Below, in pieces: positions 1-64,000 of a stretch of DNA of 64,000 bases. Each line of letters starts with the position of its first letter. Within the stretch, counting starts at the first letter, position 1. The DNA lies in contig LNEO01000197.1 in the NCBI GenBank assembly GCA_001465015.1, forward strand, positions 31,937 through 95,936, in the 5' to 3' direction. Source of the DNA: Deltaproteobacteria bacterium Ga0077539 (GTDB taxonomy: Bacteria > Myxococcota_A > Polyangia > Polyangiales > Ga0077539). A model generated the notes under the pieces. It was not told the DNA's origin, did no database searches, and worked only from the letters and a program-made list of their open reading frames with translations. The position numbers and the translations under genes are program-made.

Positions 1-400
1 CGTCCACGAGCGGTCCCTCGAGCACGCGCGCATCGGCCACGTCCGGGATCCGATCGCGCCAATCTTTGTTGTTCATCGCCGCTTGCAGCATCGGCGCGAG
101 GCGGACATCGCGCCGGCTGGCGACAGAGAGCAGCCAGAGGTACAGCGTCTCGCCGGCAGGCTCGTTGAGCAGCGCGACGAGCTCTTGCGTTCCGCTGTTC
201 GAGCGCGTGAGCGCCGGGAGGGCGCGATCCAATACCTCGGCCGCCGGTCGGACGCTCGGGTCGAGCTGTCGCTCGGGTCCGTCGTAGTGGGGTCCCTTCC
301 ACCACGCAAGGAGCGACGCCCGCGACTCCGCTGGGTCCTCACCGGATTGAATGTGCTGCGTAAGACGCGCGAATGCGTCGCGAACTGTCGAAGCGAGCAT
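1..400 (-). CDS. hypothetical protein, C-terminus truncated by window edge
   Basis: Manual reverse-complement translation from ATG at 400: MLASTVRDAFARLTQHIQSGEDPAESRASLLAWWKGPHYDGPERQLDPSVRPAAEVLDRALPAL..., open to the window start with protein-like composition. The ORF track does not list it as a complete ORF. Confidence 0.7.
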   Translation of the reverse strand, partial: MLASTVRDAFARLTQHIQSGEDPAESRASLLAWWKGPHYDGPERQLDPSVRPAAEVLDRALPALTRSNSGTQELVALLNEPAGETLYLWLLSVASRRDVRLAPMLQAAMNNKDWRDRIPDVADARVLEGPLVD

Positions 401-519
401 GGTCGAGCCCTTCGCGGGGGAGCCTACAACGTCGCGGCGCGGTTCCGCGCATTTCTGTCGACGACACCCGAGCGCGTGCTCCCCCTGGCGCCGCGCATAC
501 GGTACAAATCGGGGAGACG

Positions 520-1967
520 ATGGACCTCGCGAAGCTGCTGTTTACCATCAAGCCCTTGCTCGGGGATGTGCGCGCCAACTTCGGCAAGATCGTCGAGTTG
601 CTCGAGAAGCACGACGACCTCGCCGAGTACGACGTCGCGCGATTCTACGTGAGCAAAGCGATTCGACCGGCGATCGAAGACAAGCTGTCGTCTCAGGATC
701 CCCGAGATCGGACCGCCGCGACCAAGAGCATCCCGAAGCTGCTCGGTAAGTCCGAGGGCGCCTCGCTTCTGCGGCGCGTCTACAAAGATTCGTCGCCGAC
801 CGTGCGCAGCGCCGCCCGCGCCGGTGTGTACGCCCTCGGGATCGAAGAGGTCGCGCTTCCCGACTCGCGCTTTCCCGCGCCTCGCAACGACTGGCAGCGG
901 CAAGGCGGGTGGAACGAGACCGGATGGGCCTTCGGCCTCAGCGACTCGCGCGCGCGAAAGCCCAAGCGTCGCGTGCCCGATGACATCGCCGAGGTGCGAA
1001 AGGTCTTCAAGGACCTGCAGACCGGCGACGACGTCGCCAAGGCGCTGGGGATGAAGAAGGCCAAGGACTTGAAGGCCCTGATGCGCGCGGGCAATCAACC
1101 CGGCTCGGGGTACGTCGAGTTTACGGTCCCGAAGGCCACTGGCGGCGTCCGCACGATTTGCGCGCCGCGAGCGCCGCTCAAGCGCGTGCAGCGGACGATC
1201 CTTCGAGAGCTGCTCTCGAAGGTTCCGAGTCACCCTGCCGCACACGGATTCATCAACGGCAGGTCCGTCGTCAGCAACGCCCGTCCGCACGAGGGCGCCA
1301 AGATCGTGGTCAAGGTCGACCTCAAGGACTTCTTTCCGACGGTGCACTTCTACCGGGTCGCCGGGACGCTTCGGTACCTGGGGATGGGGGAGGCCGCGGC
1401 TGCGGCCCTCGCCGCGATCGTGACACACAGAAACAAGATGCCCGACGGCACCGTGGTGATGCCCGGAGCGCTCCCGCAAGGCGCGCCGACGTCGCCGGCG
1501 ATCACCAACATCGTTTGCCGTCGGCTCGACGCGCGACTCGAGGCGCTCTCCAAGAAAGCGGGAGCCACCTATACGCGGTACGCCGACGACCTGACGTTCT
1601 CGTTTCGCGAGGAGCCGACCAAGGGCGTCGGGCGCTTTTTGTGGTGATCCAGCAAGAGGGCTTCGTGCAAAACGCCCCCAAGCGCAGGGTTCTTCGCGGC
1701 TCGAACCAGCAGCGAATCACGGGCGTCGTGGTCAACAACGGTCTGAGCGTCCCTCGTGACGCGCGCCGACGCTTTCGCGCGATCCTCGAGAACATCCGTC
1801 GCACGAGCGTCGAGGAGCAGGCCCGCGGAAAGACCGACTTCAAGGCCTACCTCAAGGGCTTCGCTTCGTACGTGAAGATGGTGCAGCCCGAGGTCGGCAA
1901 GAAGCTGATGGAAGAAGTGCACTCGGTGCTCGCGGAGGACGTGCGCAAACGAGGCGCCGCGAAGTGA
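520..1967 (+). CDS. retron-type reverse transcriptase with HEAT-like N-terminal extension; reading frame broken by a 1-nt shift near 1636-1641
   Basis: Frame of ORF 373..1647 from ATG 520 (RBS-like ggggaga upstream) gives KVDLKDFFPTV, NARPH (NAxxH), GALPQGAPTSPAITN and YTRYADDLTFS. The protein continues in the ORF 1158..1967 frame as VVIQQEGFVQNAPKRRVLRGSNQQRITGVVVNNGLSVPRD... Confidence 0.88.
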
Positions 1968-2950
1968 GCCGAGAGTCCGACGCGCTCGCAGAGGTGCTCG
2001 CGGCGCCGGACGACGATGTTCCGCGGATGGGGTACGCGGATCTGTTGGTGGCGCGAGGCGATCCGCGTGGGGAGTTCATTCGGATCCAGTGCGCGATCAG
2101 CAACGGGGACGTCGAGTACCTCGAGAAGAAAGAGCTCCGCGAACGCGCGGCGAAGCTGCTATCGGAGCACGGAAAGGGCTGGCTCGAGGCGGCGGGGCTC
2201 ACTGACAAGATCGAGGTCGAGTGGCGCCGCGGGTTCGTCGACGTCGTGTCGTTGACCGGCGAGCAGTTCGCTGGTGAGCTCGGCGAGGCGCTGTTCGCGC
2301 GCGAGCCCGTTCGCCACGCGTGCATCCGAGTCAACTCCGAGCGCGTCGCGAAGCGGATCGGCGCTGCGCCACATCTGTCGCGGCTGACGGCGCTCACGCT
2401 CGAGGGCCTCTCGGGAGGCTCTGTGCTCGAGCCGATCCTCGCCGCCGACCTCTCTGCCCTTCGCGCCGCCAATTTCGGAACGATGGTCGACCCCGAGTCG
2501 TTGCCCACCGTCACCGGCGCTCGTTCGCTCGCCAACGTCGAGCGTCTGTCGATTTCGGGCTCGGATATCGGCGGCGAGTTCGCCGGTGCATTTCGGGACT
2601 GGCGCCTCGTCTCGCTGCAGACGCTCTTTGCGTCGCGCTGCGGCCTGCTCGACTCGGACCTCGCGGCGATCGCGAAGAGCGACGCGCTCTCGCAGCTCGT
2701 CACGCTCTGCGTCGCGCGCAACGAGTATGGCGCGACGGGCCTGCGCGCGCTCGTCGACAGCCCCAACTCCGCGACGCTCGAGTCGCTCGAGATCGACCTG
2801 TGCAACGCCGAAGCGATGACGCTGCTCGCGGAGTGCAAGGGGCTCGCGCGACTTCGTCGAGTGATGATCGCCGGCTACGAGTATCGCCTGCCGGCGGACC
2901 TTCGAAAGCGGTTGAAGAAGCGCTTCGGACGCGGCCTGCGATGGGACTGA
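1964..2950 (+). CDS. TIGR02996-like N-terminal domain plus leucine-rich-repeat protein, translationally coupled to RT
   Basis: GTG start overlaps the RT stop by 4 nt (GTGA). N-terminus DALAEVLAAPDDDVPRMGYADLLVARGDPRGEFIRIQCAI resembles the TIGR02996 repeat-companion domain, followed by LRR-like segments. Confidence 0.85.
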   Translation: MSRESDALAEVLAAPDDDVPRMGYADLLVARGDPRGEFIRIQCAISNGDVEYLEKKELRERAAKLLSEHGKGWLEAAGLTDKIEVEWRRGFVDVVSLTGEQFAGELGEALFAREPVRHACIRVNSERVAKRIGAAPHLSRLTALTLEGLSGGSVLEPILAADLSALRAANFGTMVDPESLPTVTGARSLANVERLSISGSDIGGEFAGAFRDWRLVSLQTLFASRCGLLDSDLAAIAKSDALSQLVTLCVARNEYGATGLRALVDSPNSATLESLEIDLCNAEAMTLLAECKGLARLRRVMIAGYEYRLPADLRKRLKKRFGRGLRWD

Positions 2951-2954
2951 GCGC

Positions 2955-3740
2955 TCACACCGACGGCGCGACGAGGACGGTTCGCTCGTCCGCAAGCTCG
3001 TCGAGCGCGTAGCCGAGCTCCCACAGCGCGATCACCGCATCGAAGGGCGAGTCGATTCCGAAGGACACCAGTCGCGCGTGCCACCCGACGAGCGCGGCGA
3101 CGTCCCACGCAACGGGCCCTGTGTGCTTCAGCACCGCGTCGCGCAGCGCTGACACGGCAGCGTCGATGTCCGTCTCGAGGCCTGCGCGCAACGCTTCGTC
3201 GCCCTTTGCCGTGGAGGCAGCGCACGCCGCGGCGAAGAGCTGCTCGCCGGTTCGATCCTGGGCCCTCGCGCAGAAGCGCGCGCGAAAGCGCTTGGGGTCG
3301 ACGAACCGCCATCCGACGGCTTGAGGCGCGTGTGCAGTTTTCAAGAGCGCGTGGGCCTTCGACGCGAAGGTCCTCGCGAGCGACTCCGCGGTCGTGACTC
3401 CGCTCGGGTCGCTGGCGAGCGTGACCGCGTCGCGCACCGTCCCGGGGCTCTCGCCCCCGCGCTCGAAGCGCCTGCGATCGTCCGCGAGCCACTCGGTCGG
3501 CGCGACGGTCTCCCACGCCTCGCGACCGGTCGTCGGTCCCTGCCACGATCCGTCGGCGGTCACGACGAGGGCGAGCGCTGCTTTGAACTTGTCTTTTGGA
3601 TCGATCTCGAGCGCGCTCGCGACGTCCGACGCGCGGGCGCACGTCACGCTCGCGAGGCACCGAACGAGCTCGGGGCGCGAGGGCCGCAGGATCTTGTCGC
3701 CGAGCGTACGGATCCGATCGATGTCGATTTCAGTCCACAC
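2955..3740 (-). CDS. hypothetical protein
   Basis: 261-aa ORF with balanced composition, convergent with the preceding gene (4 nt between stops). Confidence 0.75.
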   Translation of the reverse strand: MWTEIDIDRIRTLGDKILRPSRPELVRCLASVTCARASDVASALEIDPKDKFKAALALVVTADGSWQGPTTGREAWETVAPTEWLADDRRRFERGGESPGTVRDAVTLASDPSGVTTAESLARTFASKAHALLKTAHAPQAVGWRFVDPKRFRARFCARAQDRTGEQLFAAACAASTAKGDEALRAGLETDIDAAVSALRDAVLKHTGPVAWDVAALVGWHARLVSFGIDSPFDAVIALWELGYALDELADERTVLVAPSV

Positions 3741-3751
3741 GGAGCGATCGC

Positions 3752-4858
3752 TCAGCGTCCGGCGCCTTCACGCGCTCGGATGTCCGCGAGGCGGTCGTAG
3801 TGGCGGTAGCCGAGCCGGTCGATCGCGCTCTTGGGGGCCAGCGCGATGTCGACGAGCGTCTTGATCGCGTAGGTGCCCGAGAGCACCGGCGGCCCGTAGG
3901 CGCGCACCGTCGCTTCGTCGCAAAACGACTCGAGAGGAAACAACACCGTGTCCGTGTGCACGTGAACGAAGTGCGCCATCGAGAGCCGCGAGTATCCCGG
4001 GCTGCCCGGCGCGGTGATCACGTGCGGCGTCGCGAGCAGTCGACCGCCGGTGAGGATCTCGAGCTGCTGACCGACCTGCGAGACGATGCAGCCTGGGGGC
4101 GCGGTCCCGGCGACGAGCTCACCGTTTGGGTGCTCCTTGGTCGGACGCGTCCGAAGAAACAGCCCGCTCTTGTCATCGGGCTTGGGGCAGGTCTTGCCGC
4201 TCGGGTCGAGGAAGCGTCCGCCGGGGAGCAGCGTGAGCAGGTTGAAGTCCGTGTGCTCTTCGCCCCAGAGGATGTCGGTCCCGACCTGATCCTTCGAGAG
4301 CGGAAGGTATCGAAGCGAGCGCGTCACGTGAGGGCCGTTTTCAGTGAGCCTCGAGAAGGAGTCTTCTTGCAGTCGCAGCGCCATCGCGCAGCCGCGAAGG
4401 AGCTGCAGACCGATCACGTGCAGCTGGTGGCCGATCGTCATCATTCCGTCGCGAAACGCAGGGATCCCTTCGGGCCACACGTTGTCCGCATAGATCTGCG
4501 GGTACACCGTCTGGTCGCGTCGATGGCACGGTTCGGGCGCGCAGAAGTAGCACTCTTTGAAGTCGGGCTGACCTCCGGCGACGACGGCCTGTTCGGTGTT
4601 GGGGGGAGTCCAGCCGCGCTGATACCAGAGGCTCTCACCGCCCATGCGACGCTTCTCGCTCTCGGGGCGCGCGCAAAACTCGAGATACGAGTCGTAGAAC
4701 GTGTCGAGGCTGACCGGGTCGATGCCGTGCCCTTTCACGTAGAGCAGTCCGAAGTGCCCGTAGCCAACGCGAATGGCCTCGGCGGCGTTGGCGCGAACCA
4801 TCGGGTCGCGGCTCGAGAGGTCCGCGAGGTCGAGCACAGGGATCTTCGTCGTCGTCAT
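3752..4858 (-). CDS. 2-oxoglutarate/Fe(II)-dependent oxygenase, isopenicillin N synthase-like family
   Basis: IPVLDLADL N-terminus, YGHFGLLYVKGHGI, EEHTDFNLLTLL (HxD), LLATPHVI, SRLSMAHF (RxS). Confidence 0.88.
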   Translation of the reverse strand: MTTTKIPVLDLADLSSRDPMVRANAAEAIRVGYGHFGLLYVKGHGIDPVSLDTFYDSYLEFCARPESEKRRMGGESLWYQRGWTPPNTEQAVVAGGQPDFKECYFCAPEPCHRRDQTVYPQIYADNVWPEGIPAFRDGMMTIGHQLHVIGLQLLRGCAMALRLQEDSFSRLTENGPHVTRSLRYLPLSKDQVGTDILWGEEHTDFNLLTLLPGGRFLDPSGKTCPKPDDKSGLFLRTRPTKEHPNGELVAGTAPPGCIVSQVGQQLEILTGGRLLATPHVITAPGSPGYSRLSMAHFVHVHTDTVLFPLESFCDEATVRAYGPPVLSGTYAIKTLVDIALAPKSAIDRLGYRHYDRLADIRAREGAGR

Positions 4859-5009
4859 CGCGTAACAACAGGTCCTTTCGTGTGCGCATCGGCGCGCGGG
4901 AACCGCTCGACGATGGCTGTTCGCGACACTGCCACAAGTGCCTGCGGGTGTGATCGATGATCGTCGCGCCTTGCGCAGGCAGGCGTCGCGCTGTACCCGT
5001 GGCCGCCTG

Positions 5010-6410
5010 ATGACCGAACGTGCTCAAAAGAAGCCGCCCGCGGTGCTGGTCGGCGTGCAGCTGGACGGCGTCGACGACGACGAGTTTCGCGCGTCGATGG
5101 CCGAGCTGGCGCGGCTCGTTTCGACGCTCGGGTACGAGCCGATCGCCGAGCTGTGCCAGCGCCGCGATCACCTCGCGCCCGCCGCCGTGCTGGGCGAGGG
5201 AAAGCTCGAAGAGCTCGGAAAGCTCACCGGCGGAAAGGGGCGCGTGCCGTCCGCGGCCAAGGCGAAGACGACCAAGGCGCGCGAGCGTTTCGAGAAGCGC
5301 GACGATGGCGTCGAGGATCTCGATGACGGTGTAGACGAGGAGCAAGAAGAGCCGTCGGACACGCTGCCGGATGGGCGTCCGCGGCCGAAGCTCGTCGCGG
5401 TCGACCACGAGCTCAGCCCGAGCCAGGCCCGCAACCTCGAGAAGGCCTGCGGCGTCACGGTGCTCGATCGCACCGGCGTGATCGTCGAGATCTTTCACCG
5501 TCACGCGCGGAGCCGCGAGGCGAAGCTGCAGGTCGAGCTCGCGAGGCTCAAGTACGTCGCGCCCCGGCTGCGCGAGGGCTCGGGCGGCGATCGACAGCGC
5601 GGCGGAATCGGCGGAAAGGGAGCGGGCGAGAGCGCGCTCGAGCTCGATCGTCGCCGCATTCGCGATCGCGTCGCAGAGATCGAAGAGGAGATCACCTCGC
5701 TCGAGCGCGATCAGGACAACCGGCGCGCGCGAAGGCGCGACGCGATGCGCGTGGCGCTCGTCGGCTACACCAACGCAGGAAAGAGCTCGCTCATGCGCGC
5801 GCTCACCGGCAGCGAGGTGTACGTCGAGGACAAGCTCTTCGCGACGCTCGACACCACGGTGCGCGCGCTTCAGCCCGAGACGCGGCCGCGCATCCTCGTG
5901 AGCGACACCGTTGGGTTCATCAAGAAGCTCCCGCACGACCTGGTGGCGAGCTTTCGATCGACGCTGGACGAGGCGCACGAGGCGTCGCTGCTCTTGTTCG
6001 TCGCAGACGCTTCGGATCCGACGTTTCGCTCGCAGCTCGCGGTCACCCGCTCGGTCCTCTCGGAGATCGGCGCGCTCGAGACGCCGTCGCGCCTCGTGCT
6101 CAACAAGTGTGATCGGCTCACGAGCGAGCAGCGCTCGGAGCTGCTGGTCGAGTTTCCCGAGGCGATTCCGGTAAGCGCGCACGCCCCCGAGGACGTCTCG
6201 CGCCTGCGCCAGTGGCTTATCGACTATTTCGATCAGAGCCTCGTCGAGCTGCACCTGGAGGCGCCGCACCGCATCGCCGGCGCGCTCGTCGCCGAGGCCC
6301 ACGCGCGCGGGCGGGTCGTCGACGAGAGCTGGGACGACGAGGGCGCGAAGATCGTCGTTCGCGCGACCCCCGAGGACGCTGCCCGGCTGCGGGCGTTGGC
6401 CCTGCGCTGA
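5010..6410 (+). CDS. hflX: GTPase HflX
   Basis: G1 GYTNAGKSSLMRAL, G3 DTVGFIKKLPHDLVASFRSTLDE, NKCD; HflX domain DHELSPSQARNLEKACGVTVLDRTGVIVEIFHRHARSREAKLQVELARLKY. Confidence 0.95.
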   Translation: MTERAQKKPPAVLVGVQLDGVDDDEFRASMAELARLVSTLGYEPIAELCQRRDHLAPAAVLGEGKLEELGKLTGGKGRVPSAAKAKTTKARERFEKRDDGVEDLDDGVDEEQEEPSDTLPDGRPRPKLVAVDHELSPSQARNLEKACGVTVLDRTGVIVEIFHRHARSREAKLQVELARLKYVAPRLREGSGGDRQRGGIGGKGAGESALELDRRRIRDRVAEIEEEITSLERDQDNRRARRRDAMRVALVGYTNAGKSSLMRALTGSEVYVEDKLFATLDTTVRALQPETRPRILVSDTVGFIKKLPHDLVASFRSTLDEAHEASLLLFVADASDPTFRSQLAVTRSVLSEIGALETPSRLVLNKCDRLTSEQRSELLVEFPEAIPVSAHAPEDVSRLRQWLIDYFDQSLVELHLEAPHRIAGALVAEAHARGRVVDESWDDEGAKIVVRATPEDAARLRALALR

Positions 6411-6490
6411 GCGGTCGCGCGCGGAAATCGCCCTCGGTTTCGCAGGACTCGCTTCGACAACGCCCGCGGTGCGACTACCATCCTGCCCTC

Positions 6491-7915
6491 ATGACGGGTC
6501 GTACTACATGGCTTCGAAGCTCGGCGTTGCTCTGCGTCGCGTGCTCGGCTTGCGGGGGCGTCGTTCGTCCGGCGGGCGGCGATGCCGCGGCGGATGTTCG
6601 GGTCAACGCGGACGCTCGAGCGGACGTCGTGCCCGACGTACGCGACGTTGTGGTGCCCGCGGACGTCAGGCCGGTCTGTCCGGCGGGTGAGTCCGCCCTC
6701 GGACGGTGCGACGGGTCGATCTTGATTCGATGTGTCGACGGCGTGACCGACAGCCAGGTGTGCGGACCGGAGACGCGCTGCGTCGGACCGTCCGGCGCGA
6801 CCCCGGCGCAGTGCGAGCGCCTGCAGACGGGCTCTGTCTCGGTCAGCGGCCGCGTTCAATACGCGCGCAGGCCGCTGACGACGCGAGGTCTGGGACCCGC
6901 CGCGCTGCAGCCGCTCGGCGGCGTCACGGTGCAGCTCCTCGACGCCGGAGGCACCGCGCGAGCGTCGACGACGACAGACCCCATGGGCAACTACACGCTC
7001 CGCGCGGAGCTCGCCATGGGGTCGATGGTCTCGATCCGCGCGCGCCCTGCGCGCAGCGACGCGAGCTACCAGTTCTCGGTCGAGAACTTCGGCGGCGCGG
7101 TCTATGGCACCGCGACGCCAGCGTTCGCCGCAGAAGCGATGGTCACGCGCGACCTCGACATCCAAGAGGCCAACAACGCCGGCGCGTACGCGATCTTCGA
7201 CACGATTCGAAACGGCCTGGACTACGTGCGTCGGACGCTTCCTCGCGCCGCGCCGCTGCTCCGCGTTCGATGGGAGCGAGGACGCACGCCCCCCGGCGGG
7301 ACCTCGTACTTCGTTCGCGGGCAGAACGCGATCTACTTGCTCGGAGGACCGTCGGACAGCGACGAGTTCGACTTGCCCGTGATCTTCCACGAGTTCGGCC
7401 ACTTCGTTGAGCAAAACTACTCGCGAACGAGCTCGCCGGGCGGCGCGCACGACGGCTCTCCGACGGACCCGCGCCTCGCGTGGGGCGAGGGGTGGGGAAC
7501 GTGGTTCGGCTGCGTCGCCAACAACGACAGCCAGTACCTCGACGCGCTGATCTCCGGCGGTCTCCGCGTGCAACGCGACCTCGCCAACTTGCCCTTGGTT
7601 CGTCAGAACATGGGCGATCCCATGCAGCCCATCTCGCAGCCAGTGGGCGAGTACCTCGTCGGCGGCTCGCTCTGGGCGTTGTCGAGCGTCGGGATGGATC
7701 GCGCCGCGCAGGTCGACAAGCTGCTCGCCGTATCCCTTCGGCATTTCACGCGGATGCCGCCGCCCGATCGCGGCGTGACCGGCGTGGACTTCGTGGACTT
7801 CTTGGACGGGTACCTCTGTCTGCACGGCGGCGCCGATCGCTCGGTGATCGAGAACTACGTCGTGACGCAGCGGCGCTTTCCGTATGATTTCAACTTCGCA
7901 GGAGTGTGCCGATGA
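6491..7915 (+). CDS. lipoprotein with D/V-rich linker and zinc metalloprotease (HEFGH) domain
   Basis: Signal/lipobox LLCVACSACGG; D/V-rich spacer; carboxypeptidase-regulatory-like segment VTVQLLDAGGTARASTTTDPMGNYTLRA; HEFGHFVEQNYSR. Confidence 0.8.
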   Translation: MTGRTTWLRSSALLCVACSACGGVVRPAGGDAAADVRVNADARADVVPDVRDVVVPADVRPVCPAGESALGRCDGSILIRCVDGVTDSQVCGPETRCVGPSGATPAQCERLQTGSVSVSGRVQYARRPLTTRGLGPAALQPLGGVTVQLLDAGGTARASTTTDPMGNYTLRAELAMGSMVSIRARPARSDASYQFSVENFGGAVYGTATPAFAAEAMVTRDLDIQEANNAGAYAIFDTIRNGLDYVRRTLPRAAPLLRVRWERGRTPPGGTSYFVRGQNAIYLLGGPSDSDEFDLPVIFHEFGHFVEQNYSRTSSPGGAHDGSPTDPRLAWGEGWGTWFGCVANNDSQYLDALISGGLRVQRDLANLPLVRQNMGDPMQPISQPVGEYLVGGSLWALSSVGMDRAAQVDKLLAVSLRHFTRMPPPDRGVTGVDFVDFLDGYLCLHGGADRSVIENYVVTQRRFPYDFNFAGVCR

Positions 7916-8529
7916 GCGTCGTGTCGCGGCTTTTTTCCGCGGGCCTCGCGGTCAGCTTGATTGCGTGTGTTCGTCCACCGGAGCCCTCAGCGTCGCGCGC
8001 GACGCGCGAGCCGACTCCCGCAACCGCAGCGCAGGCTCCGCCGTCGTCGCACGCCGATCACGCGAGGTCCGAACGCAAGCCGGACACCGGCGCGCGCATC
8101 GCGATCGACCTCGCCCCGACCCAGGGCGACTCGACCGAGCTGACCGTTCGCGTCACTGCCAGCCGTGCGATGCCAGCTTCCAAGCTCAGGATCGGCACCG
8201 AGCTCCCGGCGCGCGTCGACGGAGTGGCCGAGTGGACCCTCGCGCCGATGACAACGGGCGCCGTCGTGACGCGAACCGTCCGCGTTCACCGCGGACAGAC
8301 GGGCGGGACGGTCGGCGCGCTCGTGACCGCGAGCGTCGAGGTCGGAGGCGCTGGCGGCGCGGTGACCGACATGGAGGTCGCGTGGGCCTTCGGGCCGGCA
8401 GACCCGTCCCGCGTGCTCGGCCGCTCGAGCCTCGAGCTCGGCGAGGACGGCGTCGGATCGCTCGGACCCAATGATCGAGTCGTGCGCACTCCGGAGGGCG
8501 AGCGCGTGCACGAGTCGATCGTGCGATGA
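7912..8529 (+). CDS. putative lipoprotein
   Basis: MSVVSRLFSAGLAVSLIACVRPPEPSAS signal/lipobox; ATGA overlap with upstream CDS. Confidence 0.75.
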   Translation: MSVVSRLFSAGLAVSLIACVRPPEPSASRATREPTPATAAQAPPSSHADHARSERKPDTGARIAIDLAPTQGDSTELTVRVTASRAMPASKLRIGTELPARVDGVAEWTLAPMTTGAVVTRTVRVHRGQTGGTVGALVTASVEVGGAGGAVTDMEVAWAFGPADPSRVLGRSSLELGEDGVGSLGPNDRVVRTPEGERVHESIVR

Positions 8530-9488
8530 GCGCGAGCGAGCCGTTCGACCTCGACGCGATCGTCGCGCGAACCTTTCGGACCGCTCGTCCCAAGCTGGCT
8601 TCTGCGTTGACGTGCGTGCTCGCGATGCCCGAAGACCTCGCGCGCTCCGCAGCGCAGTCCACCCCCGAGTGGAACGACCGCACGGGCTGGCTCTCTTGGA
8701 CCGATCCCGCCGTCGGTCCCCAGCGCTTTCGCCTCGATCGCGGCCACTTCGATCCCGCGTCCGCGTGGGAGGCCGTCGTGTCGCACGAGCTCGTCCCCGA
8801 GTCGTGGTTCGACGACCCGTCTCGACGGTTCATCACTCGCTCGCTGGGTCGGGCGCTGCTCGATCGATCGATGGCGCCGCGGCGTCTCCCGCATCCGCAC
8901 ACGCTCCGAGCCTGCGTCGTCGCGGCGGCCAACGCCTCGTCGATGATCGCCGCCGAGCGCCTCTGCATCGAAGCCTGGACCGCGCTTCGTCCTTGGTCGA
9001 ATCGTTCGGCGACCCCTTCGTTTCTCTGGCAGTTCGATGACGAGGCGTTCTTCGCGCAACGTTGGCAACGCTTCGCGCTGCATGGCGCTGCAGAAGCGAC
9101 CGATCAGCGCGACGACGTCGCGCTTCGCAGCGATGACCGGATCGGCGTCCGCGCCACGCTCGAGGTCGATCGCGCCGCGCAGGCGCTCGCGCAGGCGGTC
9201 GGAGTGCTTGCGTCGCTGTCGGCGTCGCGCGCGGTAGAGCGCTCGCTCGCTCCGTACGAGCGTCTTTCGTACTCGATCGTGGCCGAGGCAAACCGCTGGG
9301 CCGAGGCCGAGGCGCGCGATGAGCGCATCCGCAACACGGCGTCGATCGATCCCTCGCTCTCCGCGCTCGAAAGCGTCGCGTTCTCGTCGCTGCCCAACCC
9401 ATTTGCTCCGCTGGCCGAGGTGTTCTCTCAGGGGTTCGTCGTCGCGGCGCTCTTTCCCGTCGTTCATATCGTGGTGTGCGAAGACTGA
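8526..9488 (+). CDS. hypothetical protein
   Basis: 320-aa ORF, ATGA overlap with upstream CDS. Confidence 0.72.
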   Translation: MSASEPFDLDAIVARTFRTARPKLASALTCVLAMPEDLARSAAQSTPEWNDRTGWLSWTDPAVGPQRFRLDRGHFDPASAWEAVVSHELVPESWFDDPSRRFITRSLGRALLDRSMAPRRLPHPHTLRACVVAAANASSMIAAERLCIEAWTALRPWSNRSATPSFLWQFDDEAFFAQRWQRFALHGAAEATDQRDDVALRSDDRIGVRATLEVDRAAQALAQAVGVLASLSASRAVERSLAPYERLSYSIVAEANRWAEAEARDERIRNTASIDPSLSALESVAFSSLPNPFAPLAEVFSQGFVVAALFPVVHIVVCED

Positions 9489-9535
9489 CCGAGGCGCTTG
9501 TGCGCACGTGGCATCGCGGAGTACTGGGTGTTGGC

Positions 9536-10951
9536 ATGAATCGTTTTGGGCGCATCCGCGGTGCAATCGTGGTCGGATCTACGTTGGGCGCATCGATGTG
9601 GCTCGGCGCGTGCGGGCCCGAACGTGCGACGGGCGACGTCGTGGTGCTCGACGCGCGCACGGACGTGGCGTCGGACGCCAGTGACTCGCAGTCGCCCGAC
9701 GTGATGGCCGACGTCGCGCCCGAGGCCGCCGCGCCTTGCCCGATCAACGGCGTCGAGGTCTCGGGCACCATCCTCGCGCCCAACGGTGAGGACCCGATCG
9801 CTGGAGCCGTCGTGTACCTGGCCCGCTCGCGGCCAACTCCGCAGGCGCCTGGCGTAAGCTGCGATCGCTGCGAGCTGCCCGCAGACGTCCTCGCGTATTC
9901 GGTCAGCGACGCGCAGGGGCGCTGGGCGTTTCTCAGGGGAATCAACGAGTCGGGCTCGTTCTTCCTCGTTGTGCAGAAGGGTCGATTTCGCCGCGTGGTC
10001 CCGTTCGACGCGGTCGCGTGCATGCCGCGCACGGTCGCGCCCGCGATGACCCGGCTTCCTGGCTCGCGCGCGGAGGGAGAGATCCCGCGCATCCTCGTTG
10101 CTTCAGGAGCGAGCGTCGAGCAGATGGACCGTCCGGCGACCGGCGACTGGACCTACGACGACATCGCGCGCGTCCTTCGTCGCATCGGGATCACAGAGTT
10201 CGACCGCTCCGAACCGTGTCGCCGCGCGACGACCACGACGGACATCACGCAGGTCGCAAACTGCCCGTTCGGTGGGATCCTCGCCAACCCGACGAACCTC
10301 AACAACTACAACGTCGTCGTCGCGCCGTGCGGCGCGCTCGGCTTCAACCGAAGCTGGCAGGTCCTCGATCACGCGCCCAATCGGGTGATCCCGACCAATG
10401 TTCGCGATTGGCTGCGGCGCGGCGGCCGGCTGTACACGTCGGACACGGCGTACGGACTGCTCGCTCGCTCGGTGCCGCAGGTCGCCACGTTCGCTGGTGG
10501 AACGACGCTCACGATGGGCCGCGACCCCGCGAACATCGGCTTCGGCGATCGCCCGCCCGCGGGCCGCACGTACACGGGTCGCGTGACCGACATGCCGCTT
10601 CGCTCGTGGCTCACCGATCGAGGCTCGCTCGCCATGAACGGGAGCATCAGCCTCACAGGGTTCATCTCGCCGTGGGTCGCGATCGACACCGTTCCGATGA
10701 CCACCAGGACCGTCGTCGACGCCGAGGTCGAGTGGTTTACTGCGATTCCCGACACGCCGATGGCCGCAGGCCGACGCCCGCTCACGATCAGCGCCGACGT
10801 GACCGAAGGCGGAGGCTGCGGCCGCATCGTGTTCTCGTCGTACGAGGTCGACAATCGAAGCGCCTCGCCGACCGCGCCTCTCACGCCGCAAGAGCGCGTG
10901 CTCGAATACATGGTCTTCGAGCTGGGCGGGTGCCTCCAGACCCCGGGATGA
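9536..10951 (+). CDS. putative lipoprotein with D/V-rich linker and carboxypeptidase-regulatory-like domain
   Basis: MNRFGRIRGAIVVGSTLGASMWLGACGPE lipobox; DVVVLDARTDVASDASDSQSPDVMADVAPEAAAPCP linker; VSGTILAPNGEDPIAGAVVYLARS. Confidence 0.78.
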   Translation: MNRFGRIRGAIVVGSTLGASMWLGACGPERATGDVVVLDARTDVASDASDSQSPDVMADVAPEAAAPCPINGVEVSGTILAPNGEDPIAGAVVYLARSRPTPQAPGVSCDRCELPADVLAYSVSDAQGRWAFLRGINESGSFFLVVQKGRFRRVVPFDAVACMPRTVAPAMTRLPGSRAEGEIPRILVASGASVEQMDRPATGDWTYDDIARVLRRIGITEFDRSEPCRRATTTTDITQVANCPFGGILANPTNLNNYNVVVAPCGALGFNRSWQVLDHAPNRVIPTNVRDWLRRGGRLYTSDTAYGLLARSVPQVATFAGGTTLTMGRDPANIGFGDRPPAGRTYTGRVTDMPLRSWLTDRGSLAMNGSISLTGFISPWVAIDTVPMTTRTVVDAEVEWFTAIPDTPMAAGRRPLTISADVTEGGGCGRIVFSSYEVDNRSASPTAPLTPQERVLEYMVFELGGCLQTPG

Positions 10952-11820
10952 CCCTCGCGGCGCTCGATGCGGTGCTCCGCGAGCTTCTCGTTGCGGGCCC
11001 GAGCTCCCTGTCGCCGATCGAGCGCAGCATCGCCTTCGCGTCGCTGCGTGACGAAGCGCTCCCGCCGCGCGCTGCCCGAGCGCTCGATGAGCTCGTCACG
11101 ACAGGCGCCGCCTCTGCGCTTCTCGACCTGTGCGCCTGGGTCCAATCGAGCAGGTGGGCTCGGGCACAGCTCGCGACGGCGCGGGGCGAGCTCGCGCCAG
11201 CGATCGTGTCCAGCGACGGTGGGCCCGCGGCCGTCTCGCTCGACGATCGTCCGTTCGAGCAGTGGATTCGCGTCGTTTCGGAGAGAGATGGCGACGACGC
11301 GCGGCGCGCAATTTCGCTGCTCGCGACGGCGGATCCTGCCTGGCTCGACGGGCTGCTCGCGGCGCTCGAACGCACGCACGACGCTCCGGGGGATCGCGCC
11401 CGATGGCTGCTCGCGCCGCTTCGATCGATGGCCCCACGCGCGCCGTTGACCGAGCGGCTCTTCCGCTGGCTCGAGCGCGCTCCGTCCGTCTGGCGCGGCT
11501 CTCTCCTCGTGGCGCTGTCTCGATCGGACGAAGTCGACACCGACCCATTCGAAAGAGAAGCGTCGAAGGGAATCGACGATCCCGACCATCGCTCGCTCGT
11601 CCTCGGCGCAACGCTCGATCGCGCGCCCGAACGTGGCGTCAGGATCGCGTTCGCGTGGCTCGCTGCGGGGGGTCACATCGATCGATCGACGCACCTTCGG
11701 GCGCTCGAGGCTGCGGTGATGCGGTTTGTTCCCGAGGCCCCGGCGCTCGCCGCGCGACGCCTCCAGGATGGTCCGTTCGCTTGGGAGGTCGACAGACTCG
11801 AGCGAATCGCTCGACATTGA
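10948..11820 (+). CDS. hypothetical protein, helical-repeat-like
   Basis: ATGA overlap with upstream gene; MTLAALDAVLRELLVAGPSSLSPIERSIAFASLRDEAL... Confidence 0.68.
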   Translation: MTLAALDAVLRELLVAGPSSLSPIERSIAFASLRDEALPPRAARALDELVTTGAASALLDLCAWVQSSRWARAQLATARGELAPAIVSSDGGPAAVSLDDRPFEQWIRVVSERDGDDARRAISLLATADPAWLDGLLAALERTHDAPGDRARWLLAPLRSMAPRAPLTERLFRWLERAPSVWRGSLLVALSRSDEVDTDPFEREASKGIDDPDHRSLVLGATLDRAPERGVRIAFAWLAAGGHIDRSTHLRALEAAVMRFVPEAPALAARRLQDGPFAWEVDRLERIARH

Positions 11821-11869
11821 TGGTCGCGAGGGTTTCTTGTCGCCGCGGCTTCTGCGATCCTTGCAGCTC

Positions 11870-12499
11870 ATGGTGAATCGGGAGTCGAAGAAGACGCGGG
11901 TCGGATACGGGTTCCCACACGAGGGCCCGCAGAACCTCGGCGGAGAGATCGAACGCGAAGCTCCTCCCGCACCACCCAGCATCCAACCCGAGTTGCCGAG
12001 CGCGCTGCGAAGCCCGGTGCCTGCAGCGGCGCCCCCAGCAGCGCAACCAGAGCCGCCAGGGCAGGGAGTCACCGTCAAAGGCGCTCCGCCGATCGAGGTC
12101 GAATACATCCGCGAGACCGACGCATCGGTCTCTCCGTCCGCGGCGGTCGTGCTCGAGATCTGGACGCGAAACCGCATCTATCACGTCGACGCCAACCTCA
12201 CGTGCGTCGCCGTCGTGACGCGAGGAACCGGCGCCCCCGAAGAGCACCACACGCTCAAGGGGACGCGGCTGACGGGCGGTCAACGTCGCAGCCGTTCGAC
12301 GATGGCGATCGAGATCGTCGTGCCGTTTCCTGTGCCGGGCACCGAGGCGGTCTTCAAGCACGCAGGCAAGCGCGGCGCGCAGTACGGGCAGACTTCGACA
12401 GTCGAGCGCGTGATCCTTCGCGTGCGAAAGATCGTCGTCGGCGCGACTGGCGCCGAGCCAGCGTGGGACGAGATCACCGGGCGATTTCAGATTCGCTGA
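11870..12499 (+). CDS. hypothetical protein
   Basis: MVNRESKKTRVGYGFPHEGPQNLGGEIEREAPPAPP...; proline-rich N-terminus, conserved-looking C-terminal domain. Confidence 0.68.
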   Translation: MVNRESKKTRVGYGFPHEGPQNLGGEIEREAPPAPPSIQPELPSALRSPVPAAAPPAAQPEPPGQGVTVKGAPPIEVEYIRETDASVSPSAAVVLEIWTRNRIYHVDANLTCVAVVTRGTGAPEEHHTLKGTRLTGGQRRSRSTMAIEIVVPFPVPGTEAVFKHAGKRGAQYGQTSTVERVILRVRKIVVGATGAEPAWDEITGRFQIR

Positions 12500-12503
12500 C
12501 GAC

Positions 12504-13304
12504 CTACTCGCGGCGGGCCCACTGCACGATTCGGTCGACCACAGCGGGGGCTGCGCGTGCGACGCGCCAGAGCGCCTTGCTTCCGACGTCGACGAGCGTG
12601 ATCCACTCGCGGCTCTTGAAGTCCTCGATCGAAGCGCTGACGATCTCTTCCGCCGAATACAGCTTCGAGAGCTTGTAGACGGGCGGCTTTCTGGGGAGCT
12701 TTTGCACCATCGGCGTGTCGCCCGGCGGAGGACACAACACCTTGACGTCGACGGGCTCGTCGCCGAGCTCGTCGCGAAGCGACTGCGCAAACCCCACCAC
12801 GGCGTGCTTGCTCGCGCAGTACCCCGCGAGCTCAGGAAACCCGCGAAGCCCCGCCACGCTCGCCACGAGCAGCAACGTCGCGCGCGCCGCTGCGCTGCCT
12901 GTCTCTCGAAGAAACGGCAGCGTCGCGAGCGCCACGTGGATCGAACCGAGCGCGTTGACCTCGAGCATCGCTCGGTAGTCCGCTGGCGCGAGGGACTGCG
13001 CGGGTCCGACCCGTAGAATTCCGGCGCAGTGAATGACGTGCGCGATGCGCCCAACGGTCGCGCGAGTCCTCGCGGCGGCCTCTTGCACGGCGTCCGGGTC
13101 GGACACGTCGACGACCTCGCGGTGCGCGTGCGGGCAGCCCGCCAGCGCGCACGTCGCGTCCAAACCGTTTACGTCGCGGTCCCAGAGGGCGACCCGCTCG
13201 CCGCGCTGCACGAGCTGCCGCGCGAACTCGCGGCCGAACCCGCTGGCCGCGCCGGTGACGAGATATGCGCCCGCTGCGAGCGCCCGCTTCGATCGAGGGG
13301 CCAT
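12504..13304 (-). CDS. SDR-family short-chain dehydrogenase
   Basis: TGAASGFG Rossmann motif, HCAGI (NAG-like), YCASKHAV (YxxxK). Confidence 0.93.
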   Translation of the reverse strand: MAPRSKRALAAGAYLVTGAASGFGREFARQLVQRGERVALWDRDVNGLDATCALAGCPHAHREVVDVSDPDAVQEAAARTRATVGRIAHVIHCAGILRVGPAQSLAPADYRAMLEVNALGSIHVALATLPFLRETGSAAARATLLLVASVAGLRGFPELAGYCASKHAVVGFAQSLRDELGDEPVDVKVLCPPPGDTPMVQKLPRKPPVYKLSKLYSAEEIVSASIEDFKSREWITLVDVGSKALWRVARAAPAVVDRIVQWARRE

Positions 13305-13410
13305 CTTCGCGGTGATAGCGCATGCCGCGGTGAACCGACGAGTTTTCGAGCGAGTTACGACGGCGACCTCCCCTCAAATCGACGCGGCGATCCGTGGTAG
13401 AGCGTGGGGT

Positions 13411-14265
13411 ATGAAGTTCAAACTTGCGTCCTTGGCGCTCGCTGCCGCGGTCTCGAGCGCTCCGGTCGTTGCCTCGGCGTACAGCGAAGGCATCACCGGT
13501 CGCGCGGTCTCGGGATGTCTCGGGATCATCCCGACGTGCCACAACGACACGATGGGCCGGCGCGACGGAGCGATGGTCGCGATCGAGGGACCGATGTCCG
13601 TCGCTGCGGGTTCGCGGACCACCTTCACGCTTCGCGTCGCGCGAACGGACATGGGCACGCTCGGCGGAGGCGGGCTCGACGTGATCGCCTCGGGTGGAGC
13701 GCTCCGCGCCAACGCGCCCAACACACGACTGACGGGCTGCGAGCTCACCCACAGCGCGCTGATCGTCCCGGCGATGATGGGCGCGACCGAGCTGCGAATC
13801 CCCTTCGATTTCATCGCGCCCGCGAGCTCGACCACCGTCACCCTGTCGGCCGCTGGCAACGCAGTCGACGGCAACGGGCTCATTCGCGGAATGCCCGGTC
13901 AAACCGGCGACCAATGGGGAACGGCGACGCTCGCCGTCACGGTCACCGGCGTCTCGGACGGCGGCGGCGTGTGCCCCGATCCGTCGGACGTCGTCGTCGC
14001 TGACGCCGCGGACGCATCGGATGTCGCGGACGTCGTCACCGACGAAATCGCGCCGTTGCCCGACGTCGTGGCGCCAGACGGCGCGGACGGATCCGTCAAC
14101 GACACCGGCAGCGAGAGCGGCCCGCCGCGGCCTGGCTGCGCGTGTCGCGCTGGCGCCACGAACGGAGCGCGCGACAACGCCCCGTTCGCGATCGCCGCGC
14201 TCGCGCTGGGCCTCGCCGGTCGCCGCCGTCGTCGCGCTCGCGCCGTGCGAGCCAGCGAAGGCTAA
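13411..14265 (+). CDS. secreted protein with MYXO-CTERM-like sorting tail
   Basis: Signal peptide MKFKLASLALAAAVSSAPVVASA; D/V-rich linker; C-terminal CACRAGATNGARDNAPFAIAALALGLAGRRRRRARA. Confidence 0.82.
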   Translation: MKFKLASLALAAAVSSAPVVASAYSEGITGRAVSGCLGIIPTCHNDTMGRRDGAMVAIEGPMSVAAGSRTTFTLRVARTDMGTLGGGGLDVIASGGALRANAPNTRLTGCELTHSALIVPAMMGATELRIPFDFIAPASSTTVTLSAAGNAVDGNGLIRGMPGQTGDQWGTATLAVTVTGVSDGGGVCPDPSDVVVADAADASDVADVVTDEIAPLPDVVAPDGADGSVNDTGSESGPPRPGCACRAGATNGARDNAPFAIAALALGLAGRRRRRARAVRASEG

Positions 14266-14358
14266 ACCTGGACGGATGACATGCGAGCTCGCGCACGCAC
14301 ATGGTTTCAAGATTCCAGCGATCGAGCAGCGCATCAGCCCGCGGCGGAGCGCGGATAA

Positions 14359-15762
14359 GTGCATCGACGGGTCCTCGACCCGACGGCGACGCGCGATACC
14401 GCCGCGTCTGCGGCGCTCGCCGCGACGGTGAGCTCGATCGTCGCCTGGTCGCTCGGAGCCCCGTTCGCTGAAGACTGGGACGGCGTCGGTTTCGCGCTCG
14501 CGTCGCGCGGGATCGACCTCGCGCAGTTTCGTCCGCATCCGCCCGGCTATCCAACGTACGCGTTCGCGTCGCGCTCCCTCGGAGCGCTCGGCGTGTCGCT
14601 CGACGCGATGCCTCGCGCTCTCTCGGCGTTGAGCGCCATCGGCATCGCCGCGTTTGCCGCGGGGATCGCGCTCTTTCTCTGGCGCTCTCCTTCCCCGTGG
14701 TGGCGGCGCTCGCTGCTCGCGGCGCTCGTCGCGCTCGCCGTCCCCGGAACGCTCCGCCTCGCCACCTCGGTCGGCCCCACGTCTCTCGCGCTCGGCGCGT
14801 GGACGCTCGCGCTCGGCGTCGCCAGCGCTCGGCCCGAACGGTGGCTGCTCGCGGGCTCGCTCTTGGGGGTCTCGCTCGCGTCCAGGCCGACCGACCTCGT
14901 CGCGATCGCCGCCGCGACCGTCGCGCTGTGGCCGAATCGCGCGCCGCTCGGGCGCACCGCGGTCGTCTCCGTCGCCGCCGCGGGTAGTTTGCATCTCCCG
15001 TTGATTTGGGGTGTCGGTATTCGAGACTACTTCGCGCTCGCGCTCACCCATGGCGCCGGGCACTTCGACCGCGTCAGCGCCAGCGCCGGCGGTGTCTCGA
15101 CGAGACTCGCGACGATCGCCGCGTATGCCACCGAGCGCCCGCAGCTCGCGGGGCTCTTCGTCGCGATCCCGCTCGTCGCGATGGCCGTGTCGCCTCTCGC
15201 TCGAGCCCCCGCCGCTCGCCGCGCGCGAGTCGCGCTCGGCGCCGTCACGTGCGTCGCGTGGTGGTGCGTCGCGCAGCCAGCGATGGTCGAACGACACCTC
15301 TCGTGGCTCGCCGCGTTGTTGGCCGTCGGGCTCGCTTCTGCGCTCGACGCGCGAGACGCCTTCGCCGCGCGCGGCGCTCGCGCGCTCCGCGGGGTCGCGC
15401 TCGGGCTTCTGCTCGTGACGTCGTCGTGCGGCGCTCGCGCAGCGATCGAGAGACAGAGGCTCGCTCCTGCGGCCGTGCAAGTGGCTGCGTTTGTGCGCGG
15501 GTCTCGGGCGCCGCTCTTCGGCGCGCGTCAGGCGCGAGCCGCAGAGCTCGAGGGCGTCGAAGTGCACGTCGCGCGCTACGAAGGTGAGGTGTGGAGCACT
15601 CTCTCGCGAATGCAACGACTGCCGTCCGTCGTGTGGCTCACGGACGAGGTCGAGCCCTGGCCGGCGAATGCGATCTCTGCGCAGCGATTCTGCGGCCCAC
15701 GGTCATCTCGCGCAGAGCCGCAGTGCCTTCGCGTTCGGGCGATCCATCCCCGCGAGCCGTGA
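14359..15762 (+). CDS. polytopic membrane protein, GT-C/glycosyltransferase-39-like
   Basis: Multiple TM helices; acidic loop motif FAEDWDGVGFALASRGIDLAQFRPHPPGYPTYAF after the first TM. GTG start. Confidence 0.7.
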   Translation: MHRRVLDPTATRDTAASAALAATVSSIVAWSLGAPFAEDWDGVGFALASRGIDLAQFRPHPPGYPTYAFASRSLGALGVSLDAMPRALSALSAIGIAAFAAGIALFLWRSPSPWWRRSLLAALVALAVPGTLRLATSVGPTSLALGAWTLALGVASARPERWLLAGSLLGVSLASRPTDLVAIAAATVALWPNRAPLGRTAVVSVAAAGSLHLPLIWGVGIRDYFALALTHGAGHFDRVSASAGGVSTRLATIAAYATERPQLAGLFVAIPLVAMAVSPLARAPAARRARVALGAVTCVAWWCVAQPAMVERHLSWLAALLAVGLASALDARDAFAARGARALRGVALGLLLVTSSCGARAAIERQRLAPAAVQVAAFVRGSRAPLFGARQARAAELEGVEVHVARYEGEVWSTLSRMQRLPSVVWLTDEVEPWPANAISAQRFCGPRSSRAEPQCLRVRAIHPREP

Positions 15763-15837
15763 TCTCTGCGCAGCTCGCTGACGCGCTCGAAGAACCATCG
15801 ACGCGCACCACAGCCGCCCCGCGCTCAGCCGCTTCGA

Positions 15838-17601
15838 TCAGTGCCCAGGAACGACCCTGGGCCCTCCGCGCTCGCCGAGCGCTTGTCGCTCGTAGTGCAC
15901 ATAGACGCGCGTTCCCGGGCGACCGACGGTGCTGGAGTTGACCCCGTGCCACCCGGTCGGGAGCTGCGGGTCGGACCATTGAAACACCCACCGAGCGTCG
16001 GCGGGCGCCATGTTCACGCAGCCGTGCGAGCGCATGTACCCGAAGAGGTTGTGCCAGAACGCTCCGTGCAGCGCGAAGGAGCCCTCGAAGTACATCACCC
16101 ACGGGACGTCTTCGATCGAGTACGGGCCGTCTCCCGCGCTGTTTCCGTCCATCGTGGTCGTCAGGTGCTTGGCGTAGATGCGAAACGCGCCCTGCACGGT
16201 CTCGTAGTTGCGCTCTTCGTCGTCGCGGTTGCGCCGGCCCGTCGAGACGAGCGTGACGTACACCGGTCGCGCTCCCTCGTACGCGATGAGCATCTGCCGA
16301 TCGAGGTTGACCTCGACCCACTTCTCGGTCGCTCCGATGTCGGCGGGCGGCGCGCTCGTCCTGACCACGCGGAGGTTGCGCTCGCGCAAATAGAAGCCCT
16401 CGCGTGTCTTCAGGTAGTTCTCGCGGCCGATCGAGACAGGCGGGTCCGACGTCAGGTGATACGGCGTCAACCGCGCCGCGCGCTCGCGACGCACCGGCCG
16501 CTGCCCGTCTGGCGACAGGTCGTAGGTGTACCCCTCGAAGGCGACCATGAACGCGAGCGGCAGCGGGTGCTGCTCGTTGAGCACGATGCCTTGAAACGTC
16601 GGCGCGTTGCGCACGGCCGAGGCCGCGCCGCGCTCGATGTAGCCGCCGTTTTGCGTGCGCAAGAAACGTCGTCCCGCCGAGGCCATCTCGCGGTCGATCG
16701 AGATGTACATGCCCGACAACATTCGCCGCAGCAGCGGCGTGCCGGTGGCTCCCTGGAGGTCCTCGATGCGAACGCCAGCGTCTTCCGCCTGTGCTCGCGT
16801 CGCCAGCACCGCGCTGCTGTTGGGCTGCGCGGGCGCCGAGCCTCCATCGGGGATTCCCGTGGTCAAGAGAGCTCCGGTCGTCGAGGCCGCTCCGCCCGCG
16901 ACGCCCGAGTCGCGCACGAGCCCGAATCGCTCGGGTTCGACCTCGCGCATGTCCGCCTCCGACGGCAGCCAGCGGTACATCACCGTCGGCCGATAGGTCG
17001 TCATGTACGGATAGGGCATCGCCTGCAAGTGGTCTGGCTGCGTGGGGCGACGTCCCTCGAGCTCTCGCGCGTCGAGCGTGGTCATCCGATTGAGGCAGAC
17101 GTACCCGCCGCCCTCGACCTCGTACCAACCGCGAGGGCAGCCCGCGCCGTTGCCCAGGCTCGCCGCGCTGCGCAGCGGCAGCGAGGCTCCTGCGCGAAAG
17201 TAGCCGATCTTCGGGCCGTTCCAATCCATTCGCTCGAAGATCGGAACCCAGACCCAGGTCGCGGTGATGGTCGGCCCATTGAAGACGACGCCGCTGTCCG
17301 ACGCGCCAGCGTCGCCCCCAGCGCCCGCGTCGGCGTTCGCCGTCACCCCGCCGTCGCTGTCGAGCGCGTTGGGATCTCGCCGGTCGCCGCTGCGGGGCGT
17401 CGGCGCGCTCGTCGCGGGACCCGCAGACGCGTCGTCATCGCTCGAAGGCTCTCCCGAGCCGTCGAGCGCGGCCGCGTCGCCGTTCGCCGCTCCGTGCACC
17501 GCCGTCCACCACTCGTCCATGCGCGCGCAGCCCGAGAGCGCGGCGGATGCGACGAGGGTCGAAATCGAAATCCTGGCCCGAAATGTCGAGAAACGCTTCA
17601 T
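15838..17601 (-). CDS. L,D-transpeptidase (YkuD) lipoprotein
   Basis: Lipobox SALSGCARMD; HGAFWHNLFGYMRSHGCVNMAPADARW catalytic motif (HxnSHGC). Confidence 0.9.
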   Translation of the reverse strand: MKRFSTFRARISISTLVASAALSGCARMDEWWTAVHGAANGDAAALDGSGEPSSDDDASAGPATSAPTPRSGDRRDPNALDSDGGVTANADAGAGGDAGASDSGVVFNGPTITATWVWVPIFERMDWNGPKIGYFRAGASLPLRSAASLGNGAGCPRGWYEVEGGGYVCLNRMTTLDARELEGRRPTQPDHLQAMPYPYMTTYRPTVMYRWLPSEADMREVEPERFGLVRDSGVAGGAASTTGALLTTGIPDGGSAPAQPNSSAVLATRAQAEDAGVRIEDLQGATGTPLLRRMLSGMYISIDREMASAGRRFLRTQNGGYIERGAASAVRNAPTFQGIVLNEQHPLPLAFMVAFEGYTYDLSPDGQRPVRRERAARLTPYHLTSDPPVSIGRENYLKTREGFYLRERNLRVVRTSAPPADIGATEKWVEVNLDRQMLIAYEGARPVYVTLVSTGRRNRDDEERNYETVQGAFRIYAKHLTTTMDGNSAGDGPYSIEDVPWVMYFEGSFALHGAFWHNLFGYMRSHGCVNMAPADARWVFQWSDPQLPTGWHGVNSSTVGRPGTRVYVHYERQALGERGGPRVVPGH

Positions 17602-17874
17602 GGACGAACCTGCTCGACCGTCGTCGAACCCGCGCGCTTCAGAATTGGAGCTCCCGCAGCGCACGGCGTCGCGTTACAGCCCAACTCCCGACGACGTGCA
17701 ACTTTCTTGCGCATCCGCGACGGCTCTGGAGGGGGACGATCTGCTGGAAGACGTTGCGAAGATCGGGCCGAAGCGCGCTCGACGAATACCAACCGCGGAC
17801 AGCCGTCTGATTTGCACGTGACGGACACGCACTCGACCCGCTGCTACAGTGGCCCCGCGGCCAGGACACCACGG

Positions 17875-19362
17875 ATGGAGCGGAAGCGGAGACACAGTGA
17901 TCGTCGATCGCTCGCCCTGGCGTTCGTCGGCTCGCTCGCGCTTCACGCGATTCCAGTCGTGTCTGCGCTGCGCACGCCCTTCGCTCGCCCGGTGGACCTG
18001 GGGATTCGCACGCGAACCGTCGAGTTCGGCCTCGAGCAGGCCATGACGGGAGCCCGTGCGCCGGTCGCTCGGGCGCAGCCTCCCCAGCAGCCGTCACAGC
18101 CGCAACCGCAGCCGCAACCGCAGCCGCAGCCGCGTCGCGTCGAGCGCCCCCCTCCGAGAACCTCCGCGGCGTCCGAGCTCTTGCCGGTGCCGAACCTCCG
18201 CTTGCGCGAGCCGAACATCGCCCCGCGGCCCACTCGCCAACTCGACCCCAACGTGCCGCCTGCTCTGCCGACGAGACCATCGACTTCCACCGTGGCGAAC
18301 CTCGCGTCGGATCTGGCGCCGATGGTTCCGCGAGGGTCGCTCGTGACCATCGCGATTCGCACGGATCGAATTCGCGCGACCCCCCACGCGCGCGCGGTTC
18401 GTCGGCTGCTCGGATCGATCCGAGACTGGCGCGAGATGCTCGGCGGCGCTTCGCTCGACATCGTCGACGACCTCGATCGCGTCGTGCTCGCCGCGGCAAA
18501 CCCCTTTGGACAAAACGGCCAGCCCCCAGATTGGAACGTGCTGGCCAAAGCCTCTGGCCGCTCGGATCGGCGCTTGCGCGCTGCGGTCGAGGCGATGGCC
18601 GACCGCGACCGCCCCCTGGCGCCCTCGCAGAGCAACCCGCCGCGGGCGAGAGAAGCGGTCGATCTGGACGCGGGCGGGGCGGCACACGAAAACAACTCGA
18701 CTGGCGATTCTCGGGACGATGGCGGCGTCAGGGACGGCGGCGAGCGGCGCAGCATCTGGACGCTTCGCGACGGCGCTCGCGTCACGACGCTCGAGCGCTA
18801 CGGGGCGCAGCGGAGCTACGTGCTCTTGCCCGACGGAACCGCGGCCATCGCGCTCTCGTCGCAGATCGAGCCCATGCTCGCAGCGCTCGCGCGTCGCCCA
18901 CCGAGCGCCGTGGACGACCCTGCTTCGGGCGCGGCGCTCGCCATCGAGGCCGAAGGCCTCCGCAACGTGGTGACCGAGGTCCCTACGATGCGCGGGCCGT
19001 TTCCGATTCCGCGACGATTTTCGCTGACCATCGAACCCGAGGGCGAACAGTCCGGCGGCGCTGAGCTCGTGGCGCGGTTCGAATACGACAACGCTGCGCA
19101 GGCGCGGTCGGCGCGCGTCGAGTGGGAGTATGTCCGGACACGCTGGGGGCCGATGCTCGACGCGATTCCTGGGGTGACGGCGTTGCGCATCGGCGCCGGT
19201 CTTTTTGGCCGGCGATCGGTGGTCGACCACGTGCACGACGCCATCGACGCGCTCGCGTTTCGCAGCGCCGGGTCCACGGTGACCGGACGCGCGCACCTCA
19301 CCGAAGAGCAGCTTCGGTCGATCCTGGACTCTGCCCCGATGCTGATCGCGGCGTCGCGCTGA
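17875..19362 (+). CDS. hypothetical membrane-anchored protein with PQ-rich linker
   Basis: N-terminal TM LALAFVGSLALHAIPVVSAL, (PQ)n linker, large soluble domain. Confidence 0.7.
   Translation: MERKRRHSDRRSLALAFVGSLALHAIPVVSALRTPFARPVDLGIRTRTVEFGLEQAMTGARAPVARAQPPQQPSQPQPQPQPQPQPRRVERPPPRTSAASELLPVPNLRLREPNIAPRPTRQLDPNVPPALPTRPSTSTVANLASDLAPMVPRGSLVTIAIRTDRIRATPHARAVRRLLGSIRDWREMLGGASLDIVDDLDRVVLAAANPFGQNGQPPDWNVLAKASGRSDRRLRAAVEAMADRDRPLAPSQSNPPRAREAVDLDAGGAAHENNSTGDSRDDGGVRDGGERRSIWTLRDGARVTTLERYGAQRSYVLLPDGTAAIALSSQIEPMLAALARRPPSAVDDPASGAALAIEAEGLRNVVTEVPTMRGPFPIPRRFSLTIEPEGEQSGGAELVARFEYDNAAQARSARVEWEYVRTRWGPMLDAIPGVTALRIGAGLFGRRSVVDHVHDAIDALAFRSAGSTVTGRAHLTEEQLRSILDSAPMLIAASR
18099..18132 (+). 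repeat. short CCGCAR low-complexity tract encoding (PQ)n
   Basis: ccgcaaccgcagccgcaaccgcagccgcagccgc. Confidence 0.8.
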
Positions 19363-19484
19363 GCAGACAGAATCCGGGCGATAGGAGCCTTGAACGCCGC
19401 TCGGCGCCCCCTGTACAGTCCCGCGTCCGAAGGCGCACAAACTGTGCGCGGCTGCGACTCACAAGGCCCGAGGGACCCCCGCCG

Positions 19485-21998
19485 ATGTCCGAGAACGATC
19501 CGTTCGCCACCCCGTCGTCCGACAGCCCCGAACCGTTGGCTCCTCCGCCAACCGAAGATCCGTTCACCGAGCCGGCGGGCGGATACCTCGCGGGCAACGA
19601 CGACGACGAAGTGCGCAAGATCAACCGCAGGGTGTCGCCGGTGGGCAAGCTGATCGCTTTGCTCACCCTCGCAGGCATCGGCGGCACCGGCTTCTTCATC
19701 GTCAAGAGCGCTCAAGAAGAGCGCGCTGAAACGCAGGCGCAGACCGAGGGTCGCGCCGCGCTGCAACGACTGCTCGACGACCAGAACCTCAACCGCTCGG
19801 AGCTCCCGACGAAAGTCCGAGAGATCTACGAGCGCTACAAGGCGTCGGAAGAAGTGCGCATGGCGTGTCGGCGACTGCTCGCGCAGGTCCGCGACCCGCA
19901 GTCGGTCAACATCATGATCGAGGGCATCCGCCGCCGTGGAAACGAGCGCCGTCAGGCCGCGCTCGCCGTCGCCGAGCTCGGGCCGCAGGTCGCGGCGAGC
20001 GCGAAGGACGCGTTGATGGAGGCGCTCCCGACGACGGACGAGCGCGTCGATCGCGCGGACGTCACGTGGGCTCTGGTGGTTCTGCAAGAGAGCCGCGCGT
20101 GGGACACGGTCGTCAGAATGCTGAGCGAGGGAAAGCTCCAGCAGGTCAAGGACCTCGAGAACCGACCCTTCTTCGACCCAGCGCTCGTGTCGCGCCTCGC
20201 GGGACGCGAGCGGCTCGTGCAGCTCGCGACGGACACCTCTGGAACGCCTGCGCAGCAGACCGCGCGTCGGCGCATCGCCGCCTCGGCGCTCAGCGAGATG
20301 GCGGGTCCAGAGACGTTCGAAGTGCTCTCGCGGCTCTCGTCGGACGCCGACGAAGAGGTCGGCAGCATCGCGTCGATCGGCCTCGGGCGCACGGGAGATT
20401 CACGCGCCGCGCAGCCGGTGCTCGCGTTCTTGAACGCGCACCCCTCGTCGCGCGAGCGAGTGCTCAACGCGCTGGCGCAAAACTCCGGCGCCCCCGGCTT
20501 GAGCGTCGTCGGCCAGAACGCGACGGACATCGTCACGCGCAAGATGGCCGTTCGCATGTTGATGGAGCTGCAAGACCCCACCGCGGGTGACGCGCTCTTC
20601 GCCATCATGAACTCGGTTCCCGCGACCTCGACGGACTCTGCGCTGCGCGAGATTCGCACCAAAGCGTGCTTCGGCCTCGCGGACATCGGCGACCCTCGCG
20701 CCGCCGACGGGCTGCTCGAGATCGCTCGCTGGCCGATCGGCAAGCCCTTCGACGCCAACGCCGACATGGAAGCGAAGCAGTCGATGGACAAGCTCGTGCG
20801 CATCCCTGGCGCAGCGGCGCGCGTGAAGGACGGGCTCTTGCAGCTGCTTCCGCAAGCGGACTTCATGCGCACACAAATTCTTCTCGCCCTCGGCGCGACC
20901 GGCGACGCTTCCATCGGGCCAGCCGTCGCGCGCTATCTCACCGATGAGCAGGCGCAAGAAGGCGCCGCTCGCGCCGTCAGCCGACTTCGATACGCGCCGG
21001 GAATTCAGACGCTGCGAGGGCAGATCCGTCGTCCCCCCAACGTCCGAATGGACCAGCAGACGATCCAGAACGAGCAGCTCTACATCCGCCGGCGCAACGC
21101 GATCCGCGGCCTTGCGTGGAGCGGCGAGCCGCGCATCGGGGCGGACCTCATGCGCATCATCGAGGACTCCGCGGACGAGCCGCGCCTGCGCGAAGACGCG
21201 GGCAACACGCTTGCGACGATCGCAGACGACGCGACGCTGCAGCAGGCCGCGGCGCGCGCGATGGACACGACCAAGCCGACCGACGTGAGGCGCTTCTATC
21301 TCCTCGCGCTCCGCGCCCGCTCGACGCCGCAGATCGCGACGCAGCTGGTGAGCGCGTATTTGAAGCCCGGCGAGGACGTCAACCTCATGCGCTACGCGGC
21401 GATCGCCGCTGGCTTCGGCGGTGACGAATCGACGATCGCGGCGATTCGTCCGCTGCTCGCGTCGACGGACGGAAACGTCAAACTTCACGCCGCCATGGCG
21501 GCGGTGCTCCTCGGCAGCGAGTCGCTCGCAACGGCGCTCGTCGAGGCGCTCATGGCCAACCGTGAGCTCGCGGACCTGATTCGTCCGGAGTTCGTCACTC
21601 GCGGCGCGCAGTCGGGCGGCCCGACGATGATGGAGCCGATCGAGCTCATGCCGCTGACCGAGGCGATGTTCACCAGCGGAGCGGTCAATCGCCGCATCCT
21701 CGGCGCGCTCGCCCTCGAGCGCGGCCGTGGGACGAACAAGTACGACTTCGCGATCCAGTGGCTCCGCGGGCGCATCCGCGCGGGCTGGGATCACCCGCTC
21801 GGGATCTCACCGTACGCCGTACGCGAGAAGATCCGCCAGGCTGCGTCCGGAAGCGATGCCGCTGCGCGGGACGTCGCCTTCAAGCTCCTGCGCTCGCTCA
21901 ACGACCGCGGTTCTCTGCTGTTTCTGCGCCGTCAGCCGGGAGAAACGGGCGAAACCGCCCGTCGCGTGCTCCTCGAGATCAACTCCGCGGCCAACTGA
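19485..21998 (+). CDS. HEAT-repeat-type membrane-anchored protein
   Basis: TM VGKLIALLTLAGIGGTGFFIV then repeated helical segments (RRQAALAVAELGPQV, IASIGLGRTGDSRAAQPVLAFL, KACFGLADIGDPRAADGLLEIA). Confidence 0.85.
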   Translation: MSENDPFATPSSDSPEPLAPPPTEDPFTEPAGGYLAGNDDDEVRKINRRVSPVGKLIALLTLAGIGGTGFFIVKSAQEERAETQAQTEGRAALQRLLDDQNLNRSELPTKVREIYERYKASEEVRMACRRLLAQVRDPQSVNIMIEGIRRRGNERRQAALAVAELGPQVAASAKDALMEALPTTDERVDRADVTWALVVLQESRAWDTVVRMLSEGKLQQVKDLENRPFFDPALVSRLAGRERLVQLATDTSGTPAQQTARRRIAASALSEMAGPETFEVLSRLSSDADEEVGSIASIGLGRTGDSRAAQPVLAFLNAHPSSRERVLNALAQNSGAPGLSVVGQNATDIVTRKMAVRMLMELQDPTAGDALFAIMNSVPATSTDSALREIRTKACFGLADIGDPRAADGLLEIARWPIGKPFDANADMEAKQSMDKLVRIPGAAARVKDGLLQLLPQADFMRTQILLALGATGDASIGPAVARYLTDEQAQEGAARAVSRLRYAPGIQTLRGQIRRPPNVRMDQQTIQNEQLYIRRRNAIRGLAWSGEPRIGADLMRIIEDSADEPRLREDAGNTLATIADDATLQQAAARAMDTTKPTDVRRFYLLALRARSTPQIATQLVSAYLKPGEDVNLMRYAAIAAGFGGDESTIAAIRPLLASTDGNVKLHAAMAAVLLGSESLATALVEALMANRELADLIRPEFVTRGAQSGGPTMMEPIELMPLTEAMFTSGAVNRRILGALALERGRGTNKYDFAIQWLRGRIRAGWDHPLGISPYAVREKIRQAASGSDAAARDVAFKLLRSLNDRGSLLFLRRQPGETGETARRVLLEINSAAN

Positions 21999-22135
21999 GC
22001 GTCGCGAAGCTGTCCGCGTCAGCGGGCGATTTTGGGGGGTGCGGGGTGGAATACTGAGCGCGCGGTGCTCGTACGATGCGGCGTGCGGCAAGGTCGGCGG
22101 CGCTGCTGTCGTTGTCGCCTCGGAGGTTAGCTCGG

Positions 22136-22843
22136 ATGAAATTCATTTCGCGAAACGCCGCTGCGTTGCTTGTCGCTAGCTCGCTCACAGGCTGTCTGTT
22201 CGGCACGAGCTCGGGCTACTACGCGCAAGGCGGGGGAGTGGTGTACGGGCCGTCGGTGACCACGACCCAGGTGGCGCAGCCCGTCGCCACCAATGTGCAG
22301 GTGCAGGGGCAGGGCTTCGTGACCCAGCCAGTCCAGACCGTCCATACGACCGCGACCATCAACGTCCAACTTCAGGCTCCGGCGGGCGCGACGCAGATGC
22401 AGGTGCAGTGCAATCAGTCGGTCGCCGAGGTCTGTGACGGCGTCGACAACAACTGCAACGGCGCGATCGACGAGGGCTGCGGCTATCAGACCGGCCAGGT
22501 GCAAGTGACCGTGGCGTGGCAGGGGACCGCGGACATCGATCTGCACGTGCATGATCCGCTCGGCGACGAGCTGTACTACGGCCATCGCACCTCGCGCGCC
22601 GGCGGGACCCTCGATCGCGACGCGAACGCGGCCTGCAGCCAGTCTCCGCCCACCGTCGAGAACGTCTATTTCTCGCAAGCGCCGCGGGGGAATTTTCGCG
22701 CTCGCGTCCACGTCTACTCGATGTGCAGCGACTCGGCGGTCCCGGTCACCCTTTCGATCTCGGTCGGCGGACGCGCCTACTCGTTTCAGCACGTGATGAC
22801 GCACCTGCACGAGGACTTCGAGATCCCGTTCGTCGTGCAGTGA
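22136..22843 (+). CDS. lipoprotein with one MopE-type metal-binding motif and a YfaP/DUF2135-like C-terminal domain
   Basis: LVASSLTGCLFG lipobox; EVCDGVDNNCNGAIDEGC; VAWQGTADIDLHVHDPLGDELYYGH. Confidence 0.8.
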   Translation: MKFISRNAAALLVASSLTGCLFGTSSGYYAQGGGVVYGPSVTTTQVAQPVATNVQVQGQGFVTQPVQTVHTTATINVQLQAPAGATQMQVQCNQSVAEVCDGVDNNCNGAIDEGCGYQTGQVQVTVAWQGTADIDLHVHDPLGDELYYGHRTSRAGGTLDRDANAACSQSPPTVENVYFSQAPRGNFRARVHVYSMCSDSAVPVTLSISVGGRAYSFQHVMTHLHEDFEIPFVVQ

Positions 22844-22937
22844 GCGCAAGGACGCCCCTCGCCGCGGTTGGAAATGCAGCGAGTCGGCTCGTGATCCGTC
22901 GTTCTCTCGGCGAAAGTCAGCTACGCTAGGGGTTGCG

Positions 22938-25900
22938 ATGGCTGGTCCTGGCAGCGACGTTCGTATCCCCGAGACGCCGGCTCGTCGGTTTCGCACTGGT
23001 GACCGTCGAAACGAAGGGCGCACCGGCGTCTCGTTTTTTGGCACCGATCCCGAGCTCAACACGCCCGTTGTCGTCAAGGTCCTGCGCGCGTCGGCGTTTG
23101 CTTCGCCGCTCGAAAGGCAGCGGATCGTCCGCGAGCTCAAGCGGCAGGTGAGCGTTCCTCATCCGTCGCTCGCTCGCGTTATCGCAGCGGACGACGAGGG
23201 CGGCGTCGTGTGGGTCGCGCGCGATTGGATCGAAGGACGCCCGCTGAGCGAGCGAATCGCCACCGGGAGCATCTCGACCGAAGAGGCCGCACGCTGGACC
23301 TCGCAGCTCGCCGAGGCGCTCGGAGAGCTGCACCGAGTGATGCTCTTGCACCGCGACGTTCGACCCGACCACGTGATCCTCGCGCTCGACGGTCGCGCTC
23401 GTCTCATCGACGCTTCGTGCGGTCGGCATTTTCGCAGCAGCGACGGCAAGGCGGTCTTTGGCACCCCTGGCTACGTCGCGCCCGAAGCCATCGCGGGCAA
23501 GCTCGTCAACGCGCGCAGCGACCTCTACTCGCTCGGCGCGACGGCGTACGCCATGCTGCAGGGCGCGTCGCCGTTTGGCGAAGGCAACGATTCGTCCCTG
23601 CTCGAACGGGCCGCCAAGAGCGACGCGCCAAAGGCCACGCGCGGACCCGAAGGGTTCATCAGCGCCGTCGCGAGCCTCCTCGCGAGAGAGCCGAGAGAGC
23701 GTCCCTTTCACGCGCAGCAGGTTTGTCAGCTGCTCGAGCCCTTCTTTACCGCCACGCGCACCGCAGCTGCAGCGGACGACAGCGACGGGCCGCCCACCGC
23801 GGCGGTCGATGAATCGATGGTGTCCAAGGCGATCGCGATGCTGCCCGGACCGAGCATCGTCGACGATGAGTTCGACGACGCCGAGGTCACGGAGGTCGCG
23901 AAGAACACAGCGGTCACCGCGGCTCGCGAAGCTCCCGCGGTCCCGTCGAAGTCCGCGGGCGTTTCTCCGCCGCCACCGACGGGAAACACCGGGGCCGTTC
24001 GCGTCCCAGCGCCTTCGCACAACACGGGCGCTCACGCTGTGGCGGTCGCTCCGTCCTCTGCTCCAGCGATGGCGATGGGACAGCCCGCGCAGAGCGTGAT
24101 TCGCAAGGCGACGCTGATGGGCATGGCTCCGCTCGCGCAGCAAGCCGCGACGCCCGTGCTCGCTCCGCCGGTCGCGCCTGTGAAGCCGCAGCCCACGGCC
24201 GTCGCGAGCGCTCCGTCGACCGACTCGCAGCACCGCGAAGACTCTGGATCGCGACGGCACTCGCCGACGGATTTCGACGACGACGAGAACACTGTCGTCT
24301 CCGAAGACTCTCGCATCTTCGGTCACAGCGAGCCGCACGCGCAGAGCGCGTACGGGTCCGCGGTTCCGCCGTTGCCCGACGACGTGTCCAAGCGCGTCCT
24401 GCAAAAGGGCGGAACCGTCAGCGCGCCGGTCGAAGCGCGTCCGTTGAGCGTTCCTCCGCCGCCTCCGCAGCGCAAAGTCACCGGCTCGATCCGAGCTCCT
24501 GCGCCGCCGAGCGTTCCGACGCTCCCGCACCCGGAGATGCACGCGCCTGTCGAGTACACGCCGACTCCCGAGACGGGCGGCGGCCCGACGATGACGGCGA
24601 ACGTCGCTGCGGTCGCTGCGTTTTCGGACATGAGCGGGCCCAACGCCCCTGTTGATCCGCAGAACATCTCGGTCACCGAGCCGTCGGGAGCGCCTACGTG
24701 GGACAACGTTCCGCCTGCGGTCGCGCCGCCCGCTGTCCACAGTCACTCGCCGCAGTATCAAGGTGTGCAGCAGGGAGCGCTGCAGTCGCAGCCAGGTGTC
24801 GCGCAGACGTATGCACCGCCGCATGCGCAGACTGGCCACTATCAGGCCCCAGCGGGATATCCCCCCGCGCAGGGGCAAGGCGCTCCGATGGGCCCGCAGA
24901 TGGGCGGCTATCCGCAGCAACAGGGTCCGTATCCAACGGGCGGCTATCCGTCGCCGCATTCGCCGTACGGCCCACAGCAGCCGACGGGCGCCTACGCCTC
25001 GCCGCAAGGAACAGGCGCGTACCCGGCACCTCATCCGGGGATGACCGCGGGTTGGGCCGAAGCGCCGCCGAAGAAGGGCGCTCTTTGGCCATGGATCGCA
25101 GCGGGTTGCTTGATCGCGCTCGTCGCTGGCGGAACGGGCTACGCCCTCGCGCTGCGACATCGAACGGACCCCACCGTCGATGTGCAGATCGGCCCCGGTC
25201 CCAACATCGCGACCCCGACGAACACGACGAACACAGCCTTGCCGGTTGGCACGAACACCGCTGCCAACGCGGGGACGAACAACACCGCGAACAACGGCGT
25301 CGTCGCGCCCAACAACGCTGGCGCTGCGATCAACACCAACGTCGCGCCCGACGTGATGGTCGTGGCCATGCCCGTCGCTGTCGTGGACTCGGGCGTCGCG
25401 ATGGCAGTGAACAACGTCGCTGTGCCCAACAACAACGGCGCGGTCGCGCTCAACACGAACATCGTGGCGCCCCCGCCCAACAACGCTCAGACGCCGCCCA
25501 ACAACGCTCAGACGCAGAGCACCCCTCGGACAAACACCGCGCCGACGCTGAGTCCCGTGCAACAAGCGCGGCAGCTCAACGGCCGTCGCGACTACGTTGG
25601 CGCGCGCGCGATCCTCGAGTCATGGGTGCGCTCGCACCCGACCGACGCGCAGGCGCTTTTGTTGCTCGGCGACGTTCGATTCTCGCAGGGTGAGCGACGG
25701 CCCGCTGGCGACGCCTATCGCTCTGCGATCGCTGCGGGCGGCTACGGGCGCGCGTATTGGCAGCGCCTCGTGGACCGTCAGATGTCGATCGGCGATCGCC
25801 AGGGCGCAATCAACACGCTCAACGACGTCCTGCGCCACCGGCCTGGCGACCGCGACGCGACGCGAAAGCTCGCGGAGCTTCAAGGCGGTGGTTCCGCGCC

Positions 25901-25970
25901 CGCGCGTCCCGCGGCGAGCAGCGCCGTGCCCGCGTTTGGCGCGCCGAGACCAGGGACGATTCGTCGCTGA
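22938..25970 (+). CDS. Hanks-type Ser/Thr kinase-like protein (probable pseudokinase) with TM helix, N-rich linker and TPR-like C-terminus
   Basis: VVVKVLR, LHRDVRPDHVILALDGRARLIDASCGRHF, GTPGYVAPEAIAGKLVNARSDLYSLG; TM LWPWIAAGCLIALVAGGTGYALAL; C-terminal TPR-like GRRDYVGARAILESWVRSHPTDAQALLLLGDVRF. Confidence 0.85.
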   Translation: MAGPGSDVRIPETPARRFRTGDRRNEGRTGVSFFGTDPELNTPVVVKVLRASAFASPLERQRIVRELKRQVSVPHPSLARVIAADDEGGVVWVARDWIEGRPLSERIATGSISTEEAARWTSQLAEALGELHRVMLLHRDVRPDHVILALDGRARLIDASCGRHFRSSDGKAVFGTPGYVAPEAIAGKLVNARSDLYSLGATAYAMLQGASPFGEGNDSSLLERAAKSDAPKATRGPEGFISAVASLLAREPRERPFHAQQVCQLLEPFFTATRTAAAADDSDGPPTAAVDESMVSKAIAMLPGPSIVDDEFDDAEVTEVAKNTAVTAAREAPAVPSKSAGVSPPPPTGNTGAVRVPAPSHNTGAHAVAVAPSSAPAMAMGQPAQSVIRKATLMGMAPLAQQAATPVLAPPVAPVKPQPTAVASAPSTDSQHREDSGSRRHSPTDFDDDENTVVSEDSRIFGHSEPHAQSAYGSAVPPLPDDVSKRVLQKGGTVSAPVEARPLSVPPPPPQRKVTGSIRAPAPPSVPTLPHPEMHAPVEYTPTPETGGGPTMTANVAAVAAFSDMSGPNAPVDPQNISVTEPSGAPTWDNVPPAVAPPAVHSHSPQYQGVQQGALQSQPGVAQTYAPPHAQTGHYQAPAGYPPAQGQGAPMGPQMGGYPQQQGPYPTGGYPSPHSPYGPQQPTGAYASPQGTGAYPAPHPGMTAGWAEAPPKKGALWPWIAAGCLIALVAGGTGYALALRHRTDPTVDVQIGPGPNIATPTNTTNTALPVGTNTAANAGTNNTANNGVVAPNNAGAAINTNVAPDVMVVAMPVAVVDSGVAMAVNNVAVPNNNGAVALNTNIVAPPPNNAQTPPNNAQTQSTPRTNTAPTLSPVQQARQLNGRRDYVGARAILESWVRSHPTDAQALLLLGDVRFSQGERRPAGDAYRSAIAAGGYGRAYWQRLVDRQMSIGDRQGAINTLNDVLRHRPGDRDATRKLAELQGGGSAPARPAASSAVPAFGAPRPGTIRR
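25473..25514 (+). repeat. two identical tandem 21-nt units within CDS
   Basis: ccgcccaacaacgctcagacg x2, encoding PPNNAQT repeats. Confidence 0.85.
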
Positions 25971-25996
25971 TCGTCGTTGCGCTTCGATCGACGGGA

Positions 25997-27073
25997 TCAG
26001 CTGTGAAAGAGCCCGCGGACGAGGCCGAAGATCTCTCGTGAGGTCACGACGAGAAACAGCCCGAGCATCAGCATCATCGAGCCCTGCAGCAGCCTGGTCT
26101 CGATCGTGGCGTTGGGCTTGCGTCGCAGAGTGATCTCGTACGCGAGCATGAGCAGTCGGCCGCCGTCGAGCACGGGGATCGGCAGGAGGTTCATCACGAA
26201 GAGCTGCAGCGAGATAAACGACACGGCGATGAGGCCGTCGCGCCAGCCTTTGGACGCTTGCTGCGCGGTCTCTTGCACCATGCGAACGGGGCCGACGAGC
26301 TGGGCGTCCTTGATCTGACGCCGAAACATTTTGATCAGCGTGTCGACGATGTCCGCCGTCATGACCGCGGGCTTCACGATCGAGTCGGAGAATGCGCGCC
26401 GCAGCGGGACCGGGCGGTACTGCGTGAGCTGCGTGATTCCGATGCCGAAGATCCGCTGCCCTTCGATCTCGAGCGGCCGTGGGGTGACCGTGGTCTCGAG
26501 CTCGGCGCCAGCGCGTACGTAGCGAACGCGAAGCGGCTCGCCGTTCGAGCCGCGCACTCGCTCGAGCATCGAGCGCCAGGTCGGGGTGGGGTTGCCGTTG
26601 ATGTTGACGATCATGTCGCCAGGACGAAACCCGGCGGCTTGCGCGGGCTTTCCCGCGATGACGTCGCCGATCTGCGCGCGGGCGCTCGCGTCGAGGCGCT
26701 CTCCGCCGAACGCGAGCAGCGCGAACACAGCGAGCACGGCGGCGAGATAGTTCGCGAGCGGACCGGCGGCGATCATCAGCAGCCGCGCGATGGGGCGCGC
26801 GTTTTGATAGCTGCCTCGATCGTGGGGATCGACGGGTTCGCGCGGGTTCATTCCCGCGACTTGGACGTACGCGAGCAGGGGAATGGCCGCGATTTGAAAG
26901 ACGGTCTCGCTGCCTCGCGGTCGCCATCGGACGATCACCGGTCCGAATCCGATCGAGTAGGTCAGGACCCGCATCCCGAACGCGCGAGCGACGAGGTAGT
27001 GGCCAAACTCGTGGATGATGACGAGCATCGAGATCGCCAGGACCACGCCGACGATTGTGAAGAGCTTCTCCAT
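25997..27073 (-). CDS. rseP: M50 site-2 metalloprotease, RseP-like
   Basis: MEKLFTIVGVVLAISMLVIIHEFGHYLVARAFGMRV, PDZ segment GKPAQAAGFRPGDMIVNING, NLLPIPVLDGGRLLML. Start 27073 is the likely ATG; the ORF extends to 27103. Confidence 0.92.
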   Translation of the reverse strand: MEKLFTIVGVVLAISMLVIIHEFGHYLVARAFGMRVLTYSIGFGPVIVRWRPRGSETVFQIAAIPLLAYVQVAGMNPREPVDPHDRGSYQNARPIARLLMIAAGPLANYLAAVLAVFALLAFGGERLDASARAQIGDVIAGKPAQAAGFRPGDMIVNINGNPTPTWRSMLERVRGSNGEPLRVRYVRAGAELETTVTPRPLEIEGQRIFGIGITQLTQYRPVPLRRAFSDSIVKPAVMTADIVDTLIKMFRRQIKDAQLVGPVRMVQETAQQASKGWRDGLIAVSFISLQLFVMNLLPIPVLDGGRLLMLAYEITLRRKPNATIETRLLQGSMMLMLGLFLVVTSREIFGLVRGLFHS

Positions 27074-27184
27074 CGCTTCTTTCGGAAGGTAAGACGGTAG
27101 CACCGTCGCGGGGCATCGGGAGGGTCTGTGATTCGACGCGATTGCGGGAACTTCGCGGGCGCGTCAGGCTACATAGGCTCGTCC

Positions 27185-28984
27185 ATGACGTCGAAGGGCA
27201 AGGCAAGACTGCGCGCGTGGGTGCTGCTCGCGACGGCGCTGGTTTCGGTCGGAGCGGGCGTGTCCTACGCGCAGCGCGTCAGGAGGGTGCTGCACAGGCC
27301 GATCCCTGGCGACGTTCCGCTCGAAGAGGCGCCGAACGAGATGCCCGCGGTTCCTCCGTCATCGTCGCAGTCGATCGCGCGCGCGATGGGCGCGCAATCG
27401 TCTGCTTCGAGCGGGAGCAACGAACCGCCCGGCGAGGTGCAGCGACCGCGGCCGAGCTGGGACGCTCCGGCGCGCGAGATGGACCGGCAGACGCGGTCGC
27501 CGCCCAACGCGCAGCTCCGGTACACAGAGGTCTTCACGCCTTCGGTCCAGCCGTTCAAGCGCGGAACGGCGCACGACATGGTGGACGAGAACGGGCGCAT
27601 GACGACGCGCGACCCTTCGCTGCGACCGTTGACCGTCGGCGAGGCGGCTCCGACGCACTGGACCGGGCGACGACGCGCGCGATTCACTGGCGACTTGCTG
27701 GTGGAGCTGTCTTCATCCTGGGCGACGCCAGTGCCTGGAGTCGCCGGTGAGCAGCGGGTGCTTCAGTACGCGACGAACAACGGCGAGTCCGTGCAGTTTC
27801 TCTCGGACAGCGCGGGCAACCTCTTTGTCCGTGGAATGCAGCCGGGAACCGTGCGCCTCACGTACGTCCTCGAGGCGCCGGACTTTGCGTTCGCCGTCGT
27901 GGATCCGCCTGCGCTTCGCACGAGCGAGATCGCGGCGCGCGTACCCGAGGGTCTGAGGCCGCTCGTTCCGCAGTGGCTCGAGGCGAAGGCGCGCGTCGTG
28001 CTCGAGCGGCTCCGGCTGAACAGCGACACATCATTTCAAGTCCTGCTCGACCGATTGGTGGCGCACTTTCGAGCGTTTCGCGACGAGTCCCTCGGCGGGC
28101 AGGGCGCGGATCTCTACACCGAGCTCGCGTTGGGCGGGGTCGGCGCGTGTCGCCACCGCGCGTACGCGATGATGCTCACGATGCACGCCCTCGGGATTCC
28201 CACGCGATACGTCGGCAACGAGGCGCACGCGTGGGTGGAGGTTTGGATCTACGGCGGCGGCTGGTCCCGCGTCGACCTGGGCGGATGGAACGTCGATCTG
28301 GTCGCCAACGACCAACAGTCGCGACCGCAGTTCGACCCGCAGATCGCAGATCGATTCGCGCGACCCTCGAGCTATCAGAACCAGTTTTCGTCGGGCGGAC
28401 CCAACGGTGGTCGCGGCGGCGACGGGGGAACGTGGGTCGACCCCGACGCGAGCGCGTCCATGGACGACAACGGTGCTGGAGACAGCGACGGCGGCGCGTC
28501 CAGCCCGCGCGGCGCGAACTCGAGCGGCGGGCGCAGCGGATCGAGCAGCGGCGGATCCAGCGGCGGCGCATCGTCGGACAACTCGTCTGCGGGCGCCGTT
28601 CGGAGCGGCGGATCGCCCTCGCAACGTGAAGCGATCGAGCCCGAGGACGACGCGCCGAAGGCGCCGACGAACATCGCCATCGCGAGCGTGTTGGCTGACG
28701 ACAGGGCCGGGTTCGCGTCGGGCGCCGGCTTCGCGCGCGGCTCGATGGTGCGCGTTGTGGGCTTCGTTCGGGATGTCGACGGGGTGGGCATCAACGGGCT
28801 CGCCGTGGAGCTCCAGTTGGTTCGCAACGGGCGCTCGGTGCAGGGGTTGGGAACAGCCGCGAGCGCTGCAGACGGACGCTTCGAAGCGCACGTGCTGCTC
28901 AGCGGCGGGTTGGAGGCAGGCGAGTACGAGCTGCGGGCGGCGACGCCGGGCGACGCGCGGTACGCGCCGAGCGCTGCGGACTGA
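27185..28984 (+). CDS. transglutaminase-like domain protein
   Basis: GVGACRHRAYAMMLTMHALGIPTRYVGNEAHAWVEVWIYGGGWSRVDLG (Cys-His-Asp arrangement); G/S-rich C-terminal linker. Confidence 0.82.
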   Translation: MTSKGKARLRAWVLLATALVSVGAGVSYAQRVRRVLHRPIPGDVPLEEAPNEMPAVPPSSSQSIARAMGAQSSASSGSNEPPGEVQRPRPSWDAPAREMDRQTRSPPNAQLRYTEVFTPSVQPFKRGTAHDMVDENGRMTTRDPSLRPLTVGEAAPTHWTGRRRARFTGDLLVELSSSWATPVPGVAGEQRVLQYATNNGESVQFLSDSAGNLFVRGMQPGTVRLTYVLEAPDFAFAVVDPPALRTSEIAARVPEGLRPLVPQWLEAKARVVLERLRLNSDTSFQVLLDRLVAHFRAFRDESLGGQGADLYTELALGGVGACRHRAYAMMLTMHALGIPTRYVGNEAHAWVEVWIYGGGWSRVDLGGWNVDLVANDQQSRPQFDPQIADRFARPSSYQNQFSSGGPNGGRGGDGGTWVDPDASASMDDNGAGDSDGGASSPRGANSSGGRSGSSSGGSSGGASSDNSSAGAVRSGGSPSQREAIEPEDDAPKAPTNIAIASVLADDRAGFASGAGFARGSMVRVVGFVRDVDGVGINGLAVELQLVRNGRSVQGLGTAASAADGRFEAHVLLSGGLEAGEYELRAATPGDARYAPSAAD

Positions 28985-29014
28985 AGATCGGCACGCGTCC
29001 CCCATGAACGCCAA

Positions 29015-29045
29015 GAGGCCCGCGTCGATTGCTCGACGGGGCCTC
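29015..29045. terminator. hairpin between convergent genes, probable bidirectional terminator
   Basis: gaggcccgcgtcgattgctcgacggggcctc: GAGGCCC/CGTCGA pairs with TCGACG/GGGCCTC with one bulged G and a TTGC loop. Confidence 0.65.
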
Positions 29046-29108
29046 GCTTGGGGGTCGGTTCGAGACCTTCGATGAAATCGTGTGCCGAGCGGTTGGCTCG
29101 GCCCGCGA

Positions 29109-29438
29109 TCACACCTTGCCCTGAACCAAGAACGCGATCACGAACGCGTAGAGGACCAGCGACTCGATGAGCGCCAGACCGAGGATCATCGGCGTGCCGA
29201 GCTTGCTGGCCGCGCCGGGGTTGCGGGCGATGCCTTCGAGGGCAGCGGCCGCGACGCGGCCCTGTCCAAGAGCGCCACCGAATGCCGCGATTCCGATCGC
29301 GAGACCCGCGGCGACGAAGGCCCACGCGGCCTTGTCGTTCGCGTTGCTGCCAGCGGCCGCCGCGTCCTGGGCGAACGCCGCCAGGCTGTAGAGGGTCACG
29401 AGCGCCGCGCTCGAAAGACCGAGCATCACCTTCTTCAT
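29109..29438 (-). CDS. atpE: F0F1 ATP synthase subunit c, with signal-like leader
   Basis: [62 protein letters not shown]; leader [24 protein letters not shown]. Confidence 0.95.
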
Positions 29439-29586
29439 CTCGAATACTCCTTGCACTGGTTTCGTAGGGTCAGACTCGTTGCGCTTCCAGCGCGGCGGTC
29501 TTTCTCTCGCGGGCGCCTTCTACACGAAGTCCAGCGAAAGACAAACCCCTGCTTTTTGATTCCGCTGAAAGCCGTAGATCGTCGAT

Positions 29587-30459
29587 TCAGGCCGCCGCCG
29601 CTTCGGCGTGGCCGTGGTCCTTCTTTGCGTGGCCTTTGTCCGCGGCGTGGCCGTGGTCATCGCCATGGTCGTCGTGGTGCTCGATCGCCATCTGCACGTA
29701 CACCGTCGAGAGGAGGCAGAACACGTAGGTCTGCACGGTCACCACGAGCACGCCCATCAGCATGATCGGCACTGGCAGCACCAGGGCGACCAGCACGGTG
29801 AAGACGCTCACGACGAGGTGGTCGACGAACATGTTGACCATCAAGCGGATGGCCAACGTGATCGGGCGCGCGATGTGCGAGATGAGCTCGAGCGGCAGCA
29901 TCAAGGGAGCGAGCCACCACACCGGGCCGAGAAAGTGCTTCAGGTACACAACGCCATTGCGGCGCAGCCCGTACAGGTGGGTCGTCACGAAGATGACCAG
30001 ACCGCACGCGAGCGTCACGTTGAAGTTCGACGTCGCTGGCGAAAAGCCGGGAACGAGGCCGAGGGCGTTGGAAAAGAAGATGAACATCGCGCACGTGCCG
30101 ATGATCGGCAGGAAGTACTTGGCGTCCTTCGGGCCGAGCGCGTCCTTCAGCACGTTGTAGAAGGCCTCGACGAAGTTCTCGGTGAACGAGGACACCGTGA
30201 GGCGGCCTTCAGGAATGAGCGCCTTCTCGGTCTGCGCGATGCGCGCGCGGGTCACGAGCGCGAACAGCAGCACGAGCAGCACTGCAAACAGCGCGAGCAG
30301 CGTGTACTCGAGCGTCACGGGCGCGTGCGGGTGGTTGAGCACCGACTCGCTCGTGTGCGCGATCGAGCGGCTCCACCCCATGTGCTCGACCGCTTGCTCG
30401 AGAGCACGCAGCCCGGGAAGCGCCAGGAGGTAGGAGAACCATGAAGTGTGATCAGGCAT
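29587..30459 (-). CDS. atpB: F0F1 ATP synthase subunit a
   Basis: ELISHIARPITLAIRLMVNMFVDHLVVSVF, GLVPGFSPATSNFNVTLACGLVIF; His-rich C-terminal tail. Confidence 0.95.
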   Translation of the reverse strand: MPDHTSWFSYLLALPGLRALEQAVEHMGWSRSIAHTSESVLNHPHAPVTLEYTLLALFAVLLVLLFALVTRARIAQTEKALIPEGRLTVSSFTENFVEAFYNVLKDALGPKDAKYFLPIIGTCAMFIFFSNALGLVPGFSPATSNFNVTLACGLVIFVTTHLYGLRRNGVVYLKHFLGPVWWLAPLMLPLELISHIARPITLAIRLMVNMFVDHLVVSVFTVLVALVLPVPIMLMGVLVVTVQTYVFCLLSTVYVQMAIEHHDDHGDDHGHAADKGHAKKDHGHAEAAAA

Positions 30460-30499
30460 CGCGAGTGATCCTTCGAGTCTGCTTCGACGTCTGCGGAAT

Positions 30500-30907
30500 T
30501 CAGTCCGCGGACGATGAATCGCCTTGCTTGGGGGGGTCTGTAGGGTCCGTGGACGTTCCGTAGAAGAGGCCCACCAGCGTGATCGCAGCGACCACCGCAG
30601 AGACGCCGGCCATGAAGGCGCCGCCTCGAACGATGTTGTTGATCACAAGAACGCCCACGATCGTGACGCGGGCGATGAACTTCACGCCGAGAAACACGCC
30701 GGCGCGCTTACGCCCAGGGTGGTTGTCGTCGAGCATCGTGACCGCGAGCTTCGCGAGCAGGACGAAGTTCGCCGCCGCCAGAACCGTGCCCACCGCCGAG
30801 GAAACCGCGGACTGCCAGCCGTAGTAGAACCCCATCAGCCCCGCAGAGAGAGCGCCGACGGCGGCGCTCACCAGGACGACACGTTGGACGAGGTTGTTGG
30901 CGTTCAT
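30500..30907 (-). CDS. ATP synthase subunit I-like protein
   Basis: Four-TM 135-aa protein (GFYYGWQSAVSSAVGTVLAAANFVLLAKLAVTML) between atpZ-like and atpB. Confidence 0.75.
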   Translation of the reverse strand: MNANNLVQRVVLVSAAVGALSAGLMGFYYGWQSAVSSAVGTVLAAANFVLLAKLAVTMLDDNHPGRKRAGVFLGVKFIARVTIVGVLVINNIVRGGAFMAGVSAVVAAITLVGLFYGTSTDPTDPPKQGDSSSAD

Positions 30908-30926
30908 GGCAGGGGAGGGGCGGAGG

Positions 30927-31250
30927 TCAATCGCGGGGCGCGGTCGGCTCGCTGCTGGATGCGTCGGGGTCGTTGCTCGGGTCGGTCGTTTTCGAGGGCT
31001 CTTTGGCCGTCGCCGCGTTGGCGGCGTCTTGTTGCTCTTCGCGCTCGGCGCGGGCCTGCGCGCGCTGTCCGTACTTGATCAGCGAGCGAAAGCCCGCTGC
31101 GCTTCCGACGATGATCCCGACTAACGTGAGCCAGGGGCCCGTCGCAAACCGTCTGTCGAGCCACGCACCAGCCACGAGACCGATGATCACAGAGACGACC
31201 AGTTCGATCCCGATCGAGATGGCTCCAGCGTCACGCAGAGGAATCTTCAC
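30927..31250 (-). CDS. AtpZ/AtpI-family small membrane protein
   Basis: GTG start VKIPLRDAGAISIGIELVVSVIIGLVAGAWLDRRFATGPWLTLVGIIVGSAAGFRSLIK. Confidence 0.82.
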   Translation of the reverse strand: MKIPLRDAGAISIGIELVVSVIIGLVAGAWLDRRFATGPWLTLVGIIVGSAAGFRSLIKYGQRAQARAEREEQQDAANAATAKEPSKTTDPSNDPDASSSEPTAPRD

Positions 31251-31460
31251 AGGTCGCCTTGCTCGCCACCGCCGTGACGTACGACGATCTAAGCGCCGCG
31301 CTCTTACACCCCGACGCACGTCGGGTCAAGGATGGCCGCGACCACACTTCCGCGGTCTTTCTGCGACGAAACGCCGAACGGCCCCCTCCGCCGCGCATTC
31401 ATTGCGCGCATCGACGGGCCTTCTCTCGGGGGCACCAAATGGGGGACAAGAGAGGTCGCG

Positions 31461-32303
31461 ATGAGCGACGAACGCAAAGACCCGCCCGCCGAGCGCTCGA
31501 GCAGCGCGCCGACCCCCGCCGAGGTCGCGACCGAGAGCGCGCCAGAAAGCCCCTCGGGAGCCGATCGCTCCGCGGATGGGCCGACGGTCGAGCCCGCCGA
31601 GCCGCGTCGAGCCGGGGCGACCAACACGTGGACGCGACGCCCCTCGGCGATCGACCTCGCCGAAGCGAAGGCCGTCGCGACCGCTGGCGTGGCATCGGCA
31701 CGCAAGGCCGCGAGCGCGCTTTCGAGCTCCGTTCGTCGGGGCGCGGACAGTTTTGCCGATGGCGTCTCTCGCGGCGCGGGTCGGGTCGGATCGGCCTTCG
31801 AAGCGCCAGGAGAGAGCGAAGTCGGCGCGCTGCTCGGAGAAGCGGACTTGCCCGAGCTGGTCGGCGATCCGCTCGAAGCCATGGCTCGCAGGCTCGATCG
31901 AGAGTCGGATTTGTGGCGCGAGCTCTCCCTCCGCGCGCTCGCGCGCGCCGCCTGGGCTGACCGCGTCGCGCAGACCGCGGCGGTGGGCGCGTGGCTCGTC
32001 ACTGTCGCCACAGCCGCGCTGGCGCTCTTCGCGGCGCTGGTGGGCGGTGGCCGCTCGTGGCACTCGGTCTTGCTCGTCGTCGCGTCGATCGCCAGCGTCC
32101 TTGCGGGGACCGGGATCGTCAGCTGGGTGAGCGCAGGGGTGCGGCGCACGCAGGGCGCGCTCGCAGGAGCGGCGAGCGAGCGCGCGGAGCTCGCGGAGCT
32201 CCGATTGCATCGCTTGGGCGTCGTGCTCGCGTTGCGTCACGAAGACGTCTCGCTCTTTCATCGCGCGCTGGCGAGGCTCGAGTCCGACACGCGGGGAGGC
32301 TGA
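31461..32303 (+). CDS. putative membrane protein
   Basis: Acidic/Pro-rich N-terminus, two TM helices (TAAVGAWLVTVATAALALFAALVG; SVLLVVASIASVLAGTGIVSWVSAG). Confidence 0.7.
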   Translation: MSDERKDPPAERSSSAPTPAEVATESAPESPSGADRSADGPTVEPAEPRRAGATNTWTRRPSAIDLAEAKAVATAGVASARKAASALSSSVRRGADSFADGVSRGAGRVGSAFEAPGESEVGALLGEADLPELVGDPLEAMARRLDRESDLWRELSLRALARAAWADRVAQTAAVGAWLVTVATAALALFAALVGGGRSWHSVLLVVASIASVLAGTGIVSWVSAGVRRTQGALAGAASERAELAELRLHRLGVVLALRHEDVSLFHRALARLESDTRGG

Positions 32304-32360
32304 CCGAGCGGAGCCGACACGACTCGAATCGCGACCAGCGACCTTCGAGCGCTGCGCGGT

Positions 32361-34244
32361 TCACTCGCTGCTCTTGGCGCCGGGTCCGTGAAAGTGCTCG
32401 AACACGACCCGCGCGCGCTGCGCGTTGACGCCAGGGACACGCTCGAGTTGGTCGATCGACGCCTCGCGTACTCCCGCGAGGCTCCCGAACTGTTTCAGCA
32501 ACGCAACGCGGGTCTTTGTGCCGACCCCGGGAAGCAGATCGAGCTCGCTCGAGAGCCTGCGTCGGTGGTGCAGCCCCTCGCGGATCTTGTTGGCGAAGCG
32601 ATGCGCCTCGTCTCGAGCGCGCGAGAGCAAGACGAGCGCGGCCTGATGTCGATCGATCGCGATCGCGTTCTTTCGCCCGGGGAGATACACGCGGTCGACG
32701 AGCTTGTCGCCCGTGACGCTCTCGCGCTCCTTGGCGAGCGCGCACACTGCGAAGCCCTCGATCTTCAGCTCTTCGAGCACCGCGAGCGCCACCGCGAGCT
32801 GTCCACGACCGCCGTCGACCACGAATAGATCGGGCAGCTCCCAGCCGTGCTCCGCGTTCTTTCCGCGGGCGAATCGGCGGCGGAGCACCTCGAGCATCGC
32901 GGCGTAGTCGTTGCCGCCGGTCTCCGACTGAACGTTGTAGCTGCGATAGTTCTTCTTCTTGGGCGCGCCGTGCTCGAGGCAGACGATCGCGGCCACGGTG
33001 TCTTGTCCGCGGTGGTGCGAGATGTCGACGCACTCGATGGTCTTGGGCGGCTTGGCGAGTCCGAGCCGCTCTTGCAGCGCGTCGGCGTGCTCTTCTGCGG
33101 TCTTCTCGACGACCCGTCGCTCGCGAAAGCGGTGCTGCGCGTTCTGGTTGGCCATCGCCAGCAATTTTGCCCGCGAACCAGCCTTGGGAACGGCGAGCTC
33201 GACCTTGCGTCCCTTGGCGTCCGTGAGCCACTGCGCGAGCCCTTCGTGCGCCTCTGGCAACACCGGAACGAGCACTTCATCCGGGATCCGCGAGCGCCTC
33301 GCGAACCCGTCGTCTCCTTCGAATCCGACGCCGTAGCGCTGCGAGACGAACGCGTCCACGATTTCGTCGTCGGGCAGCTCGACCCGCGTGAGCAGCGAGA
33401 CCTGCGTGTCGCGCACGAATCCCGCGCGAACCACCAGCACTGCGAGCGCGATCGCGTCGCCTTCTCGATAGATGCCGATGACGTCGCGATCGGTGTCGCT
33501 CACCTCGGCGACCCGCTGCCGCTCTTGGACTTCGCGAATCGCGGTGAGCTGATCTCGTAGCGTCGCGGCGCGCTCGAAGTTCAGCTGCTTTGCGGCGTCC
33601 TTCATGTCGGCGTCGATGCGCTTGGCGAGCTCGTCGTTCTTTCCCTCGAGAAAGAGCCCGACGAAGCGCGTCTGTTGGAGGTAGCCCTCGTGGTCGACCT
33701 CGTACACGCAGGGCGCCGGGCAGCGCTTGATCTGGTATTCGAGGCAAGGCCGCGTGCGGCTCGCCATCATCGCGTCGTCGCAGGTGCGCAGCTTGAAGTG
33801 TTTGTTGACCAGCTTCAGCGCGCGACGGGCGGAGGTCGCGCTGGGGTACGGCCCGTAGTACTGCGCCTTGTCCGCGCTGGGGCGCCGAACGACCTCGAGC
33901 CGAGGCCACTCAGCGCGAGTGTCGAGGCGAATGGACAGGTACGTCTTGTCGTCGCGGAGACGAACGTTGTAGCGGGGCTTGTGCTCCTTGATGAGCGCGT
34001 CTTCGAGCAGCACCGCCTCCTTCTCGGTCTCGGTGACGACGGTCTCGATGTCGCCGAGGACCTTCTCCAAGAGCGGGACGAAGTACCGATAGTCCGTGCT
34101 TCCGGCGGCGAAGTACTGGCGCACGCGGGACCGGAGATTCCGGGCCTTTCCGACGTAGACGATGGTGCCCTTGGCGTCTCGGAACAGGTAGCAGCCAGGC
34201 TGCGTGGGCAGGGTCTCGAGCCTCGCGAGCACCGTCTCGTTCAT
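32361..34244 (-). CDS. uvrC: excinuclease ABC subunit UvrC
   Basis: GIY-YIG-type GCYLFRDAKGTIVYVGKARNLRSRVRQYF; UvrC C-terminal VECVDISHHRGQDTVAAIV, HhH LLPGVGTKTRVALLKQFGSLAGVREAS. Confidence 0.95.
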   Translation of the reverse strand: MNETVLARLETLPTQPGCYLFRDAKGTIVYVGKARNLRSRVRQYFAAGSTDYRYFVPLLEKVLGDIETVVTETEKEAVLLEDALIKEHKPRYNVRLRDDKTYLSIRLDTRAEWPRLEVVRRPSADKAQYYGPYPSATSARRALKLVNKHFKLRTCDDAMMASRTRPCLEYQIKRCPAPCVYEVDHEGYLQQTRFVGLFLEGKNDELAKRIDADMKDAAKQLNFERAATLRDQLTAIREVQERQRVAEVSDTDRDVIGIYREGDAIALAVLVVRAGFVRDTQVSLLTRVELPDDEIVDAFVSQRYGVGFEGDDGFARRSRIPDEVLVPVLPEAHEGLAQWLTDAKGRKVELAVPKAGSRAKLLAMANQNAQHRFRERRVVEKTAEEHADALQERLGLAKPPKTIECVDISHHRGQDTVAAIVCLEHGAPKKKNYRSYNVQSETGGNDYAAMLEVLRRRFARGKNAEHGWELPDLFVVDGGRGQLAVALAVLEELKIEGFAVCALAKERESVTGDKLVDRVYLPGRKNAIAIDRHQAALVLLSRARDEAHRFANKIREGLHHRRRLSSELDLLPGVGTKTRVALLKQFGSLAGVREASIDQLERVPGVNAQRARVVFEHFHGPGAKSSE

Positions 34245-35512
34245 CAAGGACAACGATAGCGCGCCCAGCGAACGCGATCGCCCTCTCTCCACGCGATGGA
34301 CAAAAGCGCGCGATCGGCCGCGGCGTCGAACTCGGTCGCGCTCGTCAGCGCCACGGTCTGCCCTCGTCGATTGGCCCGAATCACGAAGAGCCGCTCGGAG
34401 CATTGCGGCGCGTCGAGCCACAGCACCGTGGGGGAAGCTCCGTCCGCGCCGCTCGAGCGCAGGCGAACGCCTCGCGGCCTGGCGTCGACCGTCGCGATCA
34501 CGGTTGCGCCCGCGTCCGCGATGCGCGCGCGCGCAGAGGAGGCAAAACGCGAGGTCTCGACGAACGAGAGGGTCCACTGGGCGGGCTGGCACGAAGCTGC
34601 AGTGGGCGCGGTCGCGCGGAGTTCTACAGCGCGATCGCTCGATCCGATCGTCGCGAGCTCGAGCGTTCGGGGGTCGACCGACTCGAGACCGCCGTCTGTG
34701 ACGGTGCGCGCGAGGCCGCCGTCGCGGATGACTGACGCCGTCGGCAGCACAGGGTCGATGATCGTCGAGCCGCGAACGCCGACCACGGGCGACGATCGCT
34801 CGAGCTCGAGCGCCTCGCCTCTGGCCCGAGGATCGAAGGAAAACAGCCGCATACGTCCGCCTTCGAGCCCGTCGACCGACTCGAACTCGTCGCGGTCCGT
34901 GATCGCGAACGCGCAGCGCACTCCACGGTCGACCCGCGCGCACGCGACGTCGGTCATCACCGGTGAGTACACCGCGTCGAGCGCGAACGCGCGCACGCCG
35001 CCGGCCTCGTCGATCGTCGCGAGCGCCGCCCTCGCGAGGCGCGCCGTCGCTACGATGGTCCAGCCGATCGTCATCGAGGACGCCGCGCCCGACGCGCTGA
35101 GCGCAGTGCCACGAGGGAAGGGAGGGGCGAGGGCCTCGAGCGTTCCATCGCTCCGAGTGACGAGCAGCGCCGAGGTCTCTGAGGTCGAGATCGCGAGCAG
35201 GCTTCGCGCGCCTGCTGCCGCGGTGGCGAAGGACAAAGGACCATCTCCGACGTTGATCGTCCGGACCGGTCGCTCGAGCGAGCAGCCCGGTGGAGCGGCT
35301 GGAGGCGCGACGAGCGGCGGTTCATCGGTGACCACGAGCGCGGAAGAACCGTCGGCGACCGGCGCGAAGGGCAGCGCGGGCGCACGCACGAACGCCTGTG
35401 AAATCACTGGCGAAGCGTCGGGTGCATCCCGACGAGCACCGCTCGAGCATCGCGACGAGAGGGCGATCGCGACGGCGATCGCTGGACGATCGAAGTACAC
35501 CCCGAGAGGCAA
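34244..35512 (-). CDS. putative secreted/lipoprotein
   Basis: 422-aa ORF with N-terminal hydrophobic segment, overlapping the uvrC start by 1 nt. Confidence 0.65.
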   Translation of the reverse strand: MPLGVYFDRPAIAVAIALSSRCSSGARRDAPDASPVISQAFVRAPALPFAPVADGSSALVVTDEPPLVAPPAAPPGCSLERPVRTINVGDGPLSFATAAAGARSLLAISTSETSALLVTRSDGTLEALAPPFPRGTALSASGAASSMTIGWTIVATARLARAALATIDEAGGVRAFALDAVYSPVMTDVACARVDRGVRCAFAITDRDEFESVDGLEGGRMRLFSFDPRARGEALELERSSPVVGVRGSTIIDPVLPTASVIRDGGLARTVTDGGLESVDPRTLELATIGSSDRAVELRATAPTAASCQPAQWTLSFVETSRFASSARARIADAGATVIATVDARPRGVRLRSSGADGASPTVLWLDAPQCSERLFVIRANRRGQTVALTSATEFDAAADRALLSIAWREGDRVRWARYRCP

Positions 35513-35619
35513 TCATTCGTCGCGCGTCGTTGTCGAGTGTTCGCCGAAGCGTTGCGAAATCAGCGATGATCGCCCGTCTCACTGCGCCTGCAGCGCGCGA
35601 TGGACGAAAGGGAGCGACG

Positions 35620-36189
35620 ATGAGCGAGGAGTCCACGGCGAAGGCCGACGCGAGCGACGACAAAGTCAAACCTTCGGACACAGGCGACGCCAAGCCCGCT
35701 GAAAAGAGCGAGGCAGCGAGCGAAGAGAAGCCCGCAGCCAAGGCCGACGAAAAGGGCGAGGCCAAAGCCGAGGCGAAGAAAGAAGCCAACGCCGAGGCAA
35801 AGAAGGAAGCCAAGGCCGACGCGAAGCCCGAGCCCCGCAAGGAGCCGCGCTCGGACTACAAAGAGCTCTCGCAAAACATCAAGACCGCTGGGTACGGCAG
35901 CGTCGCCCTCGGTGCAGTGCTGATCGGCGTCTCGCTCGGAGCCGTCGTCAGGAGCGTCCTGGCGACGTCGGTGAGCCCGCTGGCGCCCGGAGTGTTCGCG
36001 CTGCTGCTCGCGATCGTGCTCTTTCGTACCGCGACGGAGGTCGAGTCGCTCGCCGCCGAGCCCGACGCCGAGCGGCGAGAAAAGAAGCTCGTCGAGGTGT
36101 TCACGTCGCTGGCGGTCGACACGACGCGCTACCTGGCGCTGACCCTGGCGCTCGGATCGATTGCCTTCTTGCTCGTCAACTTTCGCTGA
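35620..36189 (+). CDS. membrane protein with Lys/Ala/Glu-rich repetitive N-terminus
   Basis: KADEKGEAKAEAKKEANAEAKKEAKADAKPEPRKEPR then TM segments. Confidence 0.72.
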   Translation: MSEESTAKADASDDKVKPSDTGDAKPAEKSEAASEEKPAAKADEKGEAKAEAKKEANAEAKKEAKADAKPEPRKEPRSDYKELSQNIKTAGYGSVALGAVLIGVSLGAVVRSVLATSVSPLAPGVFALLLAIVLFRTATEVESLAAEPDAERREKKLVEVFTSLAVDTTRYLALTLALGSIAFLLVNFR

Positions 36190-36496
36190 AACGCCGCGGC
36201 CGCCCGCTCGTTCCGGCTGTTTTTCGGCCGTCGGGCGTCGAATGATCGGCTCCTGGCGGATTGGGTAGGTTGCGGGTGGGTCCTGGGGGAAGCAGAACCC
36301 ATCCGTAGTTTCCCAACCGAAAACAGCGTTTCGCCGGGTGTTCGAGCGGCGAGGGCACGAAGTCGCGACGCGGGATTGCGGCGCGATGGACGGAGCGTCT
36401 ATGGTGCGCCTCCGTCCACCGGTCGGACGTCCGACCAGTGCACGTTCCTCTCCGCACGAACGCAATCGCGCGGACCCCCATCGAGGTGAGAAAACG

Positions 36497-38908
<2,412 letters not shown>

Positions 38909-38917
38909 CCGCCACGC

Positions 38918-40078
38918 GTGACGACCGGAGGGGGGCGAAGTAGTCTCCGGTTCGTGACCACGCGAACGCCAACAAGACAGCTCTGGCTGTCAGCGGTGCT
39001 CTCCGCCGCTGTTGCCGCTTGTGGGGGCGAACCAGACGCTCCGCCGAGCGGACCTCCGCGCATCAACGCGATCGCGCGAGATCCCGCGCTCGGTCTCCGC
39101 TGCCGTGTGCGAGACGCCGTGGACTCCCGTGTGGCGATGGAAACACGCGAGGTGCCCCTGGCGGTCGGCGGCCCCTCGCAGCCGTTCTGGTTGACCAGCA
39201 CGTGGCTGCTCCGCGACGGCGAGAAGTCCGCGAGCTCGCTCGGCGCCGTGGAGGCGATCGACTCGCTAGCCGTCAACCGCTGGCTCTCTGTGGCGCGCGG
39301 ATCTCTGCACTACCACGAGCAGCTCGGCGCTCCGGGACGCGCGGTTCGAGCGTTGCCCAACGCGTGCGACGTACGCGTGCTCGGCGTTCGAGGCGGCGCG
39401 TGGGTCGTGTACCGCCGCGCGAGCACGGGGTGCTTCGGCGACGCGTCGCACGGGCCCCTCGCGGTGCTGCACGCGAGCGCGAACGGTCAGCAATTCGAGC
39501 TGTTTTCTCCGCTCGCTGAGACGCAAGTCCGCACAGTTCACGCTCGCCTCGACAGCGGGCGCATCGTGATCGAGACGCAGCTGATGTCGCTCGAGACTCG
39601 ATCGACCGTGCTCGACCTCGAGGGAACGGTCCTCGCGCAGCCCTCGACGGCGGGCGTCGTGTGTCCGCGCGTCGGCTGCCTCGCGCTCTCGAACAACGGC
39701 GGCCAGCTGCAGTTTCGCGCGATCGACGCTCCGCCGCCGGATCGTCTCAACCCGAACCCGCTGGTTCCTTCGACCGACAGCGGCTTTTCGATCTCGACGG
39801 CCAACGCGCGGATCGCAGCCGTCGCCGTGCACGACAATCTGGTGTTCGTCGTCCAGCAAGAGAGCAACAGCAATCGCCACACGCTCGCGCTCGTCGACAC
39901 GCTCGGGCGAAGGATCGAGACGGTGTTCGATTCGCGCTCGCGCGCGGGGGTCGATATCTGGCGCGAGTCCGTCGCCAACGCGAGCTTTCGCGTGACAGCG
40001 ACCGAGCGCGGATTCGCGTACATCGCTAGCGGCTCGAGCGGAGAGCTCGTCGCGCGCGAGGTCGACTGCGAGCTCTAA
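38918..40078 (+). CDS. putative lipoprotein
   Basis: LSAVLSAAVAACGGEPDAPPS lipobox; 386-aa ORF. Confidence 0.72.
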   Translation: MTTGGGRSSLRFVTTRTPTRQLWLSAVLSAAVAACGGEPDAPPSGPPRINAIARDPALGLRCRVRDAVDSRVAMETREVPLAVGGPSQPFWLTSTWLLRDGEKSASSLGAVEAIDSLAVNRWLSVARGSLHYHEQLGAPGRAVRALPNACDVRVLGVRGGAWVVYRRASTGCFGDASHGPLAVLHASANGQQFELFSPLAETQVRTVHARLDSGRIVIETQLMSLETRSTVLDLEGTVLAQPSTAGVVCPRVGCLALSNNGGQLQFRAIDAPPPDRLNPNPLVPSTDSGFSISTANARIAAVAVHDNLVFVVQQESNSNRHTLALVDTLGRRIETVFDSRSRAGVDIWRESVANASFRVTATERGFAYIASGSSGELVAREVDCEL

Positions 40079-40153
40079 CGCTCGACGGCCACGGCGCTGT
40101 CGACGCCCGCCGCAGATTCGCGTTTTCGCGCCACATCTGGCAGGAATCCGCCG

Positions 40154-41266
40154 GTGCTCGACACGCTATACAGGCTCACGCGACCGCTGTTCTTCGCGAT
40201 GGACCCCGAGCGGGCGCACGAGCTCGTCGCGTCGGCGCTCGGGGCCGTGCATCGTCGCCCGTCGCTGAGCGCCGCCCTCGGCGGCGCAACGCGCGAAGAG
40301 CTCGCCGTCACTGCGTTTGGTCGAACCTTCTCGAGCCCCGTGATCGTCGCGGCCGGGTTCGACAAGCACGCCGCGATGTACAACGCGCTCTACTCCCTCG
40401 GCTTTGGCGGCGTCGAAGTGGGGACGATCACCGCGCACGCCCAGCCTGGCAACGATCGACCGCGGCTGTTTCGGCTCGTCCAAGACCGCGCGCTCGTCAA
40501 TCGCATGGGCTTCAACAACCACGGTGCTGCCCGCGCGCGCGAGGCCATCATGCGCCACCTCCCTGCGCCGGGGCTCGTGCTCGGAGTCAACCTGGGCAAG
40601 TCCAAGGTCACTCCCGTCGAGAGCGCCGCGGACGACTACGCCGAGAGCGCGCGATTGCTCGGGCCGCTCGCGCACTATCTCGTCGTCAACGTCTCGTCGC
40701 CAAACACGCCGGGGCTTCGGTCGCTGCAGGCCGTCGACGCGCTCGCAGGCATCGTGCGCGCTGTGCGCGGCGCGCTCGAGCGCGAGGGCGTGTCGCCTCC
40801 CTTGCTCGTGAAGATCGCGCCAGACCTCGCGGACGAAGACATCGACGCGATCGCCGACCTCGCGCTCAGCGAGAAGCTCGCCGGAATCATCGCCACCAAC
40901 ACGACCATCGCGCGCGACGAACTCTCGCTGAACACCGCGCGCGACGCGGTGGTCGCCATCGGCGCGGGAGGGCTGTCGGGAGCCCCGTTGCGCGAGCGGT
41001 CTCTCTCTGTGCTGCGACGGCTCCGCGCGCGCGCTGGCGGTCGGTTGACGCTCGTGGCCGCGGGCGGGATCGAGAGCGCCGAGCACGCGTGGCAGTCGGT
41101 GCTCGCGGGCGCGACGCTCGTGCAGGTGTATACGGCGTTTATCTACGGCGGACCGTCGCTCGCGAGAAAGATGACTGTGGGGCTCCGAGCGAAGCTCGAG
41201 ACGAGCGGGTTCTCTCGGTGGGACGACGCGGTCGGCGCTGGCGCTCCACAGACCCCGCGGCAGTAA
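40154..41266 (+). CDS. pyrD: dihydroorotate dehydrogenase (quinone), class 2
   Basis: PVIVAAGFDKHAAMYNALYSLGFGGVEVGTIT, NRMGFNNHG, NVSSPNTPGLRSLQ, GAGGLSGAPLRERSL, AAGGIESAEHAWQSVLAGATLVQVYTAFIYGGP. Confidence 0.96.
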   Translation: MLDTLYRLTRPLFFAMDPERAHELVASALGAVHRRPSLSAALGGATREELAVTAFGRTFSSPVIVAAGFDKHAAMYNALYSLGFGGVEVGTITAHAQPGNDRPRLFRLVQDRALVNRMGFNNHGAARAREAIMRHLPAPGLVLGVNLGKSKVTPVESAADDYAESARLLGPLAHYLVVNVSSPNTPGLRSLQAVDALAGIVRAVRGALEREGVSPPLLVKIAPDLADEDIDAIADLALSEKLAGIIATNTTIARDELSLNTARDAVVAIGAGGLSGAPLRERSLSVLRRLRARAGGRLTLVAAGGIESAEHAWQSVLAGATLVQVYTAFIYGGPSLARKMTVGLRAKLETSGFSRWDDAVGAGAPQTPRQ

Positions 41267-41295
41267 ACGTCGTCGATGTCCCGCGGGCGCGCGCT

Positions 41296-42150
41296 TCAGC
41301 GTCGCGCCCGCTGGCCGAGCAGCGCTGTCCAGATCGTCCACGGCATCGCCGAAGGCAAGACCCATCCGCGAATCCACACGCGACCCGAGGCGTGCGACTC
41401 CATCGACCGGAGCAGCGCGAGCGCCGACGACGTGCCGTCTTCGCTGTCGATCCAAGGGATCGCCTCGATGATCGCGCGGTGGACGGTCACTCCGCGTTCG
41501 TCGCAGAGCCGCGAATACTCGCCAGCGTTCTTGAAGAGCGCGAGCTCCGTGGACGCGAGCTCCTCCCGTGGATCGTCGAGCTCGATGGCGAACGGTGAGT
41601 CGATCTTCCATCGAGACGCGCCCCGCGCCCACGCCCGACCCAGCGCCGTGGCCTCCTCCGCGCCGAGCGCGCCGCAGTGCCCTCGAAGACTCTCGCAGAG
41701 AAGATCGAGCGCCAGAACACTGCCGATCGAGGCGAGGCGATCGACGATCAACCGTCGCTCCCTCGCGCCCGCGCAGCGCCCATCCGCCAGCAGCGCATAG
41801 CACTCGGCTTCGTCGCTCGACGCCGTGAGCGTCGCGAGCGCGGCGCTCCACGGCAACGACGCTCCGTCGTCGGCCGATTCCTCAGCGATCCCCATGAGCT
41901 CGGAGAGGTCGATCGTCGCGACGGCCTCGGCCCGATCGACGACGCGGACGGGCGATTTGAATGTGTGTGTGTCACCGAGCATCGAGCGAAGCGCCTCCGC
42001 GCCGGGCGTTCGAAGCACCAGCGCGACTGATTCATCGAGACGATGGCTGACCGAAAGGCCGCGGGCCTCTACTGCCCGCGCGATCTGCAGTGCCAGCGCG
42101 CGATCGCCGTCCACCGTCTCGATGAACACCCGACGAGCTCCCGAGGTCAT
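41296..42150 (-). CDS. protein with TIR-like N-terminal segment, helical C-terminus (tentative)
   Basis: MTSGARRVFIETVDGDRALALQIARAVEARGLSVSHRLDESVALVLRTPGAEAL; ATGA overlap with upstream ClpB-like gene. Confidence 0.6.
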   Translation of the reverse strand: MTSGARRVFIETVDGDRALALQIARAVEARGLSVSHRLDESVALVLRTPGAEALRSMLGDTHTFKSPVRVVDRAEAVATIDLSELMGIAEESADDGASLPWSAALATLTASSDEAECYALLADGRCAGARERRLIVDRLASIGSVLALDLLCESLRGHCGALGAEEATALGRAWARGASRWKIDSPFAIELDDPREELASTELALFKNAGEYSRLCDERGVTVHRAIIEAIPWIDSEDGTSSALALLRSMESHASGRVWIRGWVLPSAMPWTIWTALLGQRARR

Positions 42151-44447
42151 GGCGCACGCCACACGACGTGGCGATCCTCGAGGACCGCTCGGCGGCGCGC
42201 GCGCGCGTCGACGAGGGCGTCCGCGAAGAGCTCTCGCTCGCAGCGCGCGCGGAGCTCTCGCGCGCTCGACGATCGCTCGGAGATCCAGTCGAGCACCGCC
42301 TCGTCGACAGAGAGCGCCGCGCCGGCCTTCGCGAGCTGCGCGCACGAGTCGCTGACGAACCGATGGACGAGCGCTCGACGAGCCTCGCGATCGAGCGCGT
42401 CGAATCGAACGGTCTCGTCGATCACCGCCTCGAGCGAGCGTCCCAGCATCGATGCGTCAGCGGCTCGAGGTCCGGGCGACGGACGGGGATCGCCGAGGAA
42501 AAATCCTGTGCGTTCGACGTCGCTCGTCGTGCTGACGAACGCGATCGTCGCGCGCCGCAGGTCCGCGCTGTCGCCGCGGCTGTCGACCAGGGCGCCTTCG
42601 CGGATCGCGCTCGCCACGAGCGCTCTCGCGTCAGGGTGAGCCAACTCCGGTTGATCGAAGATCACCAGCGCGTTGGGCTGCGCTCGCAGCGCGCGCAAGA
42701 GCGGCGCTCCGTCGTCGTAGCCGACGAAGCCCGCGGCGGTCCCCGTCAGCTTCGCGAGGTCGTGACGCTCGGCAACGCTCGCGAGGTCGAACTCGATGAC
42801 CGGCCGCTCCGACGCGCGAGCGAGCGCGCGGAGCGCCGTGTGTTTTCCGACCGATGGTGGCCCAACGATCCAGAGCACGGCGCGCGGACGACGCGCCTCT
42901 GGGGCGCGCAGCGCCTGCAGCGCGAACGCCGACGCGAGCATCGCCGATCCCTTGGACTGCCCGAGCACCGTCGAAAAGAGCGACTCGCGCACGCGAGCGA
43001 GCAGGTCGCCCGGCGCCTCGGTGAGCTGCGCGACCGACACCCTCGCGAGGCCCGCGACGGCTTCGATCAGGATCGCGTCGTCGACTTCGCGCATTCCTCT
43101 GCGGGCCGCGCGCGCGCACGCGCGGTCGAGCACGTCCACGCCGACGTCGGGCATTCGTCGATCCGCCAGCCAGCGCGCCGACAGCTCGATGACCGCGCGC
43201 ACACGATCCAGAGCGAGCGCGACGCCGTGATGCTTCGCGAGGTCTTCTGCGGCGCTCGTGAGCATGCGCTCGAGCGACGCCGCGTCCGGCTCGCGCACGG
43301 AGATGCGCTCGAACCGTCGCGCCAGCGCAGGATCGCGCTGAATCGAACGCTCGTAGCCCTCTTCTGTCGTCGCTCCGATGAGCGAAATCTCGCCGCGCGC
43401 CATGGCTGGCTTCAACACTTCGGCGATCGACAGCTGGCCCGCGCCGCCGTTGGCTGACACCAGCGTGTGCACTTCGTCGAGAAAGAGGATGATCCCCCGA
43501 TCTCCGCGGGCCTCTTCGAGAAGGCGCTGCAAGCGGGCTTCGAGCTCGCCGCGCAGCGACGTCCCCGCGGTCAGCGACGCGACGCTCACTTCGATGACCC
43601 GCGCCCGTCGCAGCGGCGCCGCGACGCTTCCCTCCACGATCCGCTGCGCGAGTCGCTCGACGATCGCTGTCTTTCCGACGCCGGCGGGGCCGACGAGGCA
43701 CGGGTTGCTCTTTCGCTTGCGGCAGAGCACGTCGACGAGCGCGTCGAGCTCCTCGTCTCGACCGGTGATGCGATCGAGCTTTCCCTCTCGCGCGAGCTGA
43801 CAGAGGTCACGCCCAACCCGGTCGAGCACGCTGTCGTACGTGGCGCGCGTGCGCTGAACGGCGGCGAGCGCCGCGGGCGAAGGACCTCGATCCGCCGACG
43901 GGGTGCCGTCGATCGCCGCGCGAAGCGCCGCGGCCCCAGGCGCCAGCGCAAGCTCGTCGAGTAACGCCAGCGCCGCGCCCCGCGCGGCCGACGGCAGCGA
44001 CGGCCGTGACCCGAGCGGCACGAGCGCCTCGATCGCAGCTCGATCTGCGCCAGTGCGGGCGAGGGCGAGGGCGAGGTTGGTTCGGGCCGACGCGTCGTGC
44101 GCGTCGAGCTCGAGCGACCGTCGGCAGTGAGCGATCGCAGCGTCGTAGCGACCGATCGCCACTTCGACTCCGCCGAGCCGCGCCCACATCGACGCGTCGG
44201 TGATCGCGAGCTCGCACGCGCGTTCGGCGCTCTCGACGGCGCGAAGAGGAAGATCGAGATAGAAGAGCGCACGAGACAACAGCGAGTGCGCCGTCGCGCA
44301 GTCGGGGTCTTCGCGGATCCAACGCTCTGCGCGTTCGCGGGCGAGCGCGAACTCTCCTTCGAGCACGAGGGCTTCGATCTCGGTTTGCTCTCGCGGCGCG
44401 TCGGCCGGTCGACTGGCCGCTGACGGGGCTGGCTTTTTCCGCGTCAT
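42147..44447 (-). CDS. TPR plus tandem AAA+ ATPase, ClpA/ClpB-like
   Basis: Two TPR-like units; DRITGRDEELDALVDVLCRKRKSNPCLVGPAGVGKTAIVERLAQRI; LFLDEVHTLVSANGGAGQLSIAEVLKPAMARGEISLIGATTEEGYERSIQRDPALARRFERI; second AAA with GPPSVGKHTALRALA. Confidence 0.88.
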   Translation of the reverse strand: MTRKKPAPSAASRPADAPREQTEIEALVLEGEFALARERAERWIREDPDCATAHSLLSRALFYLDLPLRAVESAERACELAITDASMWARLGGVEVAIGRYDAAIAHCRRSLELDAHDASARTNLALALARTGADRAAIEALVPLGSRPSLPSAARGAALALLDELALAPGAAALRAAIDGTPSADRGPSPAALAAVQRTRATYDSVLDRVGRDLCQLAREGKLDRITGRDEELDALVDVLCRKRKSNPCLVGPAGVGKTAIVERLAQRIVEGSVAAPLRRARVIEVSVASLTAGTSLRGELEARLQRLLEEARGDRGIILFLDEVHTLVSANGGAGQLSIAEVLKPAMARGEISLIGATTEEGYERSIQRDPALARRFERISVREPDAASLERMLTSAAEDLAKHHGVALALDRVRAVIELSARWLADRRMPDVGVDVLDRACARAARRGMREVDDAILIEAVAGLARVSVAQLTEAPGDLLARVRESLFSTVLGQSKGSAMLASAFALQALRAPEARRPRAVLWIVGPPSVGKHTALRALARASERPVIEFDLASVAERHDLAKLTGTAAGFVGYDDGAPLLRALRAQPNALVIFDQPELAHPDARALVASAIREGALVDSRGDSADLRRATIAFVSTTSDVERTGFFLGDPRPSPGPRAADASMLGRSLEAVIDETVRFDALDREARRALVHRFVSDSCAQLAKAGAALSVDEAVLDWISERSSSARELRARCERELFADALVDARARRRAVLEDRHVVWRAP

Positions 44448-45331
44448 TGGTGGGCTCCCATCAGCGGGCTCGCGCCGCAGCTCGGGCAGCGTCCGCGGCT
44501 CGCGCACGACCCGCAGCTCCAACGGCCGCACGCCTCGCACCACAGCGCGCACCGATCGCACCGCGCGTCACCGCAGCGACCGCAGACCGTAAACCTGCGT
44601 CGCACCGCTTCGCAGCGGGCGCAGCGGGCGCCGTCGTTCACGCTCGCAGCGTAGGCCCTCCATTCGATGGTCGCCGCGTGCCCACCACACGAGACCCGCC
44701 AGCGGCTCACGCGTCGCTCGAACCCGAGGTCGACCAGGGCGAGGGGCGTCACGGTCATCGTCGGCGCGAGCGCTTCGACCGTTCGATCCACGAAGATCGC
44801 TCCAGCTCTCGCGACGGCCTCGCGCTGCGAGGAGATCGCTTCGTCGACGCAGTCGAGCGCGTACTCGACAGCCCGGTCACGGCCGGCTCGCGCGCGCTCG
44901 ATCTTCTCGGCGATCGTCCTCGCGAGCGAATCGCGGGCGTGCGCTTCGACGGCGTTTCTCGCGCGATCGAGCAGCGCGGTCGCGCGAGCCACGTCGATGC
45001 CCGTGAGCTTCATCGCCCGCATTTGCGCCAGCGATTCGTCGAACGCCGTCAGGTCTCGCGCGACGAGCTCCTGCTCTGGACGATCGTCGTCGAAGCTGAC
45101 CGTGTACCGCTGGCCGACCTCGAAGTCCGACAGTCCGACGTCGAAGAGCGCCGTCGAGCGACGGAGGGTCTCGACCTTGTCCTCCGAGGCGCGGGTCACA
45201 CGAGCGCCAGCGAGCGCCGCGGGTCTCGCGATCGTCCGCTCGGGGGCGGTCGATATCGCGCGGGCGCTCGCGCACAGTCCTGGCGTCGGTCGCACGAGAG
45301 CGAGCATCGGTTCTTTCAGGGCGAGTAGCAT
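44444..45331 (-). CDS. Cys-rich zinc-ribbon/RING-like C-terminal domain protein
   Basis: CARCEAVRRRFTVCGRCGDARCDRCALWCEACGRWSCGSCASRGRCPSCGASPL; ATGA overlap with downstream gene. Confidence 0.75.
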   Translation of the reverse strand: MLLALKEPMLALVRPTPGLCASARAISTAPERTIARPAALAGARVTRASEDKVETLRRSTALFDVGLSDFEVGQRYTVSFDDDRPEQELVARDLTAFDESLAQMRAMKLTGIDVARATALLDRARNAVEAHARDSLARTIAEKIERARAGRDRAVEYALDCVDEAISSQREAVARAGAIFVDRTVEALAPTMTVTPLALVDLGFERRVSRWRVSCGGHAATIEWRAYAASVNDGARCARCEAVRRRFTVCGRCGDARCDRCALWCEACGRWSCGSCASRGRCPSCGASPLMGAHQ

Positions 45332-45405
45332 CCTGTACCGCGAAACGCGCTGCGCGTCCCGCGGCGATCACCGCGCATCGACCGCAGAAATTCCAGCGCG
45401 TTTCG

Positions 45406-46206
45406 TCAACTCTGCGGCGCGGCGTCGAGCCACCGCTCGAGTCCTCGACGCTCGCCTGCCGCGACCGCATCGGGCCGGGAAACTCGAACGGTCCTCGTGC
45501 TCAGAAGCGCGCCGAGCTCGGCGTCACGCGCGGACGGACCAGCGTCCGCTCCGCGAAATCGCGCGAGAAACGCTCTCCGCGAGCCGAGCTCTTCCGGCGC
45601 CACGAGCGAGTACAACGCGAACGCCTGTTCGATCGTCGCGACGCTCTCTGGCGGCGCGCCGACGACGCAATATCGAGCGTTGGAGACCGCTCGCTGCGCC
45701 GCTCGATCGAGCGAGAGCGCGTCGTCCGAGACGAACACCTCGCCGTTCGACCGCTCGCCGGTGTCGAGCTCGATCGCGTCGATCGCCGCGCGCAACGCTT
45801 CGCTCCCGACGCATCGGATCGCGATCGCGCCGCGGAGTTGAACCAGCGCGCGGACGAACGCGAGCGCGGCCTCGATCCAGCGCTCTGCGGTCGGCGCGAT
45901 CAGCGCGCATCGCCCGTCGCACGCCTCGAGCGCCCTCCGGGTGTTCGAATCGAGCTCGGGGGTCGGCGCGTCGCACTGCGCCCTCAGCGATTCGAGCTCG
46001 ACGAGCGAGCATTGCGACAGCGCCACGTTGCGGTGAATCACGGTCAGCTCGACGGCCGCAGCGGCGCTGACCGGTTCATGTCCGATCGCGCTGCCGCACT
46101 GCGCGCAAGCGCCGCGCGAAGCACGTTCGAGCCACCCGCAGCGCGCGCAGCGGGCGAATCGACCTCGCGGGTCGATCAGCGTCTCTGCAGATCCCTCACC
46201 GCTCAC
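45406..46206 (-). CDS. zinc-ribbon-containing hypothetical protein
   Basis: CARCGWLERASRGACAQCGSAIGHEP; GTG start at 46206 overlaps stop of upstream gene by 4 nt. Confidence 0.72.
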   Translation of the reverse strand: MSGEGSAETLIDPRGRFARCARCGWLERASRGACAQCGSAIGHEPVSAAAAVELTVIHRNVALSQCSLVELESLRAQCDAPTPELDSNTRRALEACDGRCALIAPTAERWIEAALAFVRALVQLRGAIAIRCVGSEALRAAIDAIELDTGERSNGEVFVSDDALSLDRAAQRAVSNARYCVVGAPPESVATIEQAFALYSLVAPEELGSRRAFLARFRGADAGPSARDAELGALLSTRTVRVSRPDAVAAGERRGLERWLDAAPQS

Positions 46207-47691
46207 AGCGCGACTCGACCCGTGTTCGCGTCGATCGCGGTGCTCGCTGGTCGAGTCCGTCCGCGGGCCCACTTGCGGAGGGCGTCGATCGACTCCCTCG
46301 CGGTCTTCGAGAGCGAGACCGTCTCGCCGACCGCTCGCAAGAGATCTCGGAGTTCGAGCTCACGCTGCTCGGAGAACGCATAGAGCAACGCTCCCACCAC
46401 GCATTGCTCGAGCTCCGCGCCGCTGAAGCCATCGGTGCGCGAAGACAGTTCGTCGAGGTCGAACCTCGCCGGCTCGCGCCCCCGTCGCGAGAGGTGAATC
46501 GACAGCACCTCCGCACGCTCGAGCCGCGACGGAAGGTCCACGAAGAACACCTCGTCGAAGCGCCCTTTGCGCAGGAGCTCCGGCGGAAGTGCGCTCACGT
46601 CGTTCGACGTCGCGATCACGAAGACATGAGCAGCACGGTCCTGCAGCCAGGTCAGTAGCGCGCCGAACACGCGAGACGCGGTGCCGGCGTCACCGCCCCG
46701 CGTCAGGTCGCCGAACGCGCGCCCGAGCTCGTCCAGCCACAACACGCACGGCGCCGCCGCTTCAGCCTGCGCGAGCGCGCGGCGTACGTTCGCCTCGCTC
46801 GCGCCGACGAGGCCGTGAAACAGCCGTCCCACGTCGAGCCGAAGCAAGGGAAGGGACCAACGCCGAGCGATCGCTCGCGCGCACGTCGACTTTCCCCCTC
46901 CCTGTACGCCCACCAGAAACACCCCTCGGGGCGCGTCGACGCCAAACGCGCGCGCCTCGTCGGTCCACGCTCGAGCGCGCAGGTCGAGCCAACGCTTGAG
47001 CGCGTCGAGCCCGCCGAGTTGATCGAGTCCGCGCTCTGGTTCGATCGGCTCGAGCAGGGCTCCGTCGCTCGCGGCGCGGTCTCGCTCGATCCGGACTTCG
47101 TCGAGCGAACGCTCGTCGAGCGAGCCGTAGCGGACGACGGCCCGCCGGATCGCCAGTGAAAATGCGTCGCAACGAAGCCCCCGCGCCGCCGCCGCGAGCC
47201 GAGGCGCGAGCGCGACGCTCGTCGGGCCACGATCGATTTCGGTGACGACCGCGGCGAGCTCGTCGTGCGAGGGAGGCGTCACGAAGACCTTCGCGCAGTC
47301 GCCTCGCAGCTCGGGGACCGGGCACGCGACAGGAGCGCAAAAGACCAGGGATTTTCCTGCTGCTGCGAGGGGCGCGCGAAGCTCGCGCAGCCTTCGTACG
47401 ACGACGGCTTGCGCGAGAAACGGGTGGATATCCAGCGCCGCGAGCACCGCCCGCCCGTCGGCGCGGGCAAACGCGTCGAGCGCCGCGATCGGATCGGCCG
47501 TCTTGCTGTCGACCCCGCTCGATCGAAGCGCGTGCAATCCCCGAACGCAGGACCACCGCTGCATCGCGCGACCCGTCGCGGCGCAGACACGCTCGAGCGC
47601 CGCCTTCTTCGGCCTCGAGCCAGACGAGCGGGGCGCCAGCGCGGAGCGCCAGAGAGAGCTCTTCCTCCCAATCAACGGGGGCTGTGGCCAT
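46203..47691 (-). CDS. Ycf46-like AAA+ ATPase; reading frame broken by a 1-nt shift near 47600-47610
   Basis: Start MATAPVDWEEELSLALRAGAPLVWLEAEE (ORF 46762..47691 frame) continues in ORF 46203..48566 frame as AALERVCAATGRAMQRWSCVRGLHAL...DIHPFLAQAVVVRRLREL...GVFLVGVQGGGKSTCARAIA...CVLWLDELGRAF... Confidence 0.82.
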
Positions 47692-47798
47692 TCGCCGGCG
47701 GAGTGTACCGCAGCACGCGCGGCGCCGCGCAGCGCGAAGACTGTCGGTCTCTCGATCGCCGTCATGGTTGACGTTCTGCGAATCCAGGGCATGTTGTC

Positions 47799-48434
47799 AT
47801 GCAGTCGATGCGGCAACGTATCAGTGTAGAACACCCGCTCATGCTCGGCTCGCGCTCGCCGAGGCGCGCGCAGCTGCTCGCGCAATGCGGCGTTCCCTAC
47901 GAGGTCTTCGCGACGGACGTGGACGAACGCCTTCAAGCAGGCGAGCGGCCAGACGCGCTCGCGACGCGCCTGGCGAGGCAAAAGGGCGCAGCCACCGTGA
48001 GCGCCTTTCAAAAGAGCGGACGTGACCCGAGCGCGCATTGGTTTCTTTGCGCCGACACGATCGTCCACGTGCAAGGCGAGCTGCTCGGCAAGCCGCGAGA
48101 CATTCAAGACGCGCGTCGCATGCTTCGTCTGCTCTCGGGTCGGACGCATTTCGTGACGACCGGCTTCGTCGTGCACAGCGCCGATGTCTTCGATGCTCCC
48201 GTGTACGCCGAGACGACCGCGGTGACGTTTCGTCCCGTCGCTGAGGACGAGGTCCAGCGCTATGTCGCGAGCGGCGAGGGCACCGACAAGGCTGGCGGGT
48301 ACGCGATCCAAGGGCTCGCGAGCGCGTTTTGCGAGCGGCTCGAGGGCTCGTACGCCAACGTCGTGGGGCTCCCTGTGCATCGCGTCATCGAAGTGCTCCT
48401 CGACCTCGGAGCGATCGACGGATACCCGCTGTGA
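47799..48434 (+). CDS. maf: Maf-family nucleotide pyrophosphatase
   Basis: LGSRSPRRAQLLAQCGVPYEV, CADTIVHVQGELLGKPRD, GEGTDKAGGYAIQGLASAFCERLEGSYANVVGLPV. Confidence 0.93.
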   Translation: MQSMRQRISVEHPLMLGSRSPRRAQLLAQCGVPYEVFATDVDERLQAGERPDALATRLARQKGAATVSAFQKSGRDPSAHWFLCADTIVHVQGELLGKPRDIQDARRMLRLLSGRTHFVTTGFVVHSADVFDAPVYAETTAVTFRPVAEDEVQRYVASGEGTDKAGGYAIQGLASAFCERLEGSYANVVGLPVHRVIEVLLDLGAIDGYPL

Positions 48435-49150
48435 CTGCGCAGCACGAAGCGTCGATCGCGGCGTCGATCGCCGCGGTTCGCGCGTCGATCGAGTCTGCGT
48501 GCGCAGCGGTCGGGCGCGATCCCCGCTCGGTCCAGCTCGTCGCCGTCTCGAAGCTTCAACCAGCATCGTCGATCCGAGCTGCGTACGCCGCTGGGCACCG
48601 TGATTTTGGCGAAAATTACGTTCAGGAGCTCACAACGAAGCACGCCGAGCTCGCGGGTCTCGAGGGGCTTCGATGGCACGTCACCGGACACCTGCAGCGC
48701 AACAAGGCTCGCGACGTCGTCGCGCTCGCCGCGCTCGTTCACACGGTTGATTCTGAGCGCATCGCAGTGGCCCTCGATCGGGCTTGCGTCGAGATCGAGC
48801 GCGCGTCGCTCCCTGTGCTCGTACAGGTCAACGTCGGCGGCGAAGCGCAGAAGTCTGGTTGCGATCCGGCCGCTCTTCCGTCGCTGCTCGACGCGCTCGC
48901 GAAGCTGCCTCGCGTCCGCGTCGCGGGACTGATGACCGTTCCGCCCCACACCGAGGACGCCGCAGAGTCGAAGCGGTATTTCGATGCGCTCGTCCAGCTT
49001 CGCGACGCAAACGGCGGCGCGACTTCGCTGCCCGAGCTGTCCATGGGCATGACGCACGACCTGAGCTACGCGGTCGCCGCGGGCGCGACGATCGTTCGCG
49101 TCGGAACAGCGATCTTCGGAGAGAGACCGCCACGCTCGAGCTCGAACTGA
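48431..49150 (+). CDS. yggS: YggS-family PLP homeostasis protein
   Basis: LVAVSKLQPASSIRAAYAAGHRDFGENYVQEL, WHVTGHLQRNKA, VNVGGEAQKSG, LSMGMTHDLSYAVAAGATIVRVGTAIFGER. GTG start overlaps maf stop. Confidence 0.94.
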   Translation: MTAQHEASIAASIAAVRASIESACAAVGRDPRSVQLVAVSKLQPASSIRAAYAAGHRDFGENYVQELTTKHAELAGLEGLRWHVTGHLQRNKARDVVALAALVHTVDSERIAVALDRACVEIERASLPVLVQVNVGGEAQKSGCDPAALPSLLDALAKLPRVRVAGLMTVPPHTEDAAESKRYFDALVQLRDANGGATSLPELSMGMTHDLSYAVAAGATIVRVGTAIFGERPPRSSSN

Positions 49151-49200
49151 GCGCGCGTCGTCGATTCACGTCCCCCGTGCGATGACCTGGCTCGCGACGA

Positions 49201-49593
49201 TCAGGCCGTGTCGCTCGCGGCCTGTGCGCTGTCTTCCGCGGCCAGAGCACGATCGATCTCTTCGATCGCCTCTGCCACCGCGCGGCGCGCGGCCGCTTCG
49301 ACCTCGCGCTCGCGCGCCTCTGCGGCGGCGACGGCGCGCTTCGCTTCGTCACGAGCCTCGTCGGCCTTGCGTCGAGCCGTCGCGAGCTCGTCGGCGAGGT
49401 CGAGCGCGACGAGCGCGAGCACCGTGGCGGGCGCGGCGTTGCGCGTCGAGCCTTGAATCGTCGAGAATCGATCGTTGACGAGCTTGGCCAACTCGACAAG
49501 GTGCGTCTCGTCCGCGTGCGCGCGAAGGCGGATGCGTTGTCCGCCGATCTCGAGCGCGATCGCTGCGCGCGGCTTGTCGAGTTCGGACGTCAT
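49201..49593 (-). CDS. zapA: cell division protein ZapA-like
   Basis: IALEIGGQRIRLRAHADETHLVELAKLVNDRFSTIQ...VLALVALDLADEL. Confidence 0.82.
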   Translation of the reverse strand: MTSELDKPRAAIALEIGGQRIRLRAHADETHLVELAKLVNDRFSTIQGSTRNAAPATVLALVALDLADELATARRKADEARDEAKRAVAAAEAREREVEAAARRAVAEAIEEIDRALAAEDSAQAASDTA

Positions 49594-49687
49594 CGAAGAC
49601 ACCTTACCGATGGCGTTTCGATCGTTCAAGTCCCCACGCGCGCGCATTTCGCAGTCGCTACGACAGAAGAGGTCGCTGTGCGTCGAT

Positions 49688-50713
49688 TCAGTCCGCGTCG
49701 TCTTCCGGTGACGATGGCGTCGGGGCGCTCGATCGCCGCAGGACGGACCCGACGAACGAGCCGAGATCGAGGCCGAGCAGACCGCTCACCGTGGCGCGCG
49801 CGGCCGCGACGCGCGTCGCGGACTCGAGCGCAGGAGCCACGCGGTCCATCAGCGATCCGAGCATGCCTCTCGCTGTGACGATCGCCGAGCGCGCGACATC
49901 CGCCCCGAGCGCGGCGACGACCCAGGGCGGCGTCGGGTCGATTGCGAGCTGGCCCTCGTTGAACGCTCGCGACCACGCTCCCGCTTGCTCGCTTCGAAGG
50001 AGCGCTTCGAGGGTCGAGGTCTTCGTGTGTACTCCGACATGAACCGACGCGAGCTCCCGATCGATCCATGCGCGCACGGCTTGCGTGTCGCGACGCGCGT
50101 CGCCGCTGAGCGCGCCGACTGCGTCGACGATCCGTTCGGTTCCGATGATCGTGAGCGGCGCGCCCACCGGTCTCGCGACCGCGATCGCGGCGTCGAGCGT
50201 CGAATCGTCGCGAAACAGCAGCGCAAACGCGGCCCTGCCCGCGGGCAGGACGAGGTCTGCGGTCGCGTCGACCACGGTTCGCGTCGGTCGCGGCAGGCCG
50301 CCTGGGACGAGGTCGGGCCAGAAGAACAGCCTTCGTTCATCGACGATCTCTCGAACCGCGTCGAGCAGCAGCAGCCATCCCTCGCGCGACGGCTCGTCGA
50401 GGTCGACGCGCGCTCCCCAGCGGTCCAGCAACAGCTCGAGCGCGCCCTCTTCGATCGCGATGACGAAGCGCGCGTCGAACTGCTCGGCGAGCGCTTGCAT
50501 CGAGCTCGCGCCACGCCAGGCCGTCGCTTCGCAGCGTCCCCTGTGCGAGTGCACGGCCGCGACCACCGCTGCGTCGCGAAACACCAGCAGCAACAGCCCG
50601 CCTGGCGCGCGCTCGCGCGCTGCGTGAGCGTTGGGAGGACGCGACGCGAACCCAGGCGCGAAGATCGTCACGAGGCGGTGCCAGCTCTTGGCGTCGAACC
50701 CTTCGAATCGCAT
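49688..50713 (-). CDS. hypothetical protein
   Basis: 341-aa ORF from ATG 50713 (MRFEGFDAKSWHRLVTIFAPGF...), overlapping the upstream stop by 1 nt. Confidence 0.72.
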   Translation of the reverse strand: MRFEGFDAKSWHRLVTIFAPGFASRPPNAHAARERAPGGLLLLVFRDAAVVAAVHSHRGRCEATAWRGASSMQALAEQFDARFVIAIEEGALELLLDRWGARVDLDEPSREGWLLLLDAVREIVDERRLFFWPDLVPGGLPRPTRTVVDATADLVLPAGRAAFALLFRDDSTLDAAIAVARPVGAPLTIIGTERIVDAVGALSGDARRDTQAVRAWIDRELASVHVGVHTKTSTLEALLRSEQAGAWSRAFNEGQLAIDPTPPWVVAALGADVARSAIVTARGMLGSLMDRVAPALESATRVAAARATVSGLLGLDLGSFVGSVLRRSSAPTPSSPEDDAD

Positions 50714-52104
50714 CACGACGCCCGGTCCTCTCGTCGGTGAAACACTGCGACCGCGCCTGGCTGCATCGTGTGTTCGCCTCCTGGAATCCAGCGCTGGCGG
50801 GGGTCGCGGACGGTCGCAGGCGTCATCGTCGTCGAGAGCAGGACGAGCTGTCCGTCCGAGCGGCGCGCGAGGACCGCGCGCGAGACGTCGCACTCGAGCT
50901 CGAGCTCCGAGAGAGTTTGGTCCCCGCGAACCTCGTGGTGGTCGAGCAAGCCGAACTGCGCGAGCCAGCCGCGCGAGATCGGCGACAACCACCCTGATGG
51001 TCGTGCGACGGGCGTCGCGTCTCCTTCGTGCACCGTCGGCGCGATCGCGCTGCACTCGTCGAACAGCGCGCGCCACCGCTGCGCGACTCGTTGCGCGACG
51101 CCCTTGGGGTCGAGCAACGATCCCACCCATCCTTCGCCGCACCAGGCGTAGCGCAGGACGATTTCGCTCGCGCCGGCGGCGATCGCGACGCGCGCCACCG
51201 CCGCGGCGTCTCGGTTGCGAAGCGGGCGCGCGAACGGCGACGAGCCGCACTGAACGTCGAAGCGCGCTCCGTGCGCGCTCGTCGCGACGGCGTCGCTTAC
51301 CTCGGCCCACAGCGCCTCGCTCCCCACGGAGGTGAACGGCAGCGCGCAATCTACTGGAAATCGAGCGGCGATCGAGTGGGCTGCGGGCGCGGCGGTGCGC
51401 GGTCCGATCAGCGAGCAGCGGAGCTTGTCCTCTGGCGCGCCGCTCTCGAGCGCCGCGTTGGCGAGAGCCTCGTACCACGCCAGCGCGATGCGATCGGCGC
51501 GCTCGGCGCGCTCGGCGCGCTCGGCGGGAACCGGCCCGGCGTCAGGGTGGCGGTCTTCGTCGATCGGGTCGCGAAGGGGGGCGAAGGTTCCGGCGCCCAC
51601 GGTAAGCGAGTCGATTCGGTCGAAGCCGCTCTCGCCGACCGCGCGGGTCGCGGCGCGAATCCACGCCGCGCAGCGATCGATGAAGACACGGCTGGCGAAG
51701 GATGGCGCCGCAGTGGGGGTAAGGGAGATCGGCTCGATCACCGCGCCCCGCCGCGCGTTGCGCGCGATGACGGCGGGGTCGTCGATCACCGTTCGAGGAA
51801 CGCCGAAGCCCGGCTCTCCCTCGACGCACCGCGGTCCCAACCGCACACGCACGGCGAGACCCGCGCGCCTGGCGGCGTCGATCGCGCCGTGAATCGAGCG
51901 AGCGCCGCGCTCGCGCGCGTCGAAGTCGAAGCGTCCAGCGCTGGCTTCGTGTTTGGACCACACCAGCGGCAAATCGACAGCGTCGAAGCCGAGCTCGCGA
52001 AGCGTCGCGAACCCGACGTCGAGCGCGGCGGGGTCGATCGTGTCGAACCGCACCATTGCTGCGCGAGTCGCGCGCGCGGTGCTGGTCAATGAAGCGTTGC
52101 TCAT
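50713..52104 (-). CDS. glycoside-hydrolase-like TIM-barrel protein (GH35/GH42-like)
   Basis: DVGFATLRELGFDAVDLPLVWSKHEASAGRFDF, AARRAGLAVRVRLGPRCVEGEPGFGVP; C-terminal beta-rich part. Confidence 0.65.
   Translation of the reverse strand: MSNASLTSTARATRAAMVRFDTIDPAALDVGFATLRELGFDAVDLPLVWSKHEASAGRFDFDARERGARSIHGAIDAARRAGLAVRVRLGPRCVEGEPGFGVPRTVIDDPAVIARNARRGAVIEPISLTPTAAPSFASRVFIDRCAAWIRAATRAVGESGFDRIDSLTVGAGTFAPLRDPIDEDRHPDAGPVPAERAERAERADRIALAWYEALANAALESGAPEDKLRCSLIGPRTAAPAAHSIAARFPVDCALPFTSVGSEALWAEVSDAVATSAHGARFDVQCGSSPFARPLRNRDAAAVARVAIAAGASEIVLRYAWCGEGWVGSLLDPKGVAQRVAQRWRALFDECSAIAPTVHEGDATPVARPSGWLSPISRGWLAQFGLLDHHEVRGDQTLSELELECDVSRAVLARRSDGQLVLLSTTMTPATVRDPRQRWIPGGEHTMQPGAVAVFHRREDRAS
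51499..51525 (+). repeat. three perfect 9-nt tandem units inside CDS
   Basis: (gcgctcggc)x3, encoding AERAERAER on the minus strand. Confidence 0.9.
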
Positions 52105-52120
52105 CGTGTTGCGTCTTCGC

Positions 52121-52756
52121 TCAGAGCGCCCTGCGCGTCCAGCGGTTGATGGTCGCGTCGAACCATACGAGCAGCTCCTCGCCGTCGTCGAGGCGAACGA
52201 GGACCTCGATCCCCGCCTCGCCCTGATAGAACCCGAGCGACTGTTCGACGCGGCGCTGGACCCCGCCGTCGTCGATGACGACGGGGCCCATGCTTCGAAA
52301 CCGGCTCGAGACCTTGGGCGGAGCTTCGGCTGCGCGCAGGCGCGCGAAAGACGGCGGCGGCGGCAGGCCAGACTCCCTCAGAAGCTCGATGGCGGCGTCG
52401 ACTACTGCGTCCGCGACGCGCGCGGTGATCGTGGGCGATCCGACGAGCAGCACGAGGTCGTACCCTTCGGACACGCAGCGCGCGATCGCGCTTCGACGCG
52501 TCCCTTCGACGCGGACCTCGAGCGCCGAGCCCGCCGAGAGCTTGGCCGTGCTCTGCCTCACGGCGGCGAGGACGATGGTGAACTCCGCGCCGGTGATGCG
52601 AGCATCGAAGGGGTCGATTCGCGCGCACAGGTCGACGGTCTCTCCTTCGGGATCGACGAACACCGCGCACAGCGCGTTGGGGACGGCCGCGACGAGCGCA
52701 TCGAGCACGGCGCTGAACCCAGTGACTGCTTGATCCCGCGACGGTGGAGTGTTCAT
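52121..52756 (-). CDS. roadblock/LC7-like domain protein
   Basis: FSAVLDALVAAVPNALCAVFVDPEGETVDLCARIDPFDARITGAEFTIVLAAVRQS. Confidence 0.7.
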   Translation of the reverse strand: MNTPPSRDQAVTGFSAVLDALVAAVPNALCAVFVDPEGETVDLCARIDPFDARITGAEFTIVLAAVRQSTAKLSAGSALEVRVEGTRRSAIARCVSEGYDLVLLVGSPTITARVADAVVDAAIELLRESGLPPPPSFARLRAAEAPPKVSSRFRSMGPVVIDDGGVQRRVEQSLGFYQGEAGIEVLVRLDDGEELLVWFDATINRWTRRAL

Positions 52757-53673
52757 CGCGACGCCTCGGGGTTGTCGACCAGCCTCACGCGATACCGTGC
52801 TCGAAGCTCGACGAGCAGCGCTTGGAGCGCCCGGGCGCGGGCGAGCGACACTGCCTCGCCGAGCACGGCCCTCTCGACTTCGGCGGGATCGGTGGTCACC
52901 CCGTCCTCGCGTCGTTCGAGCACGATCACGTGAAGTCCGAACGGCGTTTCGACGACCGGCGAGACGCCATTGGGGCGTTCGATCGCCGCCGCAGCGCGAG
53001 CGAATTCTGGATCGATCGTGTCGGCGCGGCCCGTCGCGCCGCTTGGATCGAAGCCATGCACCTGCTCGACGCGAACCGCTCCCTCGCCCGGGATGCCCTC
53101 GGCGATCGCTCGGACGCGGTTGAAGTCGAGAGGCGTGGTGTGCGCTGTGAGCGCGGCGCGAATCGCTTCAGCGCGCGCGCGGCGCGCGGTTGTGTCTGTC
53201 GACGGCCCGGCGTCGGCGTCGCGAGGCAAGAGCGCGTGCCACACATACTGCAGCGGCCCGTGTGAGAGCGCGAAGCCTCGCGTTCGCCGCGCGGCCTCGA
53301 CGGCTCCGCGGGGGACGTTGTGCTCGGTCACCCGCGCCTCGACGGCCCGCGCGAGGAGCGTCTGCACTTCGGCCCGACGCGCGACGTCGCGTACGAGAGG
53401 ATCTCCGAGCGCTCCCCGCTTGATCGCATGAGCTGCGAGCAATCGGAGTTCGGCGTATCGCTCGAGCGCCTGCCGCGCGTCCCCGATTTGCGCTGTGCGC
53501 GCGAAGTCCTGGAGCTCCGCTGCCGTGATCGTCTCGGCCCCGATCCGCGCAACGATCGGGCCCGGCTGCGCGGGAGACAGCACCCGCGTCTCGGTCTCGA
53601 CGCCGGCGGGTCCCGCGCAGCGCGCGGCAGTCAGCGATACGAGCATCAACGCGAGACAACGAGTGGCGAGCAT
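52753..53673 (-). CDS. parvulin-type peptidylprolyl isomerase/SurA-like lipoprotein
   Basis: Signal/lipobox; LRLLAAHAIKRGALGDPLVRD; GVSPVVETPFGLHVIVLERRED parvulin C-terminal motif. Confidence 0.82.
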   Translation of the reverse strand: MLATRCLALMLVSLTAARCAGPAGVETETRVLSPAQPGPIVARIGAETITAAELQDFARTAQIGDARQALERYAELRLLAAHAIKRGALGDPLVRDVARRAEVQTLLARAVEARVTEHNVPRGAVEAARRTRGFALSHGPLQYVWHALLPRDADAGPSTDTTARRARAEAIRAALTAHTTPLDFNRVRAIAEGIPGEGAVRVEQVHGFDPSGATGRADTIDPEFARAAAAIERPNGVSPVVETPFGLHVIVLERREDGVTTDPAEVERAVLGEAVSLARARALQALLVELRARYRVRLVDNPEASR

Positions 53674-53700
53674 CTTCGGGCGCAGCCTCCGACTGAACCG

Positions 53701-53892
53701 CTATTCAGCGCTCTCGGGTCGAATGAACTCGACCCCCGCTCCGAGCGTCAGCCAGACCACGATCCCAGCGAGGATCGAGGCAACGAACTCCCGTCGATCC
53801 ACGGACGCGAGCGCTTTGTAGAACATCGCGAGCGCCACCGCGACGAGCACGAACCCGAGGGCTCGCACTATGCTGTCGGACCACCGTCGCAC
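53701..53892 (-). CDS. small membrane protein
   Basis: 63 aa with two hydrophobic helices. Confidence 0.5.
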   Translation of the reverse strand: MRRWSDSIVRALGFVLVAVALAMFYKALASVDRREFVASILAGIVVWLTLGAGVEFIRPESAE

Positions 53893-53945
53893 GTCGATCG
53901 CTCCTGGCTACTCGTTCTGCGGTTCGTTGTAACCCATCTTCGGCT

Positions 53946-54659
53946 CTACCGGGCGTGCTCGACCCACCACCAAAGCGCGCCGAACGCGAATGACCACACG
54001 ACCATGGCTACGGCACGCGCCCTTCGGCCGTAGGGCGAGCCCTTTCCGCGCACGAGCTTCGGGCCAGCCGAAAGCGTCCACAGGAGCGCGAAGAGCAGGC
54101 CAACGGATGACACCATGGTGTCGCGGGCGCTCGCGAAGCCCGGACCGAGCGCGCGTTCGGGTCCGGTCAAGGCTCGCGCCGCGAGCCTCGCGGGCGCGAT
54201 CAGCGCGAGAAACGCGCCTCCCAGGCCGAGAGCCAGCCACGCGACCCAGCGCAGAGGAGGCGGTGCGGTGACGGCTCGAGCACTCACGCGCTGACCGAGC
54301 GCCACCCGCGGCGCCGAGGCTTGGTGGAGCGCGAGGACCGCGACGAAGTACCCGATGGCAGTGAGGGCCGCGACGATCCGCGCGATCGGGTCGAAGCGGG
54401 GCAGTGTTCGAGCGGTCACGGACGTAAGGGCGAGTAAGCTCGGGGCGAGGGCGAGCGCGCCGGTCAATCCGCGCACGTCGCGGGCGCCTACGCGAGGGAT
54501 CGACCACAGCATCGCGCCGGCGGCGGCGGTCGCGCAGACGCTGGGAAACGCCGCGAGATCTCCCCGTCCGAGAACGATCGGAAGCACCGCGCACTGCGCG
54601 AGAAGCACTGCGCCGAGAACGTAGGCCGCGGACTGCGCGGTGGCCGGCGTGGGGGTCAT
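53946..54659 (-). CDS. polytopic membrane protein
   Basis: 237 aa, multiple hydrophobic segments. Confidence 0.68.
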   Translation of the reverse strand: MTPTPATAQSAAYVLGAVLLAQCAVLPIVLGRGDLAAFPSVCATAAAGAMLWSIPRVGARDVRGLTGALALAPSLLALTSVTARTLPRFDPIARIVAALTAIGYFVAVLALHQASAPRVALGQRVSARAVTAPPPLRWVAWLALGLGGAFLALIAPARLAARALTGPERALGPGFASARDTMVSSVGLLFALLWTLSAGPKLVRGKGSPYGRRARAVAMVVWSFAFGALWWWVEHAR

Positions 54660-54736
54660 CGCTGTCCGGGAGTGTACGATGATCTTCGACGTTGACGTCG
54701 ATCTGCGGATGTTTGAGGTAGAGTGTCTCAGCCATC

Positions 54737-57700
54737 GTGAGGAAGTGCCCGCAGTGCAACGCAGATTGTCCGGACCACCACCGGTTTTGCCCGGAATGTG
54801 GCTTTCCGGTCGGTGCGTTGAGGACGACCGTTGGGGATCCGTTGATCGGGCGCAAGCTCGGCGGCGCGTACGTGGTTCTCGAGCACGTGGGTTCGGGTGG
54901 GATGGGCAAGGTCTATCGCGGCGAGCAGGTGGCGCTCGGCAAGACCATCGCCGTCAAGGTGATTCACCAGCACCTGATCGCTGACGAGAACGCGACCGCG
55001 CGGTTCTACACAGAGGCGCGTGCGAGCTCTCGGTTGAACCACCCCAACTCGGTGAGCGTGATCGACTTCGGCCGCACCGACGAGGGGCTGCTCTACCTCG
55101 TGATGGAGTTCTTGCGCGGCAAGGACCTCTCGCACATCTTGTGGGAAGAGGGGCCGCTGCCGATCTCCCGCGCTGTGGACATCGTTCGGCAGGTGCTCGC
55201 CGCGCTCGCCGAGGCGCACGAGCTCGGGATCATCCACCGAGACATCAAGCCCGAAAACGTGATCATCGAGCGCCTCCGCACCGGCGGAGACTCGGTCAAG
55301 GTCGTCGACTTCGGCCTCGCGAAGGTGCGCGCCGACGTCGCGCCCTCCGTCACGATGCCCGGAATCGTCTGCGGAACGCCAGACTACATGGCGCCCGAAC
55401 AGGGGCGCGGCGACCCGCCAGACACACGCAGCGACCTCTACGCCACGGGCGTGATGCTGTATCAGATTCTGACCGCGCGCCTTCCGTTCGAGGCCGACTC
55501 GCCGACGCAGGTCGTGCTGCTGCACATGACCGAGCCGGTGCCCGACCCGCGCGCGCTCAACCCGACGATTCCCGAGTCGGTCGCGAAGGTCATCTTTCGA
55601 GCGATGGAGAAGGACGCGAGCAAGCGCTTTCAGTCAGCGCTCGATTTCGCAGAGGCGCTTCAGCACGCCCTTCGCGAGAGCTCGCCGCCGATGCATCCGC
55701 GAGACACCATCGAGGCGTTCGCCTGCCCGAGCTGCAGCGCACCGCTCCCGAAGGGAGCGAAGTTTTGCAGTGAATGTGGCTATCGCATGGTGCCGACCGA
55801 CGGCACTCGAACCATCTCGCCGCAACCGCGCATGTCGATGCTCCCGTCGCAGGCGCCGAAGCCCGAGACCGTCGCTCGCTTCGTCGGTCGCGACCACGAG
55901 CTTGCCGTGCTCGAGCAGGCGCGCACTCGCGCGCTCAACAAGCAGCTCGTGCCTGTGCGCGTCACTGGCGAAACTGGCATCGGCAAGAGCCGCCTCGTTC
56001 GCGAGTTCGCGCAGCGCGCCGCGGCCAAGGGCGACCATGTCATCGTCGCCGGTCCGGACCCGTCGTGGGCCGGTGTGGCCTGGGTTCCGATCCGTCACAT
56101 CGTCCGCGAAGCGATCGGCCTCGACGCCGACAGCAACCCGACCGACTGGCTGAAGAAGCACTCCAGCTCCAAGGAGGTCGACGCCGCTGTCCGCGCTGGG
56201 TTCATCGAGCTCTTCGGTGAAGGAGCTTCGCAGCTCGACGGTCGCGCCCGTCGACAAGCGGTCGCGCACACCATGGCGTATGCCCTGCGCGCCGCGTCGC
56301 AGCGCGCGAAGTCGGGCCTGTGCATGGTGATCGTCGAGCAGCTTCATCGCGTCGACACCGCGTCGGGCGCGGTGCTGGCGCTGATCACAAACATGACCTT
56401 CAACGCCCCGTTGCTCTTGCTCTCGACGCACCTTCCGCGCGTCGAGCCGCGCTGGCGCGACGGTGAGGTCCTGGTGCTTCCCGGACTGACCGCCTCGCAA
56501 GCGCAGTCTGTCGCAGAGTCGTTGCTCGGCGATTGGTACGCGGCCCCGTCTTTCGATGGCGCCTCGATCCTGCCGCTGTTGGTCGATCAGACTTCTCGTT
56601 GGCTCTTCGAGGGCGGCGGACAGCCGGCCTCCCGCGTGGTCGATGTCGTCGCGTCACGCTTCGACCGTCTCCCGCCTGTCGCACGCAAAGTGCTCCAGGT
56701 TCTGGCGCTCGTCGGCGAGGCGAGCCCTGCGCGCGTCGAGTCCATCATCGGAGAGTCGGTGGACGAGCAGACGTGGCGGACGCTCTCGTCGAGGTGGTGG
56801 ATCACCGACAACAAGGGGACGCTCTCGATCGCGCACGAGCTGATCCGGGACGTCGTCGAATCCGCCACGAGCGCCGCGGTCCGCGCGGACATCGCGCGGC
56901 GCGTGCTCGACGAAGACGCCCAGCTCGCGCTCGAAGTGCGCGCGCTCCTCGCGGCGCAGGCGGACGAAGCCGCGCAGGCGCTTCTTCTGCTCGAGACCGT
57001 TGCAGATCGGGCCAACGCCAGGGGCGACGAGCTCGGCGCCGTGCTCGCCCTTCGACGAGGCCTCGAGAGAGCTCGCCTCGAGCTTCACCGAGGAGAAATC
57101 GACGATCCCGAGCGAGCCATGACGATCTTCGCTCGAAAGCTCGGCGACGCCCTCGCGCGCGCCGGTGAGGTCGCAGAAGCCGAAGGCGTGCTGCGCGAGG
57201 CGCTCGAGCTCGCGCCCCGCGGCAGCCAAGACTCCATTCGACTGCAGCTCGTCCTCGCGCGCGCGCTGTTCGGTCGCGGTCGCGTCTCCGAGGCCACCCG
57301 CGTCGCGGACGACGCGATGCGCGTCGCGCGCAAGCTCAACGCCCATGCGCTCACGGCGGAGCTCTGCCAGCTCCGCGCCGATTTCGACAGCAATCAGGGC
57401 GTCCACAGCGAGGCCATCGCGCAGCTCCGCGCCGCCGACGCAGCGCTCGAGGAGCTCGAGCGAAGCAGCCACGACCCCCGAAGCGTCGCGAAGAACCGGA
57501 TCGAGGTCTGGCTCAGGCTCGCCAAGGCGCTCGTCGCCGCAGGTCAGAGCTCCGGCGCCGAAAGCCCGCTTACCGAAGCGATCTCCGCCGCGCACCGAGC
57601 CGGGCTCTTCTCGGACCTGGCTCGTTGCGAGGCCGTTCGCGGAGAAATCGCTGCACAACAGGGCGATTTCGAAGCAGCCGAAGGTCTGTTTCGTCGCGCT

Positions 57701-57805
57701 GAAGACACCGCGATGGGCTGCGGGGACATCGCGGCGGCTCAGCAGTTTCGCGAAGCCGCCGAGCGATTGCGAAAAGGCGGCACCAACGCGACGAGCGAGC
57801 CTTGA
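54737..57805 (+). CDS. Ser/Thr protein kinase with two zinc ribbons, AAA-type ATPase module and helical repeats
   Basis: CPQCNADCPDHHRFCPECG; VGSGGMGKVYRGEQ; IIHRDIKPENVII; VVDFGLAKV; CPSCSAPLPKGAKFCSECG; FVGRDHELAVLEQARTRALNKQLVPVRVTGETGIGKSRLVREFAQRA. GTG start. Confidence 0.95.
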   Translation: MRKCPQCNADCPDHHRFCPECGFPVGALRTTVGDPLIGRKLGGAYVVLEHVGSGGMGKVYRGEQVALGKTIAVKVIHQHLIADENATARFYTEARASSRLNHPNSVSVIDFGRTDEGLLYLVMEFLRGKDLSHILWEEGPLPISRAVDIVRQVLAALAEAHELGIIHRDIKPENVIIERLRTGGDSVKVVDFGLAKVRADVAPSVTMPGIVCGTPDYMAPEQGRGDPPDTRSDLYATGVMLYQILTARLPFEADSPTQVVLLHMTEPVPDPRALNPTIPESVAKVIFRAMEKDASKRFQSALDFAEALQHALRESSPPMHPRDTIEAFACPSCSAPLPKGAKFCSECGYRMVPTDGTRTISPQPRMSMLPSQAPKPETVARFVGRDHELAVLEQARTRALNKQLVPVRVTGETGIGKSRLVREFAQRAAAKGDHVIVAGPDPSWAGVAWVPIRHIVREAIGLDADSNPTDWLKKHSSSKEVDAAVRAGFIELFGEGASQLDGRARRQAVAHTMAYALRAASQRAKSGLCMVIVEQLHRVDTASGAVLALITNMTFNAPLLLLSTHLPRVEPRWRDGEVLVLPGLTASQAQSVAESLLGDWYAAPSFDGASILPLLVDQTSRWLFEGGGQPASRVVDVVASRFDRLPPVARKVLQVLALVGEASPARVESIIGESVDEQTWRTLSSRWWITDNKGTLSIAHELIRDVVESATSAAVRADIARRVLDEDAQLALEVRALLAAQADEAAQALLLLETVADRANARGDELGAVLALRRGLERARLELHRGEIDDPERAMTIFARKLGDALARAGEVAEAEGVLREALELAPRGSQDSIRLQLVLARALFGRGRVSEATRVADDAMRVARKLNAHALTAELCQLRADFDSNQGVHSEAIAQLRAADAALEELERSSHDPRSVAKNRIEVWLRLAKALVAAGQSSGAESPLTEAISAAHRAGLFSDLARCEAVRGEIAAQQGDFEAAEGLFRRAEDTAMGCGDIAAAQQFREAAERLRKGGTNATSEP

Positions 57806-57878
57806 CGCAGGGCCGCGGGTCGGGTAACCCTCCGCGCCCCGTTACTGTCACTGTTTCGTTGTCTCAGGAGTCCGACTC

Positions 57879-58148
57879 GTGGCTAATCATCCGTCTGCCG
57901 ACAAGCGTAACCGCCAGCGAATCAAGCGCACGCTCCGTAACCGTAGCGCGAAGACCGCCGTTCGTGGCGTTGTGAAGCAGGTCCGCGCGGCCGTCGCCAA
58001 CGGCGACAAGAACGCGGCTTCGACCGCACTCGCTTCGGCCACTTCGGCGCTCGACGCCGCGGTGACCAAGGGAGTGATGCATCGCAAGACCGCCGCTCGT
58101 TCGATCTCGCGCCTCACCAAGGCCGTTCAGGGCGCCAAGAAGGCCTGA
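57879..58148 (+). CDS. rpsT: 30S ribosomal protein S20
   Basis: MANHPSADKRNRQRIKRTLRNRSAKTAVRGVVKQVR...GVMHRKTAARSISRLTKAVQ. GTG start. Confidence 0.97.
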   Translation: MANHPSADKRNRQRIKRTLRNRSAKTAVRGVVKQVRAAVANGDKNAASTALASATSALDAAVTKGVMHRKTAARSISRLTKAVQGAKKA

Positions 58149-58191
58149 ATCGCAGCGCGGTCGTCGGGGGCTCGAACTCCTCGTCTGCCGC

Positions 58192-59322
58192 TCACCTCGA
58201 GGCGGCGAGGGCGGGTCTCGTCGCGAACAGCTCGACGACGAACCACTGTTCGTTCACGACGCCCGTTCGCTCGGCGCCTTCGACCCGAGAGCCGCCTCTC
58301 GTGATCGCGATGGCGACTGAATCGAGCGCAGGTTCGTAGCGCACTCGGCGATGCGAGGGGCTCTGTTCGAGGCGCTCGAACGCTGCTTCGAGCGTCGGCG
58401 CCGTGACGATGTTCTCTGCGACCCGCTCGGCGCGTATGCCTTGTGCTGCGAGCCGCGCGTCTGGCTCGTCGCCCGGCGCGACGACGTGCGCGACGGTCTG
58501 TCGCGCCGAGCGTTCGCGGGCTCGCTCCTCGGCGAGCGCTCCGAGAAGCGGCGCCGCACGGAGCGCGCTGAACCCTGCGCGGACCCGGCGGCGATTGAGC
58601 TCGATGAGCCATGTTCGGGCGTCGGCGATGACGACGGGGCTCGATGGGGCGTTGCCGGCCGGTGAGGGGGAGGGGGCTGCGACGTTCGGCGCGACCTCGA
58701 CCGAGCGCTGCGCCCACGGACGCGGGCCGTCTCCCGCGTCGAGAACGAGCTGAACGCGCCAGGCGCCGGGCTCGGCAGCGCGAATCAGCTGATCGAGGCG
58801 TGTTGAAAACGTGTGTCCAGATGGAGACAGCGCCACGACCTGCGCTCCTCGGAGGGCCGACGCAGGCAGCGCCACGCTTGGCTCGACGCGAGCCTCGATG
58901 AAGCTCGCTCCCTCGCGCTGGATCGCCCGCAGCCCGAGCGCTGCCACCCGAGGAACGACGAGCACCGCGCACATCGCCGCGTCGCACGCGAGCGGCGACA
59001 CGAGACAGGTCGCCCGAGCGAGGCGTTGCTCGAACAGCCACCGCTCGGCGAGCGTGAGCGACGCCGCGCGAGCGCCCCGACCGACCCACAGCCGCACCGA
59101 CGGCGCAGCAACGCCGCTCTGTTCGACGACGTCCCTCGATCGGACCGTCGATCGATCGGTCAGCGCCGCGCGCGCTGCCCGCTCGAGGCGCGGGTCCACG
59201 GAGCACTGTTGTTCGAGAGGCTGCGCGTCGACGGCGCGAGCGAGCAGCGTCGTCGATGCGACCGTGCCGAAGACGAGCGTTGCGACCGAACGGCGCACGA
59301 CGGCACTACACACGATGGACAA
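58192..59322 (-). CDS. secreted CAP/SCP-like domain protein
   Basis: Signal peptide; LIELNRRRVRAGFSALRAAPLLGALAEERARERSARQTVAHV...VAENIV...AFERLEQSPSHRRVRYEPALDSVAIAI. Confidence 0.78.
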   Translation of the reverse strand: MSIVCSAVVRRSVATLVFGTVASTTLLARAVDAQPLEQQCSVDPRLERAARAALTDRSTVRSRDVVEQSGVAAPSVRLWVGRGARAASLTLAERWLFEQRLARATCLVSPLACDAAMCAVLVVPRVAALGLRAIQREGASFIEARVEPSVALPASALRGAQVVALSPSGHTFSTRLDQLIRAAEPGAWRVQLVLDAGDGPRPWAQRSVEVAPNVAAPSPSPAGNAPSSPVVIADARTWLIELNRRRVRAGFSALRAAPLLGALAEERARERSARQTVAHVVAPGDEPDARLAAQGIRAERVAENIVTAPTLEAAFERLEQSPSHRRVRYEPALDSVAIAITRGGSRVEGAERTGVVNEQWFVVELFATRPALAASR

Positions 59323-59461
59323 AATCGCCGCGAGTTATCGGCGACTTCTTGCTCGGCGCTCGTCAGCGTCGACGGATCGCACGACGAGTTTGCTCCGCGC
59401 CACCGCAAAAGCGTAACGTCGGGCAATCAACCACCGCTCGGATCAGTCGAGGAGTATCCCC

Positions 59462-60451
59462 GTGAAAAAGTGCATTCGCGTCCTTGCTCTCGCGGGCGCT
59501 GCGTCGCTCGTGACCCCTGCCGCTCTCGCGCAGAGCGCTTCATCGGCCGGAGCCCCAGCGCCGACCCAAGGCGCAGCCGACCCCGCTGCGACGAGCACCA
59601 CGAGCACTCCGAGCGCGCCGGCCACGGATGGTACGGCGAACAACGCGATGTCCGACAACGCGCGGCTCAACGCGGCTGCGACCAACCCGGACAACCTCCC
59701 CGCTGGCGATCCCAACCGCATGCTCATGCGCGAGGTGGGCGCGACCTACAGCCTCGGATGGCGCTTCTGGTACCAGAGCGTTCCTGGGTTCATCGTCGGG
59801 CTCTTCGCGAAGGTGCTCGACGGCTGGGGAGGAGGCGGCGGCGTGGCGACCGGGCCTGAGTTCGTCTATCGCAACGGCGCGGTCGAGATCATGCTCGGCC
59901 TGCAATACGCTGGCTACTACGCGGGCTACGGCACGTTGCACGGACTCAACGAGCCGGTCACCGCGGCCGAGCAGCTGAAAGTCGACCTCTGGTCGATCCA
60001 GCTCACGTCCCACTTCATGTACGGGATCCGAGCGAATCGCTTCTTCGAGTTTCAGATCGGCGCGGGGATCGGCGCCGGTGGCATGGGTGGCACGCTCAAC
60101 CGCTACCAGGCGTACCCGATCGGGGATGGCCGCTTCGCCGCATGCGCGCAGAACTCCGCGAACTCGATGGCGCCCGGCATGATGGCCGCGAGCGACTCGG
60201 AGCCCTGCAACCAGCGCGTCAACAATCACTTCGCGATGAACGTCGACGCGCAGGGCCGCGGCACCGGCGGATACGCCGAGAACAACTGGGTCGGGACGGG
60301 AGGCGGCTTCGTTCCGCTGATCATTCCGTGGCTGTCGTTGCCGCACATGGCGTTTCACATTCGCCCGCACCGCAACTTCGACTTTCGTATCGAAGGCGGC
60401 TACTCGTTGATCGGCTTCTACGGCGGCGGAACAGCGCACTACGTGTTCTGA
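59462..60451 (+). CDS. putative outer-membrane protein
   Basis: GTG start, signal peptide VKKCIRVLALAGAASLVTPAALAQ; Gly/aromatic-rich beta-like sequence ending in aromatic F (GGGTAHYVF). Confidence 0.78.
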   Translation: MKKCIRVLALAGAASLVTPAALAQSASSAGAPAPTQGAADPAATSTTSTPSAPATDGTANNAMSDNARLNAAATNPDNLPAGDPNRMLMREVGATYSLGWRFWYQSVPGFIVGLFAKVLDGWGGGGGVATGPEFVYRNGAVEIMLGLQYAGYYAGYGTLHGLNEPVTAAEQLKVDLWSIQLTSHFMYGIRANRFFEFQIGAGIGAGGMGGTLNRYQAYPIGDGRFAACAQNSANSMAPGMMAASDSEPCNQRVNNHFAMNVDAQGRGTGGYAENNWVGTGGGFVPLIIPWLSLPHMAFHIRPHRNFDFRIEGGYSLIGFYGGGTAHYVF

Positions 60452-60843
60452 GCGACTCGCTTCGGGGGGGTCGACTCATCGGGTGGGACGGGCGAGAGGT
60501 GCGCGGCGCACGCTCGGCGTTCTGACAACCGTGTGCTGGGCGCTCTGCGGTCTGTTGCGCGGCGCAGCGACAGCGATGTCAGACTTCGCGAGGCGACCGG
60601 GGCGAGGCGCGGCGGCCACGGCGGCGCGAATCCGCGGTTTCTCCGCAGGATCAACGCCGACGTCCGAGACCCACCCCGCTCGGCACGATGGTTGCGAAGG
60701 ATAGCATCCGGTCGCTTCCCGACCCGGTCACCCACCGGTGAGGCTGAGAGTGGCGGCTCTCTCCTCACGAAACGGGCGCTTGCTTCGCTTCGCTCCTTGG
60801 ATCTGCGCTTTCTTCGAGCGCTCTCTTGCTCCTCGCTTCCTTT

Positions 60844-60863
60844 GATCGAAGGGCCCTTCGATC
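60844..60863. repeat. 20-nt perfect palindrome in long intergenic region
   Basis: gatcgaagggcccttcgatc. Confidence 0.9.
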
Positions 60864-61119
60864 CGCTTCGCTCAACTTCTTCGAATGCTTGTGAGTGTTC
60901 TCTTCGTAGCCTGACTTCACCGATCGTTCTCGTCCAGCCGGTGAACTTACGAGTGTAGGCCTTTTGTTCCTTCGGTGAAACGCCCGACGGCGTCTGACGC
61001 TTCCCGTAAGATCCTTCAACGGCTGGGTGTGTGACAGCAACGTCCCACCCGGCCGTTGGCCTTTCTCCGCCACTCAACGGCCTCGATTCGTGGCTGATTG
61101 GGGTATCCTCCCCCCCATC

Positions 61120-61524
61120 GTGACAGCAGCGTCGCAGTTTCGATTCGCGCTCGCGCTCCTCGCCGGCCTCCTCGTTGGATGTGCCAACCACGGCGAGCAG
61201 CTCGCGCGCGCCGAAGCCCATTTTCAGCAGAACCGCTATCGGACTGCCCTGTCGAACCTCGAAGACCTCGAGATGCACCGGGCTGGCCTGTCAGCAGGTG
61301 AGCGTGTTCGCTACGACATTGCCCGCGGAATGGCGCATCTCCGGCTCGAGCAGCCCCTCCACGCCCGCTACTGGCTCGCGCTCGCGCGCGAAGAGGCTGC
61401 CAACGACCCGACCGCGCTCACCCGCGCCATGCGCGACGAGATCGAGCGCGTCATCGTGGTCACCGACCACCTCGCGCAGCTCAACCCGCCGTCGGACGCA
61501 GCCGTCGGCGACGCGTCGCGCTGA
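61120..61524 (+). CDS. small TPR-like lipoprotein
   Basis: GTG start VTAASQFRFALALLAGLLVGCANHGEQLARAEAHFQQNRYRTALSNLEDLEMHRAGL. Confidence 0.75.
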   Translation: MTAASQFRFALALLAGLLVGCANHGEQLARAEAHFQQNRYRTALSNLEDLEMHRAGLSAGERVRYDIARGMAHLRLEQPLHARYWLALAREEAANDPTALTRAMRDEIERVIVVTDHLAQLNPPSDAAVGDASR

Positions 61525-61594
61525 GCGCTCCGCAGTCGGTCGGCTCCTCCCCGGCAAGCCCAGTTCGAACGCGCCTACGACGCCCCTGTCGTAG

Positions 61595-61780
61595 TCAGCT
61601 CGAGATTTGATCCTTGAGGATCAGCTTCTGCTTCTTCAACTGCGAGAGCTCGATCTGCTCGGTGGGTGTCAAAAACGCGCGACGTCTCAGCTCGTCGACG
61701 CGCTTGTCGAGGCGGGCTTTCTCCGCCTTGACGTCTCGACCCGTCGACTTCCCAACTGCCAACTCGTTCTGCCTGGCCAT
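61595..61780 (-). CDS. YdcH/DUF465-like small protein
   Basis: AEKARLDKRVDELRRRAFLTPTEQIELSQLKKQKLILKDQIS. Confidence 0.75.
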   Translation of the reverse strand: MARQNELAVGKSTGRDVKAEKARLDKRVDELRRRAFLTPTEQIELSQLKKQKLILKDQISS

Positions 61781-62009
61781 CGGTCGCACTCCTTCGGGTG
61801 ACTGCTCCGCGCTCCTCAGAAATTTGTTGTCGCGGACGCGCTCGTGATTGCACCGAAGGTCGCGTGGCTCGGTCAAGTGGTGTCCCCCGTGACACGAGCG
61901 TTTTGTGCAGCCGATGTATGCCTACGGGCGCAGATCGAATCGGGAGCTCCTGGGATCGCCGGCGGAGTCTCTCGCCGAACTCGCTCGCGATTTTCGATTC
62001 GGCGCGCGC

Positions 62010-63974
62010 TCACTCTTCCGGTTCGGCCGTGAGCCTCGCGACGACCGAGAGGTCCTCGAGCGTCGTGGTGTCGCCCGTGACCTGGCCGTTCGACGCGATC
62101 TCTTTGAGCAGCCGGCGCATGATCTTGCCCGATCGTGTCTTCGGCAGCGCGTCGGCGAAGCGGATCACGTCGGGCCTCGCGAAGCGCCCGATCTCTTTCG
62201 CGACCTGCTCTGCGAGGTCTTGCTTGAGCTGCGGCGTCGCTTGATTACCTGGGCGCAGCGTGACGAAGGCGCACAGCGCTTGCCCTTTCATCTCGTCGGG
62301 ACGACCGACGACCGCGGCCTCGGCGACCGCTCGATGTGCGACGAGGGCGCTCTCGATCTCGGCGGTCCCGAGTCGATGACCGGCGACGTTCACCACGTCG
62401 TCGACGCGGCCCATGATCCAGAAGTAGCCGTCCTCATCACGGCGGGCGCCGTCGCCCGTGAAGTAAATGCCGCCTTCGGAGCCGCCGATCTCGGCCCAGT
62501 ACTGATTCACGTACCGGTCGTGATCGCCGTAGACCGTTCGAAGCATCGACGGCCACGGTCGCTTGAGCACGAGATAGCCGCCCTCGTTGGGCGCGCAGCT
62601 CGTTCCGTCCTTGCGAACGACGTCCGGAACGACGCCGAAGAACGGCACTGTCACGCTTCCCGGCTTCGTCGGAATCGCGCCCGGCAGCGGCGAAATCATC
62701 ACCGCTCCCGTCTCGGTCTGCCACCACGTGTCGACGATCGGGCAGCGCCCGTTGCCGATCACGCGCTGGTACCACATCCACGCCTCGGGGTTGATCGGCT
62801 CGCCCACGGTCCCGAGCAGTCGCAGGCCCGAGAGATCGTGCTTCATCGGCCACTGCTCGCCCCATCGCATGAACGCGCGGATCGCTGTCGGCGCGGTGTA
62901 GAAGATCGTCACGCCCCATCGCTCGCAGATGGACCAGAGCCGGCCGCGATCCGGGTAGTCGGGCGCTCCTTCGTACATCACCACCGTGGCGCCGTTGAGC
63001 AACGGCCCGTACACGACGTAGCTGTGTCCGGTGATCCAGCCGACGTCGGCCGTGCAGAAGTACGTGTCGTTCTCGTGCAGATCGAAGATGTACTTGTGCG
63101 TGATCGCGGTCGCGACCATGTACCCGCCCGTGGTGTGGACCACGCCCTTCGGTTTGCCCGTCGTCCCCGAGGTGTAGAGGATGAACAGCGGCTGCTCGGA
63201 GTCGACGGGCAGCGGAGCGCTCGACGCGTTCACCGCCTGAACGACTTCGTGCCAGTAGTGATCGCGGCCGGGCTCCATCGAGACGGGCTCGGCGGTGCGC
63301 TTGTACACGACGACGTGTCGAACGGAGGGGCACTGCGCGACCGCTTTGTCGACGATGCTCTTCAGCGGGATGACCTGACCGCGTCGATACGCTCCGTCGC
63401 AGGTGACCACGATGGAGGCCTTGGCGTCGTTGACGCGATCGCGAAGCGCGTCCGCGGCGAAGCCTCCGAAGATGACGGTGTGGACCGCGCCGATGCGGGC
63501 GCACGCGAGCATCGCGACGGCGATCTCGGGCACCATCCCCATGTAGATCGCCACGCGATCGCCGGTGCGAACGCCGAGCTTTCGCAGGACGTTCGCGAAC
63601 AGGCACACCTCGCGATGGAGCTGCTGGTAGGTGAGCGTGCGGGTCTCGCCAAACTCGCCCTCCCAGAGGATCGCGGCCTTGTTGCGGCGCAGCGACTGGG
63701 CGTGGCGATCGACCGCGTTGTACGTGATGTTCGTGCTGCCTCCGACGAACCACCGCGCGTCGGGCGGATCCCACTGCAGCACGTCTCGCGGCTGCGAAAA
63801 CCAGTGAAATCCCCGCGCCATGTCCATCCAGAACCCTTCAGGGTCTTGGACGCTCTTGTCGTAGAGCTCGCGGTACTGCTCGAAGCTGCGGACGTGCGCC
63901 CGCGTCGCGAACTCTTCGTCCGGCGGAAACACACGGGACTCTTTGAGGAGGCTCTCGATCGATTGCTGCGACAT
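62010..63974 (-). CDS. acs: acetyl-CoA synthetase
   Basis: [96 protein letters not shown]. Confidence 0.97.
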
Positions 63975-64000
63975 GCTTGCAGTGCGAGAGGCTACTCTGC

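Follow-up and report, generated by a model that had tools for sequence, protein, structure and literature searches.

Genes of the RT locus and the frameshift in the RT

Near the start of the window (i.e. the whole stretch of 64,000 nucleotides analysed) lies a gene for a reverse transcriptase (RT), followed on the same strand by a gene for a protein with a TIGR02996 domain and leucine-rich repeats (LRR). The pair is flanked by a divergent and a convergent gene. Table 1 lists the coordinates of these features and of RNA arrays detected in other genomes.

Table 1. Features of the RT locus and tandem RNA arrays (positions without a locus name are those of the window)
Feature	Position	Strand	Remarks
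Divergent gene, 5' end	2..400	-	The G001 protein has 1107 aa and a Ser/Thr kinase domain at its C-terminus; complete gene in L036, 4049-7372 (-)
RT gene, first part	520..1647	+	Start ATG 520; residues 1-375, with NARPH and YADD; out-of-place stop TGA 1645-1647
RT N-terminal region, all-helical, HEAT-like	520..837	+	Residues 1-106 of the intact ortholog model (AlphaFold2); weak HEAT_2 match
Site of the 13-nt deletion causing the frameshift	1646..1647	+	Relative to five orthologs
RT gene, remainder in another frame	1644..1967	+	Encodes ITG and the C-terminal part; ends with TGA 1965-1967
TIGR02996/LRR protein gene	1964..2950	+	328 aa, intact; start GTG overlaps the RT stop
Gene for a protein of 261 aa	2955..3740	-	Convergent with the LRR gene; also present next to RT-LRR in G001, G002, G006 and G005
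Tandem msr-msd units beside the HEAT-AKR gene	L074 4331-5497; L075 4913-5591; L068 5073-5583; L066 4856-5231; L060 2290-2847		Strongly divergent msd hairpins, spacing about 160-180 nt

The motifs NARPH (1276-1290), YADD (1579-1590) and ITG (1716-1724), as well as the overlap of the two genes (GTGA, 1964-1967), had been reported in an earlier sequence-only reading of this DNA; all were found at these positions in the window, and the RT matched the RVT_1 profile (E 2.8e-18). That reading had assigned the motifs to one RT. Its view of the enzyme as retron-type could be upheld (see below), but the window copy carries a frameshift: YADD is read in frame with ATG 520, and ITG in another frame. The two halves match the same PADLOC profile at adjoining positions (up to 327, then from 332). 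Five orthologs, with identities of 88, 83, 59, 56 and 44% to residues 1-375 of the window RT, each have a single uninterrupted frame, and their alignment revealed that the loss of 13 nt is private to the window. Programmed frameshifting was rejected, since the orthologs have one frame and 13 nt are missing from the window. In the closest ortholog the stretch missing from the window ends with GGTG, i.e. the four bases preceding the window junction, which makes a slippage deletion a plausible origin of the loss. A metagenome assembly error is another possible source.

No intact RT was found in the window, and a search of the source assembly revealed no second RT of the same clade. Because of the frameshift, the retron system described below may be off in the sequenced strain, unless the deletion is an assembly error; the broken RT is itself a point against the explanation favoured below. 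The deletion, which removes the C-terminal part of the RT, and the lack of another clade RT in the assembly would also fit a locus in pseudogene decay that no longer has a function. We consider this conceivable but hardly probable, as the LRR gene, the HEAT-AKR gene and eight RNA copies (see below) are still intact or structured, implying very recent decay, and an assembly error is possible. Among plasmids and phages no match covered 80% of the RT, and carriage on such elements was rejected.

The divergent gene is a neighbour of the RT-LRR pair, with a kinase domain (PF00069, E 6.5e-30) and weak HEAT similarity. The 261-aa protein had no match in Pfam, NCBIfam or PADLOC. Its gene is retained beside RT-LRR in G005 although the outer flanks differ there, and it is possibly a fourth member of the system, in this family only.

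Placement of the RT and its protein partners

The RT is almost certainly a retron RT. The nearest solved structures by sequence are the RTs of retrons Ec67 and Ec86, and a Foldseek search with its fold placed retron RTs at ranks 1-18, with the RTs of diversity-generating retroelements (DGRs) far below. The NAxxH, YADD and VTG-type motifs are present in the orthologs, and in the window are split over the two frames. The best PADLOC family was RT_XIII, matched only from profile position about 92-110 onwards and with about 355-382 bits, compared with 472-637 bits for members of type XIII. In a tree of 76 RTs, 39 clade members formed one group (SH-aLRT 99, stem 0.39), sister to type XIII (86). Filing the system as type XIII was rejected, given this separate sister clade and the partial profile match; the explanation that we favour as a whole, and consider probable, is a retron subtype that has no name yet and is the sister of type XIII.

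The clade occurs in Myxococcota and Planctomycetota, and its second subclade is mostly of Planctomycetota. Of 318 genomes of the class searched with a profile, 27 contained a clade RT, with a clear gap in scores: clade members, including the frameshifted window copy, reached 558 bits and above, and everything else 328 and below. The window genome also carries two true type XIII retron RTs (contigs C259, L001, and C109, L003; 497 and 522 bits to RT_XIII). In the literature covered, nothing was found that pairs a retron with TIGR02996, LRR, HEAT-AKR or FGE; the main retron classification lay outside this coverage, and an earlier mention of the clade is possible.

The protein encoded next to the RT bears out its description in the sequence-only reading. 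The TIGR02996 profile matched it above the family cut-off (E 2e-11), and its AlphaFold2 model (pLDDT 91.5) comprises a helical N-terminus followed by ribonuclease-inhibitor-type LRRs, for which Foldseek returned NLRP3, RNase inhibitor and NOD2. Since no catalytic or enzyme domain was found in it, the role of sensor fits this protein better than that of effector, the two having been offered together in that reading.

The association of the two genes was surveyed by scanning 84,980 species genomes, combined with whole-genome searches and profile searches of RT flanks. An LRR gene of the same family adjoins the RT in 16 genomes of several families. Thirteen of these loci have both genes on the same strand, mostly with an overlap of 4-8 nt with the RT stop; the other three (two of Enhygromyxa and one of Plesiocystis) are convergent, with the genes about 1.1 kb apart in one of them. 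As the window genome contains only two TIGR02996 matches, the adjacency is not a by-product of the abundance of this domain, and a chance LRR neighbour was rejected, given also the recurrence of the pairing in 16 genomes. In the best tree of LRR proteins, in which the grouping has a support of only 46/77, the RT-adjacent ones form one group (1 change vs 10.3 when shuffled). The LRR gene is thus associated with the RT in relatives, and the RT falls among retrons. The pair proposed as a module in the sequence-only reading is therefore real and recurrent, but it is not the whole system: the LRR is lineage-specific, the near-universal partner is another protein (HEAT-AKR), and the RNA lies elsewhere in the window genome.

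In the mostly planctomycete subclade, the position of the LRR gene is occupied by a gene for a protein of the FGE-sulfatase/SUMF1 fold (PF03781, E 1e-34 to 1e-39). As judged from gene content, the LRR is the partner specific to the Myxococcota lineage, with an FGE/C-type-lectin fold in the mostly planctomycete branch. Neither neighbour was seen in Polyangium and some other clade members, and roughly half of the class's clade genomes have no LRR, which counts against our preferred explanation. By analogy, LRR and FGE may be interchangeable ligand-binding folds, and they are the likeliest recognition modules of the system; for the LRR itself we regard this role as an even call.

FGE/C-type-lectin proteins are typical targets of DGRs (PMC7159879), which raises the question of a DGR-like system mutating its FGE or LRR partner. 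We consider this highly improbable, since the RT groups with retrons both by sequence and by fold, a retron-type RNA is present, and no TR/VR-like repeat was found. DGR was rejected after a search for direct repeats of at least 40 nt, none of which occurred in L071 or the window, while L069 contained one 70% pair that is not TR/VR-like.

The constant partner is HEAT-AKR, a protein of roughly 700-1000 aa with HEAT repeats and a C-terminal aldo-keto-reductase-like domain. Where linked, its gene lies upstream of the RT gene, and in Planctomycetes it is divergent from it. HEAT-AKR was present in 25 of the 27 RT-bearing genomes, but in only one of the 291 others (Fisher p 1e-33); this single genome of the class set with HEAT-AKR and without a clade RT is G265 (contig C13, L241). 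In the family of the window genus, genomes that lack the RT also lack HEAT-AKR. In the window genus the two genes are not linked: HEAT-AKR is on contig C140 in the window genome (G000), about 635 kb from the RT in G001, and on contig C22 in G002. Since the co-occurrence persists without linkage, the genomic distribution argues for a functional dependence between RT and HEAT-AKR. A different split was observed in Plesiocystis (G210, contigs C229 and C70), where HEAT-AKR is on the other contig and the RNA and the convergent LRR gene stay with the RT.

Active aldo-keto reductases have a catalytic Asp and His. In HEAT-AKR the corresponding sites are occupied by the conserved FFWEP and FLLFW, so that the protein is probably not an active reductase. 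Stand-alone AKR-like relatives in the genus are also degenerate. Three HEAT-AKR proteins had no match in PADLOC, HEAT-ARM_XIII included, and the one of L076 gave one weak repeat match. No recognised toxic enzyme was found among the partner proteins, a further point against the preferred explanation; by analogy with known retrons, HEAT-AKR is the best candidate for the regulated partner.

The msr-msd RNA and its dispersed copies

Aligning the gaps between the HEAT-AKR and RT genes revealed a conserved RNA element of about 150 nt, for which Rfam held no matching family. It consists of (i) a 5' arm of 12-15 nt, (ii) a AGCNNAGC core, (iii) a fixed stem-loop (CCGCGATG..ACGTCGCGG), (iv) a long variable hairpin, (v) a GCAAGTAGC core and (vi) a 3' arm. 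This is the anatomy of a retron msr-msd, as read from the sequences: an a1/a2 inverted repeat enclosing msr and msd hairpins. RNAalifold on a MAFFT alignment recovered the msr hairpin only. Since the arms are too divergent to align, their pairing was tested within each sequence. The a1/a2 arms diverge widely among species and yet pair, with -23.7 kcal/mol for cognate and -11.4 kcal/mol for non-cognate combinations; the own partner ranked first in 19 of 26 cases and within the first three in 24. In the planctomycete copies all 11 a1/a2 pairs vary on both sides somewhere, and the covariation (0.445) exceeded that of shuffled sequences (0.190; 0/500) and of slid controls (at most 0.242).

With covariance model R1 the RNA was detected in all 27 genomes with the RT and, marginally (E 0.0098), in one of the 291 others, a co-occurrence that is partly circular, because the training set included many of the same genomes. 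Genomes G122, G139 and G149 and most of the dispersed copies were outside the training, and genomes with type XIII RTs alone were negative. With untrained genomes positive and type XIII-only genomes negative, the RNA, on the evidence of these searches, accompanies the present RT, rather than the type XIII RTs found alongside it in some genomes. Nannocystaceae genomes of group g138 (11-13 Mb), possibly of Nannocystis, that lack this RT gave no match with the RNA model.

In most other clade members the RNA adjoins the RT. It does not do so in the window genus, nor, as far as the contig allows judgement, in G122. The model search detected no copy in the window, and an msr-msd directly 5' of the window RT was rejected, as relatives have only 68-128 nt there. 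The window genome contains eight RNA copies, one of them after the HEAT-AKR gene (C140:26635-26794) and seven scattered over contigs C192, C206, C141, C350, C409, C279 and C399; several copies are also present in G001 and G002. The scattered copies are situated between ordinary genes, with no neighbour in common, and several occupy orthologous sites in the three genomes. The copies L255, L256, L261 and L264 have the inner msd sequence GCTTCACGGGC...GCAGGCCCTACAA, or one closely similar, in common, and their outer parts differ. In the window genus the system is thus split, by its genomic arrangement, into RT plus LRR and HEAT-AKR plus RNA.

The dispersed copies could be retrotransposed or duplicated relics, with only the copy adjacent to HEAT-AKR in use. 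Scattered msr-msd has a precedent in Nannocystis, whose Ne160-type repeats are duplicated away from an RT and have been read as possible retrotransposition (PMC6868368). Some of the present copies (L254, L255, L261 and L262) have weak arms; most, however, retain cognate arms and hairpins. Moreover, when the fold was taken from one copy alone, the orthologous copies displayed 25 compensatory pairs, where 7.2 +/- 2.2 were expected (no more than 16 in 1000), and broken pairs numbered 42, against 70 expected (minimum 55). We consider the relic reading unlikely, and the dispersed RNAs are probably used in trans by the RT.

Multiple units also occur side by side. Two RNA copies follow HEAT-AKR in G006, with the divergent kinase gene between them and the RT, and Polyangium members have two copies in tandem. 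In the other branch, arrays immediately 3' of HEAT-AKR consist of divergent units, of which L074 has up to about seven, L075 four, L068 three and L066 two. A regex scan for such arrays was unspecific (22 matches, 10 in reversed controls) and was replaced by model R2. With R2 itself, L074 yielded four units, L075 two complete ones and a partial one, and L068 and L066 two each. It is tempting to view these RNAs as one divergent family served by a single RT and HEAT-AKR, i.e. a multi-template, trans-acting retron whose msDNA repertoire is read through an exchangeable LRR or FGE protein, although we hold this only tentatively.

Proposed function and relation to known systems

What the sequences establish is the gene architecture, the covarying RNA, the co-occurrence of the components, their splitting and the copy numbers. 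These findings are probably best explained by a split retron, with one RT serving several RNAs in trans and HEAT-AKR acting together with an LRR or FGE sensor; from this we infer msDNA synthesis, trans use, complex formation, sensing and defence. A complete set would comprise an RT with a HEAT-like N-terminus, one or more msr-msd RNAs, HEAT-AKR and a lineage-specific recognition protein. As in retron biology generally, the RT would prime from the msr G and copy the msd into msDNA, and several RNAs reverse-transcribed in trans would yield different msDNAs. The RT-msDNA would bind the partner proteins, the RT-msDNA-HEAT-AKR complex being held inactive, and the LRR or FGE protein would sense a ligand, so that the complex would respond to a phage-induced change, as in known retrons. 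With multiple divergent msDNAs, a cell might have decoys or sensors for a range of phage factors.

By analogy, an antiphage role is slightly favoured. The vertical, syntenic inheritance within the genus, unlike the patchy spread of many defence systems, speaks against it. Alternatively, the retron may have been domesticated for a physiological function, the RNA copies acting as regulatory or structural RNAs or as msDNAs, with RT, HEAT-AKR and LRR in the same role. This would accord with an RT locus and several scattered RNAs kept at orthologous sites across species with their structure maintained, and with partners devoid of toxin-like enzymes. We nevertheless consider it rather unlikely, as the presence of the RT at the class level is patchy (27/318 genomes), and every retron of established role known to us acts in phage defence.

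The usual picture of a retron is a compact cassette in which one RT is combined with a single ncRNA and a single effector. If our explanation is correct, the present subtype would unite conserved, multi-copy, trans-encoded ncRNAs with a HEAT scaffold that bears an AKR-like pseudoenzyme and with exchangeable partners of the LRR or C-type-lectin fold, adding partners that the searched libraries do not list. The failure of locus-based scans to detect such systems would then be understandable, the long-standing question of scattered msDNA-like repeats in myxobacteria could be put to the test, and RTs possibly able to use several templates in trans would become available.

The closest known system is retron type XIII (PADLOC RT_XIII with HEAT-ARM_XIII), which shares a sister RT with NAxxH and VTG-type motifs, a HEAT-type partner and a common occurrence in Myxococcota. 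The present clade differs in (i) its partial RT_XIII match, (ii) HEAT-AKR in place of HEAT-ARM_XIII, bar the one weak match, (iii) its own ncRNA family and (iv) the LRR or FGE partner. Retrons Ec67 (Eco2) and Ec86 (Eco1) resemble it in RT fold and motifs and in the msr-msd anatomy with a1/a2 arms, but have effectors of the Toprim or nucleoside-deoxyribosyltransferase type and one ncRNA in cis, instead of HEAT-AKR with LRR/FGE and several ncRNAs. Another parallel is offered by the DGRs that diversify FGE-fold effectors (PMC7159879), in which an FGE/C-type-lectin-fold protein is again encoded near an RT and the hosts have multicellular habits; here, the RT is of a different class, the RNA is retron-type and no TR/VR repeats were seen. 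Finally, Retron-Nex1 (msDNA Ne160) of Nannocystis exedens (Lampson and Rice 1997, cited in PMC6868368) also has several msr-msd-like copies with no RT within a kilobase, whereas the copies described in this study go together with a defined RT and with HEAT-AKR, and display compensatory change.
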